This document shows positions 1-64,000 of a stretch of 64,000 nt of DNA, in pieces. The DNA is taken from positions 1 to 64,000 of the forward strand of contig NZ_SLUM01000004.1 of the NCBI RefSeq assembly GCF_004345265.1. Direction: 5' to 3'. The notes under the pieces are model-generated. The model was not told the DNA's origin. It saw nothing but the letters and a program-made list of their open reading frames with translations, and searched no databases. A program made the position numbers and the translations under genes. This DNA comes from Allofournierella massiliensis. Its GTDB lineage: Bacteria; Bacillota; Clostridia; Oscillospirales; Ruminococcaceae. The first letter of the stretch is position 1. Every line of letters begins with the position of its first letter.

Positions 1-56
1 TACCAGCATTTTTATCCCCCCACACTATTATACCGCTTTCTTTTCCTCAATACGAG

Positions 57-84
57 AAAAAGGCCACCTTTCGGTGACCTTTTT
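57..84. terminator. Bidirectional intrinsic terminator
   Basis: A 12-bp stem (57-68 with 73-84, one mismatch) is flanked by A and T runs, so it can terminate on either strand. On the minus strand it ends transcription coming from the D-serine dehydratase gene. Confidence 0.7.
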
Positions 85-94
85 CGACAGGCTG

Positions 95-127
95 AAAGGA
101 CCCCTGTCAGGAGACAGGGGTCCTTTT
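95..127 (+). terminator. Intrinsic terminator
   Basis: A perfect 14-bp stem (95-108 with 112-125) with an AGGA-type loop and a T run at 123-127. The T run is better in the plus direction, which suggests that it ends a plus-strand gene lying left of the window. Confidence 0.65.
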
Positions 128-158
128 TGTTGAGAAGAGAGAAAGGGGTAAATGTAAA

Positions 159-1478
159 TCACAAGCCCATTTTCAGGTAGGCATCACGGGTGGCGGCGGG
201 TACCATGCGGCCACCGGTGGCCCAGGCGATGTGGGTGATGGAGGACGCCTTGTCCTCCAGGGCGTTGGCCTTCAGATACTGAGCCATCACAGAGGGCTGC
301 AGCAGAGCGGCAAAGGCGGCACAGGAGCTGGGCTCGATGAAGGTATCCTCAGTGCGCAGAAGGCCGCGCATCAAATCGTAAAGAGTGGCGTCCTGGATCG
401 TGGCAATACCACTGACAAGAGAAGAAACCACACGGCCCACAAAGGCGGAGGGACGGCCCACAGCCAGACCGTCGGCCTCGGTTTTGCCGCTGATGCCGAA
501 GTCCTGTACGCATACGCCGTCGTGCAGGCCGGTGGCCATGCCCAGCAGCATGCAGCAGGCCTGCGTGGGCTCGGTGAAGAAGCAGTGCACCGCGTCGCCA
601 AATTCCACCTTCAGGCCGTAGGCCACGCCGCCGGGGGCGCCGCCGATGCCGCAGGGAAGGTAAACGAAGAGGGGATGGTCTGCATCCACCGTGATGTTCC
701 GGGCCTTCAGTTGGTTGGCCAGGCGCTTGCCGGCAACGCTGTAGCCCAGGAACAGGTCGGCGGAGTTTTCGTCATCCACAAAATAGCTCATGGGGTCCGC
801 GTCGGAGTTCTTGCGGCCCTCCTCCACGGCGGCGCAGTAGTCGGCGGTGTATTCCCGCACATCCACGCCGTGGCTGCGCAGAAGATCCTTTTTCCACTGC
901 TTTGCGTCAGCGGACATGTGCACGATCACCCGGAAGCCCAGCTTTGCACTCATGATGCCGATGCTCATGCCCAGGTTGCCGGTGCTGCCCACCTGTACGG
1001 TGTACTGGCGGAAGAATTCCTGAAAACGGGGCTCAGCCAGAACAGCGTAGTCGTCGCTCTCGCTGAGCATGCCGGCCTGCATGGCCAGCGTTTCGGCGTG
1101 CTTGAGTACCTCATAAATACCGCCGCGGGCCTTGATGGAACCGGCGATGGGCAGGTCGCTGTCCTTTTTCAGAAACAGAGAGCCGGAGATGGCGGAATTG
1201 TATTCCGCATTCAGAAAATCCCGCATGCCGGGGATGGCAGCCAGAGGGGATTCGATCAGGCCGCCGTTTTCCCGGGTCTCGGGGAAAACCCTGGCGATAT
1301 AAGAGGCGAAACGATCCAGACGGGCCCGGGCGTCCTCGATCATGGCGGGGGTTACTGCAGTAATCTCTTTTTCGCCGCCGGAAACGCGGTTCGGATTGAT
1401 CCAGAAGGTTACCTTGCCGGCAGCTGCGTCGGCCACGGCGGGAATGGACTGGAAACGCTGCAACAGTTCTTGGTTCAT
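159..1478 (-). CDS. dsdA: D-serine dehydratase (D-serine ammonia-lyase)
   Basis: Cytoplasmic PLP enzyme converting D-serine to pyruvate and ammonia. At 439 aa it has the usual DsdA length. The PLP lysine is K116 in GSIKARGG, the phosphate loop GSTGNLG lies at 164-170, and a second glycine-rich stretch, GIGGAPGG, at 277-284. It is the last gene of a minus-strand operon. Its ATG overlaps the TGA of the symporter gene by 4 bp, so translation is probably coupled. The neighbours (AGCS symporter, phosphodiesterase, DeoR regulator) suggest catabolism of a D-serine-containing compound. The family call is firm; the pathway is inference. Confidence 0.95.
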   Translation of the reverse strand: MNQELLQRFQSIPAVADAAAGKVTFWINPNRVSGGEKEITAVTPAMIEDARARLDRFASYIARVFPETRENGGLIESPLAAIPGMRDFLNAEYNSAISGSLFLKKDSDLPIAGSIKARGGIYEVLKHAETLAMQAGMLSESDDYAVLAEPRFQEFFRQYTVQVGSTGNLGMSIGIMSAKLGFRVIVHMSADAKQWKKDLLRSHGVDVREYTADYCAAVEEGRKNSDADPMSYFVDDENSADLFLGYSVAGKRLANQLKARNITVDADHPLFVYLPCGIGGAPGGVAYGLKVEFGDAVHCFFTEPTQACCMLLGMATGLHDGVCVQDFGISGKTEADGLAVGRPSAFVGRVVSSLVSGIATIQDATLYDLMRGLLRTEDTFIEPSSCAAFAALLQPSVMAQYLKANALEDKASSITHIAWATGGRMVPAATRDAYLKMGL

Positions 1479-2860
1479 AAGTCTTCTCCTTTGGACCCGG
1501 CGGTGCGGGTCTCCTGTTTGTGGATGAAGGAATTGTTCGGGTCAAAGAATTCTCTGGTGAGCCGCCGCACCTGCGGGGAAAGCAGCAGCAGGGCAATCAC
1601 GTTGGGAATAATCAGCAGGCCCAGGGCACAGTCCTGAATGGACCAGACCAGATCCACCGTGCTCAGGCTGCCCAGCAGGATCATGAGAGGGGAGAGCAGG
1701 CGGTATACAAAGGCTGCCCGGGGCTTGCCCAGATAGTTCAGGCTCACATGGCCGAAATACCACTGGCTCATCAGCGAAGTGCCGGCGAACAGCACCAGAC
1801 AGACCGGCACCACACGGGAGAAAAGAGGGAGTACAGTGCCGAAGGCGCTGGCCGCCAGAGTGGCTGCGTTGGAATCCAGCGAGGTGGCGCCGGTGATGAC
1901 CACCGCAAAGCCGGTAGTGCTGCAGATGACCATGGTGTCCACAAAGACCTCGGCAATGCCGTAGATGCCCTGCCGCACCGGATGATCCACATCCGCTCCG
2001 GCGTGCAGTACTGCGGCCGAGCCTTCGCCGGCCTCGTTGGAGTAAAGCCCGCGGGCCACGCCGTAACGCATGGCGTCACGGACGGTGAGACCTGCCGCAG
2101 CACCCAGAGCCGCCTGTGGGTGGAAGGCTCCGCCCAGAATCTGGCCGAACATCCAGGGAATGCGCGGTGCGTTTGCCAGAATCACGATCAGGCCACCCGC
2201 CACATAAAGCAGAGCCATGAAGGGGGCCACGAACTGGGCCACCTTTACCAGACGACGCAACCCGCCGCTGATGATGAAGGTCATCACAAGAGCAAGGAAA
2301 ATACCGGTGAACAGCGGCGCAAGGCCAAAACTCTGATTTACCACACTGGAAATGGTGTTGGACTGGATCAGGGTGCCGCCCGCGTTCTGCACAAACAGCA
2401 GAAGCGCCACAAGAACTCCGGCGGCGGTGGTATGCAGAGCATGGGAGATGTAGTACATGGGGCCACCGATCACGTTGCCGTCCCGGTCCTTGCCCTGATA
2501 GCACATGCCCAGTACGATCTCACAGAATTTGGTGGCCATGCCGAAGAAGGCAGCCACCCACATCCAGAACAGCGCGCCCGGCCCACCGGAAAGAATGGCA
2601 GTGGAAACACCCACAATGTTGCCGCTGCCCACACAGCTGGAAATGGCGGTGAGCAGCGCCTGCAGAGAGGACAGCCGCCCTTCCCCGGCATCCTGCTTAC
2701 GGGAAGAGGCCAGACTGCGCAGCAGAAAGGGCAGCCGACGCACCTGTACAAAGCCGGTAAGAACGGTGCACCAGATGCCCAGCCCCAGCAGAACAAACAA
2801 CAACCAGTTGCCCCAAAGCGCGTCGGCCAGTGCGCCGACGGCGGTTTCGATGGTTTTCAT
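1475..2860 (-). CDS. Sodium:alanine/glycine symporter family (AGCS) transporter
   Basis: Integral membrane protein of 461 aa with about 10-11 hydrophobic segments and the family stretch SNEAGEGSAAV near residue 270. AGCS members import small neutral amino acids (alanine, glycine, some D-amino acids) with Na+. It overlaps dsdA by 4 bp and lies 21 bp after the phosphodiesterase gene, so all are probably one transcript. With D-serine dehydratase next to it, D-serine or D-alanine is a plausible substrate (inference); the sequence alone does not fix the substrate. It could instead be annotated AlsT or AgcS. Confidence 0.88.
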   Translation of the reverse strand: MKTIETAVGALADALWGNWLLFVLLGLGIWCTVLTGFVQVRRLPFLLRSLASSRKQDAGEGRLSSLQALLTAISSCVGSGNIVGVSTAILSGGPGALFWMWVAAFFGMATKFCEIVLGMCYQGKDRDGNVIGGPMYYISHALHTTAAGVLVALLLFVQNAGGTLIQSNTISSVVNQSFGLAPLFTGIFLALVMTFIISGGLRRLVKVAQFVAPFMALLYVAGGLIVILANAPRIPWMFGQILGGAFHPQAALGAAAGLTVRDAMRYGVARGLYSNEAGEGSAAVLHAGADVDHPVRQGIYGIAEVFVDTMVICSTTGFAVVITGATSLDSNAATLAASAFGTVLPLFSRVVPVCLVLFAGTSLMSQWYFGHVSLNYLGKPRAAFVYRLLSPLMILLGSLSTVDLVWSIQDCALGLLIIPNVIALLLLSPQVRRLTREFFDPNNSFIHKQETRTAGSKGEDL

Positions 2861-2881
2861 GACATTCTCCCTTTCCGGCGT

Positions 2882-4195
2882 TTAGTCCAGCCGCGGGGTG
2901 CCCTGTGCCTCTGGCAGCGATACATCCATCAGGTGAGCCAGAGTGGGGGCAATGTCGATCAGCTGCATGCAGCCCAGATCGGTGCCGGGAGCAATGCCGG
3001 GGCCGGCGATAAGGAAGCTGGCCCGCATTTCCGGAAAGTTTTCGCTGTAACCGTGCTGAGCCTTCTGATGCAGGGTGGTGCGGCAGTATTCACCAACCAC
3101 GTCGTCACGCAGCTCGTAGCCCTTCTTGGATACCAGTACGTAGTCCGCCTGGGCAAAGCCGCCACGCTCCAGCGCCTGCTGGTGGTTCAGAACCTCCAGA
3201 ATGCCGCTGTCCGGATCGGCGGCCAGATCCGCCAGAATCTGCTCCACCCTGGTACGGGTTTCGGCATCGTCGGGATTGGCCAGGCGGATTTCCGCCGTGC
3301 CGCCTGCCCGCTGGCTCCAGGCCTTCCAGTCCAGAACCCGGCTCTCGTCGTCAATCTGGATCAGGCCGGCCTGCCGCAGCAGCACGTTGGGGCTGATGTT
3401 ATGGGTGTTATCCAGCGAGCCGTGGTCGGAAACCACACACACGTAGACGTTGCCGCTGCAGATGCGCCGGGCTTCGTCGATCAACTCGCCCAGCATGGCG
3501 TCGATCTTCTGCAGGCTGGCCGCCGCTTCCGGGCTGTAAACGCCGAACAGGTGGGCGCTTTCGTCAAAGCTGGCAAAGTAAGCGCTCATAAAGAAGGGCT
3601 TTTCTTCGATCTGGGGCTCCAGTTTATTGCGCAGCATCCACAGTGCAGCCGCGCCGCGCTGAGCATCGCCCGCATCAGTCAGATCCAGACCGCCGGCATA
3701 GCGGCCGATGTCTGCCTCCATCTCGCTGATCAGGCCCTGGGGGCGGCATACCACATCCAGAAAGGCGGAATCCAGTGCGGAGCCGTCCCACCAGAACTCG
3801 GGGGCGATATAGTCGCCGTCCGCGCCCACCGAGGTGGGGAAGGCCACGCTGGCCGAGCAGTAACCGCCCTCACGGGCTGCCTGCCACAGGGTTTTCACGT
3901 TCTTATTGGCAAACCAGTTCCAGGCGCCCATGTGCTTGCCGGCGGGGTCGAAGATGGCATTGTTGTAAATGCCGTGAACCGCAGGATTTACGCCGGTGAT
4001 GATGCTCTGGTGGCATGGATAGGTAAAGGTGGGGAAAACACTTTTCACGCCGCCCCTGGCCACCGCGCCGCCCTGCAAAAAGCAGTGGGTCAGATTGGGC
4101 AGATTTACACCAAGGCGTTCCTGTTCCAGTAAAAATTCCGGTTTCAATGCGTCCACAGAGATCAAAAGCACGCTGGGCCGTTGCTGGGTGTTCAT
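2882..4195 (-). CDS. Alkaline-phosphatase-superfamily phosphodiesterase (NPP-like)
   Basis: 437 aa, with the nucleotide pyrophosphatase/phosphodiesterase fold. The N-terminal metal-binding stretch is SVDALKPEF. The nucleophile region FPTFTYPCH aligns with the threonine motif of NPP enzymes. Later metal ligands are seen in FASFDESAH and SDHGS. There is no signal peptide, so it should act in the cytoplasm on an imported phosphodiester. The ATG at 4195 is 13 nt after an AAGGAG that lies in the last codons of the regulator gene, so the two genes are tightly linked. The substrate is unknown; an amino-alcohol or seryl phosphodiester would fit D-serine dehydratase downstream (inference). Confidence 0.85.
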   Translation of the reverse strand: MNTQQRPSVLLISVDALKPEFLLEQERLGVNLPNLTHCFLQGGAVARGGVKSVFPTFTYPCHQSIITGVNPAVHGIYNNAIFDPAGKHMGAWNWFANKNVKTLWQAAREGGYCSASVAFPTSVGADGDYIAPEFWWDGSALDSAFLDVVCRPQGLISEMEADIGRYAGGLDLTDAGDAQRGAAALWMLRNKLEPQIEEKPFFMSAYFASFDESAHLFGVYSPEAAASLQKIDAMLGELIDEARRICSGNVYVCVVSDHGSLDNTHNISPNVLLRQAGLIQIDDESRVLDWKAWSQRAGGTAEIRLANPDDAETRTRVEQILADLAADPDSGILEVLNHQQALERGGFAQADYVLVSKKGYELRDDVVGEYCRTTLHQKAQHGYSENFPEMRASFLIAGPGIAPGTDLGCMQLIDIAPTLAHLMDVSLPEAQGTPRLD

Positions 4196-4202
4196 GATAA
4201 GA

Positions 4203-4997
4203 TCACAGCTCCTTTTCGTTTGGCGTCACCACCAGGAGGCCTGCGTTTTGGAAGGGGGCGATCTGTTCAGGGCTGGCGCTGGAATCGGTGATGATCATCG
4301 CCAGCCGGTCAATTCCGCACATGCGCACCAGGGAATTGGTGCCCAGCTTGCTGGAATCGGTAATCATGATGGTTCGGCCCGCGGCCTCCATCATGGACTC
4401 CTGCACGATGATTTCGTCCATCCGCTGATAGGTCACACCCCGCTCCACCGAAACGCCGCAGGTGGTGAGGAAGAAGGTATCAATATTCAGCTTTGAAAAA
4501 ATCAGCGTGGCAAAGTCGGAGGAAAAGGCGGCCTCTTCCGGGCGGTATACGCCGCCGGTGAGGATCACGGTGATCCCGGGCACATCGCCCAGCTCCTGAA
4601 GCACAGCCAGCGAGTTGGTCACCACGGTGAGGCGGCGGAACCGCTCCCGGATCACCCGGGCCAGCGAAAGCGCGGTGGTGCCGGAGTCCAGCGCGATGGA
4701 CTGCCCCTCGCGGATGTAATCCGCCGCCAGCTGGGCCACCTGGCTCTTGTGGCCGGTGTTCTGCTGCTGACGATTATAAAAAGGGGTATAAGCCGCGCTG
4801 GCTTCGCCCGGTTCTGCCGGCATGGCGCCGCCGTGGGTGCGCCGCAGCATGCCCAGGCTCTCCATTGCTTCCAGGTCGCGGCGAACCGTTTCGCCGGAAA
4901 CCCCCAATGCCTGGCGGATCTGTGCGCTTTTCACGCTGCCTTCCCGGCGAAGAATCGCCAGAATCTCCTGATATCTTTGCTCAGCCAACATATTCAT
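4203..4997 (-). CDS. DeoR-family transcriptional regulator
   Basis: 264 aa. An N-terminal helix-turn-helix (GVSGETVRRDLEAM) is followed by a DeoR C-terminal sensor domain with DSGTT, VTNS and LTGGVYR motifs, which bind phosphorylated metabolites in this family. I chose the ATG at 4997 because AAAGGAG lies 5 nt upstream. The reading frame stays open further upstream, but that part translates the operator repeats into Phe/Cys-rich nonsense. First gene of the minus-strand operon and divergent from the MFS transporter. It probably represses both directions through the phased repeats at 5081-5160. Confidence 0.92.
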   Translation of the reverse strand: MNMLAEQRYQEILAILRREGSVKSAQIRQALGVSGETVRRDLEAMESLGMLRRTHGGAMPAEPGEASAAYTPFYNRQQQNTGHKSQVAQLAADYIREGQSIALDSGTTALSLARVIRERFRRLTVVTNSLAVLQELGDVPGITVILTGGVYRPEEAAFSSDFATLIFSKLNIDTFFLTTCGVSVERGVTYQRMDEIIVQESMMEAAGRTIMITDSSKLGTNSLVRMCGIDRLAMIITDSSASPEQIAPFQNAGLLVVTPNEKEL

Positions 4998-5036
4998 CAA
5001 AACTCCTTTAGCTGTAACGTACGGGTCCACACCCAC

Positions 5037-5065
5037 AGTATAGCATAGGAATGCACAGATAACAA
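5037..5065 (-). promoter_or_regulatory. Promoter of the deoR operon
   Basis: Minus-strand TTGTTA (5060-5065), a 17-bp spacer and TATACT (5037-5042). The start codon follows about 40 bp downstream. The repeat array begins just upstream of it. Confidence 0.55.
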
Positions 5066-5080
5066 CAATGAAACGAAGAA

Positions 5081-5160
5081 AAAATGCACAATAAAACACA
5101 GAAAACCTTGTATATGCACACGAAAACGCAATTAAACGCATAAAAACACTTGAAAACACA
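5081..5160. promoter_or_regulatory. Phased 10-bp operator array (probable DeoR-family binding sites)
   Basis: Eight consecutive 10-bp units. In seven the last four bases are CACA, CGCA or CACT, ending at 5090, 5100, 5120, 5130, 5140, 5150 and 5160. On the minus strand the unit reads roughly TGYGTTTTNN. The array overlaps the -35 of the MFS promoter, as expected for repression. DeoR-family proteins commonly bind helically phased direct repeats, so the adjacent regulator is the likely ligand (inference). Confidence 0.65.
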
Positions 5161-5178
5161 CTGAAGCCCTCGTATAAT
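5150..5178 (+). promoter_or_regulatory. Promoter of the MFS transporter gene
   Basis: TTGAAA (5150-5155), a 17-bp spacer, TATAAT (5173-5178). The -35 lies inside the last units of the operator array. Confidence 0.7.
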
Positions 5179-5275
5179 GGAGCCGTAACGAACCGGCCCA
5201 CACAAAACTGCGAATCCCGCATGATCATAAAGAATGATCAACAGACTGTACTTATAAGAGAAGAGAGGAATGTTT

Positions 5276-6535
5276 ATGGCAGCGATCAAAACTGCGAACA
5301 GTAAAAAATGGATCTCTTTCGGCACCCTTCTGTTGGGCGCCGGCACGATTTACAAGCTGGGCAATCTGAAAGATGCCTTCTACGTGCCCATGCAGGAGTT
5401 CATGGGGCTTTCCCACACCCAGATCGGTACCGCCATCAGCGTGGCTGGCCTGATCTCCACCTTTGGTTTCCTGGCTTCCATCTATCTGACTGACCGTATC
5501 TCCAAAAAGATCATGATCCCCATGGCGCTGCTGGGAATCTGCCTGTGTGGTATCTGGCTGTCCACCTTCCCGTCCTACGGGGTGTTCCTGCTGATCTACT
5601 GCCTGCTTGCGATCTGTGCAGATATGCTCTACTGGCCCACCATGCTGAAAACCGTTCGGCTTCTGGGCAATGAGGAGGAGCAGGGACGTATGTTTGGTAT
5701 CATGGAAGCCGGGCGTGGCCTGGTGGATACCATTGTGGCCTTCGGTGCTCTGAGCATCTTTGCTGCCATGGGCAGCAACGCCGCCGGTCTTCGCATGGCC
5801 ATTCTGTTCTATGCGGCGGTGCCCGGCGTGATCGGCATCATTGCCTACTTCCTGCTGGACCCGGACAAAAAGCCCGCTGCCAATCAGGAAGGCCGGCAGG
5901 TAAGTGCCAACCAGGCAGCCTGGGAAGGTGTGCTCAGCGCCCTGAAAAACAAGAACATCTGGCTGGTTTCCATGAACATCTTCATGGTATATGCGGTTTA
6001 CTGTGGTCTGACCTATTTCATTCCTTTCCTTGAGGAAGTTTACGCTCTGCCCGCCGCGCTGGTGGGCGCCTATGGCATTATCAACCAGTACGGCCTGAAA
6101 ATGCTGGGCGGCCCCATCGGCGGCTTCATCAGCGATAAGGTGCTGCACTCGGCTACCCGTTTCCTGCGCGTTGTGTTCATCATTGTGGCAGTGGCGCTGG
6201 CAGTGTTTGCCTTCCTGCCCCACGGCAGCATGGGCGTTGTTCTGGGCATGACCTTCACCCTGAGCATCGGCGCTCTGGTGTTCAGCATGCGCGCCATCTT
6301 CTTCGCACCCATGGATGAGGTGCGGGTTCCCCGTGAAATCACCGGTGCGGCCATGTCCATGGGTTCCTTCATCGGTTACCTGCCCGGCGCTTTCATGTAT
6401 GCAATCTACGGCGGCATTCTGGATAAGATGCCCGGCCTGCAGGGCTACCGGGTGGTATTCCTGATCATGGCAGTGTTTGCGGTGCTGGGTACTCTGCTCA
6501 GCAGCTACATCCTGCGCCACATCCGCAAAGGGTAA
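5276..6535 (+). CDS. MFS transporter
   Basis: 419 aa, about 12 hydrophobic helices, with the charged loop TDRISKK after helix 2 that is typical of the major facilitator superfamily. I prefer ATG 5276 over ATG 5270: the ribosome site GAGAGGA ends at 5269, giving 6 nt to 5276 and none to 5270. Transcribed divergently from the DeoR operon under the phased operators, so it probably imports the compound catabolised by the phosphodiesterase and D-serine dehydratase, possibly an intact phosphodiester (inference). Next comes a separate riboswitch-controlled unit. Confidence 0.85.
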   Translation: MAAIKTANSKKWISFGTLLLGAGTIYKLGNLKDAFYVPMQEFMGLSHTQIGTAISVAGLISTFGFLASIYLTDRISKKIMIPMALLGICLCGIWLSTFPSYGVFLLIYCLLAICADMLYWPTMLKTVRLLGNEEEQGRMFGIMEAGRGLVDTIVAFGALSIFAAMGSNAAGLRMAILFYAAVPGVIGIIAYFLLDPDKKPAANQEGRQVSANQAAWEGVLSALKNKNIWLVSMNIFMVYAVYCGLTYFIPFLEEVYALPAALVGAYGIINQYGLKMLGGPIGGFISDKVLHSATRFLRVVFIIVAVALAVFAFLPHGSMGVVLGMTFTLSIGALVFSMRAIFFAPMDEVRVPREITGAAMSMGSFIGYLPGAFMYAIYGGILDKMPGLQGYRVVFLIMAVFAVLGTLLSSYILRHIRKG

Positions 6536-6552
6536 AAACTGTGTGAAAACCG

Positions 6553-6581
6553 TTGACCACACCCGGCAAAGCTGGTATAGT
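6553..6581 (+). promoter_or_regulatory. Promoter before the first Mn riboswitch
   Basis: TTGACC (6553-6558), 17-bp spacer, TATAGT (6576-6581). The riboswitch begins about 10 bp downstream. The same arrangement recurs at 7283-7311. Confidence 0.75.
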
Positions 6582-6593
6582 AAAGCCAGTTGG

Positions 6594-6723
6594 AAAGGGA
6601 GTAGTTGCAAGCCGCTTTTGTCAACATCACGGCATGAATATGCCTGGCGGAGCGGGCCGGTTTTTCCAGGAACGGTAACAAGACTTTTCGGCACAGTGTT
6701 TGCTGTGCCGAAAAGTCTTTTTT
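6594..6723 (+). promoter_or_regulatory. yybP-ykoY (Mn2+) riboswitch with terminator
   Basis: The aptamer core shows GGGAGTAG (6597-6604), GTCAACATCACGG (6620-6632) and GGTAACAAGAC (6674-6684), the conserved islands of the yybP-ykoY class. It is followed by a 17-bp terminator stem (6680-6696 with 6703-6719) and a T run. The aptamer's last helix strand shares bases with the terminator, which fits Mn2+-dependent antitermination as known for this class. Controls the kinase gene at 6768. It closely resembles the copy at 7325-7457. Confidence 0.8.
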
Positions 6724-6767
6724 GTTACGGAAAAACCGGGAAATACACAGGAAAAGGAGGAAGAGCG

Positions 6768-7286
6768 ATGGCGACAATGTACCTGATGGTGGGCATTTCC
6801 GGCGCGGGAAAAACCACCTGGGCCAGAACACGAATGGCCGGGGCGGAATACATCGGGTCGGACGGAATCCGAATGGAGCTGTTCGGCAGGGAGCTTACCC
6901 TGAAAGGTTATCGCCGGGTACACCGGATCATGAACCAGCGCATGCGCGCAGCTCTGGAACAGGGCAGGGACGTGGTGGTGGATTCGGTGCATCTGTCCCG
7001 CAGGGCGCGGCGCAGGGTGCTGCGGGCGGTGCCGGAGGGGGTGCGCTGTGTGGCGGTGTGGATCGACACCGGTGTGATGCAGGCCATCCGGAATGATGCC
7101 TGCCGCCAGCGGCATGTGCCCTTTTTTGCCATCGCTCTTATGCGGCCCCGGCTGGTGGAGCCGAAACAGGAGGAAGGCTTTCACGAGATCTGGCGCATTC
7201 CCTGGGAGGAGCGGGCCGGATGTGCAGCGGGATGGGAAAAAGTGCAAAAATATGAAAAAAATGAAAATCCTGCAAAAATCACTTGA
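6768..7286 (+). CDS. P-loop kinase/ATPase (polynucleotide-kinase-like AAA_33)
   Basis: 172 aa. The Walker A motif GISGAGKTTWA lies near the N-terminus (about residues 8-18). SDGIRMELFG and a VVVDSVHLSRRAR stretch resemble the DxxR and kinase region of T4 Pnkp-like and zeta-toxin-like P-loop kinases. The ATG at 6768 has AAGGAGG 7 nt upstream. It is the only gene between two Mn riboswitches, so it is probably induced by Mn2+. The substrate is not known. The C-terminus is Lys/Asn-rich and runs to within a few bases of the next promoter. Confidence 0.8.
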   Translation: MATMYLMVGISGAGKTTWARTRMAGAEYIGSDGIRMELFGRELTLKGYRRVHRIMNQRMRAALEQGRDVVVDSVHLSRRARRRVLRAVPEGVRCVAVWIDTGVMQAIRNDACRQRHVPFFAIALMRPRLVEPKQEEGFHEIWRIPWEERAGCAAGWEKVQKYEKNENPAKIT

Positions 7287-7311
7287 CGCAGCCCGATGGG
7301 CGTGGTATAGT
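7283..7311 (+). promoter_or_regulatory. Promoter before the second Mn riboswitch
   Basis: TTGACG (7283-7288), 17-bp spacer, TATAGT (7306-7311). The -35 overlaps the stop codon region of the kinase gene. Confidence 0.75.
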
Positions 7312-7324
7312 TAGTCCAAGTTGA

Positions 7325-7457
7325 AAAGGGAGTAGTTGCAAGCCGCCTTGTCAACATCACGGCCTGAAAAGGCCTGGCAGGGTGCGCCGCTTCTTAACGA
7401 GTCGGTAACAAGACTTTTCGACAGCAACGCTTTGCGCGTGCTGTCGGGAAGTCTTTT
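7325..7457 (+). promoter_or_regulatory. yybP-ykoY (Mn2+) riboswitch with terminator, second copy
   Basis: The same islands as the first copy: GGGAGTAG (7328-7335), GTCAACATCACGG (7350-7362) and GGTAACAAGAC (7404-7414). The terminator stem pairs 7410-7426 with 7439-7455, with G-U pairs, followed by a T run. Stem sequences differ between the copies while pairing is kept. It controls the P-type ATPase, a classic yybP-ykoY target. Confidence 0.82.
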
Positions 7458-7515
7458 TTCTTTTGCGAAAAAAGACTTCCCGCCGGGTAAACGGGCAAAA
7501 AAGAAAGGGAGAAAA

Positions 7516-10131
7516 ATGATGGAACAGACTTATTTCGACAAAACCGTTCCGCAAACCCTGGAGCAGGTAAAGGCCACCGCTAACGGCCTGACTGCGCAGG
7601 AAGCCGCCCGGCGGCTGGAGGAGCACGGCCCCAACCAGCTGGCCGAGGGCAAAAAGAAAAGCCCGCTGGTGGTATTTCTGGAGCAGTTCAAGGATCTGCT
7701 GGTCTTTATTCTGGCCGTGGCGGCAGTGATCTCCATGGTGTCCGGCAATGTGGAGAGCACACTGGTGATCTTCGCGGTGCTCATCATGAACGCGGTGCTG
7801 GGCACGGTGCAGTATCTGAAGGCGGAAAAGAGCCTGGAAAGTCTGAAAGCCATGTCCGCCCCGGTGGCCAAGGTCCTGCGGGACGGTGTGCGCCAGGAAG
7901 TGGCGGGCCCCAAGGTGGTTCCCGGCGACATCGTGTATCTGGAAGCGGGCGATCTGGTGGTGGCCGATGGCCGTCTGCTGGAATGCTATTCCCTGAAGGT
8001 GAACGAAAGCTCGCTGACTGGTGAATCCGAGGCGGTGGAAAAGACCGCTGAGGCCCTGCCCGCCGGCAAGACCGCGCTGGGCGACCAGAAGAACATGGTG
8101 TTCTCCGGCTCGCTGGTCACCTACGGCCGTGCGGTGATGGTGGTTACCGGCACCGGCATGAACACCGAGCTGGGCCACATCGCGGAGCTGATGAACCAGA
8201 CCCAGCAGCGCAAGACCCCCCTGCAGAAGAGCCTGGACGACTTCTCCGGCAAGCTGGCCGCAGCCATTCTGGCCATCTGTGCCGTGGTATTCTGCCTGTC
8301 CATGTTCCGCAGCGGCATGGGGCTGCTGGATTCGCTGCTCTTCGCCGTGGCGCTGGCAGTGGCCGCCATTCCCGAGGCGCTCAGCAGCATCGTGACCATC
8401 GTGCTGGCCATGGGTACCCAGAAGATGGCCCGTCAGAACGCCATCATCAAGGAGCTCAAGGCGGTGGAAAGCCTTGGTTCGGTGCAGGTGATCTGCTCGG
8501 ATAAAACCGGTACCCTGACCCAGAACAAGATGACCGTGCAGCAGATCTGGGCGGACGGCAAGCTGGTGCAGGCCGCCAATGCCGACATGAGCGACCCGGC
8601 CCAGGAGCTGCTGATGAAGATCGGCCTGCTGGCCAGCGATGCCACCGTGGATGCTGCCAGCGGCGCTTCGGTGGGCGATCCCACTGAGATTGCGCTGGTA
8701 AACTGGGGCGGCATGCACCAGACCGACGCAAACAGCGTGCGCAGTCAGTTCCCCCGTCTGGGCGAGCTGGCCTTTGACTCCGACCGCAAGCTGATGAGTA
8801 CCCTGCATCGGGTGAACGGCAAGCCCATGCTGCTGACCAAGGGCGCCATGGATGTGCTGCTGGCCCGTTCCAACCGGCTGCTTACTGCCAAGGGCGTTGT
8901 GCCCCTGACCGACGAGATGCGTACCGCCATTACCCGGGCGAATGAGGAGTTCTCCGAAAACGGCCTGCGCGTGCTGGCCTTTGCCTGCCGCGAGATGGAT
9001 GCGGAGCGTGAGCTCACCCTGGAGGATGAGAACGATTTCACCTTCGTGGGTCTGGTGTCCATGATCGACCCGCCCCGTGAGGAGAGCAAGCAGGCCGTGG
9101 CCGACGCAAAGCGGGGCGGCATCCGCACCGTAATGATCACCGGCGACCACAAGGTCACCGCCACTGCCATCGCAAAGCAGATCGGCATCTTTGAGGAAGG
9201 CGACATCGCCCTGGAGGGTGTGGAGCTGGACGCCATGACCGACGACGAGCTGGATGAAAAGCTGCCGCACATCTCGGTTTATGCCCGTGTTTCCCCCGAG
9301 CACAAGATCCGCATCGTCTCCGCCTGGCAGCGCCGGGGCTGCATTGCCGCCATGACCGGCGACGGCGTGAACGACGCCCCCGCCCTGAAGAAGGCGGATG
9401 TGGGCGTGGCCATGGGCATCACCGGCACCGAGGTGAGCAAGGATGCCGCCGCCATGATTCTGGCGGACGACAACTTCGCCACCATCGTGAAGGCGGTGGT
9501 GAACGGCCGCGGCGTGTACACCAACATCAAGAACGCCATTCAGTTCCTGCTGTCCGGCAATATGGCCGGTATTCTGGCGGTGCTGTACGCTTCGCTGATG
9601 GCGCTGCCCGTGCCCTTCCAGCCGGTGCACCTACTGTTCATCAACCTGCTCACCGACAGCCTGCCCGCCATCGCGCTGGGCATGGAGCCCGCCCGTAAGG
9701 GTCTGCTGGACCAGAAGCCCCGCGATCCCAAGGCCTCCATTCTGGATAAGCCCCTCATGTTCAAGATCCTGTGGCAGGGTGCCCTGATCGCCGTTGCCTC
9801 CATGACCGCCTTCTATCTGGGCCTGTCCGCCGGCGGCGCCGCCATGGCCAGCACCATGGCCTTTGCCACCCTGACGCTGGCCCGCCTGTTCCACGGCTTC
9901 AACTGCCGGGGCACCGAGTCCATCTTCAAGCTGGGCCTTGGCAGCAACAAGTACTCGCTGATGGCCTTTGCCGGCGGCGTGGTGCTGCTGGTGGCCGTGC
10001 TGCTGATCCCCGTGCTGGAAAGCCTGTTCGCGGTGACCGCCCTCAGCGGTATTCAGTACCTGCAGATTCTGGGTCTGGCCTTCGCGCCCACCCTGCTGAT
10101 CCAGCTGGGCCGTGTGATCCGCGGCAAGTAA
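7516..10131 (+). CDS. P-type cation-transporting ATPase (Ca2+/Mn2+ type, P2)
   Basis: 871 aa membrane pump. Order: N-terminal cation ATPase domain, two helices, actuator domain with the TGES-like LTGESE loop, helix 4 with IPEAL near residue 285, phosphorylation motif DKTGTLT with D329, hinge TGDGVNDAP, and six C-terminal helices. IPEAL is typical of bacterial Ca2+ ATPases. The Mn riboswitch upstream argues that Mn2+ export is its physiological job, with Ca2+ as the alternative. AGGGAG precedes two adjacent ATGs (7516 and 7519); either may be used. Monocistronic, closed by a strong terminator. Confidence 0.92.
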   Translation: MMEQTYFDKTVPQTLEQVKATANGLTAQEAARRLEEHGPNQLAEGKKKSPLVVFLEQFKDLLVFILAVAAVISMVSGNVESTLVIFAVLIMNAVLGTVQYLKAEKSLESLKAMSAPVAKVLRDGVRQEVAGPKVVPGDIVYLEAGDLVVADGRLLECYSLKVNESSLTGESEAVEKTAEALPAGKTALGDQKNMVFSGSLVTYGRAVMVVTGTGMNTELGHIAELMNQTQQRKTPLQKSLDDFSGKLAAAILAICAVVFCLSMFRSGMGLLDSLLFAVALAVAAIPEALSSIVTIVLAMGTQKMARQNAIIKELKAVESLGSVQVICSDKTGTLTQNKMTVQQIWADGKLVQAANADMSDPAQELLMKIGLLASDATVDAASGASVGDPTEIALVNWGGMHQTDANSVRSQFPRLGELAFDSDRKLMSTLHRVNGKPMLLTKGAMDVLLARSNRLLTAKGVVPLTDEMRTAITRANEEFSENGLRVLAFACREMDAERELTLEDENDFTFVGLVSMIDPPREESKQAVADAKRGGIRTVMITGDHKVTATAIAKQIGIFEEGDIALEGVELDAMTDDELDEKLPHISVYARVSPEHKIRIVSAWQRRGCIAAMTGDGVNDAPALKKADVGVAMGITGTEVSKDAAAMILADDNFATIVKAVVNGRGVYTNIKNAIQFLLSGNMAGILAVLYASLMALPVPFQPVHLLFINLLTDSLPAIALGMEPARKGLLDQKPRDPKASILDKPLMFKILWQGALIAVASMTAFYLGLSAGGAAMASTMAFATLTLARLFHGFNCRGTESIFKLGLGSNKYSLMAFAGGVVLLVAVLLIPVLESLFAVTALSGIQYLQILGLAFAPTLLIQLGRVIRGK

Positions 10132-10152
10132 TCCGGTCAGAAAACACAAACA

Positions 10153-10200
10153 AAAACAGCCGCCGTGCTTCCCGATTTGGGGAGGCGCGGCGGCCTTTTT
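10153..10200. terminator. Bidirectional terminator between the ATPase and greA
   Basis: GC-rich stem (10159-10173 with 10179-10194, one bulge) with a T run at 10195-10200 and an A run at 10152-10156. It serves the convergent ATPase and greA transcripts. Confidence 0.75.
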
Positions 10201-10212
10201 GGTTTGTTCTGA

Positions 10213-10716
10213 TCAATACTGGCTGATGGGCAGGGAAGCGTCGTCGTCGCTGGGCTCGATGGCACGGATGGTTACCGGATAGCTCACGCCGGGGCGCACC
10301 TCCACCTGTACGGTATCGCCCACCTTTTTTTCGAAAATGGCCCGGCCCAGGGGGGACTCCCGGCTGATCAGGCCGCTGTCCGCGTTGACCCGCAGAGTGG
10401 TTACCAGCTTGACCACCATCTCTTCCTCGTCCTCAGGAAAGTACAGGGTGATCTTGTCAAACAGGCCCACCGAGCCCTCGGCATGGTCGGACTTGACCAC
10501 TTTGGCGGTCTTGATCATCCGCTGCAGGTAGCGGATGCGGCTCTCGTTGCGGTTTTTCTGGCGTTTGGCCTCCTTGTATTCAAAGTTTTCGCTCAGATCC
10601 CCGTAGGAGCGGGCGATCTTCACGTCCTCCAGGCACTGGGGGCGCACCACAAGAATGCGGTGTTCGATCTCCTCCTGCATTTTCCGGATGTCCACTTCGG
10701 TGAGTTCGTCGTACAT
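10213..10716 (-). CDS. greA: Transcription elongation factor GreA/GreB family
   Basis: 167 aa. The N-terminal coiled coil carries the acidic tip signature GDLSENFEYKEAK (around 50-62), used to reach RNA polymerase's active site and trigger cleavage of backtracked RNA. The C-terminal FKBP-like domain contains SPLGRAIFEKKVGD. It lies 39 bp after the cysteine-synthase-like gene on the same strand, so they are probably cotranscribed. Slightly longer than typical GreA (about 158 aa). Confidence 0.9.
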   Translation of the reverse strand: MYDELTEVDIRKMQEEIEHRILVVRPQCLEDVKIARSYGDLSENFEYKEAKRQKNRNESRIRYLQRMIKTAKVVKSDHAEGSVGLFDKITLYFPEDEEEMVVKLVTTLRVNADSGLISRESPLGRAIFEKKVGDTVQVEVRPGVSYPVTIRAIEPSDDDASLPISQY

Positions 10717-10755
10717 GCAATAAATCCTCTTTTCCGGTCGGTTCTGTTTGGTGGT

Positions 10756-11664
10756 TCAGGCGTAGACCTGACGGCTCTGGAAGATGCACAGAGCACTCTT
10801 GCTCTTGCCCCGTTCCAGCAGGGTACGGGCGGCGTAAAGGGTGGCCCCGGCGCTGGGCCCGGCGGGAATACCGTCGGTGAGCAGCACCTCGCGGGCGGCC
10901 TGCACCGCCTCGCCGGTGGTTACCGCCAGAACCAGATCCACCACATAAGGGTTGTAGTTTTCCGGCACGAAGCCGAAGCCGATGTTGGGAATGCCGTGGG
11001 GCGCCAGAAATCCGCCGCCGATGGCCTGGCATTCATAGGGCTCCACCGCTGCCATGCGGATGTGGTTGGTCCAGGCCTTTACATATTCGCCCACGCCGGT
11101 CACAGTGCCGCCGCTGCCCACCCCCGCCACGATGGCATCGATCAGATTGCCGCTGTCGGTGGCCTTTAAGATGGCGGGGCCGGTGATGCGCCGGTGGTAT
11201 TCCGGGTTATCCTCGCTGGCCAGATAGTTCATGTAGTAGGCGCCCTGTTCCTGAGCCATGCGGCGGGCCAGAATGTCCATGCCCTCCTGCCCGGAGGGGC
11301 GTTCGTAGCAGGGCCGCAGCCGGGCCCCCAGCCCCTGCAGAAACCGTTCCCGCTCCGGCTCCAGTGCCGGCGGTACCACCAGCGTGAGCGGGTGACCGCT
11401 GCGCCCGGCGGCAATGGCCAGCGCCGCCGCAAAAGCGCCGCAGCCGGTTTCCACAATGGGCTGGCCGGCCTTCAGCTCGCCCCGCTGGGTGGCAAGGCGG
11501 ATCATGGCGGTGGCCAGTGCGTCCTTGCCGGTGCCGGTGGGCCCGTCGAACAACAGGCAGGCATACAGCTTGCCGGGAAGGCCGTGTTTTGCCGCATAGC
11601 CGCCAAGGGCCACCACGGGGCAGCGGGTGAGCTGCTGATAATAGGTCTCGTTGATTCCGGTCAT
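10756..11664 (-). CDS. Divergent cysteine-synthase-like PLP enzyme
   Basis: 302 aa, fold type II PLP protein. Preserved: a lysine at K47 in GPTGTGKDAL, at the place of the CysK PLP lysine; the phosphate loop GVGSGGTVTG at 181-190; and the loop EDNPEYHRRITGPAI. Altered: the substrate loop normally reading TSGNTG is TGCGAFA (73-79), and the residues before the lysine differ from the usual NPGGSVKDR. It could be a cysteine synthase variant, a beta-substituting enzyme with another substrate, or a regulatory relative. Followed by greA at 39 bp. The gene name cysK is not safe. Confidence 0.75.
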   Translation of the reverse strand: MTGINETYYQQLTRCPVVALGGYAAKHGLPGKLYACLLFDGPTGTGKDALATAMIRLATQRGELKAGQPIVETGCGAFAAALAIAAGRSGHPLTLVVPPALEPERERFLQGLGARLRPCYERPSGQEGMDILARRMAQEQGAYYMNYLASEDNPEYHRRITGPAILKATDSGNLIDAIVAGVGSGGTVTGVGEYVKAWTNHIRMAAVEPYECQAIGGGFLAPHGIPNIGFGFVPENYNPYVVDLVLAVTTGEAVQAAREVLLTDGIPAGPSAGATLYAARTLLERGKSKSALCIFQSRQVYA

Positions 11665-11830
11665 CGCAAACGCCTGCCTTTCTATTATATATAGGAAAGA
11701 GGGGAAACAACAGGGCGAAGAAGGGGGCGCAGCCCGCAGCTTTCTGCCTTTATTGTAGCACGTTCCGCCTGCAAAGTCATGCCCGGTGCGAAGCGGCCGA
11801 AAAAAGAACGTTTTTTGCGGGAAATTCCCC

Positions 11831-11860
11831 TTGACAGCGCCGCGCAGCCTCTGTTATAAT
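11831..11860 (+). promoter_or_regulatory. Promoter of the ylxM-ffh operon
   Basis: TTGACA (11831-11836), 18-bp spacer, TATAAT (11855-11860), followed by two palindromes in the leader. A minus-strand TATAAT at 11684-11689 may serve the cysteine-synthase-like gene, but its -35 is poor. Confidence 0.75.
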
Positions 11861-11868
11861 AGCAAACT

Positions 11869-11907
11869 GTAAAGCAAAACGCTTTACGAAAAGGTAAAAC
11901 ACTTTAC
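11869..11907. repeat. Tandem palindromes in the ylxM leader
   Basis: Two adjacent inverted repeats with the same ends: GTAAAGC-5-GCTTTAC (11869-11887) and GTAAA-4-TTTAC (11894-11907). They lie just after the -10 box, where they could be operator sites or RNA hairpins. Confidence 0.55.
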
Positions 11908-11940
11908 AGGGCCCGGCACCCCGGCGAGGAGGCGTTTTCG

Positions 11941-12306
11941 GTGGCGAAAAATCTTGAGATTTCACTGTTGCTGGATTTTTACGGCGACGTGCTCACCGAA
12001 AAGCAGCGCGACGTGATGGAGCAGTACTACAACGATGATCTGTCGCTGGCCGAGATTGCCGATAACTTCGGCATCACCCGGCAGGGCGTGCGGGATTCCA
12101 TCAAGCGGGGCGAAGGGATCATTCTGGAGCTGGAGGAAAAGGTGGGCTTTGCAAAGCGCTACCGGGCGGTCCAGCAGGGAATCAGCCAGCTGGAGAGCCT
12201 TGCGCGGGACATTCAGTTTGAAAACGCCAACGGCTACACGCCGAACAAGCGCATCGATGATTCCGCCCGCAGGATGCTCGAGATCATCGGGCAGATCAGC
12301 GAATAA
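11941..12306 (+). CDS. ylxM: YlxM family DNA-binding protein (SRP-associated)
   Basis: 121 aa, with a sigma-like helix-turn-helix (LSLAEIADNFGITRQGVRDS around 31-50). YlxM/p13 is a small Firmicutes protein that sits before ffh and stimulates SRP function in streptococci. It starts with GTG 11941, which follows GAGGAGG by 8 nt; no better ATG exists. First gene of an operon with ffh, 23 bp downstream. Confidence 0.88.
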   Translation: MAKNLEISLLLDFYGDVLTEKQRDVMEQYYNDDLSLAEIADNFGITRQGVRDSIKRGEGIILELEEKVGFAKRYRAVQQGISQLESLARDIQFENANGYTPNKRIDDSARRMLEIIGQISE

Positions 12307-12329
12307 GCACACAACGAAAGGACAACGAC

Positions 12330-13652
12330 ATGGCCTTTGAATCTCTTTCCGAACGTCTTTCGGGCGTGTTCAAACGGCTGCGGGGCAAGGGTAAGCTCAC
12401 CGAGGCGGACATCAAGGCCGCCATGCGTGAGGTTCGCACCGCCCTGCTGGAGGCCGACGTAAACTATAAGGTGGCCAAGGACTTCATCGCCGGGGTCACC
12501 GAGCGGGCCATGGGCCAGGAGGTCATGGAAAGCCTGACCCCCGCCCAGCAGGTCATCAAGATCGTAAACGAATCCCTCACCGAGCTCATGGGCGGCAACG
12601 AGGCCGCGCGCATCCACATCAAGTCCAAGCCGCCCACGGTGCTCATGCTCTGCGGTCTGCAGGGTAACGGTAAAACCACCCATGCCGCCAAGCTGGGCAA
12701 ATGGTTCCTCAAGCAGGGCCATCGCCCGCTGCTGGTGGCCTGCGATATCTACCGCCCCGCGGCCATCGATCAGCTGCAGGTGGTGGGCAAGCAGGCGGGG
12801 GTTCCGGTGTTCACCATGGGCACCGAAAAGCCCGAGATCATCGCCAAAAAGGCCATCGCCCACGCAAAGGACTACGGCAACGATATCGTGATTCTGGATA
12901 CCGCCGGCCGACTGCATGTGGACCAGGAGCTCATGGATGAGCTGGGCCGCATCAAGGAAGCCGTTGAGGTGGACGAGGTTCTGCTGGTGGTGGACGCCAT
13001 GGCCGGTCAGGACGCGGTAAACGTGGCCAAGGCCTTCAATGAGGCCGTGGCGGTGGATGGCATCATTCTCACCAAGACCGACGGCGATACCCGTGGCGGC
13101 GCGGCGCTCAGCGTCAAGGCCGTTACCGGCAAGCCCATCAAGTTCCAGGGCACCGGCGAAAAGCTGGACGATCTGGAGGTTTTCCATCCGGCCCGCATGG
13201 CCAGCCGCATTCTGGGTATGGGCGACGTGCTCACCCTGATTGAGAAGGCGCAGGACCTGCAGGACGAGAAGAAAGCCGCCGAGACCGCCAAGCGGATGAT
13301 GGAGAACAAGTTCGACATGAACGACATGCTGGACCAGCTGGCCCAGATGAAGAAGATGGGCGGCGTTGCGTCGCTGGTCTCCATGCTTCCCGGCGGCAAC
13401 AAGATCAACCCGGACGACATCGACGAAAAGGTGTTCGTGCACATCGAGGCCATCATCCACAGCATGACCCCCGCCGAGCGGGAGAAGCCCAGCATCATCA
13501 ACCCCAAGCGCAAGCGCCGCATTGCCGCCGGCAGCGGTACTAGCGTGGAAGAGGTGAACAAGCTGCTTCGCCAGTTTGAGATGATGCAGAAGATGATGAA
13601 GCAGATGAAAAAGAACCCCAAGGCCTTCGGCCGCCGCCTGCGCGGCATGTAA
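12330..13652 (+). CDS. ffh: Signal recognition particle GTPase Ffh
   Basis: 440 aa. N-domain helices, G domain with P-loop GLQGNGKTT near residues 108-116, DTAGRLHVD, and TKTDGDTRGG, then a methionine-rich M domain (KMMKQMKK near the C-terminus) that binds SRP RNA and signal peptides. Acts with FtsY to target nascent membrane proteins. Follows ylxM and precedes rpsP, the usual Firmicutes order. Confidence 0.97.
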   Translation: MAFESLSERLSGVFKRLRGKGKLTEADIKAAMREVRTALLEADVNYKVAKDFIAGVTERAMGQEVMESLTPAQQVIKIVNESLTELMGGNEAARIHIKSKPPTVLMLCGLQGNGKTTHAAKLGKWFLKQGHRPLLVACDIYRPAAIDQLQVVGKQAGVPVFTMGTEKPEIIAKKAIAHAKDYGNDIVILDTAGRLHVDQELMDELGRIKEAVEVDEVLLVVDAMAGQDAVNVAKAFNEAVAVDGIILTKTDGDTRGGAALSVKAVTGKPIKFQGTGEKLDDLEVFHPARMASRILGMGDVLTLIEKAQDLQDEKKAAETAKRMMENKFDMNDMLDQLAQMKKMGGVASLVSMLPGGNKINPDDIDEKVFVHIEAIIHSMTPAEREKPSIINPKRKRRIAAGSGTSVEEVNKLLRQFEMMQKMMKQMKKNPKAFGRRLRGM

Positions 13653-13773
13653 GCGCGAAAAAACGCGCCGCTTTTTACGGTATGACCCGCAGCCCTCAAA
13701 AGGGCGGGTTTGATACAATATAACAATCAAAACGCCCCGAACCGGGGCCCCAAACATCAGGAGGTTTACCACT

Positions 13774-14016
13774 ATGGCAGTTAAGATCCGTCTGCGCCGC
13801 ATGGGCGCCAAGAAAGCTCCCTTCTACCGCGTTGTTGTTGCTGACAGCCGCTTCCCCCGTGACGGCCGCTTCATCGAGGAGATCGGCTACTACGATCCCA
13901 CCAAGGAGCCCAGCGTTGTGAACATCGACGCCGAGAAGGCCAAGAAGTGGATCGCCAACGGCGCTCAGCCCACCGACACCGTTCGTGAGCTGCTGAAGAA
14001 GAACGAGATCCTGTAA
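13774..14016 (+). CDS. rpsP: 30S ribosomal protein S16
   Basis: 80 aa, standard S16 starting [11 protein letters not shown] with the conserved RVVVADSR segment. AGGAGG lies about 8 nt before the ATG. The 121-bp gap after ffh contains an ACCCGC/GCGGGT inverted repeat followed by TACAAT, possibly an extra promoter or attenuator, but no clear -35. Confidence 0.97.
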
Positions 14017-14041
14017 TCAGTCTTAAAGGGAGGGCAACCCT

Positions 14042-14275
14042 ATGCAGGAGCTGTTGCTGGCAGTTGCCCGGGGCCTGGTCGACGATAAGGACGCTGTGTC
14101 CGTTACCGTGGACGCCCCCCGTGAGGACGGCACCATCGTTTACCACCTGAGCGTGGCTGAGAACGACATGGGCCGGGTGATCGGCAAACAGGGCCGTATC
14201 GCCAAGGCCATCCGCGTTGTAATGCGGGCTGCCGCCGTTCGCAAGGGCGAAAAGGTCATGGTAGAGATCGACTGA
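14042..14275 (+). CDS. khpA: KH-domain RNA-binding protein KhpA (YlqC)
   Basis: 77 aa, a single KH domain with the GxxG loop in VIGKQGRIAK. KhpA pairs with KhpB/Jag and binds RNA, with effects on cell elongation in Firmicutes. It follows rpsP by 25 bp and is closed by a terminator. Confidence 0.93.
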   Translation: MQELLLAVARGLVDDKDAVSVTVDAPREDGTIVYHLSVAENDMGRVIGKQGRIAKAIRVVMRAAAVRKGEKVMVEID

Positions 14276-14301
14276 CCTTCGGGAGAACAAAACCACACAA
14301 A

Positions 14302-14344
14302 CAGGGCCACTTGCCAGCTTCTGTGCAAGTGGCCCTGCTTTTTT
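14302..14344 (+). terminator. Intrinsic terminator after khpA
   Basis: Perfect 12-bp stem (14302-14313 with 14325-14336), 11-nt loop, then CTTTTTT. rimM-trmD may rely on readthrough or on a promoter I cannot identify. Confidence 0.75.
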
Positions 14345-14453
14345 GCATGGGCAAGGCCGCACCATCTGCGCCCAGGGGCTCGGGTGAGGCGGGATTGCTC
14401 CTGTCACCGGGCGGGCGAAGCGGCCCAGCCCCACACAAAAGGAGAGAAACAAG

Positions 14454-14984
14454 ATGCAGCAGTATCTGGAAGTCTGCAAGGCCGTGACCACTCACGGAGT
14501 GGCGGGCGAAGTGAAGGTGGAGCTCTGGTGCGACGACGCGGCCTTTCTGGGCCGGTTCAAGCGGCTGTACCGGGGCCCGCAGGGGCAGAACCCCATTGCC
14601 GTGACCAGGGTGCGCGCCCACAAGAACATGGCGCTGGTTACCTTTGAAGGCGTGAACGATATGGATGCCGCCCGCGCGCTGGTGGGCCAGGTGTTCTACA
14701 TCGATCGGGCAGATGCAAAGCTGCCCCGGGGCCATTATTTTCAGGCGGACCTGCTGGGCTGCCGTCTGATCGACGCAGAGAGCGGCCGCGATTACGGCGA
14801 GATCACTCAGGTGAGCCACCCCGGCGCACAGGATATTTATACGGTTGCCTGCCCGGACGGTTCCACCGCCCTGTTCCCGGCGGTGAAGCCCTTCCTGGTA
14901 AAAATCTGCATTGAGGACCGCAAGGTGCTGGTCAGCCCCATTCCGGGCATGTTCGGCGAAGCGGAAAATGGTGATCAGGTATGA
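14454..14984 (+). CDS. rimM: 16S rRNA processing protein RimM
   Basis: 176 aa. N-terminal RimM beta-barrel ([15 protein letters not shown]) and C-terminal PRC-barrel ([10 protein letters not shown] through [10 protein letters not shown]). Helps maturation of the 30S head and binds S19. AAAGGAG lies about 13 nt before the ATG, with a GAGA stretch closer. Overlaps trmD by 4 bp. Confidence 0.94.
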
Positions 14985-15709
14985 TGCGTGTGGATGTGGC
15001 GACCCTGTTCCCGGAGATGTGCCAGCGGGTGCTGGACGAAAGCATCCTGGGACGGGCCGCAAAGCGAGGCTATATCGAAACACACTGCCATCAGATCCGG
15101 GACTACACCCTGAACCGGCAGAAGCAGGTGGACGACTACCCCTACGGCGGCGGCTGCGGCATGGTGATGAACGCCCAGCCCATCTATGACTGCTGCCAGG
15201 ATATCATCCGTCAGGTGGAGGAACAGGGCCGTCAGCGGCCGCATATTATATTTATGACCGCGGCGGGCCAGCCCTTCTCGGAGGAGACCGCCAAGCGCCT
15301 GGCTGAATACGACAGCCTTCTTCTGGTTTGCGGCCATTACGAAGGCATGGACGAGCGGGTGATTGAGGAGCTGGCGGACGAGGAGATCAGCATCGGAGAC
15401 TATGTGCTCACCGGCGGTGAGCTGGCCGCGCTGGTGGTGGCGGACAGTGTGCTGCGCCTGCAGCCCGGCGTGCTGGCTCAGCCGGAGGGCTATCAGGATG
15501 AAAGCCACTGGAACGGCCTGCTGGAGTATCCCCAGTACACCCGCCCGGAGGAGTGGCGGGGAAAAAGAGTTCCAGAGATATTGCTCAGCGGTCACCATGG
15601 CAATATAGACAAATGGCGCCGCGAGCAGAGTCTGGAACGCACCCGTACCCGCCGCCCGGATTTGTACGAAGCGTACCAAAATGAGCATAATCAGAGCCGC
15701 AAAAAGTAA
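14981..15709 (+). CDS. trmD: tRNA (guanine37-N1)-methyltransferase TrmD
   Basis: 242 aa SPOUT enzyme with the trefoil-knot motifs [12 protein letters not shown] and [12 protein letters not shown] and a C-terminal tRNA-binding helix. It methylates G37 of tRNAs reading CNN codons and so prevents +1 frameshifting. The ATG overlaps the TGA of rimM. No terminator is obvious downstream. Confidence 0.97.
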
Positions 15710-15915
15710 TTGATACTGATTTTGTTGAAAACTTTCGGGATTTCTCATGAGATTGTTGAAAACTAAGTGGTTGATTTGCACAAAGAAACGTTTCCGGTAT
15801 TTTGTGGATTCGGAAAACTGACAAAATTGCACAAATGCACTGTACAATCGGGTAAGAATGGGCTATTATAACAATCAGAAGCCCATCTAATTTTAGAAAT
15901 AGGAGCGAATGAATC

Positions 15916-16179
15916 ATGTTTGTTAAAGAAGTTACCGTTGAGAACAAAGTCGGCCTGCATGCCCGTCCTGCTACCTTCTTCATTCAGAAGGCCAACGAGT
16001 ACAAGTCTTCCATCTGGGTTGAGAAGGAAGAGCGCCGCGTTAACGCCAAGAGCCTGCTGGGCGTTCTGAGCCTGGGCATCGTGGGCGGCACCACCATCCG
16101 CATCATCGCCGACGGCGCCGACGAGCAGGCTGCCGTGGAAGGCCTGGTAAAGCTGGTAAACTCCGGTTTCGCCGAGTAA
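15916..16179 (+). CDS. ptsH: HPr phosphocarrier protein
   Basis: 87 aa. Catalytic H15 is in GLHARPA and the regulatory serine S46 in AKSLLGVLSLG, so it can serve both PTS sugar uptake and HPrK/CcpA signalling. Stand-alone here: ptsI is not adjacent. Strong codon bias suggests high expression. A possible promoter is TGTACA (15841-15846), 17 bp, TATTAT (15864-15869). The mannose-type PTS at 61.5 kb would need it. Confidence 0.93.
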   Translation: MFVKEVTVENKVGLHARPATFFIQKANEYKSSIWVEKEERRVNAKSLLGVLSLGIVGGTTIRIIADGADEQAAVEGLVKLVNSGFAE

Positions 16180-16200
16180 TTTCTTTGCTTTCATAAATCA

Positions 16201-16231
16201 AAGGGCGGGTTGTGCAAGACCCGCCCTTTTT
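16201..16231 (+). terminator. Intrinsic terminator after ptsH
   Basis: Perfect 10-bp stem (16201-16210 with 16219-16228) followed by a T run. Confidence 0.8.
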
Positions 16232-16311
16232 CTGCTTTTGCCCCAAAGCGGGGCATACTGAATAAAATGGGCCGGCAAAGCGCTCCGCCGCCCCAAAGGA
16301 GGACCCCTGCC

Positions 16312-18144
16312 ATGACCAAGGCTGAACTGCACGAAAAGGCGAAGATGCTGCCCCTGCTACCGGGGGTCTATATCATCCGGGACAAGCGGGATGAAATCAT
16401 CTACATCGGCAAGGCCAAGCGGCTGCGCACCCGGGTGAGCCAGTATTTCCGGGAGGGCGTTCCCCACGACGCCAAGGTCACCCAGATGATCGAACATGCC
16501 TTCAACTTCGATGTGATCGTCTGCCAGAGCGAGTTCGAGGCACTGGTGCTGGAAGCAAGCCAGATCAAGGCCCACACCCCCAAGTACAACATCCTGTTGA
16601 AGGATGACAAGGGCTACAGTTATGTGAAGATCACCAAAGAGGAATATCCCCGCATCTCGGCGGCGCTGCAAAAGGAGGAGGACGGGGCGGAGTACATCGG
16701 CCCCTTCACCAGCAGCTTTGCGGTGCGCCAGATGGTGGAAACCGCGCAGGATGCCTTCCTTTTGCCCCGGTGCAACCGGCGCTTCCCCCAGGAGATTGGC
16801 AAGGGGCGGCCCTGCCTGAACGCTCACATCGGCAAGTGTATGGCCCTGTGTAGCGGCAAGATCAGCAAGGAAACCTACAACGAGGCGGTGCAGGGGGCCA
16901 TCCGGCTGATCCGCTACGGTAAAAAGGACATTGTGAAAACGCTGGAGCAGCGCATGGAGGAGGCCGCCGAGCGACTGGACTTTGAGCAGGCCGCCCTGTT
17001 GCGGGATCAGATTGCCGCCATCAAAAAGGTGTCGGCCGGGCAGAAGGTGGTGGTGGACGAGAGCACCCAGATGGATGTGATCGCCTTCGCCGGAGCCGGG
17101 CAGAACAGCTGCGCCGCCATCCTGCGCTACCGCACCGGCCGCCTGACCGACAAACGGGAGCTTCTGTTCCGGGGCACCGCCGATCTGGATGCTCTGCGGG
17201 AGGAATTTTTGCCCCGCTATTATCTGGATGGGGAGGAGATCCCCAAAGTCATTGCGGTGGATGTGCTGCCCGAGAGCCACGAGGCCCTGACCCAGCTGCT
17301 GGAGAAGACCCGGGGCACAAAGGTGCAGCTGTATGTGCCGCAGCGGGGCGACACCGCCAAGCTGGTGAGCATGGCCTACACCAACGCGGTGGAGCGCCTT
17401 GCCCGGGAGAGCGGCCGTACCGACCGCAGCCAGCGCCTGCTGGACGAGGCCGCTGCGGTGCTGGGCCTGCCCGAGCCGCCGGCGGTGATCGAAAGCTACG
17501 ATATCTCCAACTGGGGCGAGGGCACCAGCGTCTGCGGTATGGTGGTGTTTGAAAACGGCCGCCCCAAGAAAAGCGGCTACCGGCGCTTCAAGATGCGCAC
17601 CGTGGCCGGCACCGACGACTTCGCCAGCATGGCCGAGGCGCTGAGCCGCCGGGCCGCCGAGTACGAAAAGGGCACGGCGGGCCAGTTCTCGGTGCTGCCC
17701 AGTGTGATTCTGCTGGACGGCGGCAAGGGCCAGGTGAGCGCGGTGAAGGCGGCGCTGGCAGGTACCGCTCTGGCGGCGGTACCCCTGTTCGGCATGGTGA
17801 AGGACGATCACCACCGCACCCGGGCCATCGTGACCGCAGACGGCGGAGAGATTGCCATCAGCATGCACCGGAACATCTTCACCTTCATCTCCTCCATTCA
17901 GGACGAGGTGCACCGGTTCTCCATCGCCTATCAGCGGCAGAACCAGAAGAAAAAGGCCTATGCTTCCAGTCTGACCGCCATTCCCGGCGTGGGGCCCGCC
18001 ACCGCCAAGGCGCTGCTGGCCCACTTCAAATCGGTGGGTGCGGTGCGCGAGGCCGGTGTGGACGAGCTGACCAATGCCAGGGGTGTGGGGCAGAAGGCCG
18101 CCCAGACCATCTACGACTATTTTCACCCCCAAACGGAGGATTGA
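16312..18144 (+). CDS. uvrC: Excinuclease ABC subunit C
   Basis: 610 aa. The N-terminal GIY-YIG nuclease is seen as GVYII...IYIGKAK, then the UVR motif (residues about 200-235), the RNase H-like C-terminal nuclease (VIESYDISNWG, ILLDGGKGQ) and tandem helix-hairpin-helix motifs (IPGVGPATAKALL). Makes both incisions in nucleotide excision repair with UvrB. I chose ATG 16312, 9 nt after AAAGGAGG; the frame is open 34 codons further upstream through the terminator region. Confidence 0.97.
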   Translation: MTKAELHEKAKMLPLLPGVYIIRDKRDEIIYIGKAKRLRTRVSQYFREGVPHDAKVTQMIEHAFNFDVIVCQSEFEALVLEASQIKAHTPKYNILLKDDKGYSYVKITKEEYPRISAALQKEEDGAEYIGPFTSSFAVRQMVETAQDAFLLPRCNRRFPQEIGKGRPCLNAHIGKCMALCSGKISKETYNEAVQGAIRLIRYGKKDIVKTLEQRMEEAAERLDFEQAALLRDQIAAIKKVSAGQKVVVDESTQMDVIAFAGAGQNSCAAILRYRTGRLTDKRELLFRGTADLDALREEFLPRYYLDGEEIPKVIAVDVLPESHEALTQLLEKTRGTKVQLYVPQRGDTAKLVSMAYTNAVERLARESGRTDRSQRLLDEAAAVLGLPEPPAVIESYDISNWGEGTSVCGMVVFENGRPKKSGYRRFKMRTVAGTDDFASMAEALSRRAAEYEKGTAGQFSVLPSVILLDGGKGQVSAVKAALAGTALAAVPLFGMVKDDHHRTRAIVTADGGEIAISMHRNIFTFISSIQDEVHRFSIAYQRQNQKKKAYASSLTAIPGVGPATAKALLAHFKSVGAVREAGVDELTNARGVGQKAAQTIYDYFHPQTED

Positions 18145-18147
18145 TCC

Positions 18148-18627
18148 ATGGATCAGAACACATTACACGAACGCTTTGCCGAGGCCGCGGAGTATTACGC
18201 CGGCCGCAAGGGCAGCCGCCCCACACTGGAGCAGGAGGATACCGTGGCTCTGCTGCGGGAGACCCAGGAAATCTACGGTCACATTCCGCCCCAGGCACTG
18301 GAGACCATCTCCATCTGCACCGGCTACAAGGTGCCCCTGCTGGAAAAGCTGATCCGGCTGTATCCCAGCCTGAAGCTGGGGGCCGCCGCCCATGAAATTG
18401 TGGTGTGCAGCGGCGGGCGCTGCGGTGCGAAGAACGCCGCTTTGATGGACCGGCTGAAAAAGGGGCTGGCCCAGCTGCCCGAGGGCACCGCGGTGCTGCG
18501 CACCCAGAACTGCTTCAAGCAGTGCGGCAAGGGGCCCAACATTCAGGTGGACGGAACGCTCTGGAACGGCTGTGACGCTGCTGCGGTGGACCGGATTCTG
18601 GAGATGCTGCGGCCGAAAAAAGGCTGA
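18148..18627 (+). CDS. NuoE-like thioredoxin-fold [2Fe-2S] ferredoxin
   Basis: 159 aa. Four cysteines in the NuoE/HoxE spacing: CSGGRC (Cx4C) then CFKQC (Cx3C). The N-terminal helical part (TVALLRETQEIYGHIP) matches the 24-kDa subunit of NADH dehydrogenases and electron-bifurcating hydrogenases. No NuoF or HydA partner is adjacent. It starts 4 nt after the uvrC stop with its GGAGGA inside uvrC, so it is translated from the same message. The role is probably electron transfer in a complex encoded elsewhere. Confidence 0.88.
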   Translation: MDQNTLHERFAEAAEYYAGRKGSRPTLEQEDTVALLRETQEIYGHIPPQALETISICTGYKVPLLEKLIRLYPSLKLGAAAHEIVVCSGGRCGAKNAALMDRLKKGLAQLPEGTAVLRTQNCFKQCGKGPNIQVDGTLWNGCDAAAVDRILEMLRPKKG

Positions 18628-18656
18628 ATCGGCCCACCCTGTCCGGGGTATTTTGC

Positions 18657-18685
18657 TTGACAAAGCGGCCGGTGCGGGCCATAAT
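18657..18685 (+). promoter_or_regulatory. Promoter of rsmD
   Basis: TTGACA (18657-18662), 17-bp spacer, CATAAT (18680-18685). Confidence 0.65.
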
Positions 18686-18724
18686 GGAAAAAACAAATGG
18701 ATGACAAGAGGGAGGTGGACCCCC

Positions 18725-19273
18725 ATGCGTGTGATCTCAGGCTCTGCCCGGGGAACAAAGCTGGCGGCCCTGCCGGGAGAAGATATTACAAGGCCCACGG
18801 TGGATCGGGTGAAGGAGGGCATGTTCAGTGCCCTGCAGTTCATCCTGCCGGGGGCAAAGGTGCTGGATCTGTTCGCAGGCAGCGGGCAGCTGGGCATCGA
18901 GGCGCTGAGCCGCGGCGCGGCCAGCTGCGTGTTTGTGGATCAGGATCGGGGTGCGGTGCGCATCGTGGAGCAGAACTGCAAAGCTGCCGGTGTGCAGGCC
19001 CAGAGCCGGATTCGCAACACCAGAGCGGACACGTTTCTGGCCAGCTGCGGGGAGCAGTTCCACATTGTGCTGCTGGATCCGCCCTACCGCCATGACACGC
19101 TGGCCCAGATTCTGCCCCAGGTGGCGCGGGTGACCGCCCCCGGCGGCACGGTTCTCTGCGAGAGCGAGCTGGCAGCCAGCCTGCCGGACGAGTGCGAGGG
19201 CCTTTGCAAGAAAAAACAATACCGTTACGGCACCGTTTTGGTGACCCGCTATGAAAAGGAGCGAGAAGAATGA
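18725..19273 (+). CDS. rsmD: 16S rRNA (guanine966-N2)-methyltransferase RsmD
   Basis: 182 aa. SAM-binding motif LDLFAGSGQLGIEAL and catalytic LDPPY. Modifies G966 of 16S rRNA. I chose ATG 18725, just after GAGGGAGG, because RVISGSARG is the usual RsmD N-terminus and the promoter lies directly upstream. Overlaps the next gene by 4 bp. coaD, which often follows, is absent here. Confidence 0.94.
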   Translation: MRVISGSARGTKLAALPGEDITRPTVDRVKEGMFSALQFILPGAKVLDLFAGSGQLGIEALSRGAASCVFVDQDRGAVRIVEQNCKAAGVQAQSRIRNTRADTFLASCGEQFHIVLLDPPYRHDTLAQILPQVARVTAPGGTVLCESELAASLPDECEGLCKKKQYRYGTVLVTRYEKEREE

Positions 19274-19734
19274 ACATCGACGAGTTGCTGGATCTGATGG
19301 AAGAAACCATGGAAGAGGCCTCCGGCCTGCCGTTCTCCGGCAGCAAGCGGATGGTGGACATTGACAAAATGCGGGACATCATCGATGAGGTGCGCCTGAA
19401 TATGCCCACCGAGATCCGTCAGGCCAAGGCCATCGTAAACGACCGGGCGGACATCATCGCCAGCGCCAAGCGGGAGGCCGAGGCCATCGTGAAGAAGGCC
19501 GAGGATCGGGCCCGGGTGCTGGTGGGCGAGGAGCAGATCGTACGGGCTGCTCAGCAGCGCGCAGCGGAGATCCTCTCCAGCGCGCAGAGCCAGTCCCGCG
19601 AGATGCGCACCACCGTGACCGATTACTGCGAAAACATGCTGCGCATTACCGAGGAGCAGCTGGCCCGCAACGCGGCGGAGGTCAAAACCGTGCGCGCCAA
19701 CCTGCGCCAGAATGCAAAAAACAACAACGGCTGA
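19270..19734 (+). CDS. Coiled-coil protein of the rsmD neighbourhood, unknown function
   Basis: 154 aa, soluble, highly charged and predicted to be almost entirely helical with a long coiled coil (residues about 40-145, Ala/Glu/Arg-rich), no signal peptide. Resembles the conserved clostridial proteins sometimes loosely named ATPase or V-type ATPase subunit H-like that follow rsmD or coaD. I see no Walker motif. Translationally coupled to rsmD by an ATGA overlap. Confidence 0.75.
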   Translation: MNIDELLDLMEETMEEASGLPFSGSKRMVDIDKMRDIIDEVRLNMPTEIRQAKAIVNDRADIIASAKREAEAIVKKAEDRARVLVGEEQIVRAAQQRAAEILSSAQSQSREMRTTVTDYCENMLRITEEQLARNAAEVKTVRANLRQNAKNNNG

Positions 19735-19754
19735 TCTTTTTTGTCAGCATTCAG

Positions 19755-19794
19755 ACCCCGTGCCCTGCCAGACCGGCAGGACGCGGGGCTTTTC
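19755..19794 (+). terminator. Intrinsic terminator after the coiled-coil gene
   Basis: Stem 19755-19768 with 19775-19788 (one mismatch, GC-rich), then CTTTTCTTT. The rest of the 366-bp gap (19735-20100) holds only the mraZ promoter and its repeats. Confidence 0.7.
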
Positions 19795-19966
19795 TTTGCC
19801 CGGCCGTGTGGAAAACCCGGTGAAAAAGCGGCCGCCAGTGGCCGGGAAAGGGCCGGATTTTGCTCCGGATCGGAAAGAATGCACAAAACAGGAAAAATAT
19901 GCAGTCAGAGCGCGAAAAACCAGCTTTCCATCGAGATTTTTCACGATTCTTTTTCGGCGCTATATC

Positions 19967-19995
19967 TTGCAATTAAAGTGGGTGTAACGTATAAT
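19967..19995 (+). promoter_or_regulatory. Promoter of the mraZ division/cell-wall cluster
   Basis: TTGCAA (19967-19972), 17-bp spacer, TATAAT (19990-19995), 11 bp upstream of the MraZ boxes. Confidence 0.78.
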
Positions 19996-20005
19996 AATTG
20001 ATACA

Positions 20006-20051
20006 GTGGGGAGAAGTGGGGGAAAGTGGAGAGTTTTCCACACAGGTGGAG
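20006..20051 (+). promoter_or_regulatory. MraZ-box array (autoregulatory repeats)
   Basis: GTGGGG at 20006-20011 and 20016-20021, GTGGAG at 20026-20031 and 20046-20051: direct repeats on an exact 10-bp register directly after the -10. Known MraZ operators are GTGG-type direct repeats with 10-bp period, so MraZ probably represses its own operon here. Confidence 0.75.
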
Positions 20052-20100
20052 CCGATGGGCAGATCCCCCGCCCCATAAACCGGAAAGGGGGCGGCGCCGT

Positions 20101-20520
20101 ATGTTGATGGGCGAGTACAACTATGCCATCGACGAAAAGGGCCGCCTGAATTTCCCGGCGCGCTTTCGGGAACAGATGGGTCAGGTATTTGTGATCACCC
20201 GCTGGATGGACAACTGTCTGGTCGCCTTCCCGGAGAGCGAATGGCAGCTCATCTGCGAAAAGCTGCAGGGCAAGAGCATGGTCAAGACCCGCGAGATTCA
20301 GCGGTTCCTCTTTGCCATGGCCACCGAGGTCACTCCGGACAAACAGGGCCGGGTGCTCATCTCGCCCAGCCTGCGCACCCACGCGGGCCTGCAGAAGGAT
20401 GTGACCATCATCGGCGTGGGCAAGCACGCCGAAATCTGGGACACCGCTGCCTGGCAGGAAAAACAGGCGGGCTTTGGCAGCGAGCAGCTGGAAGCCGCCA
20501 TGGAAGAACTGGAACTATAA
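20101..20520 (+). CDS. mraZ: Transcriptional regulator MraZ
   Basis: 139 aa, two SpoVT/AbrB-like halves: MGEYNYAIDEKGRLNFP with the DxxGR motif, and TPDKQGRVLISPSLR in the second half. It forms a ring that binds the GTGG repeats upstream. ATG 20101 is 9 nt after AAAGGGGG; the second ATG (20107) is too far. First gene of the dcw cluster, 12 bp before rsmH. Confidence 0.95.
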   Translation: MLMGEYNYAIDEKGRLNFPARFREQMGQVFVITRWMDNCLVAFPESEWQLICEKLQGKSMVKTREIQRFLFAMATEVTPDKQGRVLISPSLRTHAGLQKDVTIIGVGKHAEIWDTAAWQEKQAGFGSEQLEAAMEELEL

Positions 20521-20532
20521 GGGGGAACGCAC

Positions 20533-21462
20533 ATGGAATTCAGCCACATCCCCGTGCTTTTAAACGAATGTCTGGAGGGGCTGGCCATCGATCCGACCGG
20601 CATCTATCTGGACGGAACCGCCGGAGGCGGCGGCCATTCCAGTCAGATCGCCCGGCGGCTTACCACCGGCCGGCTGGTCAGTCTGGATCAGGACCCGGAT
20701 GCCATCGAGGCAGCGGGCAAGGCGCTGGAGGGATTGCCCGCCACGCTGGTGCAGACCAACTTCTGCAACGCCCGCAGCGCCCTGTATGGACTGGGCATTG
20801 AAAAAATCAACGGCGCCCTGCTGGATCTGGGGGTATCCTCCCACCAGCTGGACGACGCCTCCCGGGGCTTTTCCTACCGGCAGGACGCGCCGCTGGATAT
20901 GCGCATGAGCCAGAGCGGCCCCACCGCCGCGGATCTGGTGAACACCGCCAGCCGGGAAGAGCTGGCCCGCATTCTGCGGGAATACGGCGAGGAGCCCTAT
21001 GCCTGGGCCATTGCCGGGCGCATTGTGCAGCGCCGGGAGGAAACCCCCTTCGCAACCACCCTGCAGCTGGCCGACGCCATTGCCAGCGCGCTGCCCCCGG
21101 CGGTGCGCCGCAAGGATAAAAATCCCGCCCGGCGCAGCTTTCAGGCACTGCGCATCGCGGTGAACAGCGAGCTGGACGTGCTCAGCCAGGGCATGGATGA
21201 GATTTTTGATCTGCTGGCTCCCGGCGGGCGCTTCGCCATCATTACCTTCCATTCGCTGGAGGATCGGCTGGTGAAGAACAAATTCCGCCAGTGGGCCACC
21301 GCCTGCACCTGCCCGCTGGAATATCCGGTCTGTGTGTGCGGGGGCAAGGCAAAAGGAAAGCTCATTACCCGCAAGCCCATTGAGGCAACGGCCGCTGAGC
21401 TGGAGGAAAACCGGCGCAGCCGTTCCGCCAAGCTGCGGGTCATTGAAAAGCTGGGCGAGTAA
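20533..21462 (+). CDS. rsmH: 16S rRNA (cytosine1402-N4)-methyltransferase RsmH
   Basis: 309 aa, class I methyltransferase with the SAM loop LDGTAGGGGHS near residue 30, the LLDLGVSSHQLD motif and the family's C-terminal TRKPI segment. Usual second gene of the dcw cluster (also mraW). Confidence 0.97.
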   Translation: MEFSHIPVLLNECLEGLAIDPTGIYLDGTAGGGGHSSQIARRLTTGRLVSLDQDPDAIEAAGKALEGLPATLVQTNFCNARSALYGLGIEKINGALLDLGVSSHQLDDASRGFSYRQDAPLDMRMSQSGPTAADLVNTASREELARILREYGEEPYAWAIAGRIVQRREETPFATTLQLADAIASALPPAVRRKDKNPARRSFQALRIAVNSELDVLSQGMDEIFDLLAPGGRFAIITFHSLEDRLVKNKFRQWATACTCPLEYPVCVCGGKAKGKLITRKPIEATAAELEENRRSRSAKLRVIEKLGE

Positions 21463-21533
21463 CCCTCGCCCGCACCGGCAAAGGGGAGCCGGGAAACCAA
21501 AAACGCAAGGAACCAAAAAGGAGGTGAGCGCGC

Positions 21534-21998
21534 ATGGCACAGGCGGCCTATGAACTGGAGCGCTTTGCGGACCGGCCACTGGACGTAAAGCCAAGAATGC
21601 AGGCAGTACGGGGCAAAAAGCAGGCCATGAAGATCAGCGCTCAGGCCTGTAAAACGGTTGCGGTAAGCTGCGTGATGGCCATGCTTACCGTGGGCCTGCT
21701 GCAAAGCCAGGCCACCATTACCCAGCTGACCACCCAGATCCAGAAAACCAACCAGCAGCTGGTCAACGCCCAGAGCGATTACAACTATCTCTCCGGCGTG
21801 CTGGACAGCAAGACCAACCTGAAAAACGTGGAGCAGATTGCCGCGCAGCTTGGGCTGATGAAGCTGGACAAAAGCCAGATCACCTATGTGACACTGGAAA
21901 ACGAGAGCACCATCCAGCGGCCGGAGAGCGGTTGGCAGCGCGTTTTGGATCTGCTGAACAACGGATTTCTGCGCCTGATGGATCACCTGGATCCCTGA
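21534..21998 (+). CDS. ftsL: FtsL-like cell division protein
   Basis: 154 aa, low sequence identity expected. A basic cytoplasmic N-terminus (about 35 residues) is followed by one membrane helix (TVAVSCVMAMLTVGLL), then a coiled coil (ITQLTTQIQKTNQQLVNAQ) and a short extracytoplasmic tail, the layout of FtsL/DivIC. Its position between rsmH and the division PBP supports FtsL, which helps activate septal peptidoglycan synthesis. Called from topology and position, not from motifs. Confidence 0.75.
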   Translation: MAQAAYELERFADRPLDVKPRMQAVRGKKQAMKISAQACKTVAVSCVMAMLTVGLLQSQATITQLTTQIQKTNQQLVNAQSDYNYLSGVLDSKTNLKNVEQIAAQLGLMKLDKSQITYVTLENESTIQRPESGWQRVLDLLNNGFLRLMDHLDP

Positions 21999-22009
21999 CC
22001 GCAAATGGA

Positions 22010-22036
22010 AAAAGCGTGCCGCCGCGCACGCTTTTT
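22010..22036 (+). terminator. Intrinsic terminator after ftsL
   Basis: Perfect 10-bp stem (22010-22019 with 22026-22035) with flanking A and T runs. It lies inside the dcw cluster and should separate mraZ-rsmH-ftsL from the PBP gene. Confidence 0.75.
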
Positions 22037-22045
22037 CGATTATCA

Positions 22046-22077
22046 GGGGGCTTCGACCAAAATCATCCCCCTTTTTT
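22046..22077 (+). terminator. Second terminator-like hairpin after ftsL
   Basis: A short stem, AGGGGG with CCCCCT, encloses a 17-nt loop and is followed by TTTTTTG. Weaker than the preceding hairpin but in tandem with it. Confidence 0.45.
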
Positions 22078-22118
22078 GTGCGGCGAATGACTTTGAAGCA
22101 AACTAAGGAAATACTGCC

Positions 22119-24521
22119 ATGGCAAGAATGAACAATCCGCAAAACGGGCCACAGGATCCCCAGAAGAAAAAGAGCAGGCGCAGCCTGCTGCGTTACTGGC
22201 TTCTGGCGGGGGCGTTCACGGCCGGTGCGGCGATTCTGATCGGCCGCCTGGCCTGGCTGCAGATCGCCATGCACGATGAATACCGCATCCAGGCTGCCAA
22301 CCAGCAGCTGAAGGATGTGGCCGTGACCCCCACCCGCGGCCAGATCTACGACGCCAACGGCAAGGTGCTGGCCAAGAGCAGCATCGTGTGGACCATCGCT
22401 GCCGACCCCAGCCAGATCAGCGCCCCCAAGGCGGAAGAGGGCGATGAACGCCCCGCCGAGGAGCGCCGGGCTGAGCGGGTGCGCACCGTGAGCGCCGATG
22501 TGGCCGGCATGCTGGGTCTGGATGAGAACGAGGTGTACGAAAAGCTGATCGACACCGAGAGCCAGTACGAGGTGCTGGCCAGGCAGGTGGATAAGCCCAT
22601 CGCAGACCAGATCAAGGAATACGCCAGCGAGAACAGTCTGCCCATCACCGTCACGCAGGACACCAAGCGGGAATATCCCTACGGGGCGTTTGCCGCCAGC
22701 GTTCTGGGCTTCATGCATGCAGACGGTTACGGCTTTTATGGGCTGGAAGCCTATTATGAAGAAACGCTGGCCGGTACCCCCGGCCGTCTGGTGAGCATCA
22801 AGAACGGTCTGGGCGCCGAAATTGCCAACGACGAGCGGGAGGAATATCCCGCGCAGGACGGCAACAGTCTGGTGCTCACGCTGGATGCCAACATTCAGGC
22901 CATTGCGGAAAAATATCTGGAAAACTCGGTGAAGGTGAACAACGTATCCGAGCGCGGCGTGGTAATCGTGATGGATGTGAACACCGGTGCGATTCTGGCC
23001 ATGGCCACCAAGCCGGATTTTGACCCCAACGACCCCATGACCATCTACGATCCGGAGCGGGCTGCCCTGCTGGAGGGGTTGTCCGATGAGGAATACACCC
23101 AGGTGCAGGGCCAGGAACGCCAGCGCCAGTGGAAGAACAAGGCCATTACCGACCTGTATACCCCCGGCTCGGTGTTCAAGCTGATCACCACCTCCGCCGC
23201 ACTGGATTCCGGTGTGAGCACGCCCGGCACCACCTACTATTGCGGCGGCAGCTATCAGGTGCTGCCCAACACCAAGAGCTATACCTGCGCTGAGGGCGCG
23301 GCCCATCAGTGGCAGGATATGGGCAAGGTGCTGTATAACAGCTGCAACATTGCCACCATTCAGGAAGCCCTGAAGATGGGCATTGAAACCTTCTCGGACT
23401 ACTACAATGCCTTCGGCTTTACCGAAAAGACCGGCATCGACCTGCCGGCGGAGCAGGCCCCATACGCGGGCATCTCCTACCACCCGGAGGACAGCATGTC
23501 CCTGATCGACCTGGCGTCCACCAGTTTCGGTCAGGCCCAGAAGGTGACCCCCATCCAGATGATCACTGCAGTGGCGGCCATCGCCAACGGCGGCTATCTG
23601 GTTCAGCCCTACATTGTGGATAAGATCGTGGATCAGGAGGGCAATGTGGTGCAGCAGACCGAGCCCGCCATCAAGCGTCAGGTCATCAGCGAGGAGGTCT
23701 CCCAGCAGGTGCTGCATATGATGGAGGGCGTTGTGGACTACGGTGCCGCGGGCGCCGCCGGCCGCAACGCCTATGTGGCGGGTTACCACATCGGCGGCAA
23801 GTCCGGTACCAGTGAAAAGCTGGATCAGGAGAAGCGGGAGGATGGAACCTACGAGAAGGTTTCCAGCTTCCTGGCGGTGCTGCCGGTGGACGATCCGCAG
23901 ATTGCCATTCTGGCCTTCGTGGATGAACCCCACGCGGAAACCGAGTACGGCTCCATGCTGAGCGCCCCGCTGATCGGCAATATCATCAGCGAGGTGGCCC
24001 CCTATCTGGGCATCGAAATGGATGAGAGCCTGCTGCCCAGCGGCGATGTGACCGTGCCCAATCTGGTGACTCCCAACAATCCCAGCTACAGCCAGTGGGA
24101 TCTGGCCCAGGTGGAGCTGAACAAGATCGGCCTGGCTCACCGGAAGGTGGGCAGCGGCGACACAGTGCTGGCCCAGTACCCGGAGGCGGGCACCAAGGTG
24201 GCCGCGGGTACCACGGTGTATCTGTATACCGACAGCACCGAATACACCAAAACAACGGTGCCGGATGTGACCGGAAAGAGTGCGGCGCTGGCCAGCCAGA
24301 TGCTGGCAGGCTCCGGCCTGAATGTGCGCATCAGCGGTGACGAGAACGGTCAGGTGACCAGTCAGGATGTGACCGCGGGCACCGAGACGCCCATGGGCAC
24401 GGTGGTGACCATCACCACTGCGGCTGCGGCCGACCCGACGCAGGACACCAGTGCGTCCACAGACGCGGCGTCCTCGGATTCCGGAACAGACGCCGGGACG
24501 GACGGAACCGGCGAGGGCTGA
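22119..24521 (+). CDS. PASTA-domain penicillin-binding protein (FtsI/SpoVD type)
   Basis: 800 aa class B PBP. N-terminal membrane helix (about 24-50), dimerisation domain, then transpeptidase with TPGSVFK (catalytic Ser of SxxK), the SxN motif in YNSCN, and KSGT. Two PASTA domains follow (from about residue 645), ending in a Ser/Thr/Asp-rich tail of about 30 residues. Crosslinks septal or spore peptidoglycan. ATG 22119 follows AAGGAA weakly; no promoter is clear after the two terminators. Confidence 0.92.
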   Translation: MARMNNPQNGPQDPQKKKSRRSLLRYWLLAGAFTAGAAILIGRLAWLQIAMHDEYRIQAANQQLKDVAVTPTRGQIYDANGKVLAKSSIVWTIAADPSQISAPKAEEGDERPAEERRAERVRTVSADVAGMLGLDENEVYEKLIDTESQYEVLARQVDKPIADQIKEYASENSLPITVTQDTKREYPYGAFAASVLGFMHADGYGFYGLEAYYEETLAGTPGRLVSIKNGLGAEIANDEREEYPAQDGNSLVLTLDANIQAIAEKYLENSVKVNNVSERGVVIVMDVNTGAILAMATKPDFDPNDPMTIYDPERAALLEGLSDEEYTQVQGQERQRQWKNKAITDLYTPGSVFKLITTSAALDSGVSTPGTTYYCGGSYQVLPNTKSYTCAEGAAHQWQDMGKVLYNSCNIATIQEALKMGIETFSDYYNAFGFTEKTGIDLPAEQAPYAGISYHPEDSMSLIDLASTSFGQAQKVTPIQMITAVAAIANGGYLVQPYIVDKIVDQEGNVVQQTEPAIKRQVISEEVSQQVLHMMEGVVDYGAAGAAGRNAYVAGYHIGGKSGTSEKLDQEKREDGTYEKVSSFLAVLPVDDPQIAILAFVDEPHAETEYGSMLSAPLIGNIISEVAPYLGIEMDESLLPSGDVTVPNLVTPNNPSYSQWDLAQVELNKIGLAHRKVGSGDTVLAQYPEAGTKVAAGTTVYLYTDSTEYTKTTVPDVTGKSAALASQMLAGSGLNVRISGDENGQVTSQDVTAGTETPMGTVVTITTAAAADPTQDTSASTDAASSDSGTDAGTDGTGEG

Positions 24522-24546
24522 TTGCCGCGATAAACAAAACAGGAAG

Positions 24547-24570
24547 GCGCCCGGCCAATCTGCCGGGCGC
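24547..24570 (+). other. GC-rich hairpin between the PBP gene and murF
   Basis: Perfect inverted repeat GCGCCCGGC-6-GCCGGGCGC without a T run, so an mRNA stability or processing element is likelier than a terminator. Confidence 0.5.
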
Positions 24571-24596
24571 AAACAACACAAAAGGAGGCAGTTGCA

Positions 24597-25988
24597 ATGC
24601 AGCCGATCCCTGCAAAGATGCTGCTTGCCGGGCTGGCCGAGGCCGGTTCGGTGGGCAGCGAAACCATCACCGCCGTGGTGACGGACAGCCGGGCTGTGTG
24701 CCCGGGCTGCGTGTTCGTATGTTTCCCCGGCCAGCGGGTGGACGGCCATGACTTTGCCGCAAAGGCAGTGGCGGAAGGGGCCGCCTATGTGGTGGCCAAC
24801 CATCCGCTGGAGGGTGTTCCCGAGAAAAAGCTGGTGCTTTGCCCCAGCAGCCACCACGCCATGGTGCGCATGGCGTCCAACTACCGCATGCTGTTTCACC
24901 CCAGAATGATCGGGGTCACCGGCAGCGTGGGCAAGACCACCACCAAGGAATTCTGCTACGCCATTCTCAGCGCCTTTGGTCGTACCATTAAGACCGAAGG
25001 CAATCAGAACAACGAGATCGGCGTGCCCAACACCCTGTTCCGCCTTTCCGACGATACCGAGTATGCGGTGGTGGAGATGGGCATGAGCGCCCTGGGCGAG
25101 ATCGAGCGGCTCAGCCGGGCCGCCCGGCCCGGCGCAGGGCTGATCACCTGCATTGGTGTGAGCCATCTGGAAAGTTTGGGCAGCCGGGAGAATATCCTGA
25201 AAGCAAAGCTGGAAATCTGCACCGGCCTGCCGGACGGCGCGCCGCTGGCCCTGAACGCGGACGATGAGTATCTGCAGATGGCCCGGCGGGAGGGGATGAT
25301 TCCCGACCGTCTGCGCCCGGTCTGGTATGGCATGGACGCACCGGAGGCGGATGTGCGTGCGGTGGAGGTGAAGACGCTGGAAAACGGCATGGCCTTCACG
25401 CTGGAGGATCGGGAGCACGGCAGCTTTGCAGTGACCATCCCCGCGCTGGGGCTGCACAGCGTGTACGACGCGCTGGCCGCCTACGCTGCCGCCACCCGCA
25501 TGGGGCTGGCTGCGGCCCGCTGCGCGGCGGCTCTGGCGGATTACCAGACCACCGGCATGCGCCAGAAGGTGGTGGAAAACGGTGGCCGGGTGTTCATTGA
25601 GGACTGCTACAACGCCAGCCCGGACAGTATGCGCGCCAGCCTGAACATGTTCCGGGAATATCCCTGCAAGGGCCGGCGGTTCGCACTGCTGGGCGATATG
25701 CTGGAGCTGGGCTCCATTGAGGAAGAGGCCCATCGGCAGGTGGGGCGCTGGGCGGCACAAAGCGGCCTGGCCCATCTGGTCACACTGGGCTCCGCCAGCC
25801 GGTTTGCGGCCGATGAGGCGGAAAAGGCGGGCCTTGCGGTGACCCGCTGCCAGACCCACGAAGAAGCGGCGCAGGCACTGAAGAGCCGGATGGCTCCCGG
25901 CGACGCGCTGCTGGCAAAGGGCAGCCGGGGCATGCGGCTGGAGCAGGTGCTTCAGATGCTGTATGCCGAAGCCCAAACAAACGATTAA
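24597..25988 (+). CDS. murF: UDP-MurNAc-tripeptide:D-Ala-D-Ala ligase MurF
   Basis: 463 aa cytoplasmic Mur ligase. N-terminal substrate domain, ATP loop GVTGSVGKTTTKE near residues 104-116, central ligase motifs including the NQNNEIGVPNT segment, and a C-terminal domain. Adds D-Ala-D-Ala to the lipid II precursor. AAAGGAGG precedes the ATG. The companion ligases murD and murE are not in this cluster. Confidence 0.96.
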   Translation: MQPIPAKMLLAGLAEAGSVGSETITAVVTDSRAVCPGCVFVCFPGQRVDGHDFAAKAVAEGAAYVVANHPLEGVPEKKLVLCPSSHHAMVRMASNYRMLFHPRMIGVTGSVGKTTTKEFCYAILSAFGRTIKTEGNQNNEIGVPNTLFRLSDDTEYAVVEMGMSALGEIERLSRAARPGAGLITCIGVSHLESLGSRENILKAKLEICTGLPDGAPLALNADDEYLQMARREGMIPDRLRPVWYGMDAPEADVRAVEVKTLENGMAFTLEDREHGSFAVTIPALGLHSVYDALAAYAAATRMGLAAARCAAALADYQTTGMRQKVVENGGRVFIEDCYNASPDSMRASLNMFREYPCKGRRFALLGDMLELGSIEEEAHRQVGRWAAQSGLAHLVTLGSASRFAADEAEKAGLAVTRCQTHEEAAQALKSRMAPGDALLAKGSRGMRLEQVLQMLYAEAQTND

Positions 25989-26003
25989 GAGGAGAATCAA
26001 ACT

Positions 26004-27011
26004 ATGGCACGTTACGCGCTGATTCTGGCGGCCGCCTGCGGTTTTATGATCTCGGCGGTCTCCGGTCTGTTCATTGTTCCGTTTTTACATAAGCTGCACT
26101 TCGGGCAGACCATCAAGGAGATCGGCCCCACCTGGCACAACAAAAAGCAGGGTACCCCCACCATGGGCGGTCTGTGCTTCATTCTGGGCACCGTATTCGC
26201 GGTCTGCCTGGCCCTCACCAGCCTGCTGCACGGCAGCCCCGAGCTGATGGGCGGCCCGGATTCCCGGGGCCTGTATCTGGCCATCTTCTCCGCCTTCGGC
26301 TTTGGCCTGATCGGTTTTCTGGACGATTTCATCAAAGTGGTAAAAAAGCGTAATCTGGGTCTGCGGGCCTGGCAGAAGATCGTTGGCCAGCTGCTGGTGA
26401 CCACTGCGCTGCTGGCCGGGCTGTGGATGAACGGTACCCTGAGCACCAGCATCACCCTGCCCTTCTTCGGCATGGTGGATTTTGGGATTCTGTTCTACCC
26501 GCTGTCCTATATTCTGATCATCGGTGTGGTGAACGCGGTGAACCTGACCGACGGCATCGACGGCCTGTGCTCCTGCGTGACCTTTGTGTCCATGCTGGGC
26601 TTCCTGACACTGGTGAGCTTCCTGGGCCAGTTTGTGATGTCCATTCTGCCGGCGGCCCTGGCCGGTGCGCTGGCCGGTTTCCTGATCTGGAACTTCTACC
26701 CGGCCAAGACCTTCATGGGCGATACCGGCAGCATGTTCCTGGGCGGCGCGGTTGCCGGTCTGGGCTATGCCATGGGCCGGCCGGAGATTTTGTTCTTCTT
26801 CGGTGCGGTCTACATCTGGGAGGCGGCCACCGTGGTGATTCAGGTGACCTACTTCAAGCTGACCCACGGCAAGCGCATCTTCAAGATGACCCCCATCCAC
26901 CACTCCTTCGAGATGCGTGGCTGGAGCGAGGTGAAGATCGACGCGAGCTTCAGTGCACTGGAGGCCCTGTTTGTTGTGCTGGGGCTGACCTTTGCCTATT
27001 TCTATTATTGA
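26004..27011 (+). CDS. mraY: Phospho-MurNAc-pentapeptide translocase MraY
   Basis: 335 aa, about 10 membrane helices. Motifs: the QTIKEIGPTWHNKKQGTPTM region with the PTMGG segment, FLDDFIKV aspartates, NLTDGIDGL, and GDTGSMFLGG. Transfers phospho-MurNAc-pentapeptide to undecaprenyl phosphate to make lipid I. 16 bp after murF. Confidence 0.97.
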   Translation: MARYALILAAACGFMISAVSGLFIVPFLHKLHFGQTIKEIGPTWHNKKQGTPTMGGLCFILGTVFAVCLALTSLLHGSPELMGGPDSRGLYLAIFSAFGFGLIGFLDDFIKVVKKRNLGLRAWQKIVGQLLVTTALLAGLWMNGTLSTSITLPFFGMVDFGILFYPLSYILIIGVVNAVNLTDGIDGLCSCVTFVSMLGFLTLVSFLGQFVMSILPAALAGALAGFLIWNFYPAKTFMGDTGSMFLGGAVAGLGYAMGRPEILFFFGAVYIWEAATVVIQVTYFKLTHGKRIFKMTPIHHSFEMRGWSEVKIDASFSALEALFVVLGLTFAYFYY

Positions 27012-27074
27012 TTTCATCCCTTTGCCAGGCTGCTTCCGCAGCCTGAGTACCCCTGAAAAAGGAGGTCTGTGGCC

Positions 27075-28436
27075 ATGACCGATATGGCACGGCACGGCGG
27101 TACGGCCCGCCAGACCTATCGCGCACCGGGTTCACAGTCTGCCACGCGGCAGCGGGCGGAGCAGATGCGCCGCGCCGCCCGGCAGGCCCGGCAGGCAAGC
27201 CAGGCCCCGGTGCGGATGTTCTACAAGCATCCCGGCAAGCTGAACGGAGCTTTCCTTGCCAACCTGATCATTTTGCAGGTGTTCGGCCTGATCATCCTGT
27301 TCAGCGCCAGCTACGCCACCTCACTGAACAAGTTCGGCAACAGTTATGAATATGTGGGCCCCCAGACACTTTACGCAATTGTGGGTCTGGCGGCGGCACT
27401 GCTCATCTCCCGGGTGGATTACCACTGGCTGCGCCGGTTTGCCTGGCCGCTGTATTTTGTAACACTGGGGCTTCTGGTGGTGGTGCTGTTCATGCCGCCC
27501 ATCAAGGGCTGCCGCCGGTGGATCAACGTGAGCGGTCTGCCCACCATTCAGGTGAGTGAGATTGCAAAATTTGCTCTGATTCTGTTGCTGGCCCATCTGT
27601 TTGCCCGGTATCAGAAACGGATTGAGGGCCAGTTTCCCGGTGCGGGCCCCATGCAGAACCTGAAGCTGAGCATTCTGCTTCCCGGCGTTCTGCTGGCGCC
27701 CATTCTGCTGCTGCTTCTTCTGGAGCCGCACCACAGCGCCATGATCCTGATGTGCTGCATTGCCGCGTCCATCATGCTGGTGGGCGGCGCGCTGCTGCGC
27801 TGGTTCTTTTTGGCGGGCGGCGTGGCGGTTACTCTCATTTCCCTGCTGCTGGTTACCCGCGGCGGCTATGTGGCGGAACGCCTTCAGGGCTGGCTGCAGC
27901 CCTTCTCGGATATGCAGGACTCCACCCGCCAGACCGGCCAGAGCCTGTACACCATCGGTTCCGGCGGACTGTTCGGGGTGGGCATCGGCAACAGTGTACA
28001 GAAGCACATGTGGCTGCCCGAGGCCCAGAACGACTTTATTTTCGCTATCCTGTGCGAAGAGCTGGGCTTTGTGGGCGCGGTAATCTGCATCCTGCTGTTC
28101 CTTCTGCTGATCGTGCAGGGGATTGTGATTGCATGGAACGCGCCCGACCGGTTCGGCAGTCTGCTGGTGGTGGGCTGTATTGCCCAGATCAGCTTCCAGT
28201 TCCTCTTCAATGTGGCGGTGGTGACCAACACCATCCCCAACACCGGCATCAGCCTGCCCTTCTTCTCCTCCGGCGGTACCAGCCTTTTGATGCTGCTGGG
28301 TCAGATGGGTGTGGTGATGAGTGTGTGCCGGGCAGGCAACCGGAAGAAGGCCGACGAAAAAGCCGCGGCCGAACAGGAAAAGCAGGCGCAGCGTGCCCGG
28401 GAGGAAGAGGATCCCTATGCACGTTTCCGCCGCTGA
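27075..28436 (+). CDS. ftsW: FtsW/RodA/SpoVE family peptidoglycan glycosyltransferase
   Basis: 453 aa SEDS protein with about 10 helices, a basic Arg/Ala/Gln-rich N-terminus of about 45 residues, and the family motif NTGISLPFFSSGGTSL near the C-terminus. Polymerises lipid II with the cognate class B PBP. I chose ATG 27075 (9 nt after GGAGG) over GTG 27069 (3 nt). It sits directly after mraY, where murD is usual. Confidence 0.92.
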   Translation: MTDMARHGGTARQTYRAPGSQSATRQRAEQMRRAARQARQASQAPVRMFYKHPGKLNGAFLANLIILQVFGLIILFSASYATSLNKFGNSYEYVGPQTLYAIVGLAAALLISRVDYHWLRRFAWPLYFVTLGLLVVVLFMPPIKGCRRWINVSGLPTIQVSEIAKFALILLLAHLFARYQKRIEGQFPGAGPMQNLKLSILLPGVLLAPILLLLLLEPHHSAMILMCCIAASIMLVGGALLRWFFLAGGVAVTLISLLLVTRGGYVAERLQGWLQPFSDMQDSTRQTGQSLYTIGSGGLFGVGIGNSVQKHMWLPEAQNDFIFAILCEELGFVGAVICILLFLLLIVQGIVIAWNAPDRFGSLLVVGCIAQISFQFLFNVAVVTNTIPNTGISLPFFSSGGTSLLMLLGQMGVVMSVCRAGNRKKADEKAAAEQEKQAQRAREEEDPYARFRR

Positions 28437-28466
28437 TCCCTTAATGTTTTGAAGGAGGTGCTTATC

Positions 28467-29612
28467 ATGCGCGTATTGATCGCAGCCGGTGGCACTGCCG
28501 GCCACATCAACCCGGCACTCGCCATTGCGGGCGCTATCAAGCAGCATTGCCCGGATGCCGAGATTCATTTTGCCGGCCGAAAGGCGGGCATGGAGTATAA
28601 GCTGGTGGGGCAGGCGGGCTATCCGTTCCATCACATCGAGGTAAACGGTATCCAGCGGAGCCTGACCCCGAAAAATATCCTGCGTAACATCGAGGCGGTG
28701 TGGCATCTGGCTCTGTCCGGGCCCCGGGCAAAGGCTATGATGCGGCAGGTGCAGCCGGATCTGGTGATCGGCTGCGGCGGTTATGTGAGCGGCCCGGTGG
28801 TGCGCTGCGCTGCCAAAATGGGCATCAAGACCGCCATCCATGAGCAGAACGCCTTCCCCGGTGTGACCAACAAGCTGCTGGCAAAGGATGTGGATGTAAT
28901 CTTTGCCGCCGTGCCCGCAGCGGTGGAAAAGCTGGGCGCACCCCAAAAGACCACGGTGGTGGGCAACCCGGTGCGGCCGGAAATCTTCCAGCAGGATCGC
29001 ACCGCCGCCCGCGCCAAACTGAACGCAGGGGATCGCACCGTGATCCTGAGCTTCGGCGGCAGTCTGGGTGCCCGACGCATCAACGAGGTGGTGGCCGATC
29101 TGGCCGCCTGGGAGCAGAAGCAGCCCCGCAACATCCTGCATCTGCACGCCACCGGCAGCCGGGGCGTGGAGCTGTTCAAAAATCTGGCCAGTGAAAAGGG
29201 TTTTTCCTATAATGAAAATCTGGTGGTCAGCGAGTACATCAACAACATGCCCGAGCTGCTGGCCGCGGCGGATCTGGTGATCAGCCGGGCAGGCGCGCTC
29301 ACACTGGCCGAGCTGGAGGCGGTGGGCCGTGCGGCGATTCTGATCCCCAGCCCCAATGTGGCCGAGAACCATCAGTACTACAACGCGCTGGAGCTGCAGA
29401 AGGCCGGAGCCGCGCTGGTGGTAGAGGAAAAGGATCTCACCGGCGAAAAGCTCATTACCATGGTGGAGGAGCTGCTGGCCCAGCCGAGACGCCTGGCTCA
29501 GATGGGAAGCAATGCCCAGCGCCTGGCCGAGCCTCACAGTCTGGATAAGATCTGGGCAAAACTGGCCCAGCTGATGGGGCTGGAAAAGGCAAAGAAAAAT
29601 AACGAAAAGTAA
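28467..29612 (+). CDS. murG: UDP-GlcNAc:lipid I GlcNAc transferase MurG
   Basis: 381 aa GT28 enzyme, GT-B fold: N-terminal GGTAGHINPALAIA, HEQNAFPGVTNKLLA, and the C-terminal UDP-GlcNAc site SRAGALTLAELEAVG. Converts lipid I to lipid II on the inner membrane face. ATG 28467 follows AAGGAGGTG; a TTG further upstream overlaps that ribosome site and is rejected. Confidence 0.97.
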   Translation: MRVLIAAGGTAGHINPALAIAGAIKQHCPDAEIHFAGRKAGMEYKLVGQAGYPFHHIEVNGIQRSLTPKNILRNIEAVWHLALSGPRAKAMMRQVQPDLVIGCGGYVSGPVVRCAAKMGIKTAIHEQNAFPGVTNKLLAKDVDVIFAAVPAAVEKLGAPQKTTVVGNPVRPEIFQQDRTAARAKLNAGDRTVILSFGGSLGARRINEVVADLAAWEQKQPRNILHLHATGSRGVELFKNLASEKGFSYNENLVVSEYINNMPELLAAADLVISRAGALTLAELEAVGRAAILIPSPNVAENHQYYNALELQKAGAALVVEEKDLTGEKLITMVEELLAQPRRLAQMGSNAQRLAEPHSLDKIWAKLAQLMGLEKAKKNNEK

Positions 29613-29651
29613 TAATTCAGGAAAATAATACAAAAGAAAGGAGGGGAGCCG

Positions 29652-31070
29652 GTGGCGAAACGGCAGATCAGGCGAAATTCAGGTCGGCAGCCTGCGCAGA
29701 ACAGCGGCCAGAGCGCCCGGCGCGTTCAGGCTGTGGACGGCGGCAGGCGACAGCAGCAGACCCGCCCGGCCCCCCAGACCGGTTCCCGGCGCAGAGAACC
29801 CCAGCCGGTAAACCGGACGGCCCGGCAGCGGCAGGGTTCGGCACCGCAGCCCGATTACCGGCGGCAGAACACCCGGTATCCCCACGGAACGCAGCAGTAT
29901 CCCCACAGTGAACAGCCTTATCCCGGTCAACATACGGCTGCCCGGGTAAGGCCGCCCCGGCGGCTGACGCACAGCGAGCTTCGCCGCCGCCGTCGCCGCC
30001 GAAATCTGCTCATGGCATTTCTGGGGCTTCTGGTGGTGGGCATCGGTGTGGTTCTCTCGCTCACGGTGCTGTTCAAGGTGGAGACCTTCCGCATTGAAAA
30101 TATGGACGGAAGCACCCCGGCGAATACCGGCATTTATACCGAGGACGCAATTCTTGGGGCACTGGGTGTGCCGGTGGGTGAAAATATGTTCCAGTTCTCC
30201 GCCGCCCAGAAGGAAAAAAGCATGGTGGTAAGTCTGCCTTATCTGGAACGGGTGGAGATTCGCCGTCGCTTGCCCAGCACGCTGGTGATTCGGGTGGAAC
30301 CTGCGGTGGAAACCTGGTGTGCCCAGTCAGACAGCGGATGGCTCACATTGAGCGACGGGCTCAAGATTATGGCCATTGGGGAAACGCAGCCCGAAGGCCT
30401 GCCCGCACTGCTGGGGCTGGATATTGAAGCTCCTGTGGCCGGTTACTATCTGAAGCTGGCCACCCCCAACGCCACGGCGACGCCCGCACCGGCGGCTTCC
30501 GGTGTTTCCTCCAGCCAGACTTCCAGCACAGCGTCCACCTCTTCTTCGTCAACGGGCGAAGAGAACGGGCACGATCCCCTGGAGGATGTGAACCGGCTGT
30601 TGGCGCTGCTCTGGACCTATGAGCTGAAGGATGACTGCACCAGCATCCAGTTCGGGGAAGCCAATGAGCTGTATTTTATCTATCAGAACCGGGCCAAGGT
30701 GCTGCTTGGTACCTTTAATAATCTGGACTATAAGCTCAAATTTGCCGCCTATCTGCTGCACAATGAGGACGGCAAGGGGATTGGCGATACCGAGCAGGGC
30801 ACGCTGGATGTATCCCATCAGCTGGAGGATGGCAGCCTGCGGCCCACCTGGTCGCCCGGATCCATCACAGCTTCGGATTCCGCTGCGTCCGATTCCGCGC
30901 AGACAGAGCCGGCCGGCGAAGGCGATACCGGACAGGGCGACGGAACCGCCCAGACGGATGAGGGAACGGACGGACAGACCGATGGAGCAGAGGGCGGCGA
31001 TCAGGCTGCCCAGACGGATACAGCCGGTGCGGCGGCAACGCCGGAGCCCACTGCGGAACCGGCTGCATGA
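29652..31070 (+). CDS. ftsQ: FtsQ/DivIB-type division protein with POTRA domain
   Basis: 472 aa, starting at GTG 29652 after AAAGGAGGGG. Order: a cytoplasmic N-terminus of about 115 residues rich in Arg, Gln and Pro; one membrane helix (LLMAFLGLLVVGIGVVLSL, about 118-136); POTRA domain (FKVETFRIENMDG onward); FtsQ beta domain interrupted by a Ser/Thr-rich insert around 280-305; and an acidic Gln/Thr/Asp/Gly-rich tail of about 75 residues. Longer than usual DivIB (about 260-300 aa) because of the two low-complexity ends. Last gene of the dcw cluster; ftsA and ftsZ are not adjacent. Confidence 0.85.
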   Translation: MAKRQIRRNSGRQPAQNSGQSARRVQAVDGGRRQQQTRPAPQTGSRRREPQPVNRTARQRQGSAPQPDYRRQNTRYPHGTQQYPHSEQPYPGQHTAARVRPPRRLTHSELRRRRRRRNLLMAFLGLLVVGIGVVLSLTVLFKVETFRIENMDGSTPANTGIYTEDAILGALGVPVGENMFQFSAAQKEKSMVVSLPYLERVEIRRRLPSTLVIRVEPAVETWCAQSDSGWLTLSDGLKIMAIGETQPEGLPALLGLDIEAPVAGYYLKLATPNATATPAPAASGVSSSQTSSTASTSSSSTGEENGHDPLEDVNRLLALLWTYELKDDCTSIQFGEANELYFIYQNRAKVLLGTFNNLDYKLKFAAYLLHNEDGKGIGDTEQGTLDVSHQLEDGSLRPTWSPGSITASDSAASDSAQTEPAGEGDTGQGDGTAQTDEGTDGQTDGAEGGDQAAQTDTAGAAATPEPTAEPAA

Positions 31071-31096
31071 GCGAATACGGTCATCGGTTTTACAGC

Positions 31097-31127
31097 GGGG
31101 GAGCGCAGGAAGCTGCGCTCCCCCCTT
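31097..31127 (+). terminator. Intrinsic terminator after ftsQ
   Basis: Perfect 12-bp GC stem (31097-31108 with 31113-31124), GAAG loop, then CCTTTCT with a weak T run. Confidence 0.65.
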
Positions 31128-31311
31128 TCTGCGCCCGGAAACGGGTGACCTGAGAGGGGAAAATCTGGCAGGAATGGTTCCGTTTAAGGGAAAAATATCC
31201 TGATTCAGGGAGAAAATATGCACTTGGTGACAAACCTGGTATGAATTTATCTAAAGAATAAATCCATGGACGGAAATCCTTTATGCGAGTTTACGAAAAA
31301 TATCTTTTGCC

Positions 31312-31340
31312 TTGCAGGCCAAAAACGTTTGTGATATACT
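31312..31340 (+). promoter_or_regulatory. Promoter of the cpsCDB surface operon
   Basis: TTGCAG (31312-31317), 17-bp spacer, TATACT (31335-31340), with a leader of about 100 nt. I see nothing else in the 377-bp gap (31071-31447) besides the terminator upstream. Confidence 0.65.
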
Positions 31341-31447
31341 TTAAAGCGTCGTCGAATGGTTTCAAATAAATTCTTAACCATCCGAATAAAATGACGTTTT
31401 TAATAGGGCAAAAAAGTCCTTTTTTATCAATTACTGGGGGAAAGACT

Positions 31448-32137
31448 GTGGAGCAAGAATACGAGACCATAGACCTGCGTGAAATATTTTTCATGCTGAA
31501 AAATAATCTGCTGGCCATTGTGGCAAGCACCATCGTGTGCGCTATTGTGGGCTTTCTGGTTACCAATTTCCTGATCACTCCGCAGTATCAGGCCAGTGCC
31601 ACCATGATCGTAAACTCGCAGCAGAGCCAGACCAGCACCAACCTGACCAACGATATGCTGACCACCGCCAAGAATCTGGTGGCGACCTACGGTATCATCG
31701 TAAAGAGCGACACGGTTCTGGATCAGGTAATCGAAGAGCTGGGCCTGGATATGACCTATGAGCAGCTTGCCGACCGGGTAAGCGTGTCTGCGGTGGACTC
31801 CACCCAGGTCATGCAGATCTCGGTGCAGGATGAAAACCCTGCCGAGGCCAAGGCTATTGTGGGTAAAATTGTGGAAATCGCCCCCGATGTGATTCAGGAG
31901 GCGGTGGAAGCCGGTTCCGTAAAGGTCATCTCGGATGCCCGTGTGGGGGATGCCCCGGTTTCGCCCAACAAGACCATGAACACTGCCATTGCCGGCCTGC
32001 TGGGTCTGGTGGCCAGCGTGGGCTTTATTTTCCTGAAGGAAATGCTGAACAATACCTTTAAAACGGATGACGATATCCAGAAGCATCTGGGCTTTACCGT
32101 ACTGGGCGTCATTCCGCAGGTGGAAGTGGAGGACTGA
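31448..32137 (+). CDS. cpsC: Wzz/CpsC-type polysaccharide co-polymerase (kinase modulator)
   Basis: 229 aa with two membrane helices, near residues 20-42 and 178-195, and an extracytoplasmic domain between them. The end after helix 2 (EMLNNTFKTDDDI) is the cytoplasmic segment that activates the CpsD kinase in Gram-positive systems. I chose GTG 31448, 6 nt after GGGGGA, as the family N-terminus (EIFFMLKNN) begins shortly after. Its stop is 3 nt before the kinase start. Confidence 0.85.
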   Translation: MEQEYETIDLREIFFMLKNNLLAIVASTIVCAIVGFLVTNFLITPQYQASATMIVNSQQSQTSTNLTNDMLTTAKNLVATYGIIVKSDTVLDQVIEELGLDMTYEQLADRVSVSAVDSTQVMQISVQDENPAEAKAIVGKIVEIAPDVIQEAVEAGSVKVISDARVGDAPVSPNKTMNTAIAGLLGLVASVGFIFLKEMLNNTFKTDDDIQKHLGFTVLGVIPQVEVED

Positions 32138-32140
32138 TCG

Positions 32141-32884
32141 ATGGCTTTCAAATTGCCCGCTCTGGGAAAGAAAAAGAAAAAAGATCAGCCCATCAACCGC
32201 AAGCTGCAGATCATCTCGAAAAACGCTCCTTTCCAGTATGTGGAGGCGTATAAGACCCTGCGCACCAACATCAATTTCATGGCTGCCAGCAACAACTATC
32301 GCCGGCTGGTGATCACCAGCTCGATCCCCGGTGAGGGCAAGAGCAACGTGGCCATCAACCTGGCCATCTCGCTGGCGGAAAACGGCAAGAAGGTGCTGAT
32401 CATCGACTGTGACCTGCGTAAGCCGGTCATGCATAAATATCTGCGCATCACCCGCCGGGCCAGCGGCCTGACCAACGTGCTCAGCGGTGAGGCAACCCCC
32501 GCGGATGTGATTGTGCATTTCAGCGATCTGAACATCGACGTAATCACTGCCGGTGTGATCCCGCCCAACCCTGCGGAGCTGCTGGGCAGTGCCCGCATGG
32601 GCAAAATGCTGGACAGCCTGTCTGCTCAGTATGACTACATCATTATGGATACTCCTCCCGCATCGGTGGTTACCGATGCAGCGGTGCTGAGCGCACTGGC
32701 CGATGGTGTGATTTTTGTGGTGGGCCACGCGAACGCCACCATCGAGTCGGCGCAGCTGGCCAAGAAAAACCTGGAGGCGGCCAATGCCAACATCATTGGT
32801 GCCGTGCTCAACGGCTTTGATCTGAAGAGCACCAGCCGCGATACCGGCTACTACTATTCCTACGAATACGGCTATTATAAATAA
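32141..32884 (+). CDS. cpsD: CpsD/CapB family bacterial tyrosine kinase
   Basis: 247 aa BY-kinase: Walker A SIPGEGKSN, Walker A' LIIDCDLRKP, Walker B YIIMDTPP, and a C-terminal tyrosine cluster (TGYYYSYEYGYYK) that is autophosphorylated in this family. Works with CpsC and the phosphatase CpsB to control capsule or exopolysaccharide length. No glycosyltransferases follow, so the controlled polysaccharide genes lie elsewhere. Confidence 0.94.
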   Translation: MAFKLPALGKKKKKDQPINRKLQIISKNAPFQYVEAYKTLRTNINFMAASNNYRRLVITSSIPGEGKSNVAINLAISLAENGKKVLIIDCDLRKPVMHKYLRITRRASGLTNVLSGEATPADVIVHFSDLNIDVITAGVIPPNPAELLGSARMGKMLDSLSAQYDYIIMDTPPASVVTDAAVLSALADGVIFVVGHANATIESAQLAKKNLEAANANIIGAVLNGFDLKSTSRDTGYYYSYEYGYYK

Positions 32885-32905
32885 GAGATAAAGGAGAGCG
32901 GCCCC

Positions 32906-33661
32906 ATGACGGACCTTCACAGCCACATCCTGCCGGGAATTGACGACGGCGCACAGACCGTGGACGACTCCCTGGCGCTGATCCGGCGGCAGCTGGAGCA
33001 GGGAGTGGATGAGATTGCCCTCACGCCGCACTTCAATGCCGAACGCACCAGCGTGGAGGAATTCACGCAGCGCCGGGCAGAGTCCTTTGCGATTCTGCAG
33101 GATGCGGTAAGCAGAGAAGGCCTTCCGGTCAAGCTGAAGCTGGGCGCGGAAGTGTTCTTCAGCTCCGATCTGCTGGAGCTGGATCTGGATCCGCTGCTTT
33201 TGCAGGATACGCCGTATTTGCTGGTGGAATTTTCCCCCATGTTTTACCCCACCTGGGCCAAGGATATTTTCTACAACCTGGGGCTGCAGGGCATCACGCC
33301 GCTGCTGGCCCATGTGGAGCGATACCCCTACATGCTCAGTGATCCCACCCGCCTGTTCGATCTGGTCAATGCCGGAGCGGTTACTCAGGTGAATGCCAGC
33401 AGCATCATGCGTGCCGGCAGCCGGCAGGCGATGATTCAAAAGTTTTTGCGGTGGCAGCTCGTTCACGTGCTGTCTACCGATACCCATTCCGTGGACAAGC
33501 GCCCGCCTCTCATCGGCCCGGCCATGCAGAAGGTCGAAAGCTGGCAGGGCGCCGACACGGTGCGTTATCTGCGCCAGAACGGCGCGGATGTGTTTGCCGG
33601 GCTGGAACCCCAGCTCCGGGATGCCGCCAAACCGAAGAAACTGTTCGGCCGGTGGTTCTGA
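32906..33661 (+). CDS. cpsB: CpsB/CapC family PHP tyrosine-protein phosphatase
   Basis: 251 aa metal-dependent PHP phosphatase. N-terminal DLHSHILPGIDDGA, a LTPHF metal motif near residue 45, HVERYPY, and a C-terminal STDTHS. Dephosphorylates the tyrosine tail of CpsD. 21 bp after cpsD; it completes the three-gene phosphorelay. Confidence 0.93.
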   Translation: MTDLHSHILPGIDDGAQTVDDSLALIRRQLEQGVDEIALTPHFNAERTSVEEFTQRRAESFAILQDAVSREGLPVKLKLGAEVFFSSDLLELDLDPLLLQDTPYLLVEFSPMFYPTWAKDIFYNLGLQGITPLLAHVERYPYMLSDPTRLFDLVNAGAVTQVNASSIMRAGSRQAMIQKFLRWQLVHVLSTDTHSVDKRPPLIGPAMQKVESWQGADTVRYLRQNGADVFAGLEPQLRDAAKPKKLFGRWF

Positions 33662-33671
33662 ATTCCATTTG

Positions 33672-33698
33672 ATATAGCGCGGATATTCCGCGTTATAT
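33672..33698 (+). other. Leader hairpin before the surface protein gene
   Basis: 12-bp stem (33672-33683 with 33687-33698, one mismatch that is a wobble as RNA), TAT loop, no T run. It lies about 30 nt upstream of a very highly codon-biased gene, where a 5' hairpin could stabilise the mRNA. Confidence 0.5.
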
Positions 33699-33726
33699 AA
33701 ATATTTGGGAAAGGAGGACGATACCA

Positions 33727-34371
33727 ATGAAGAAGGTTATTTCTACCGTTGCTGCTCTGGCTCTGGCTGCTGCTATGGCTACCTCCGCTTTCGCTGCTGG
33801 TTCTGGTTACACCAAGGACGAGCTGAAGGCTAAGGCTGCTGAGTACTCCAACCAGGCTGCTGCTTACGGTGTTGACATGGCTCAGGTGAACGCTGCGATC
33901 GACGGTCTGACCGATTCCGCCAGCGTTGATGTGGCTGCTGTTAAGGCTGCCGCTGAGAAGGCTCAGGCTGCTCTGCAGACTGCTAACAGCCAGACTGAGA
34001 TCGGCAACATCGTGGACACTGCCCTGGCTGAGATGAAGGCTGCTGCCGGCAACAACAGCGTTGAGGCTGGCGATGTTTCTGTTCAGCTGAACCTGGATGG
34101 CTCTGCCACCGTTAAGGCTGAAGTGAAGGTTGGTGGTGTTTCCATCACCGCTTCCAAGACCACTGTTGCCAACACTGACCGTGCTCCCGAGTGGACCGAC
34201 AGCTCCAGCAAGGCTGACAGCACTACTGCTGCCACCTCCGGCGCTGCTGCTTCCACCGCTGGCGTGATCAAGGCTACCGGCCTGAACACCACCGGCGCCG
34301 CTGTTGTGGCTCTGGCTGTGGCTTCCGTTCTGGGCGCTGCTGCTGTGAAGGCTCGCAAGCTGGGTGAGTAA
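33727..34371 (+). CDS. Abundant secreted protein with LNTTG sorting signal, unknown function
   Basis: 214 aa. Signal peptide 1 to about 23 (ends SAFA), an Ala/Lys/Glu-rich helical part (30-110), a beta-like VSVQLNLDGSATVKAEVKV segment, a Ser/Thr/Ala linker (155-180), then LNTTG (186-190), a hydrophobic stretch and a basic tail (VKARK). That C-terminus is laid out as a cell-wall sorting signal with Asn in place of Pro. Codon use is strikingly biased (GCT, GTT, GGT), like rpsL and tuf and unlike its neighbours, implying very high expression. A class D sortase gene follows. No recognised functional domain. Confidence 0.8.
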   Translation: MKKVISTVAALALAAAMATSAFAAGSGYTKDELKAKAAEYSNQAAAYGVDMAQVNAAIDGLTDSASVDVAAVKAAAEKAQAALQTANSQTEIGNIVDTALAEMKAAAGNNSVEAGDVSVQLNLDGSATVKAEVKVGGVSITASKTTVANTDRAPEWTDSSSKADSTTAATSGAAASTAGVIKATGLNTTGAAVVALAVASVLGAAAVKARKLGE

Positions 34372-34418
34372 TCACTCGAACAAGGCAAATGATGTGTTTG
34401 CCACATAATTTGCCCGCG

Positions 34419-34460
34419 AACAAGGAAAGGAACCCGTTGTGCTAACTTTCCTTGTTTTTT
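34419..34460 (+). terminator. Intrinsic terminator after the surface protein gene
   Basis: Perfect 11-bp stem (34419-34429 with 34446-34456), then a T run. Confidence 0.75.
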
Positions 34461-34566
34461 GTGTTTTATAAAGGTTTTTTGCCTTTTGATATACATTTGC
34501 CACTGCCGGCTTGCCGCTCAGAACGGGAAGTGCAGGGCAAGCATCTCTTGAAAGGGGGCTATCCAA

Positions 34567-35292
34567 ATGCCCGTATATCATCGGCCGGACGATTCCCGGC
34601 CTGTCCGTCCGGCTCCTTCCCGGCCCAAAGCGCCGCTCTGGCGCAAAATGCTCAGCTTTGTGGGGGTGCCGGTACTGTTTGCCGCGCTTACTGCAGGGGT
34701 GCTGTATCTGGCTGCCATTCCCACGGTAGGGCCCTATGTGGGGCTTGCCCGTTACATGTTCAGCAAGGAGGAAGAAAGCCAGCCCGCCAATTTGTATGAG
34801 GAGCTGGCAAACAGCATTGAAAATGCCACCACGGTGCCGTACAGTGAGCTGGTGTATCCCACGAAGGGCGACCAGTATGGTCAGATTACCATTGAGGGTA
34901 CCAGCGTGGATGCGCCGCTGTATTACGGCGATTCCACCCGCGAGCTGAACCGGGGCGTGGCAACCTATGCGGATTCTACGGGCGCGGGTATCCCCGGCGA
35001 GAGCAAGACCGTGCTGCTGGCGGGCCATAACAACACCTTTTTCAATGGCCTGCAGGATGTGGAAGAGGGCAGCCTGATCCACATCGATACTCATTACGGC
35101 AGCTATGTGTACCGGGTAACCGAGATGAAGGTGGCCGATTATCAGGATGCCACCACCTACGATTTCACCCGCACGGACGAAAACCTGATTCTGTATACCT
35201 GCTACCCCTTTGACGCACTCGGCTTCACGCCCCAGCGTTACTTTGTGTACGCGGAGTATGTGTCCGGTCCGATGATCGACAAGAGCAAATAA
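34567..35292 (+). CDS. Class D sortase
   Basis: 241 aa transpeptidase that cleaves a sorting motif and anchors the protein to the wall. Short Pro/Arg-rich cytoplasmic end, one membrane helix (about 31-52), then the sortase barrel with H154 in LLAGHNN, C212 in YTCYPFD and R224 in TPQRYFV. The Cys motif followed by PFDALGFTPQR fits class D. AAAGGGGG precedes the ATG. Its closest candidate substrate is the LNTTG protein immediately upstream. Confidence 0.9.
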   Translation: MPVYHRPDDSRPVRPAPSRPKAPLWRKMLSFVGVPVLFAALTAGVLYLAAIPTVGPYVGLARYMFSKEEESQPANLYEELANSIENATTVPYSELVYPTKGDQYGQITIEGTSVDAPLYYGDSTRELNRGVATYADSTGAGIPGESKTVLLAGHNNTFFNGLQDVEEGSLIHIDTHYGSYVYRVTEMKVADYQDATTYDFTRTDENLILYTCYPFDALGFTPQRYFVYAEYVSGPMIDKSK

Positions 35293-35309
35293 CAGGGAGG
35301 CGGCAAAGG

Positions 35310-36197
35310 ATGAAACAGAAAAAAATCCGCAGAAATGCTGCCGGCCCGGTGATTACCGGAGCGGTGGCATGGGTGCTCAGCTTTTTGCTGGTGCTGCTCA
35401 CGGTGCTGGGTGTTGTGGCGTGTACCGTATGCAATTCCCGCTATCTGCGCAGCCAGGTGCTGGAGAGCGGTTTCTGCCAGGCCACGCTGGAGCAGCTGAA
35501 CGAAAACTACATCAGCTACGGCAATGCGGGCGGCATTCCACAGGAAGTGATGACCAGCATTGTGACCGAGGATCAGATCCAGCAGGACATGTTCCGGGCG
35601 GTGGAAGCCCTGTATCAGGGAGACCGGCGCCTGATCGCCCATCCGGAGGTGGCCGAAGCGGCAGTGGAAGCCATCGAAAACAATCTGGAGGAGCGGGGCA
35701 TTCAGCTGACGGACGAGATCCGCGAGGCGGTGCAGGAGATGGCCAGCGGCTGTCAGGTGGACTACGACAACTACGTGCAGCTGATCGTGGCGCCCTACAT
35801 TGCACCTTATATGGCGCGCATCACCCAGATGGTATGGATCGGGTTTGCAGTGCTGGCGGTGGTCTGCGTGATCGCACTGGTGCTGCTGATGCGGCTGCAG
35901 CCTTCCGGCGCGGCCCGGCTGCGCTGGTGCATTAACGCCTTTTCCGCAGCGGTGCTGTTCAGTGTGGTGGTTCCGCTGCTGTTTAACGGGCTGATTCGGA
36001 TGGACCGGCTGAATCTGAAGCCGGAGACTCTGAAGATGCTGGTAGCGTCCTACACACACGGCGCGGTTGAAGTATTTTTCTACTTCGCACTGATCTATGC
36101 AGTGGTGGTAATTGCGCTGGCCATCGCCTGGCGTGCGGGGCTCAAGCAGTATCGCATGGTCTACCGCCGGGAGAAGGAAGAGCGGGAGGAAGTGTAA
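35310..36197 (+). CDS. Four-helix membrane protein, unknown function
   Basis: 295 aa. Membrane helices near 10-36, 175-197, 208-232 and 255-277. The 140-residue loop between helices 1 and 2 is probably extracytoplasmic and mostly helical, with many Glu and Gln. Starts 17 bp after the sortase with GGGAGG before the ATG, so it is cotranscribed with it. I do not recognise the family; partnership with the sortase or the VanY-like enzyme is only suggested by position. Confidence 0.7.
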   Translation: MKQKKIRRNAAGPVITGAVAWVLSFLLVLLTVLGVVACTVCNSRYLRSQVLESGFCQATLEQLNENYISYGNAGGIPQEVMTSIVTEDQIQQDMFRAVEALYQGDRRLIAHPEVAEAAVEAIENNLEERGIQLTDEIREAVQEMASGCQVDYDNYVQLIVAPYIAPYMARITQMVWIGFAVLAVVCVIALVLLMRLQPSGAARLRWCINAFSAAVLFSVVVPLLFNGLIRMDRLNLKPETLKMLVASYTHGAVEVFFYFALIYAVVVIALAIAWRAGLKQYRMVYRREKEEREEV

Positions 36198-36233
36198 GAA
36201 ATCCCGCACAAAACGGCACGAGGGGGGTAAACC

Positions 36234-37142
36234 ATGCCGCATGAGATGAAATATTTTACTCCGGAAGAGGAGAAAAAAATGCAGCAGAGTGCTGCGCAGA
36301 CTGCAGCTCCGGCGCAGAAGGTGCGCTGGTCAGCGGAAGGCGGTTCGGAGCCGGAAGGAAACGGTTCCGGCGGCCGGAAAATCTGGATTGCAGTGCTGGT
36401 GGTTCTGATTGCGGCGGTGTTGATTGCTGCTGCCCTGTTGTGGGGCGGCAGGTTTGGAAAGAGGGAGCAGCCGGAAAGCCAGCCGGTATCTTCGCAGGCG
36501 GCCAGCGCTTCGGCCGAGCCGACTGCAGAGCCTTCTCCCACGCCGGTGCCCGGCCCTGCGGTGACCGCAGAGGACTGGTTCGCGGTGCTGAACGGCCCGG
36601 GCAATCCGCTGCCCGAAGGGTTTGATCCCCAGACGGATGCCATTGACGGTGCGGGCTATTATCTGGACAGCCACGCTGTGGAGGATTTCTTCGCCATGCA
36701 GCAGGCCGCTCAGGAAGCGGGGCTGCAGCTGAAGATTATTTCCGGTTTCCGCAGCACGACCCGCCAGCAGCAGCTGTATGAACAGGAAGTACAGGCACTG
36801 CTGAATCAGGGGCTGGATCAGGCTGCCGCGGAGCAGCAGGCTCAGCAGGTGGAGCAGAAGGCTTACGAGTCGGACCACAACACCGGCCTTGCCGTGGATC
36901 TGGTGCCCCAGTACAGCCAGACCAAGAATGCCGAGACCATTGTGCAGACCCCGGAATATCAGTGGCTCAGCGAGCATGCGGCGGAATACGGCTTTGTGCT
37001 GCGCTATCCGGAGGATAAGCAGGAGATCACCGGCGTGGAGTTCAAGCCCTGGCACTGGCGTTATGTGGGCAAGGAGCTGGCCTCCTTCCTGACCGAGCAG
37101 AATCTTACGCTGGAAGAGTACTGGCAGCAATATTTAAGCTAA
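36234..37142 (+). CDS. VanY-like D-alanyl-D-alanine carboxypeptidase (M15B)
   Basis: 302 aa. Cytoplasmic N-terminus, one membrane helix (about 44-66), a Ser/Pro/Thr linker, then the zinc peptidase with SGFRST, the ESDHNTGLAVDLV metal motif and the catalytic/ligand segment KPWHWRYVG. Trims the terminal D-Ala of peptidoglycan stem peptides outside the membrane. Last gene of the surface operon; trimming of stem peptides could affect sortase attachment sites (inference). Confidence 0.9.
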   Translation: MPHEMKYFTPEEEKKMQQSAAQTAAPAQKVRWSAEGGSEPEGNGSGGRKIWIAVLVVLIAAVLIAAALLWGGRFGKREQPESQPVSSQAASASAEPTAEPSPTPVPGPAVTAEDWFAVLNGPGNPLPEGFDPQTDAIDGAGYYLDSHAVEDFFAMQQAAQEAGLQLKIISGFRSTTRQQQLYEQEVQALLNQGLDQAAAEQQAQQVEQKAYESDHNTGLAVDLVPQYSQTKNAETIVQTPEYQWLSEHAAEYGFVLRYPEDKQEITGVEFKPWHWRYVGKELASFLTEQNLTLEEYWQQYLS

Positions 37143-37169
37143 ACAGTACGAACTGTAAAATGCTTTAAA

Positions 37170-37210
37170 ACGGGAAGAACCATTCAAACCGGGTTCTTCC
37201 TGTTTTTTTT
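37170..37210 (+). terminator. Intrinsic terminator after the VanY-like gene
   Basis: 12-bp stem (37170-37181 with 37192-37203, one G-U) followed by eight T. Confidence 0.78.
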
Positions 37211-37231
37211 GCAGGCAAAGAGCAAAAAAGC

Positions 37232-37260
37232 TTGCATTTTGAAAGCATGCGTGCTATACT
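37232..37260 (+). promoter_or_regulatory. Promoter of rpmE
   Basis: TTGCAT (37232-37237), 17-bp spacer, TATACT (37255-37260). Confidence 0.7.
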
Positions 37261-37267
37261 ATTTTGG

Positions 37268-37390
37268 CAATCGTTCCGACGGCCGCTCCATACGCACAGG
37301 ATGGTGTATGCTGGTGGCCTCCTATTGAAGGTTGTGATGGGCGCATGTATCAAGCATGGCCCCCTTAGTCATTAACCAGAAAGAGGTGAA
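37268..37390 (+). promoter_or_regulatory. Leader of the L31 mRNA, possible autoregulatory structure
   Basis: About 120 nt lie between promoter and start codon, with a CATACGC/GTGTATG inverted repeat (37288-37312). L31 mRNAs in several bacterial groups carry autoregulatory leaders. I cannot match a specific family by eye. Confidence 0.35.
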
Positions 37391-37394
37391 AAGA

Positions 37395-37598
37395 ATGAAA
37401 CAGGGCATCCATCCCAATTATGTGGACTGCACCATCACCTGCGCTTGCGGCGAGGTCATCCACACCCGTTCCACCAAGCCTGAGATCCACGTTGAAGTTT
37501 GCTCCAAGTGCCATCCTTTCTACACTGGCAAGCAGAAACTGGTTGACACCGGCGGACGTGTTGATCGCTTCAACCGTCGTTTCGGTCTCAAGAAGTAA
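37395..37598 (+). CDS. rpmE: 50S ribosomal protein L31
   Basis: 67 aa, zinc-binding (C+) type with C16, C18, C36 and C39 (ACACG and VCSKCHPF). I chose ATG 37395 after AGAGGTG because L31 starts MKQGIHP; the frame is open 13 codons upstream. It stands alone, closed by a terminator. Confidence 0.95.
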
Positions 37599-37610
37599 GA
37601 TCCAAAAGCC

Positions 37611-37642
37611 AAAAAGGCGGTTTGTTTCAAACCGCCTTTTTT
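37611..37642 (+). terminator. Intrinsic terminator after rpmE
   Basis: Stem of about 13 bp (37611-37624 with 37628-37641) with A and T flanks. Confidence 0.8.
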
Positions 37643-37677
37643 GTTGTCTGTAAATGAGAAAAGAGGGAGGGCCGCCC

Positions 37678-38298
37678 ATGCAGGACTATCGCACCATTCA
37701 GGGAACTGCCACAGCCGAGATTGAGGAAAAGCGCAGCCGGTTCATCGCCAATGTGTCCTTTGCCGACACCGAGGAAAAGGCGGTGGAATTTCTGAACAGC
37801 ATCCGCGCCCAGCACCGCACCGCCCGGCACAACGTGTATGCCTATGTGCTGCGGGAGGGTGGAAGAATGCGCTATTCCGACGATGGCGAGCCTGCCAAGA
37901 CCGCGGGCCTGCCGGTGCTGGAGAGCATCCAGCATGCCGGCCTTACCGACTGCATCGTGGTGGTGACCCGTTACTTTGGCGGTATTCTTCTGGGCACCGG
38001 CGGTCTGGTTCGGGCCTACACCGAAAGCGCGGCCAGCGGCCTGCGGGCTGCGAAGATTGTGACTGTGCGCTCCTGCGTGAAGCTCACCGTGGAGGTGGAC
38101 TACTCGCTGTACGAGCGGGCGATGCTGCTGCTTCAGGGGGCGGGCGCGCAGGTGGATGAGCCGGTCTTTGCCGACAAGGTCACCCTTACCGCCACTCTGC
38201 CTGCCGGGCAGGAAGCCGGCCTGCCCACCGCTTTTCAGGAGCTGAGCCGCGGCGCGGTGACCCCCCGTATCTCCCAGCCCTTCTACACCCCGTTCTGA
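37678..38298 (+). CDS. YigZ/IMPACT family protein
   Basis: 206 aa. N-terminal UPF0029/IMPACT domain with EKRSRFIANV and the RYSDDGEP-like segment (MRYSDDGEPAKTAG), VTRYFGGILLGTGGLVRAY, then a small DUF1949 C-terminal domain. Its bacterial role is not settled; it is linked to translation or nucleic-acid binding. I chose ATG 37678, 7 nt after GAGGGAGG, over ATG 37654. Confidence 0.88.
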   Translation: MQDYRTIQGTATAEIEEKRSRFIANVSFADTEEKAVEFLNSIRAQHRTARHNVYAYVLREGGRMRYSDDGEPAKTAGLPVLESIQHAGLTDCIVVVTRYFGGILLGTGGLVRAYTESAASGLRAAKIVTVRSCVKLTVEVDYSLYERAMLLLQGAGAQVDEPVFADKVTLTATLPAGQEAGLPTAFQELSRGAVTPRISQPFYTPF

Positions 38299-38370
38299 TG
38301 CACCCCGGGCGACGTTTGGCGTAAAATAATTGGGGCTTTTGCAAAAAATTCACAGAATGAAAAAAGGGTT

Positions 38371-38399
38371 TTGGGCCTTTGTGTCGTATATATTATTAC
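38371..38399 (+). promoter_or_regulatory. Possible promoter of the dgt-dnaG-rpoD operon
   Basis: TTGGGC (38371-38376), 17-bp spacer, TATTAC (38394-38399). A modest match in a 147-bp gap that contains little else. Confidence 0.35.
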
Positions 38400-38445
38400 A
38401 AGACGTATCGGCCAGAGGGCGCGAAGCACAGGGGAGGGACATGCC

Positions 38446-39450
38446 ATGGACGAAATTCGGAAGCACACAGAGCAGATTGAACGCCAGATTCTGGCGCCGG
38501 GCGCTGCACTCGCTGAGTGCAGCCGGGGCCGTGTGCGGCCGGAAGAGCCCTGCCCCCTGCGCACCTGTTATCAGCAGGACCGGGATCGGGTGGTTCACTG
38601 CAAGTCCTTCCGGCGGCTCAAGCAAAAGACCCAGGTATTCCTTTCCCCGGAGGGGGATCATTACCGCACCCGGCTGACCCACACGCTGGAGGTGGATCAG
38701 ATTGCCCGCACCATTGCCCGGGCGCTGCGCCTGAACGAGGATCTGACCGAAGCCATTGCCCTGGGGCATGATCTGGGGCATACCCCCTTCGGCCATGCGG
38801 GGGAGCGGGCGCTGAACCAGCTGAGCCCCCATGGTTTCCGCCATTATCAGCAGAGCCTGCGGGTGGTGGATCGGCTGGAGCGCCGCTTCACCGGCCTGAA
38901 TCTCACCTGGGAGGTGCGCAACGGCCTGGTGTGCCACACCAAGGGCACCTGGCCCGCCACGCTGGAGGGGTGTGCGGTGCGTTATTCCGACCGCATTGCC
39001 TATATGAACCACGACATTGAGGACGCCATCACCGCCGGTGTGCTGCGCCCGGAGCAGCTGCCCCGGGACGTGGTGGAGGTGCTGGGTGACACCAAGAGCC
39101 GGCGTATTACCACCCTGATTGCCGATCTGGTGGCTCACAGCAGCCAGTCCCAGCTGGCCTTCAGCCCGGAAGTGGGCGAGGCCTACGAGGCGCTTCACTC
39201 CTTCATGTACTCCACTGTTTATGTGGATAAGACCGCCAAGAAGGAGGAGGAAAAGGTGGAGCGGGTGATCGGCGGGCTGTACGAGCGGCTGAGCACCCAC
39301 ATCGACCTGCTTCCGGAAGGCTTTCTGCAGATTGCTTATCAGGAAGGGGTGGATCGGGCGGTCACCGATTATATCAGCGGCATGAGCGACGAGTTCGCCA
39401 TCCGCACCTTTGAAGACTTTTTCGTGCCCCGCAAGTGGCACGTTCTGTAA
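38446..39450 (+). CDS. dgt: Deoxyguanosinetriphosphate triphosphohydrolase-like HD protein
   Basis: 334 aa. The HD phosphohydrolase motifs are visible: RLTHTLEV, GHDLGHTPFGHAGE and YSDRIAYMNHDIED. Hydrolyses dNTPs to nucleosides plus triphosphate, and in Firmicutes it often sits before dnaG. ATG 38446 is 7 nt after GGGGAGGG. Followed by dnaG after 49 bp. Confidence 0.92.
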   Translation: MDEIRKHTEQIERQILAPGAALAECSRGRVRPEEPCPLRTCYQQDRDRVVHCKSFRRLKQKTQVFLSPEGDHYRTRLTHTLEVDQIARTIARALRLNEDLTEAIALGHDLGHTPFGHAGERALNQLSPHGFRHYQQSLRVVDRLERRFTGLNLTWEVRNGLVCHTKGTWPATLEGCAVRYSDRIAYMNHDIEDAITAGVLRPEQLPRDVVEVLGDTKSRRITTLIADLVAHSSQSQLAFSPEVGEAYEALHSFMYSTVYVDKTAKKEEEKVERVIGGLYERLSTHIDLLPEGFLQIAYQEGVDRAVTDYISGMSDEFAIRTFEDFFVPRKWHVL

Positions 39451-39499
39451 GGGCTGCTTTGCCGCCCGATATTCCTGACCCGGAAAGGAGGGGCTGCCT

Positions 39500-41257
39500 G
39501 TGATTCCCCATGAATATGTGGAGGAAGTGGTGCGCCGCAATGACATCACCGACGTGGTGGCCAGCTATGTGCAGCTGCGCCACCGGGGCCGCACCCACAC
39601 CGGGCTGTGCCCCTTCCACAGCGAAAAGACACCCTCCTTCGTGGTCTACCCGGAGACCCAGAGTTTCTACTGCTTCGGCTGCGGAGCGGGCGGCGACGTG
39701 ATCACCTTCATCAAAAAGATCAACAATCTGGACTATGTGGAGGCGGTCAAGTATCTGGCGGGCCGGGCCGGCATGCCCATGCCCGAGGAGGACGACAAGG
39801 TGGGCCGGCTGCGCAGCCGGGTGCTCTCGGTGAACAAGGAGACCGCCCGCTTTTTCTACGAGCAGCTGAATGCCCCCACCGAAGAAGCTGCTGCTGCCCG
39901 GGCCTACTGGCGGGGGCGCGGTCTGTCCGACTCCACCATCCGGCGGTTCGGCCTGGGCTATGCGCCCAATGACTTCCGGGCGCTGCGCATGCACCTGCGG
40001 GCCAAGGGCTTCACCGAAGAGGAGATGCTGGCCGCCGGCGTGGAAAAGCGCAGCGAAAAGGGCAACGTGTACGACGCCTTCCGGGGGCGGGTGATGACCC
40101 CCATCTTCGACCTGCGGGGCAACGTGATTGCCTTCGGCGGGCGGGTGCTGGGCAACGAGAAGCCCAAGTATATCAACAGCCCGGAAACGCTGGTCTACAA
40201 AAAGAGCAAGGCCATGTTCGCGCTGAGCATTGCCAAAAAGAGCACCAGCCGCCGCTACATTCTGTGCGAAGGCTATATGGACGTGATCAGCCTGCATCAG
40301 GCCGGGTTCGATACGGCGGTGGCCGCTTGCGGCACCGCCCTTACCGCCGAGCAGGTGCGGCTGCTGGCCGAGTACGCCGACGAGGTGGTGCTCTGCTACG
40401 ACTCGGACGAGGCGGGCCAGAAGGCCACCGCCCGCAGTCTGGGCCTGTTCAGCGAAAGCCCGGTGAAGGTATCGGTGCTGAACATTCCCAACGCCAAGGA
40501 CCCGGACGAATTCATCAAAAAGTTCGGGCGGGACGCCTTCGAACGGCTGCTCAACGGCACCAGCAATGCCATTGAGTACAAGATCCAGAAGGTGAGGAGC
40601 AAATACGACATCACCCGGGCGGCGGATCGGGTGGAATACATCAAGGAGGTCATCCGCATTCTGGCCGACGGCGTTTCGCCCACCGAGCGGGACATTTACG
40701 CCGGACGACTGGCGGAGGAAACCGACGTGGCCAAGGCGGCAATTCTGAACCAGCTGGATGCCGCGGTGAAGGCGGGCCGACGCCGAAAGCAGCGCCAGTT
40801 TGAGCGGGATCTGCTGAATCAGGGGCTGGGGTCGGACATCAAGCTGCCCTACAACACCATGAACAGCGAGAAGGCTCTGGGCGTGGCCAGTGCCGAGCAG
40901 CAGCTGGTGGCGGCCATGGTCAAAAACCCGGATTTCATCTCCACGGTGGAAAAACGCCTTGCCCCCGAGCAGTTCCTCATGGAGGACATGGGGGAGGCCT
41001 ACCGGGCCATCCTGCGCTGCAGGGCCCAGGGCATCCGGCCGGATCTGACCGCTCTGGCTACCCAGCTGCCGGAGGATACCGTGAACCGGATCTCCCATCT
41101 GCTGGCCCGCAACTACGATGTGGGCATCGGCCCGCGGGATGTGGAGATGTATCTGAACCGCATCCAGCAGAGCGCCCCCAAAAGCACCGAAGCCGCCCGC
41201 ATGAGCGGCCAGGAACTGGAAGATTACCTTGCCGGGCTGCGACGCCAGAAGGCGTAA
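39500..41257 (+). CDS. dnaG: DNA primase DnaG
   Basis: 585 aa. N-terminal CHC2 zinc finger (CPFH and CFGCGAGG), RNA polymerase core, Toprim motif [14 protein letters not shown] around 255, and a helicase-binding C-terminal domain. Makes RNA primers at the replication fork. Starts with GTG 39500, 6 nt after AAAGGAGGGG. Confidence 0.97.
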
Positions 41258-41328
41258 ACCCCGGCAGAATTACATATTACACAGGTCAAAAAGTCCAAAT
41301 GTATCCAAACCAGGAGGAAGTAAAAGAT

Positions 41329-42576
41329 ATGGCAGAAAAGAAAATCACCATCCGCGAACTGATCGAGACCGGCAAGCGCAACGGCAAGCTGACCACCAAG
41401 CAGATCAACGACGCCATTGAGGAAACCGGCTTCGACGTGGAGCAGATCGACAAGCTGTATGAGACGCTGGAAGGCCACAATGTGGAGATCGTGGATGAGC
41501 CGGACGCCGATTCCGAAAACTTTACCCTCACCGAGGACAGCGTGGATATGTTCGAGAACGCCCTGTCTGCCGAGGGCGTTGCCATCGACGATCCGGTCAA
41601 GGTCTACCTGAAGGAGATTGGCCGGGTGCCTCTGCTCAGCGGCGACGAGGAAATTCGCCTGGCGCTGGACATTCTGGACGGCAACAAGGCCATTGAGGAA
41701 AAGAAGGAAAAGTTCGCCAAGATCTGCGAGATCGAGGACAACAAGGAGCTCTCCAGCGATGAGAAGCGCATCTGGCTGACCCAGACCAAGGATGCGCTGC
41801 CCACCGAACAGCGCATCGAGCTGCGCAATCTGGAAACCGCCATCCGCAAGGGCGAGCGGGCCAAGCAGCGCCTGAGCGAGGCCAACCTGCGTCTGGTGGT
41901 GTCCATCGCCAAGCGGTATGTGGGCCGTGGCATGCAGTTCCTGGATCTGATCCAGGAGGGTAACCTGGGTCTGATCAAGGCAGTGGAGAAGTTCGACCAC
42001 ACCAAGGGCTTCAAGTTCTCCACCTACGCCACCTGGTGGATCCGGCAGGCCATCACCCGCGCCATCGCGGATCAGGCCCGTACCATCCGTATCCCGGTGC
42101 ACATGGTGGAAACCATCAACAAGGTGAAGAAGGTGTCCAGCCAGCTGCTGCACCAGAATGGCCACGAGCCCACCGCGGACGAGATCAGCGAGGCGCTGGA
42201 CATGCCCGTGGAAAAGGTGCGCGAGATCATGCGTGTGGCCCAGGAGCCGGTAAGCCTGGAGACTCCCATCGGTGAGGAGGAGGACAGCCATCTGGGCGAC
42301 TTCATCCCCGATGAGGATGCCCCCGTGCCCGCCGAGGCTGCCAGCCATACCCTGCTGAAGGAGCAGCTGTCCGCCGTGCTGGGCAGCCTGACCCCCCGTG
42401 AGGAAAAGGTGCTGCGCCTGCGCTTTGGTCTGGAGGACGGCCGTCCCCGCACCTTGGAAGAGGTGGGCCACGAGTTTGAGGTTACCCGTGAGCGTATCCG
42501 TCAGATTGAGGCCAAGGCTCTGCGCAAGCTGCGCCACCCCAGCCGCTCCAAGAAGCTGCGGGATTTCCTGGATTGA
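41329..42576 (+). CDS. rpoD: Primary sigma factor RpoD (SigA)
   Basis: 415 aa. Region 1.1-like acidic N-terminus, region 1.2 ([16 protein letters not shown]), region 2 ([26 protein letters not shown]), region 3, and region 4 helix-turn-helix ([20 protein letters not shown]). ATG 41329 follows AGGAGG by 11 nt; ATG 41299 has no ribosome site. The dnaG-rpoD order is the classic macromolecular synthesis operon. Confidence 0.97.
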
Positions 42577-42624
42577 TCATCAAACAGGCACAAGCAGGTA
42601 TCACAAAGAAAAGGAGAACCGTAT

Positions 42625-42921
42625 ATGCTGGCGAACTGGAATGTGAACGAGGAGCAGATCCGCAAACAGCAGGAAGAGCTGAAGGCGAAGATGAATTTTA
42701 CCTACGTGGGCCATGGCCCCAAGGCCACCGGCTTTTTTGCCAAGGAGTTTAAACGCAAGCCCGGCCTGTATGTCCGCTGCACCACCTGCGGCTACTACAT
42801 GCCGCTGGATGCCCGGGGCGAGGAGACCTGCATCTGCGGCAACCTGAAGCGCACCGAGCGGGAATTCCGCCATGAGCTGCCCGCCACCGAGATTGAGGTG
42901 TTCAAGGGGCAGCGCAAATAA
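42625..42921 (+). CDS. Small zinc-ribbon protein, unknown function
   Basis: 98 aa, soluble. A four-Cys ribbon, RCTTCGYYM then ETCICGN, lies around residues 50-73, with charged helical flanks. AAAAGGAGA precedes the ATG. It lies 48 bp after rpoD and is closed by a strong terminator, so it is probably cotranscribed with the sigma factor. I do not recognise the family. Confidence 0.75.
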   Translation: MLANWNVNEEQIRKQQEELKAKMNFTYVGHGPKATGFFAKEFKRKPGLYVRCTTCGYYMPLDARGEETCICGNLKRTEREFRHELPATEIEVFKGQRK

Positions 42922-42932
42922 GCAGAACATAA

Positions 42933-42967
42933 CAAAATGCCGCCTGGGTTTTCAGGCGGCATTTTTT
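42933..42967. terminator. Bidirectional terminator
   Basis: Perfect 13-bp stem (42933-42945 with 42952-42964) with T runs on both sides. Ends the rpoD operon and the convergent nucleoside phosphorylase gene. Confidence 0.82.
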
Positions 42968-42975
42968 TGCGTTGT

Positions 42976-43740
42976 TTAAAAATAAGTGACCAGATCCAGT
43001 GCGGTTTCCAGCAGGTTGCGGCGCACGGTGTGCTGCCGATCCCAGCCGCGGCTGTCCCAGGTGTCGGTGCTCAGATCGTCGCCCGCGTAGAGCAGCTGGG
43101 CCAGCGGCAGACCGTGGAACTGGGCCGCGGCGAAAAAGCCCGCGCATTCCATCTCCACTGTCAGGCAGCCCTCGGCGGCCCGGCGGGCAATTTTGCCCTC
43201 GGTTTCCCGGTACAGGGCGTCGGTGGTCCAGGTCTTGCCCTCCAGCACCGGAACCCCCAGCGCCGCCAGTCCCCGGCGGGCGGCGGCAAGGCCCTCGGCG
43301 GGGCAGGCGGCTTCCCGGCCGGGCTCCAGATAGTGGTAGGAGGCGCCCTCGTCCCGCACGGCGCTCACCGGAAGGATGATCCGCCCCAGCTCAAGGCCGG
43401 GGGTCAGGCAGCCGGCGCCGCCGCAGACCACGAATTTCTCTGCACCCAGTGCATGCAGCTCTTCCAGTGTGCAGACCGCACCCGGCGAGGTGGCAAAGGG
43501 AAGAGCGACGCATACCGGCTCGCCACGCCGCTCCAGCCGGTAGATGGGCAGATCCACAATTTCGGAATGAAGATGGGCGATGGGGGAAAGGTTCTGTTCC
43601 CGCACCAGCTCCTCCAGTGCTTCCCGGAAGAAGGTGATCACGCATTTTTCCGGCAGCAGGGGAGCGTCGGGCTGCTCCGGGCAGAGTTTGGCCCGGCGGT
43701 CCGGGTCAAATTCCAGAATGGGAAAAGGGGAATGGTTCAT
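42976..43740 (-). CDS. Nucleoside phosphorylase (uridine phosphorylase-like)
   Basis: 254 aa, PNP_UDP fold: CGGAGCL, the VALPFATSPGAV region, and the MECAGFFAAA motif that contacts the ribose. Cleaves nucleosides with phosphate; base specificity cannot be told by eye. I chose ATG 43740 with ACGGAGG upstream; the frame runs 24 codons further through the promoter. Monocistronic. Confidence 0.88.
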   Translation of the reverse strand: MNHSPFPILEFDPDRRAKLCPEQPDAPLLPEKCVITFFREALEELVREQNLSPIAHLHSEIVDLPIYRLERRGEPVCVALPFATSPGAVCTLEELHALGAEKFVVCGGAGCLTPGLELGRIILPVSAVRDEGASYHYLEPGREAACPAEGLAAARRGLAALGVPVLEGKTWTTDALYRETEGKIARRAAEGCLTVEMECAGFFAAAQFHGLPLAQLLYAGDDLSTDTWDSRGWDRQHTVRRNLLETALDLVTYF

Positions 43741-43779
43741 TTGCGCGGCCTCCGTTTCGATTTCCTGTATTATTTCCAT

Positions 43780-43808
43780 ATTATAGAGAGCAGAAACGGT
43801 GCTGTCCA
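43780..43808 (-). promoter_or_regulatory. Promoter of the nucleoside phosphorylase gene
   Basis: Minus-strand TGGACA (43803-43808), 17-bp spacer, TATAAT (43780-43785). Back to back with the promoter at 43821. Confidence 0.6.
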
Positions 43809-43820
43809 GCAAAAAAAGAC

Positions 43821-43849
43821 TTGCAGCGAGGGCGAAAATGTGGTACCAT
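43821..43849 (+). promoter_or_regulatory. Promoter of the DUF2798 gene
   Basis: TTGCAG (43821-43826), 17-bp spacer, TACCAT (43844-43849), giving a leader of about 150 nt. Confidence 0.5.
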
Positions 43850-44006
43850 AGTCGACGCTGCCCAAAAACGGGCGGCGCGCAGAACGTTTGGTTTTATTGG
43901 AAACGACACCGGAGCAGCCCCGCTTTCGCGGCCTGCACGGCTAACGAACAACACAGCGTTGCGGACACACAAACATCCGAAAAAACAATGTGGAGGAGTA
44001 TTCGTT

Positions 44007-44489
44007 ATGCCGAAAACCAAACTGGAAAATGTTATTTTTACCCTGATGATGGCCTTTGTGATGGTCTATGCCATGATCTGCTACAACATTGCTTTGAATG
44101 TGGGCGGCATGAGCAATCAGGTCTTTGTCATGGCCTTTGGCGAGATGGTCATTATGTGGCCGGTGGCCTTCATTCTGGAGTTCTTTGTGGTGGAGCGCCT
44201 GTCCCAGAAGATGGCCTTCCGTCTGGTCACCCCCGGTTTGGATAAGCCGGTCTTTGTGATTCTGGCCATCTCCTGCATGATCGTCTGCCTGATGTGCCCC
44301 ATGATGAGTCTGGTGGCCACCATCCTGTTCAAGAATCCCGGCAGCCAGATTGTGGCCGTCTGGCTGCAGACCGCGGTGATGAATTTCCCTATGGCCCTGT
44401 GCTGGCAGGTGTTCCTTGCCGGCCCGCTGGTGCGCCTGGTGTTCCGGGTGCTGTTCCGCCGGGGCGAAAAGGCTGCGGTCAACGCATAA
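44007..44489 (+). CDS. DUF2798 family membrane protein
   Basis: 160 aa with four hydrophobic helices, made of two similar halves (TLMMAFVMVYAMICYN and the later VILAISCMIVCLMCP segment), each ending near a FNxPMA/AFGEMV-type stretch, as in DUF2798 proteins. Function unknown. ATG 44007 follows GGAGGAG. Monocistronic with a weak terminator. Confidence 0.8.
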   Translation: MPKTKLENVIFTLMMAFVMVYAMICYNIALNVGGMSNQVFVMAFGEMVIMWPVAFILEFFVVERLSQKMAFRLVTPGLDKPVFVILAISCMIVCLMCPMMSLVATILFKNPGSQIVAVWLQTAVMNFPMALCWQVFLAGPLVRLVFRVLFRRGEKAAVNA

Positions 44490-44503
44490 GACAATGAATT
44501 CAG

Positions 44504-44537
44504 GCGGGCGGTTCCTTTGCAGGGAGCCGCCCGCTTT
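44504..44537 (+). terminator. Probable terminator after the DUF2798 gene
   Basis: 12-bp GC-rich stem with a G-U pair (44504-44515 with about 44522-44534), then CTTTCT, a weak T run. Confidence 0.5.
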
Positions 44538-44554
44538 CTGTATACGGGGCGGGT

Positions 44555-44583
44555 TTGACAATTCCACTCAAACCTGATATATT
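44555..44583 (+). promoter_or_regulatory. Promoter of the Rrf2 regulator gene
   Basis: TTGACA (44555-44560), 17-bp spacer, TATATT (44578-44583), immediately followed by a palindromic operator. Confidence 0.75.
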
Positions 44584-44584
44584 T

Positions 44585-44607
44585 AACTATATCATTAAAG
44601 TATAGTT
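44585..44607. promoter_or_regulatory. Palindromic operator, probable Rrf2 autoregulation site
   Basis: Perfect inverted repeat AACTATA-9-TATAGTT directly after the -10, over the expected transcription start. Rrf2 proteins bind AT-rich dyads of this size, so autorepression is likely. Confidence 0.65.
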
Positions 44608-44672
44608 ATTGCGGGGCGCGGCCCTGCACGGCGGGCCCGGTTTTGCCGCCCGCGGGAAAGGAGAAGGCGTTT

Positions 44673-45089
44673 ATGCACATCACGCAGGAATCGGATTACG
44701 CCATCCGTATCATTTACTGCCTGGCCAAAAACCAAAAGAGGATGGACGCCCGCTCCATCAGCCAGGAGATGAGCGTTTCGCTGCGCTTTTCGCTGAAGAT
44801 TCTGGGCAAGCTGGTGGCCAGTGGTCTGGTGGCCAGCTTCAAGGGCAACCGGGGAGGCTACGAGCTGGCCCGGCCTGCGGCGGAAATCACCATGCTGGAT
44901 GTGATCCGTGCGGTGGAGGGGCCCTATCAGCTTTCCCGCTGCCTGGAGGAGTGCGGCGAGTGCAACCGGGGCGCCTCCGGTATCTGTGCCTTTCAGCAGG
45001 TGTTCCGGCGCATCAGCGAGCAGGTGAACCGGGAGCTGGGGGCGGTGGATTTCGCCCAGATCGTGGCAAGCGAGAACCAATGCCGCTGA
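44673..45089 (+). CDS. Rrf2-family transcriptional regulator (possible Fe-S sensor)
   Basis: 138 aa. N-terminal winged helix (ITQESDYAIRIIYCLAKN; SLRFSLKILGKL; GNRGGYELARP) and a cysteine group C90, C94, C97 and C105 where IscR/NsrR/RsrR carry cluster ligands. The spacing (Cx3Cx2Cx7C) differs from IscR, so the cofactor is uncertain. No isc or suf genes are adjacent; the only obvious target is its own promoter. ATG 44673 follows AAAGGAGAAGG. Confidence 0.9.
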   Translation: MHITQESDYAIRIIYCLAKNQKRMDARSISQEMSVSLRFSLKILGKLVASGLVASFKGNRGGYELARPAAEITMLDVIRAVEGPYQLSRCLEECGECNRGASGICAFQQVFRRISEQVNRELGAVDFAQIVASENQCR

Positions 45090-45105
45090 GAATCATCAAA
45101 AAGAT

Positions 45106-45145
45106 AACACCGGCCCGGGCGTATCATGCCTGGGCCGGTGTTTTT
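45106..45145 (+). terminator. Intrinsic terminator before rpoB
   Basis: 15-bp stem (45106-45120 with 45128-45142) and a T run. Confidence 0.8.
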
Positions 45146-45165
45146 AAAAAAAGCGAAAAAATGGC

Positions 45166-45194
45166 TTGACACCGGGCTTTTTGGCCATTATACT
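45166..45194 (+). promoter_or_regulatory. Promoter of rpoBC
   Basis: TTGACA (45166-45171), 17-bp spacer, TATACT (45189-45194), with a leader of about 160 nt before rpoB. Confidence 0.82.
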
Positions 45195-45360
45195 GTTATG
45201 GTATACCATAATTGGATCAACACGCCCTAAAAAAGGCAGCATGTACAAAAAACTCGCAAAAGTTTGTGAAAAATACACAAAACTCTGCGGGCCGTATCAC
45301 TGCCCCGGCGGGGCGTGCTCAATCATGTAAGTAGAAACAGGATAGGAGTGGAAGCTTTTT

Positions 45361-49176
<3,816 letters not shown>

Positions 49177-49269
49177 TCAAGCCGAGAGTGGTGTGCGGCG
49201 CGTTGAAACAGCGCGCCGCGCCCCCAAGCCCTCATTCATCGAAACATTAGAAAAGGAAGGGTTCGTTTA

Positions 49270-52875
<3,606 letters not shown>

Positions 52876-52905
52876 TTTTCGCCCGGTGCTCTGAATCGTT
52901 TTTGC

Positions 52906-52939
52906 GAAGTGCCGCCCTTTTGGGGGCGGCACTTCTTTT
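52906..52939 (+). terminator. Intrinsic terminator after rpoC
   Basis: Perfect 12-bp stem (52906-52917 with 52924-52935), then TTTTG. Confidence 0.78.
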
Positions 52940-53042
52940 GCGAAAACGGCTGTTTTGCAGCGGCGGGGGGCAGGGAAAAGCCCTTTACAGGCGCAGAAAA
53001 TAAAATTTCAGTGAATCAACCAAGTTTTTTTCGAAAATACTG

Positions 53043-53071
53043 TTGACATACACAAAGCTAGTGTGTAAAAT
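53043..53071 (+). promoter_or_regulatory. Promoter of the str operon
   Basis: TTGACA (53043-53048), 17-bp spacer, TAAAAT (53066-53071). Confidence 0.75.
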
Positions 53072-53078
53072 AAAAACT

Positions 53079-53142
53079 GTTGCGCCGGTCATGGCGCAAC
53101 TATGCCTGTTTGATGTTATGGCGGCTTGCCGCTTTAACATAA
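53079..53142 (+). promoter_or_regulatory. Two hairpins in the str-operon leader
   Basis: Hairpin 1 is GTTGCGCC-6-GGCGCAAC (about 53079-53100). Hairpin 2 is TGTTA-GCGGC with GCCGC-TAACA (about 53112-53142), ending just before the rpsL ribosome site. Neither has a T run. They could be a ribosomal-protein autoregulation site. Confidence 0.5.
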
Positions 53143-53166
53143 ATAATTTGAAGAAAGGAGAACAAA

Positions 53167-53595
53167 ATGCCTACTTTTAACCAGCTTGTACGCAAAGGCC
53201 GTGAGGTGTCTGTCCGCAAGTCTACCGCTCCTGCTCTGCAGAAGAGCTACAACTCTCTGGACAAGTCTTACAGCGACGCTAACAGCCCCCAGAAGCGTGG
53301 TGTATGCACCGCTGTTCGTACCATGACCCCCAAGAAGCCCAACTCTGCTCTGCGTAAGGTAGCCCGTGTAAAGCTCACGAATGGTATTGAGGTAACCTCT
53401 TACATTCCTGGCATCGGCCACAACCTGCAGGAGCACAGCGTAGTACTGATTCGTGGCGGCCGTGTTAAGGACCTGCCCGGTGTTCGTTACCACATTATCC
53501 GTGGTACTCTGGATACCCAGGGTGTGGCCAACCGTAACCAGGCCCGCTCCAAGTACGGCGCGAAGCGCCCCAAGGCCGGTGCTAAGAAGAAGTAA
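53167..53595 (+). CDS. rpsL: 30S ribosomal protein S12
   Basis: 142 aa, complete, with the decoding-site segments [15 protein letters not shown] and [11 protein letters not shown]. The streptomycin-resistance lysine position (KKPN) is wild type. First gene of rpsL-rpsG-fusA-tuf, strong codon bias, AAAGGAGAA before the ATG. Confidence 0.98.
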
Positions 53596-53710
53596 TTAAC
53601 GTTTACCCCGCCATCAAAGGCGTCTTTATATAAGGCCTCTTTGCATGGCACAACGGGAGTTTATTGCTTTCGAGTACCGATGATATCATTCTGTGAAGGA
53701 GGGAAGAAAG

Positions 53711-54181
53711 ATGCCTAGAAGAGGTAACATTGCTAAGCGGGACGTTCTGGCTGACCCGCTGTACAATTCCAAGATGGTGACCCGCTTGATCAACAGCATC
53801 ATGCTGGACGGCAAGAAGGGCGTCGCTCAGAAAATCGTTTACGATGCGTTCGAGATCGTAAAGGAGAAGTCCGGTAACGATCCCCTGGAGATGTTCGAAA
53901 AAGCTCTGGAGAACATCATGCCCAGCCTGGAAGTTAAGGCCCGCCGCGTTGGTGGTTCCACCTACCAGGTGCCTGTTGAGGTTCGTGCCGAGCGCCGTGA
54001 GACCCTGGGTCTGCGCTGGCTCACCACTTACTCTCGCGCCCGCAGCGAGCGCACCATGCGTGAGCGTCTGGCCAACGAGATCATGGATGCCGTGAACAAC
54101 ACCGGTAACGCCGTGAAGAAGCGTGAGGACACTCACAAGATGGCCGAGGCCAACAAGGCTTTCGCCCATTACCGTTATTGA
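53711..54181 (+). CDS. rpsG: 30S ribosomal protein S7
   Basis: 156 aa, standard length starting [11 protein letters not shown] chose ATG 53711 after GGAGGGAAGAAAG; the frame is open 6 codons upstream. The 115-bp gap after rpsL contains a GGCGTC...GGCCTC-type partial dyad, where S7 feedback sites lie in other bacteria. I cannot confirm one here. Confidence 0.97.
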
Positions 54182-54208
54182 TCCGCCCTGTATATATAGG
54201 AGGTTAAT

Positions 54209-56329
54209 ATGCCAAGAGACGTTTCTCTGGAAATGACCAGAAACATCGGCATTATGGCGCACATCGACGCCGGCAAGACCACCACCACCGAGCGTATCCT
54301 GTATTACACTGGTGTTAACCACAAGATCGGTGAAACGCACGATGGCGCGGCTACCATGGACTGGATGGCGCAGGAGCAGGAGCGTGGTATTACCATTACT
54401 TCTGCTGCTACCACCTGCTACTGGAGCCACACGGAACTGCTGAACGATCCCGCCAAGGCCAAGAAGAACCGGCATCGGATCAACATCATCGACACCCCCG
54501 GCCACGTGGACTTCACCGTTGAGGTAGAACGTTCTCTGCGTGTTCTGGACGGTTCTGTTACCGTTCTGTGCGCCAAGGGCGGCGTTGAGCCCCAGTCCGA
54601 GACTGTTTGGCGCCAGGCCGACAAGTATCACGTACCCCGCATGGCTTACGTGAACAAGATGGACATCATGGGCGCCGATTTCTACCGCGTTGTGAAGATG
54701 ATGCGCGAGCGTCTGAAGTGCAATGCTGTGCCCATCCAGCTGCCCATCGGCAAGGAAGACGAGTTCAAGGGCATCATCGATCTGATCGATATGCAGGCGG
54801 ACGTCTACTACGACGATATGGGTAAGGATATCCGCGTGGAGCCCATCCCCGAGGATATGCGTGAGCTGGCCGAGCAGTATCGTGCCGAAATGCTGGAGGC
54901 TATTGCCGAAGGCGACGAAGAGCTGATGATGAAGTACCTGGACGGCGAAGAGCTGACCAAGGAAGAAATCAAGAAGGCTCTGCGTAAGGAAACCATCGCC
55001 AACACCGTGGTTCCCGTTACCTGCGGTACTTCCTACCGCAACAAGGGCGTTCAGAAGCTGCTGGACGCCATCGTGGATTACATGCCCGCTCCCACCGATA
55101 TCGAGGACATCAAGGGCGTGGATCCCGAGACCGGCGAGGAGACCAGCCGTCCTTCCGACGACAACGCTCCCTTCGCCGCTCTGGCTTTCAAGATCGCGAC
55201 CGACCCGTTCGTTGGTAAGCTGTGCTTCTTCCGCGTATACTCCGGTATGGTGGAAGCCGGCACCACCGTTTACAACTCCGTGAAGGAGAACAACGAGCGT
55301 ATGGGCCGCATCCTGCAGATGCACGCAAACCATCGTCAGGACATCGAGGTCTGCTACGCCGGTGATATCGCCGCCGCTGTTGGCCTGAAGAACACCACCA
55401 CTGGTGACACCCTGTGCGATCCCAAGCATCCCGTCATCCTGGAGAGCATGGAGTTCCCCGAGCCTGTTATCCGCGTTGCCATCGAGCCCAAGACCAAGGC
55501 TGGTCAGGAGAAGATGGGCATTGCGCTGAACAAGCTGGCTGAAGAGGACCCCACCTTCCGTACCTGGACCGACGAGGAGACCGGCCAGACCATCATCGCC
55601 GGCATGGGCGAGCTGCATCTGGAAATCATTGTTGACCGTCTGCTGCGTGAGTTCAAGGTAGAAGCCAACGTGGGTGCTCCCCAGGTTGCTTACCGCGAAT
55701 GCATCCGCCGTGCGGCCAGCTCCAACACCAAGTACGCCCGTCAGTCCGGTGGTAAGGGTCAGTATGGTCATTGTATCATCGACATCGAGCCCAACGAGGC
55801 CGGCAAGGGCTACGAGTTCATCAACGCCGTTGTTGGCGGTGATGTTCCCAAGGAGTTCATCCCCGCGATCGATCAGGGTATCCAGGGCGCTATGAAGGCC
55901 GGTATCCTGGCCGGTTACCCGGTGGAGGACGTGAAGGTCACCCTGAAGGGCGGTTCTTACCACGAGGTCGACTCCTCTGAGATGGCCTTTAAGATTGCCG
56001 GTTCCATGGCGTTCAAGGACGCTATGGCCAAGGCGGATCCCGCTATCATGGAGCCCATCATGAAGGTTGCTGTTATCGTTCCCGACGAGTACATGGGCGA
56101 CGTTATCGGCGATCTGAACTCCCGTCGCGGTCAGATCCAGGGCATGGAGGCTCTGTCTGGTTCTCAGCAGATCAACGCCTTCGTTCCCCTGTCCAACATG
56201 TTCGGTTACTCCACCGACCTGCGTTCCAAGACCCAGGGCCGCGGTCAGTATTCCATGGAGCCCAGCCACTACGCTGAGGTACCCAAGAATATTGCCGAGA
56301 GCATCATGGCTGGCCGCAACAAGGAGTAA
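54209..56329 (+). CDS. fusA: Elongation factor G
   Basis: 706 aa translational GTPase. G1 [15 protein letters not shown]3 DTPGHVDF, G4 NKMD, and five domains through [14 protein letters not shown]. The G domain carries a short insertion before DTPGH (around residues 70-90, with [13 protein letters not shown]) compared with E. coli EF-G. Drives translocation. AGGAGG before ATG. Confidence 0.97.
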
Positions 56330-56339
56330 ATAAAACCAG

Positions 56340-56398
56340 AGATTTGCCGCATGGGCGTATCCATGCGGCAAATCATCAAAAATCTCTTGATTTTTGAC
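56340..56398 (+). terminator. Two hairpins between fusA and tuf
   Basis: A perfect 14-bp hairpin without T run (about 56340-56371), then TCAAAAATC-4-GATTTTTGA (56377-56398), an AT-rich stem ending in T5. They may partly terminate or process the message. Confidence 0.5.
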
Positions 56399-56415
56399 GT
56401 TGGTTTTAGTATTAT
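56387..56415 (+). promoter_or_regulatory. Possible internal promoter of tuf
   Basis: TTGATT (56387-56392), 17-bp spacer, TATTAT (56410-56415), overlapping the AT-rich hairpin. Confidence 0.4.
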
Positions 56416-56456
56416 AACCTTAGGCTCTATGGTTTAAAAAAAGGAGGACAATTAAA

Positions 56457-57659
56457 ATGGCAAAAGCTAAGTTTGAGCGCAGCAAGCCTCATATTAACAT
56501 TGGCACCATCGGTCACGTTGACCACGGCAAGACCACTCTGACCGCCGCTATCACCAAGGTTCTGGCGATGAAGGGCGACGCCGAGTTCACCGATTACGCC
56601 AACATCGATAAGGCTCCCGAGGAGCGCGAGCGTGGTATCACCATCAACACCTCTCACGTTGAGTACGAGACCGACAACCGTCACTACGCTCACGTGGACT
56701 GCCCGGGCCACGCCGACTACGTTAAGAACATGATCACCGGTGCTGCCCAGATGGACGGCGCTATCCTGGTGGTTTCTTCCGCTGATGGCCCCATGCCTCA
56801 GACCCGCGAGCACATCCTGCTGTCCCGTCAGGTTGGCGTTCCCTACATCGTTGTTTTCATGAACAAGGTTGACCAGGTGGACGACCCCGAGCTGCTGGAT
56901 CTGGTTGAGATGGAGATCCGCGATCTGCTGAGCGAGTACGACTTCCCCGGCGACGACACCCCCATCATCAAGGGTTCCGCTCTGGCCGTTCTGGAGAGCA
57001 CCAGCACCGACATCAACGCTCCCGAGTACAAGTGCATTCTGGACCTGATGGACGCTGTTGACAACTACATCCCCACTCCCGATCGTATGGCTGACAAGCC
57101 CTTCCTGATGCCCGTTGAGGACGTGTTCACCATCACCGGCCGCGGCACCGTGGCTACCGGTCGTGTTGAGCAGGGCCAGATCAAGGTTGGCGAGGAAGTT
57201 GAGATCGTTGGTCTGAAGGACGAGAAGAGCAAGACCACCGTTACCGGTCTGGAGATGTTCCGCAAGCTGCTGGACTTCGCCGAGGCTGGCGACAACGTTG
57301 GTGCTCTGCTGCGTGGCGTTCAGCGCTCCGACATCGAGCGTGGCCAGGTTCTGGCTAAGCCCGGCAGCATTCATCCTCACACCAAGTTCCAGGGCCACGT
57401 TTACATCCTGAAGAAGGATGAAGGCGGCCGTCACACCCCCTTCTTCAACAACTACCGTCCTCAGTTCTACTTCCGTACCACCGACGTTACCGGCGTTATC
57501 ACTCTGCCCGAAGGCACCGAGATGTGCATGCCCGGCGATAACGTTGATATGGACGTTGAGCTGATCACCCCCATCGCCATGGACGAAGGCCTGCGTTTCG
57601 CTATCCGTGAGGGTGGCCGCACCGTTGGTTCCGGCGTTGTTTCCAAGATCTACGAGTAA
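56457..57659 (+). CDS. tuf: Elongation factor Tu
   Basis: 400 aa GTPase delivering aminoacyl-tRNA. G1 [10 protein letters not shown]2 threonine in RGITIN, G3 DCPGHADY, G4 NKVD, G5 GSAL, then two beta-barrel domains. Extreme codon bias, as expected for the most abundant protein. AAAGGAGG before ATG. Confidence 0.98.
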
Positions 57660-57688
57660 TCTTTGATTCTCTGATTTTGTGAGCTTCA

Positions 57689-57720
57689 AAGCCCCCCGCT
57701 GCAAAGCGGGGGGCTTTTTT
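57689..57720 (+). terminator. Intrinsic terminator after tuf
   Basis: Perfect 12-bp GC-rich stem (57689-57700 with 57705-57716) and a T run. Confidence 0.85.
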
Positions 57721-57731
57721 GCGCAAAAAAA

Positions 57732-58130
57732 CCGCGGCAGAAGGCCGGTGTGGCATAAGAAAACGACGGTTCTGCCTTAGGATTTTGACGCAAAAAATGT
57801 TCAAAGGGGCAGGCAAGCCACTAAGGCTTGCCTGCCCCTTTTCGCACTTTCTGCATCCAAAATCCTGGGGCAGAACTGCACAGCACCGGAAAAGAGCTGA
57901 TTTTGATGGGAGTGAAAGGAAAAGACCCGCAGTGGGCTGCGGGCGCGTCAATCGTGCGCCCGCCCTGCTTCGCAGATCGCCCTGGCCGGTCGAAGAACCT
58001 ACCGGGTTCTTCGCGGCTTGCACCGCCCCGGCACCCTTGGTGGTTGTCAAGGGGATTTGACGCTGCAATCCCGCAAAAGCGGGCCTTTTCCGGTGTTGTT
58101 TTCTTATGTCACGCCGGCTAAAAGCCGCGG
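57732..58130 (+). ncRNA. Candidate structured RNA or miniature inverted-repeat element
   Basis: A 399-bp stretch without a convincing gene, closed by 33-bp imperfect inverted ends: CCGCGG at 57732-57737 and 58125-58130, plus a 21-bp arm (57744-57764 with 58098-58118, two mismatches). Nested inside are a 19-bp stem (57769-57787 with 57858-57876, two mismatches) around a perfect 16-bp hairpin (57804-57819 with 57825-57840), an 11-bp stem (57884-57894 with 58085-58095), and small GC hairpins (57926-57943, about 57990-58014, 58070-58083). All four mismatches become G-U pairs if the plus strand is transcribed. No promoter is visible, so readthrough from tuf would be needed. The alternative is a MITE-like repeat. 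Confidence 0.55.
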
Positions 58131-58160
58131 CTATAGAATGCTGTGTTTGCAGATTGATTT

Positions 58161-58223
58161 GTGAAGCGGGAAAACACTGTTCTGCTTCACGGAGTCAAAC
58201 CGGGAATCGGAAGATGCCCGGTT
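58161..58223 (+). other. Two further hairpins right of the structured element
   Basis: GTGAAGC (58161-58167) pairs with GCTTCAC (58184-58190), extendable with G-U pairs. AACCGGG (58198-58204) pairs with CCCGGTT (58217-58223). They lie between the structured element and the 3' end of the glycosylase gene and may belong to either. The remaining bases to 58304 hold nothing I can name. Confidence 0.4.
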
Positions 58224-58304
58224 CCGGTGGAGGAAATATCCGCAGGAGTGAAGAGCTCCGTAAGAAGAAATTCCCCGGAAGAAACAGAGAAGGGCAGGGG
58301 AATG

Positions 58305-58871
58305 TCAGTAGGTGTGATCGCACACCTTGCCGATCATCTCCCGCAGAGCGACGAAGTCCCCAAAGGCCATAGGCTTCTGCTTGGGATTGCGCAGCAGAGC
58401 AGCAGGGTGCAGGGTTGCCATGAAGAGAACACCGTTCTTTTCGATGAACTGACCGTGTTCCTTGGTCACGGAGAAGTCCGGCCGGATCAGCCGCTGGGCG
58501 GCAATGCGGCCCAGGCAGACTACGATTTTGGGGCGGATCAGCCGGAACTGCTCCCGCAGCCAAGGCAGGCAGGCATCCCATTCCTCCGGCAGAGGATCCC
58601 GGTTCTGGGGCGGGCGACATTTCACGATGTTGGCGATAAAGACGTTTTTCTCCCGGGAGAGATCCACCGCTTCCAGATACTGATCCAGCAGCTTGCCGCT
58701 GCGGCCCACAAAGGGCAGGCCCTGTTCATCCTCATTCTGGCCGGGGCCCTCACCGATGAACATGACCTCGGCAGTGGGGCTGCCCATGCCGAACACCACG
58801 TTGTGGCGGGTCTCACACAGGCCGCATTTGCGGCAGGCCAGACATTCCTGCTTCAGGGATTCAAAATCCAT
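58305..58871 (-). CDS. Family 4 uracil-DNA glycosylase
   Basis: 188 aa. Iron-sulfur type UDG: motif [20 protein letters not shown] near 40-59, cluster cysteines among C10, C13, C16 and C19 plus C85 and C101, and the late motif [12 protein letters not shown]. Removes uracil from DNA. I chose ATG 58871 because the family begins with [10 protein letters not shown]-like sequence and GAGGTG lies upstream. Divergent from pduL. No clear terminator follows on the minus strand. Confidence 0.92.
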
Positions 58872-58913
58872 CCACGGCACCTCGCTTTGCTGATTGCAGT
58901 TTGTTATAAAAAT

Positions 58914-58943
58914 ATTATAGCACAAATGGGCGGTTTTTGTCTT
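58914..58943 (-). promoter_or_regulatory. Promoter of the uracil-DNA glycosylase gene
   Basis: Minus-strand AAGACA (58938-58943), 18-bp spacer, TATAAT (58914-58919). The -35 overlaps the pduL -35. Confidence 0.45.
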
Positions 58944-58970
58944 GAAGTTTTGATTGGCGCTTGATACAAT
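58942..58970 (+). promoter_or_regulatory. Promoter of pduL
   Basis: TTGAAG (58942-58947), 17-bp spacer, TACAAT (58965-58970). Confidence 0.6.
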
Positions 58971-59017
58971 AAATATGAGCGGCCGGAACGTATCCGACCC
59001 AAGGGAGGAAATGACAT

Positions 59018-59581
59018 ATGAAATTCTTAGTTGAGACTTCTGCCCGTCACGTACATGTGACCAAAGAGACCTTGGAGACCCTGTTTGGCAAAGGCTTTGA
59101 GCTGACCGTGAAGAAGGAGCTTAGCCAGCCCGGCCAGTATGCTTCCGAGCAGCGCGTGACCGTTGTTGGCCCCAAGAAGGAGCTGGCCAATGTGTCCATC
59201 CTGGGCCCCTGCCGCAATGCGGATCAGGTGGAGCTGTCCGCTTCCGATGCCCGTTCCATCGGCATTGCCGCTCCCGTTCGTGAGTCCGGCGACATCGCCG
59301 GTTCCGGCGCCTGCAAGCTGGTTGGCCCCTGCGGCGAGGTTGAGCTGAAGGAAGGCGTGATCGTTGCCAAGCGTCACATCCATGTGACTCCTGAGGACGC
59401 CGAGAAGCTGGGCGTACAGGACAAGGAGATCGTAAAGGTAGCCTGCGGCAAGGAAGGCCGTAAGCTGGTATTCGACGACGTTGTGATTCGTGTGAGCGAG
59501 AAGTTCGCCACCGCCATGCACATCGATACCGACGAGTCCAATGCCTGCCTGGGCGCCAACGAGGGCGAGATCGTTAAGTAA
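59018..59581 (+). CDS. pduL: Phosphate acyltransferase PduL
   Basis: 187 aa, two PduL domains with the zinc histidines in SARHVHV and AKRHIHV. Exchanges acyl-CoA and acyl-phosphate (acetyl or propanoyl). It lacks the extra N-terminal encapsulation peptide seen in microcompartment forms and stands alone with its own promoter and terminator, so a housekeeping phosphotransacetylase role in acetate formation is likely (inference). GGGAGG lies before ATG. Strong codon bias. Confidence 0.93.
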   Translation: MKFLVETSARHVHVTKETLETLFGKGFELTVKKELSQPGQYASEQRVTVVGPKKELANVSILGPCRNADQVELSASDARSIGIAAPVRESGDIAGSGACKLVGPCGEVELKEGVIVAKRHIHVTPEDAEKLGVQDKEIVKVACGKEGRKLVFDDVVIRVSEKFATAMHIDTDESNACLGANEGEIVK

Positions 59582-59601
59582 GAGATTGCATTTGCAGCAA
59601 T

Positions 59602-59641
59602 AAAAATACCCCCTGTTCACTTGGAACAGGGGGTATTTTTA
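59602..59641 (+). terminator. Intrinsic terminator after pduL
   Basis: Perfect 17-bp stem (59602-59618 with 59624-59640), T run. The rest of the 309-bp gap (59582-59890) holds only the PTS promoter. Confidence 0.85.
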
Positions 59642-59823
59642 TTTTGGAAAACAGCATACATCAGGGAGAGGAGCCTCCGAAACACAGGAAAGAGAAAACA
59701 GAAGGAATCGGAGTGTTACGATAGCAGAAATGATCAGATTTCACAGATTTGTTTCCTGAAAAGTAAAAAAATAGTGTGTTTACGCCATATTCTGAAACAA
59801 CATTTCATGATTCTTTGAATATC

Positions 59824-59851
59824 TTGACTACGTTTTTTTAAAACGTATAAT
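59824..59851 (+). promoter_or_regulatory. Promoter of the GNAT/PIG-L/PTS operon with internal operator
   Basis: TTGACT (59824-59829), 16-bp spacer, TATAAT (59846-59851). A perfect palindrome, TACGTTTT-3-AAAACGTA (59829-59847), fills the spacer and touches both boxes. The RpiR-type regulator at the end of the operon is the likely ligand. Confidence 0.75.
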
Positions 59852-59890
59852 AAAGCCATAAACAGAGAACGGTCAGAAAGGAGCATTTTA

Positions 59891-60832
59891 ATGGATATTC
59901 GCAACTACACGCAGAGCGATGAGGCGCAGGTAGTTGATCTTTGGAATCGAAGCTGTGTCTTTGACGCCATTGACGTCCGCAAATTCCGCCGGCAGGCGAT
60001 TCTGGATGAGAACTTCGATCCGAGCCTGAGCTGGGTGGCCCTGGACGGGGAAACGGTTGTCGGGTTTGTGTTTGCCACAAAGCGGAAGTTCCCTTATCTG
60101 GAGCGGGGGCTGGAACCGGAGCGGGGCTGGATCAATGTGCTCTTTGTGGATCGGGCTTACTGGCGGCAGGGCATCGGAGGTCAGCTTCTGGAACGGTGCG
60201 AAACGGCACTCAGAGAGTTGGGATGTAAAAACATTACGCTGGGAGCATATTCGCCCAACTACTTTTTCTGGGGCGTTGATCCCGGAAACTATCCTCAGGC
60301 GGTGCATTTCTTTGAAAAGCACGGCTACCAGCCGCTGGAAAAGCACTACTCCATGGAAAAGGATCTTCATGGCTATCAGATTCCGGAGAATATACTGGAA
60401 CGCAAGGCATCTGCCGAGGCGAAAGGGTTCCGTTTTGTGGGCTTTGATTATTCCTATACGCTGGAGCTGCTGGAATTTCTGAAGGTGGAATTTGGCGGTG
60501 GATGGAAACGGAACGCACTGATTGCCATGCAGAACAATCAGGCGGAGGATCTGATTCAGCTGGTGCTTGCTCCGGATGGGCGGATCTGCGGCTTCTGCAT
60601 GCGGGCAATTGATGGCAATCCCATGCGTTTTGGCCCCATCGGAATTGCAGCTGCCCAGCGCAACGAGGGCCTTGGCACCATCCTGCTGGATGTTCAGTGC
60701 TATGAAATGTGTAAGAAGGGCGTTTATCACATGTATTTTGTCACGACCGACGACCCGGGACGCAGATACTATGAACGCCAGGGCTTGCGGGTATTTCGCG
60801 AATTTGTTACCTACAAAAAAGAAATCGAGTGA
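59891..60832 (+). CDS. Tandem GNAT acetyltransferase
   Basis: 313 aa, two GNAT domains. The first (1 to about 155) has the acetyl-CoA loop RQGIGGQLLE near residue 95, the second (about 170-313) RNEGLGTILL near residue 258. First gene of the PTS operon, AAAGGAG before the ATG, 15 bp before the PIG-L gene. An acetyltransferase paired with a deacetylase-like protein and a sugar PTS points to amino-sugar metabolism. The acceptor is unknown. Confidence 0.85.
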   Translation: MDIRNYTQSDEAQVVDLWNRSCVFDAIDVRKFRRQAILDENFDPSLSWVALDGETVVGFVFATKRKFPYLERGLEPERGWINVLFVDRAYWRQGIGGQLLERCETALRELGCKNITLGAYSPNYFFWGVDPGNYPQAVHFFEKHGYQPLEKHYSMEKDLHGYQIPENILERKASAEAKGFRFVGFDYSYTLELLEFLKVEFGGGWKRNALIAMQNNQAEDLIQLVLAPDGRICGFCMRAIDGNPMRFGPIGIAAAQRNEGLGTILLDVQCYEMCKKGVYHMYFVTTDDPGRRYYERQGLRVFREFVTYKKEIE

Positions 60833-60847
60833 ATAAGGCGGTGAAGA

Positions 60848-61531
60848 GTGGTGAGCGAAATCAAACGTGTGGTGTCCATTGGTGCGCATTCCCTTGACGC
60901 AGAACTTCTGGGCGGCCCGCTGCTGCTGAAATATGCAAAGCAGGGCGCACACTGCACCTGCATTCATGTGACGCAGGGTCGGCTGGAAGATCCCAATGCC
61001 ACCCAGGAGGAGAAGGACGCATACCTGAAGGAGCTTCTGGTTCAGAACCGGAAGGCGGCTGCCGAATTGGGGGCAGATACCATCTGGTTGGGTTATGTAT
61101 CCAGTAATATGCCCAGTCTGAATGATTTTGCAGACCGGCTGGAACAGTACTTTGTGGAAGAAAAGGTGGATCTTGTGATCACCCACTGGCGGGGATCCAT
61201 GCATCCGCGGCATATCAATACCCACGATGCCGTGGTCACGGCGGTCAAACGCCTGCGGCAGAAGGACAGCCGGATTCGACTGGTTTACGGTGAGACCTTT
61301 GAGGATCTGGTGGGCTTCATTCCCCAGGCGTACTTTGTGCTTACCGAGGAAGAGGTGGCCCAGTGGTATAAGGCACTGAACACGTACACTGTGTTCCGGG
61401 GCGGAGTGAACGATTTCCCCTATCAGAAGTATTATCCCACCAATTTGCAGATCCGACAGATCGAATCCGGAAGCAGCGGGGCAACCGTGTGCTATATGTA
61501 CGCAAGTCTGATTGAAAATGAGCTTTGGTAA
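60848..61531 (+). CDS. PIG-L family deacetylase-like protein with altered active site
   Basis: 227 aa, LmbE/PIG-L Rossmann-like fold. The family motif AHPDDE reads AHSLDAE (13-19): the zinc histidine H14 and aspartate D17 are kept, but the aspartate serving as catalytic base is replaced by L16. The second metal motif is present as HPRH (119-122). Relatives hydrolyse N-acetyl groups of GlcNAc conjugates; this one may be altered or inactive. Starts with GTG 60848 (or 60851) after AAGGCGG. Confidence 0.8.
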   Translation: MVSEIKRVVSIGAHSLDAELLGGPLLLKYAKQGAHCTCIHVTQGRLEDPNATQEEKDAYLKELLVQNRKAAAELGADTIWLGYVSSNMPSLNDFADRLEQYFVEEKVDLVITHWRGSMHPRHINTHDAVVTAVKRLRQKDSRIRLVYGETFEDLVGFIPQAYFVLTEEEVAQWYKALNTYTVFRGGVNDFPYQKYYPTNLQIRQIESGSSGATVCYMYASLIENELW

Positions 61532-61545
61532 AGGAGGAAGGTTCA

Positions 61546-62034
61546 ATGAGCGAGACTTATGTGCGCGTGGACGACCGACTGATCCACGGCCAGACCATTG
61601 TGGCCTGGTGCCCCACGTTGGGCATCAAGCAGATTATTGCAATCGATGACGTGAGCGCCTCCAACCCGATGCTGCGCTCCATCCTGGCCATGAGCGTTCC
61701 CAAAATCTACGATACGCACATCGTTACGGTGGAGGAGGCACGGGAGCTGCTTCAAACACCCTGCCAGGGAAACCGGCTGGTCATCGTCAAGTTCCCGGAA
61801 AAACTGATGGAGATTCAACAGGAGATTGCAGGCTGTGAACAGATCTATCTGGGCAACATTGCAAAACGGGCGGATACCAACCATCAGATGACCGGCGCAA
61901 CCGGCATTTTCTATCTGAGCGATCAGGACGTCGCGAACCTGAATACGCTGGCGGCCAGCGGTTTTAAAATTGCGTTTCAACAGCTGCCCACTTCCACAAG
62001 AACGGAATGGGATTCCTTTGTCAAATCACTTTGA
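61546..62034 (+). CDS. PTS mannose/fructose/sorbose family IIB component
   Basis: 162 aa. The phosphorylated histidine is H14 in DDRLIHGQ, typical of mannose-family IIB. Accepts phosphate from IIA and passes it to the incoming sugar with IIC/IID. I chose ATG 61546, 8 nt after AAGGAGG. No IIA gene is in the window; it may be fused or encoded further right or elsewhere. Confidence 0.94.
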   Translation: MSETYVRVDDRLIHGQTIVAWCPTLGIKQIIAIDDVSASNPMLRSILAMSVPKIYDTHIVTVEEARELLQTPCQGNRLVIVKFPEKLMEIQQEIAGCEQIYLGNIAKRADTNHQMTGATGIFYLSDQDVANLNTLAASGFKIAFQQLPTSTRTEWDSFVKSL

Positions 62035-62052
62035 TCCAGAGGAGGAAAGAAC

Positions 62053-62847
62053 ATGACGACGCTACAAATTATTCTGATTGCACTGTTTATTTATCTGGGT
62101 TCCATTGGTTCGATTGTGGGCAATACCATCGGCTGGTATACCTTGGGGCGCCCGCTGGTTGCGGCGTTCATTGTAGGTCTGATCATGCAGGACGTGCAGA
62201 GTGCCATGATTGTGGGTATTGCCCTGCAGATCATGTATATGGGCAACGTGACTCCCGGCGGTGCGGTCGCATGGGATCTTTCCTACGCCACCTACATCGG
62301 AACGGCCGGTGCACTGGTGTTCGGCAAGGGGCTGGATTCCACGGAGCTGATCGGCATGGCAGTTATCTTTGCGGGCATTGGTGGTCTGGTTGGCCAGCTG
62401 ATGTGGAACGTTTCCTATGCACTGAACCTGCCGTTGAACCGCATTGCGCAGAAGTATGCGGCACAGGGCGAAACCAGAAAAATGTGGATTCCCAATGTGG
62501 CACTGGCACAGACCATTGGTTTCCTTTGCAGGGTTGTACCTGCTCTGATTGTTCTTACTTCCATGACCGCGGCCAGCCAGCAGGCAGATTTCGCCTCGCT
62601 GATCCCGGGCTGGGTTACCACCGCACTGGGTATTTTTGGCGGTATGATGGCTGCTCTTGGTATGGGAATCATCCTTTCCTTCCTGTGGAAAAAGCAGTAT
62701 CAGATTGTGATTTTCCTGGCTGGTTTTATTCTGGTTACCTACTTTGAACTGAGCATGATGGCGGTTGCAGTCATCGGCGTGATCATCGCAGTTCTTTATT
62801 TTTACGGGTTTTCCAACACGGAGAATAGGGAGGGCATCAAATCATGA
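62053..62847 (+). CDS. PTS mannose/sorbose family IIC component
   Basis: 264 aa with about 6-8 hydrophobic helices. The family IIC pattern is seen in the glycine-rich MQDVQSAMIVGIALQ and TPGGAVAWD segments. Forms the sugar channel with IID. AGGAGG before the ATG; its stop overlaps the IID start. Confidence 0.92.
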   Translation: MTTLQIILIALFIYLGSIGSIVGNTIGWYTLGRPLVAAFIVGLIMQDVQSAMIVGIALQIMYMGNVTPGGAVAWDLSYATYIGTAGALVFGKGLDSTELIGMAVIFAGIGGLVGQLMWNVSYALNLPLNRIAQKYAAQGETRKMWIPNVALAQTIGFLCRVVPALIVLTSMTAASQQADFASLIPGWVTTALGIFGGMMAALGMGIILSFLWKKQYQIVIFLAGFILVTYFELSMMAVAVIGVIIAVLYFYGFSNTENREGIKS

Positions 62848-63719
62848 GTGAAGTCACGAAAAAAATCAGCCCGAAAACGCTGAAGAAATCGTTTCTCACC
62901 TGGTTTTTCTTCAACGGCTGTTCCCAGCAGGCAGAATCCATGCTTGGTATGGCCTTCGGGCATGCAATGTCCCCGGTGATCGACGAGTTGTATGATACCA
63001 AAGAAGAAAAGGCAGAAGCATTGCAGCGCAACATCACCCTGTTCAATACCGAGGCGCAGGTGGGCTCCATCTGCAACGGCATTGTCTGTGGTCTGGAGGA
63101 ATCCAAGGCGAACAAGCAGTGCACCTCGGAGGTGATCGATTCGGTGAAGGTGGCGCTGATCGGCCCCACGTCCGCCATCGGTGATTCCCTGTGGGTTGCC
63201 ACCATCATTCCCATCCTGCTTACCATCTGCATGTCCATTTCCCAGGCGAATCAGGCGATTTCCTGGATGGGCGCAGTTCTGTACATGATTGTTTATCCCA
63301 TCGGCACCTTCCTGCTGAGCTGGTGGCTGTTCCGGCTGGGGTATCGCTCCGGGCTCACCGGCATGCAGTCGATGATGAGCAGCGGCAGGCTGGATCAGCT
63401 GACCAATGCCATGACGATTCTTGGCCTGATTGTGACTGGCGCGCTTACCGCTTCCTATGTGAGCTTCCCTCTGCCCATTCAGATTGTGAAGGATGTTTTT
63501 GATGCAAGCACCGGCGAGATATTGGAGGGCGTTGTGCTCTTCAATGCGGACGACATGCTGAACGGCATCTTCCCCCATCTGCTGCCGCTGCTGTTGACCC
63601 TGGGGGTTTATTATCTGTATGCCAAGAAAAAGTGGTCTCCCCTGAAACTGATGGGCGTGATTCTGGTTCTGGCGCTGGCCGTGACCGGTATTGGCTATCT
63701 GTTCGGCGTATACACCTGA
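62844..63719 (+). CDS. PTS mannose/fructose/sorbose family IID component
   Basis: 291 aa. A soluble N-terminal half with family segments (FFNGCSQQAESMLGMAFGH, NTEAQVGSI, GPTSAIGDS), then membrane helices and a C-terminal helix. ATGA overlap with IIC. Completes the membrane complex of an unidentified sugar transporter. Confidence 0.94.
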   Translation: MSEVTKKISPKTLKKSFLTWFFFNGCSQQAESMLGMAFGHAMSPVIDELYDTKEEKAEALQRNITLFNTEAQVGSICNGIVCGLEESKANKQCTSEVIDSVKVALIGPTSAIGDSLWVATIIPILLTICMSISQANQAISWMGAVLYMIVYPIGTFLLSWWLFRLGYRSGLTGMQSMMSSGRLDQLTNAMTILGLIVTGALTASYVSFPLPIQIVKDVFDASTGEILEGVVLFNADDMLNGIFPHLLPLLLTLGVYYLYAKKKWSPLKLMGVILVLALAVTGIGYLFGVYT

Positions 63720-63760
63720 TCTGGCTGATGCCGATACACATGACGGCAAGGTGATGTTTC

Positions 63761-64000
63761 ATGAAGAATGTGATCGTGCGATTCCGGGAATATGAACCCC
63801 ATGCAAGCAGTGCAGAGCGGGGGATCGTTCAGCTTGTGCTGAAAGCTCCGGAAAAAATTCTGGAATACAATTCCCACCAGCTTGCTGAGGCGGCTTTTTC
63901 CTCGCCGGCCACAGTGGTCAGGCTTTGTAAAAAGATCGGGTTTTCCGGCTACAAGGCCATGCAGCAGGCGCTGATTCGGGATCTTTCCGCAAAACAGAAA
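63761..64000 (+). CDS. RpiR/MurR family regulator, N-terminal part (runs off the window)
   Basis: 80 codons are present, open to the window edge. N-terminal HTH_6 domain with LAEAAFSSPATVVRLCKKIG and GFSGYKAMQQAL, as in RpiR-type regulators, which usually carry a C-terminal SIS sugar-phosphate domain (beyond the edge). AAGGTGA before the ATG. Placed 41 bp after IID, so probably part of the operon, and the likely reader of the promoter palindrome at 59829-59847. Confidence 0.88.
   Translation, partial: MKNVIVRFREYEPHASSAERGIVQLVLKAPEKILEYNSHQLAEAAFSSPATVVRLCKKIGFSGYKAMQQALIRDLSAKQK

Follow-up and report, generated by a model that had tools for sequence, protein, structure and literature searches.

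In a 64,000-nt stretch of Allofournierella massiliensis DNA (contig NZ_SLUM01000004.1, positions 1 to 64,000; hereafter the window), a large nested fold lies between the EF-Tu gene tuf (56457-57659 by Pfam, on its left) and a UDG-superfamily gene on the minus strand (on its right). Is this fold a new structured RNA or a mobile repeat? The initial annotation, made from the letters alone, leaned toward an RNA of the plus strand because the mismatches in its stems were wobble pairs on that strand; its second possibility was a MITE-like repeat. All the stems it described were found where it had placed them, and the nested fold is real. The closing stem (57744-57764 with 58098-58118) contained exactly two non-Watson-Crick pairs, T-G and G-T, the 19-bp stem (57769-57787 with 57858-57876) contained two T-G pairs, the 11-bp stem (57884-57894 with 58085-58095) was perfectly paired, the capping hairpin was located at 57803-57841 with 17 pairs and a loop of 5, and CCGCGG was present on both outer edges. 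The predicted fold energy was -235.2 kcal/mol versus -149.76 (S.D. 5.45) for shuffled sequences (z = -15.68), and 0 of 100 shuffles were equally low. The parts of the locus are as follows.

57687..57721, plus strand: terminator-like hairpin and T-run of the EF-Tu gene, seen in the sequence upstream of the element and distinct from it.
57732..57738, no strand assigned: left arm CCGCGGC of the hairpin whose loop holds the element; by sequence the two arms form 7 bp, and each lies 5 nt away from the GCC...GGC ends on its side.
57741..57742, no strand assigned: left copy of the 2-bp direct repeat AA (sequence, flank listing).
57743..57768, plus strand: left terminal inverted repeat, the 5' strand of P1 (listing of 22 copies, RNAalifold structure).
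57769..57876, plus strand: arm P2; its reverse complement matches the arm model R1 with 50.5 bits (57769-57886, minus strand).
57877..57885, plus strand: tri-loop hairpin TGC-ACA-GCA, with a loop that varies among copies.
57886..57932, plus strand: 5' strand of arm P3 with the core GTGAAAGGAAAAG (consensus GTGCAAGGAAAAG; sequence, copy alignment).
57933..58029, plus strand: optional 97-bp module, with a one-base edge ambiguity; the other seven complete copies of this genome are without it.
58030..58093, plus strand: 3' strand of arm P3 with the conserved ACCCTTGGTGGTTGTCAAG and TTTGACGC (sequence, copy alignment).
58094..58119, plus strand: right terminal inverted repeat, the 3' strand of P1 (listing of 22 copies, RNAalifold structure).
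58120..58121, no strand assigned: right copy of the 2-bp direct repeat AA (sequence, flank listing).
58124..58130, no strand assigned: right arm GCCGCGG of the target hairpin (sequence, flank-arm test).

The window copy measures 377 bp owing to the optional module, and the basic unit is about 280 bp. Within its own genome the module was found solely in this copy; its sequence occurred in some relatives at one or two sites, and in one class of copies (L066 and L069) the segment between the two module sites was lost. The module was at the same position in families A and B (see below) and at a second position in some Gemmiger copies; it may have been exchanged between elements. The window copy also carries an A at 57915 in the P3 core, where a nearly invariant C was expected. 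All four ORFs of at least 80 aa that overlap this copy extend beyond one of its ends, and no sigma-70-like promoter was found at 57600-58400. Its plus strand falls behind the complete tuf terminator. On the minus strand, a run of seven T (57731-57725) comes after the left arm 57732-57738, and the two together look like an intrinsic terminator of the UDG gene. Judging from the comparison with other copies, the outer CCGCGGC and GCCGCGG arms most likely belong to the target site and not to the element. With these arms and a T-run on the minus strand, the window copy appears to be lodged in the UDG gene's terminator. No empty site bearing these same arms (CCGCGGC/GCCGCGG) was found.

The genome comparison suggested along with the initial annotation revealed that the element is repeated, both in its own genome and in Gemmiger relatives, which favored the MITE-like alternative and counted against a dedicated RNA gene. 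Eight complete copies, including that of the window, and a ninth cut by a contig end were present in its own genome, and matches were obtained in 5 of 7 genomes of the genus, own genome counted. The set that we call family A consisted of 22 copies, 8 from the own genome and 14 from the Gemmiger genomes G002-G004, which had 25-bp inverted ends in common (A/G-GCCGGTGTG...CACACCGGC-T with variants). As expected of a MITE, these were terminal inverted repeats (helix 1 was 95.5% paired; point variants occurred, and L065 was without both tips), and the basic unit was too short to encode a transposase. The ends of families B (AGCCGAGTCC...), C (GGCTGACTCGG...), and D (AGCCGCACTGAC...) differed from those of family A. 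A separate short match, at L034:1098-1128 (G000:C28) and G004:C6:77274-77304, was palindromic and shared the apical hairpin (GGCAAGCCACCAAGGCTTGCC in L034) but had different surroundings.

Comparison of orthologous sites indicated that the copies are dispersed and absent from corresponding positions in relatives. All three relatives with tuf and UDG neighbors as here (G002, G003, and G004; L099-L101) had the gap between these genes without the element. It was likewise missing from the 400 bp that follow tuf in G001, G005, and G006, genomes in which the UDG gene lies at a greater distance from tuf or on another contig. When 700-bp flanks of the 22 family-A copies were compared with the extracted loci, no site was filled in two genomes. 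The site of L066 was empty in L085, and at the site of L074 the other genome (L084) retained merely a 30-bp remnant, which suggests a footprint left by hairpin deletion. L031 and L068 shared a similar stretch on opposite strands, but their sites differed. A 286-bp stretch over one copy was 100% identical between G000:C11 and G003:C47, and the flanks of the G000 copy matched G003:C50 instead. A 2-bp direct repeat (AA, TT, or GT), a target-site duplication of the kind found at MITEs, flanked 27 of 37 copies (16/22 in family A, 6/8 in B, and 5/7 in D), a count for which no control was computed. An inversion of the interior had been considered for copies flanked by TTA...TTT versus AAA...TAA, and was rejected since a 2-bp duplication (TT or AA) together with the termini A/G...T accounts for both. 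By its ends, direct repeats, and dispersal, the element is a MITE; the repetition, inverted ends, 2-bp direct repeats, unrelated loci, and empty orthologous sites all bore out the alternative named in the initial annotation.

Two further observations concern individual sites. Short remnants of about 27-30 bp, made of the left end and the last bases of the right end, were seen in four loci (L083 at about 3235-3261, L084:3417-3446, L085:3355-3384, and L124 at about 630-657). The family-C element occurred in opposite orientations in a coding-looking stretch of two Gemmiger genomes (L086:2802-3085 in G003 and L087:3061-3344 in G004), apparently at the same site, where it looks as if it had been inverted by its ends.

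We further investigated what the copies were inserted into. Exact flanking arms of at least 7 bp within 26 nt on each side were present in 13 of the 22 family-A copies versus 53 of 462 controls, in which left and right flanks of different copies were paired (Fisher p = 3e-7, with pairs that are not independent); the remaining 9 of 22 were without such arms. Two of the 13 armed copies (L063 and L073) had very lopsided arms and may be chance matches. After the right arm, 10 of the 13 armed copies had at least 4 T among 8 bases. A flank duplex energy of -20 or below was reached by 10/22 family-A copies versus 15/462 controls, and a looser cut at -12 separated the two less well (14/22 versus 192/462). 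The 7-bp arms pointed in the same direction, with small numbers, in family B (4/8 versus 3/56) and family D (2/7 versus 2/42). These tests covered copies away from contig edges (omitting the C46 copy in family A, L077, L078, L081, L082, L088, and L122 in B, and L211 and L214 in E) and were run without family C (L086 and L087). At two loci the empty target was found in relatives. The filled site of L075 reads AACGGAATCTCC-TGTTA-element-TTTTT-GGAGATTCCGTTTTTT, and the orthologous empty site in G003 reads AACGGAATCTCC-AAAACA-GGAGATTCCGTTTTTT; the L075 site in G000, G004, and G006 differs more widely. The filled site of L029 reads ATCCCCGTGG-TCTTA-element-ATTTTTG-CCACGGGGATTTTTT, at the G002 site the loop contains CGTTTG, and related hairpins without the element are present in G003 and G004. 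Since the same terminator was seen empty at the sites orthologous to L075 and L029, the terminator predates the insertion. At the L030 site, a terminator-like hairpin of another sequence was present in three relatives. Together, these results showed that family A tends to occupy the loops of pre-existing, locus-specific intrinsic-terminator hairpins.

The interior of the element was examined for covariation in alignment A1, which consisted of 24 module-free copies of families A, B, and C out of 33 extracted (9 with modules or truncated were left out). RNAalifold gave 104 pairs, 49 with changes on both sides; 97.5% of cells were paired versus 85.1% after shuffling, and the covariation score was 0.367 versus 0.149 shuffled and at most 0.088 slid, with no excess of further pair types over shuffles (198 of 500). 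The changes fell mostly between families because copies inside one family are closely related. In a second alignment (A4) of 47 R1 matches, which was fitted to the model so that its pair counts lean towards it, 92.2% of cells paired and the covariation score was 0.737 versus 0.182 shuffled and at most 0.179 slid. The interior therefore consists of two long arms and a tri-loop hairpin, and its helices covary. The tri-loop of the TGC-NNN-GCA hairpin (57877-57885 in the window) took 12 forms among the 24 A1 copies, with the stem nearly always kept. Near-invariant positions of the arm included GCAAGG, CCG.AG, CUU..UGG, C.AGG, and A.CG..G. In the 34 arms that remained of 47 once second arms, near-duplicates, and reverse readings had been removed, the mean conservation of the arm core was 0.76 in paired and 0.75 in unpaired columns; mean conservation alone therefore gives the internal loops no support. 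The covariance search proposed with the initial annotation thus had a divided outcome, in that the helices covary and Rfam 15 supplied no family at the gathering threshold, neither in the whole window nor in 16 loci with diverse arms; the sub-threshold Rfam matches over the element were mostly to microRNA models and far below thresholds.

The strand bias of wobble pairs, on which the RNA proposal had been based, was dissected helix by helix over the 24 copies. For the closing stem, 26 G-U versus 17 A-C cells (7 versus 6 pairs) were counted, which is no clear strand bias, so the argument drawn from the two wobble pairs of the window copy did not extend to these copies. P2 had 54 G-U versus 12 A-C cells, with one invariant pair supplying 24 of the 54, and P3 had 51 versus 3. 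By positions, P3 of family A had 11 G-U versus 2 A-C, and P2 of family B had 7 versus 7. The 34 diverse arms had 66 G-U versus 18 A-C cells (18 versus 12 pairs). A plus-strand G-U preference is thus present in P3, mainly in family A. The orientation of the elements relative to neighboring genes looks random: among the 22 family-A copies, 11 were downstream of a same-strand gene and 12 of an opposite-strand gene, six being in both groups (gene calls relied on codon usage alone and some scored low; on seven sides no gene was called). Because copies face either way about equally, there is no obvious transcript source for a one-strand RNA function, and together with its place behind the tuf terminator this means that the window copy does not look like a dedicated RNA gene. 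What stood of the proposed plus-strand RNA was the covarying interior and the one-strand G-U preference of P3; the closing-stem argument, the seemingly random orientation, and the position behind the tuf terminator went against it.

We then asked how widely the arm occurs. The model R1 was built on the tri-loop hairpin and arm P3, and with it the arm was detected in 64 of 396 sampled genomes of the bacterial family, representing 34 of 115 genera (E of 0.001 or below, strict filters; E-values are rough). Of 39 pattern matches on genome contigs, 26 were given to R1 and 22 of these confirmed (L172, L189, L199, and L204 were not); the other 13 were contigs of G002, G003, G004, or G006. Plasmids and phages gave no blastn match to the element, and none of 61 pattern matches on viral contigs was confirmed by R1 at E 0.1. 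In other genera the arm was carried by family E, with ends GAGCCTGTTC or GAACCTGTATTC, TNA-like flanks, and an exact 3-bp repeat in 5 of 11 copies (by eye). Ends starting with GAGCCTGTTC or GAACCTG and TNA-like flanks liken this family to the IS5-type (ISL2-like) MITEs, and it may be of the IS5/ISL2 type; unlike those MITEs, it shares its arm with the 2-bp-repeat families of Gemmiger. Flanking arms of 7 bp were present in 0 of 11 family-E copies versus 4 of 110 controls, and no preference for terminators was seen. The P3 arm is therefore common to mobile elements with other ends. A 48-bp form consisting of the two ends only, with no arm by its coordinates, was noted at G192:C3:65111-65158.

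The folded members of families D and E and other distant ones mostly look like single arms, and A, B, and C have two. The first arm of A, B, and C matched R1 on the opposite strand with 42 to 52 bits, and P2 may thus be an inverted relative of P3. Direct alignment of the reverse complement of P2 with P3 was weak (22 versus a shuffled maximum of 24 in L067, 17 versus 26 in L117, and 14 versus 29 in L086), and an arm's own reverse complement scored up to 41 bits with R1. A kissing pair or pseudoknot between P2 and P3 had been considered because the P2 loop CCACCAAGG is complementary to CCTTGGTGG in P3, and was dropped given that R1 matches P2 on the opposite strand; it is simpler, though not proven, to read the two arms as inverted relatives.

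A search for the mobilizing enzyme was directed at the ends. With narrow end patterns, no inverted end pair at the spacing of an insertion sequence was found in 396 and 9 genomes, many of them drafts. The IS30-type helix-turn-helix HTH_38 gave 16 matches in 7 genus genomes at the level of the domain, and no insertion sequence was obtained from this search, from the end-pattern searches, or from the TIR-only matches, which in L083, L084, and L085 were short remnants. Allowing at most one mismatch, 73 E-type ends were counted in G272, some of them in inverted pairs of 67 bp, a length that leaves no room for the arm. One of its end pairs (C120, 2.8 kb) enclosed two genes, by eye dehydrogenase-like and glycosidase-like, and no recognizable transposase. 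Another (C87; L293, G272:C87:45200-46400, ends at 290 and 863) spanned 0.57 kb with no R1 match and is a longer relative with another interior; it, too, held no recognizable transposase.

The reading that best fits these results, to which we give a probability of roughly 0.78, is a non-autonomous, MITE-like transposon family that homes to hairpin loops and has a conserved core folding as a single strand. Judging from its ends and short direct repeats, the element would be moved by a DNA transposase that acts in trans and recognizes these ends, and the loop position suggests that this enzyme, or its target DNA, may use the dyad center of hairpins or cruciforms. Insertion in the loop would spare both terminator arms and the T-run, making the end of a gene a harmless place to insert. 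Conservation of the arm independently of the ends implies that it probably has a selected role of its own; the P3 core may be kept as a working folded single strand, most likely RNA, perhaps for protein binding or as an aid to mobility. More speculatively, and in our estimate doubtful as a whole, the arm, about 100 nt long and nearly invariant in its internal-loop bases, would be a hitchhiker, either a structured RNA or a folded single strand, that has spread through Ruminococcaceae/Oscillospiraceae inside several unrelated transposon families, and some of its carriers would home to terminator loops by hairpin structure and not by sequence.

Whether the core acts as RNA or as DNA is the point at which a rival has most to offer. 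For the hairpins of attC and REP, what a recombinase or transposase binds is folded single-stranded or cruciform DNA, and the arm could be conserved as DNA alone in the same way, with no RNA function. A seemingly random orientation to genes fits such an arm, as do the elements in hairpin loops, which resemble hairpins nested in hairpins, and DNA hairpins also tolerate G-T pairs. The one-strand G-U preference of P3 and of the diverse arms is less expected, however, and a single arm-binding transposase explains poorly that two kinds of ends and flanking repeats share the arm. We regard an exclusively DNA role as possible, at well below even odds, and favor RNA over a folded DNA strand.

The remaining rivals are less probable. 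The very stable fold, the covariation, and the lack of an Rfam family at threshold are what a stand-alone functional RNA gene with incidental repeats would also present, yet it would then have to exist in many copies scattered over unrelated loci, bounded by inverted ends and direct repeats, and be missing from orthologous sites. In the window copy, moreover, a core base that is otherwise nearly invariant has been lost, and the module splits P3; we consider such a gene very improbable. A regulatory role, in which the element would be maintained because it influences termination or mRNA 3' ends, would suit the position at gene ends and in terminators, and MITE hairpins are known to affect transcript processing (PMC10969869); it is nevertheless unlikely, as gene-specific conservation is lacking: the 22 family-A loci include no two alike filled sites, and at the sole site where two genomes both have element sequence (L074), one of them keeps just a short remnant (L084). 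Group IIC introns home to intrinsic-terminator motifs (PMC4424553), and the interior of the element is RNA-like, so that an RNA-mobilized retroelement, such as an ORF-less derivative of these introns, could be imagined. Against it, no Rfam family, group II included, appeared at threshold or among the weak matches listed, the long inverted ends and 2-bp direct repeats are traits of DNA transposons, and insertion takes place within the loop in either orientation; we give this origin very little weight. The non-autonomous, hairpin-homing transposon family is accordingly the reading that we retain.

Small repeats usually keep their ends while the interior drifts; here the arm is conserved and the ends differ between families, which opens to test the question of whether selection can act on a folded hairpin, of RNA or of DNA, as cargo in itself. 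By inserting into terminator loops the element would follow a simple safe-harbor strategy, arriving beside genes and leaving them intact. The RNA-like arm family, present in 64 of the 396 sampled genomes of one bacterial family, reached no Rfam 15 threshold. Searched by title or the start of the abstract, the open-access literature, outside which most subscription papers lie, yielded nothing describing this element or MITEs in terminator loops, and no account of an arm common to differently ended families.

Insertion near the center of palindromic or hairpin targets is known from IS30-family and IS1397/ISKpn1-type elements, and IS30 makes 2-3 bp repeats. In both respects these systems resemble the present element, for which no partner with the same ends was identified. 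The Correia, ERIC, and pneumococcal BOX/RUP/SPRITE MITEs (PMC10969869 and PMC3049150) are likewise short, with terminal inverted repeats and a stable transcript fold, and have modular variants and repeats inserting into one another. The element differs from them in a core that is conserved across differently ended families and in entering the loops of pre-existing intrinsic terminators, whereas SPRITE itself resembles a terminator. With the group IIC introns (PMC4424553) it shares terminator homing, seen here as insertion at intrinsic terminators, and a structured RNA, in the element a putative one; it differs from them in having no Rfam intron RNA match, in its long terminal inverted repeats, and in its insertion within the loop in both orientations.
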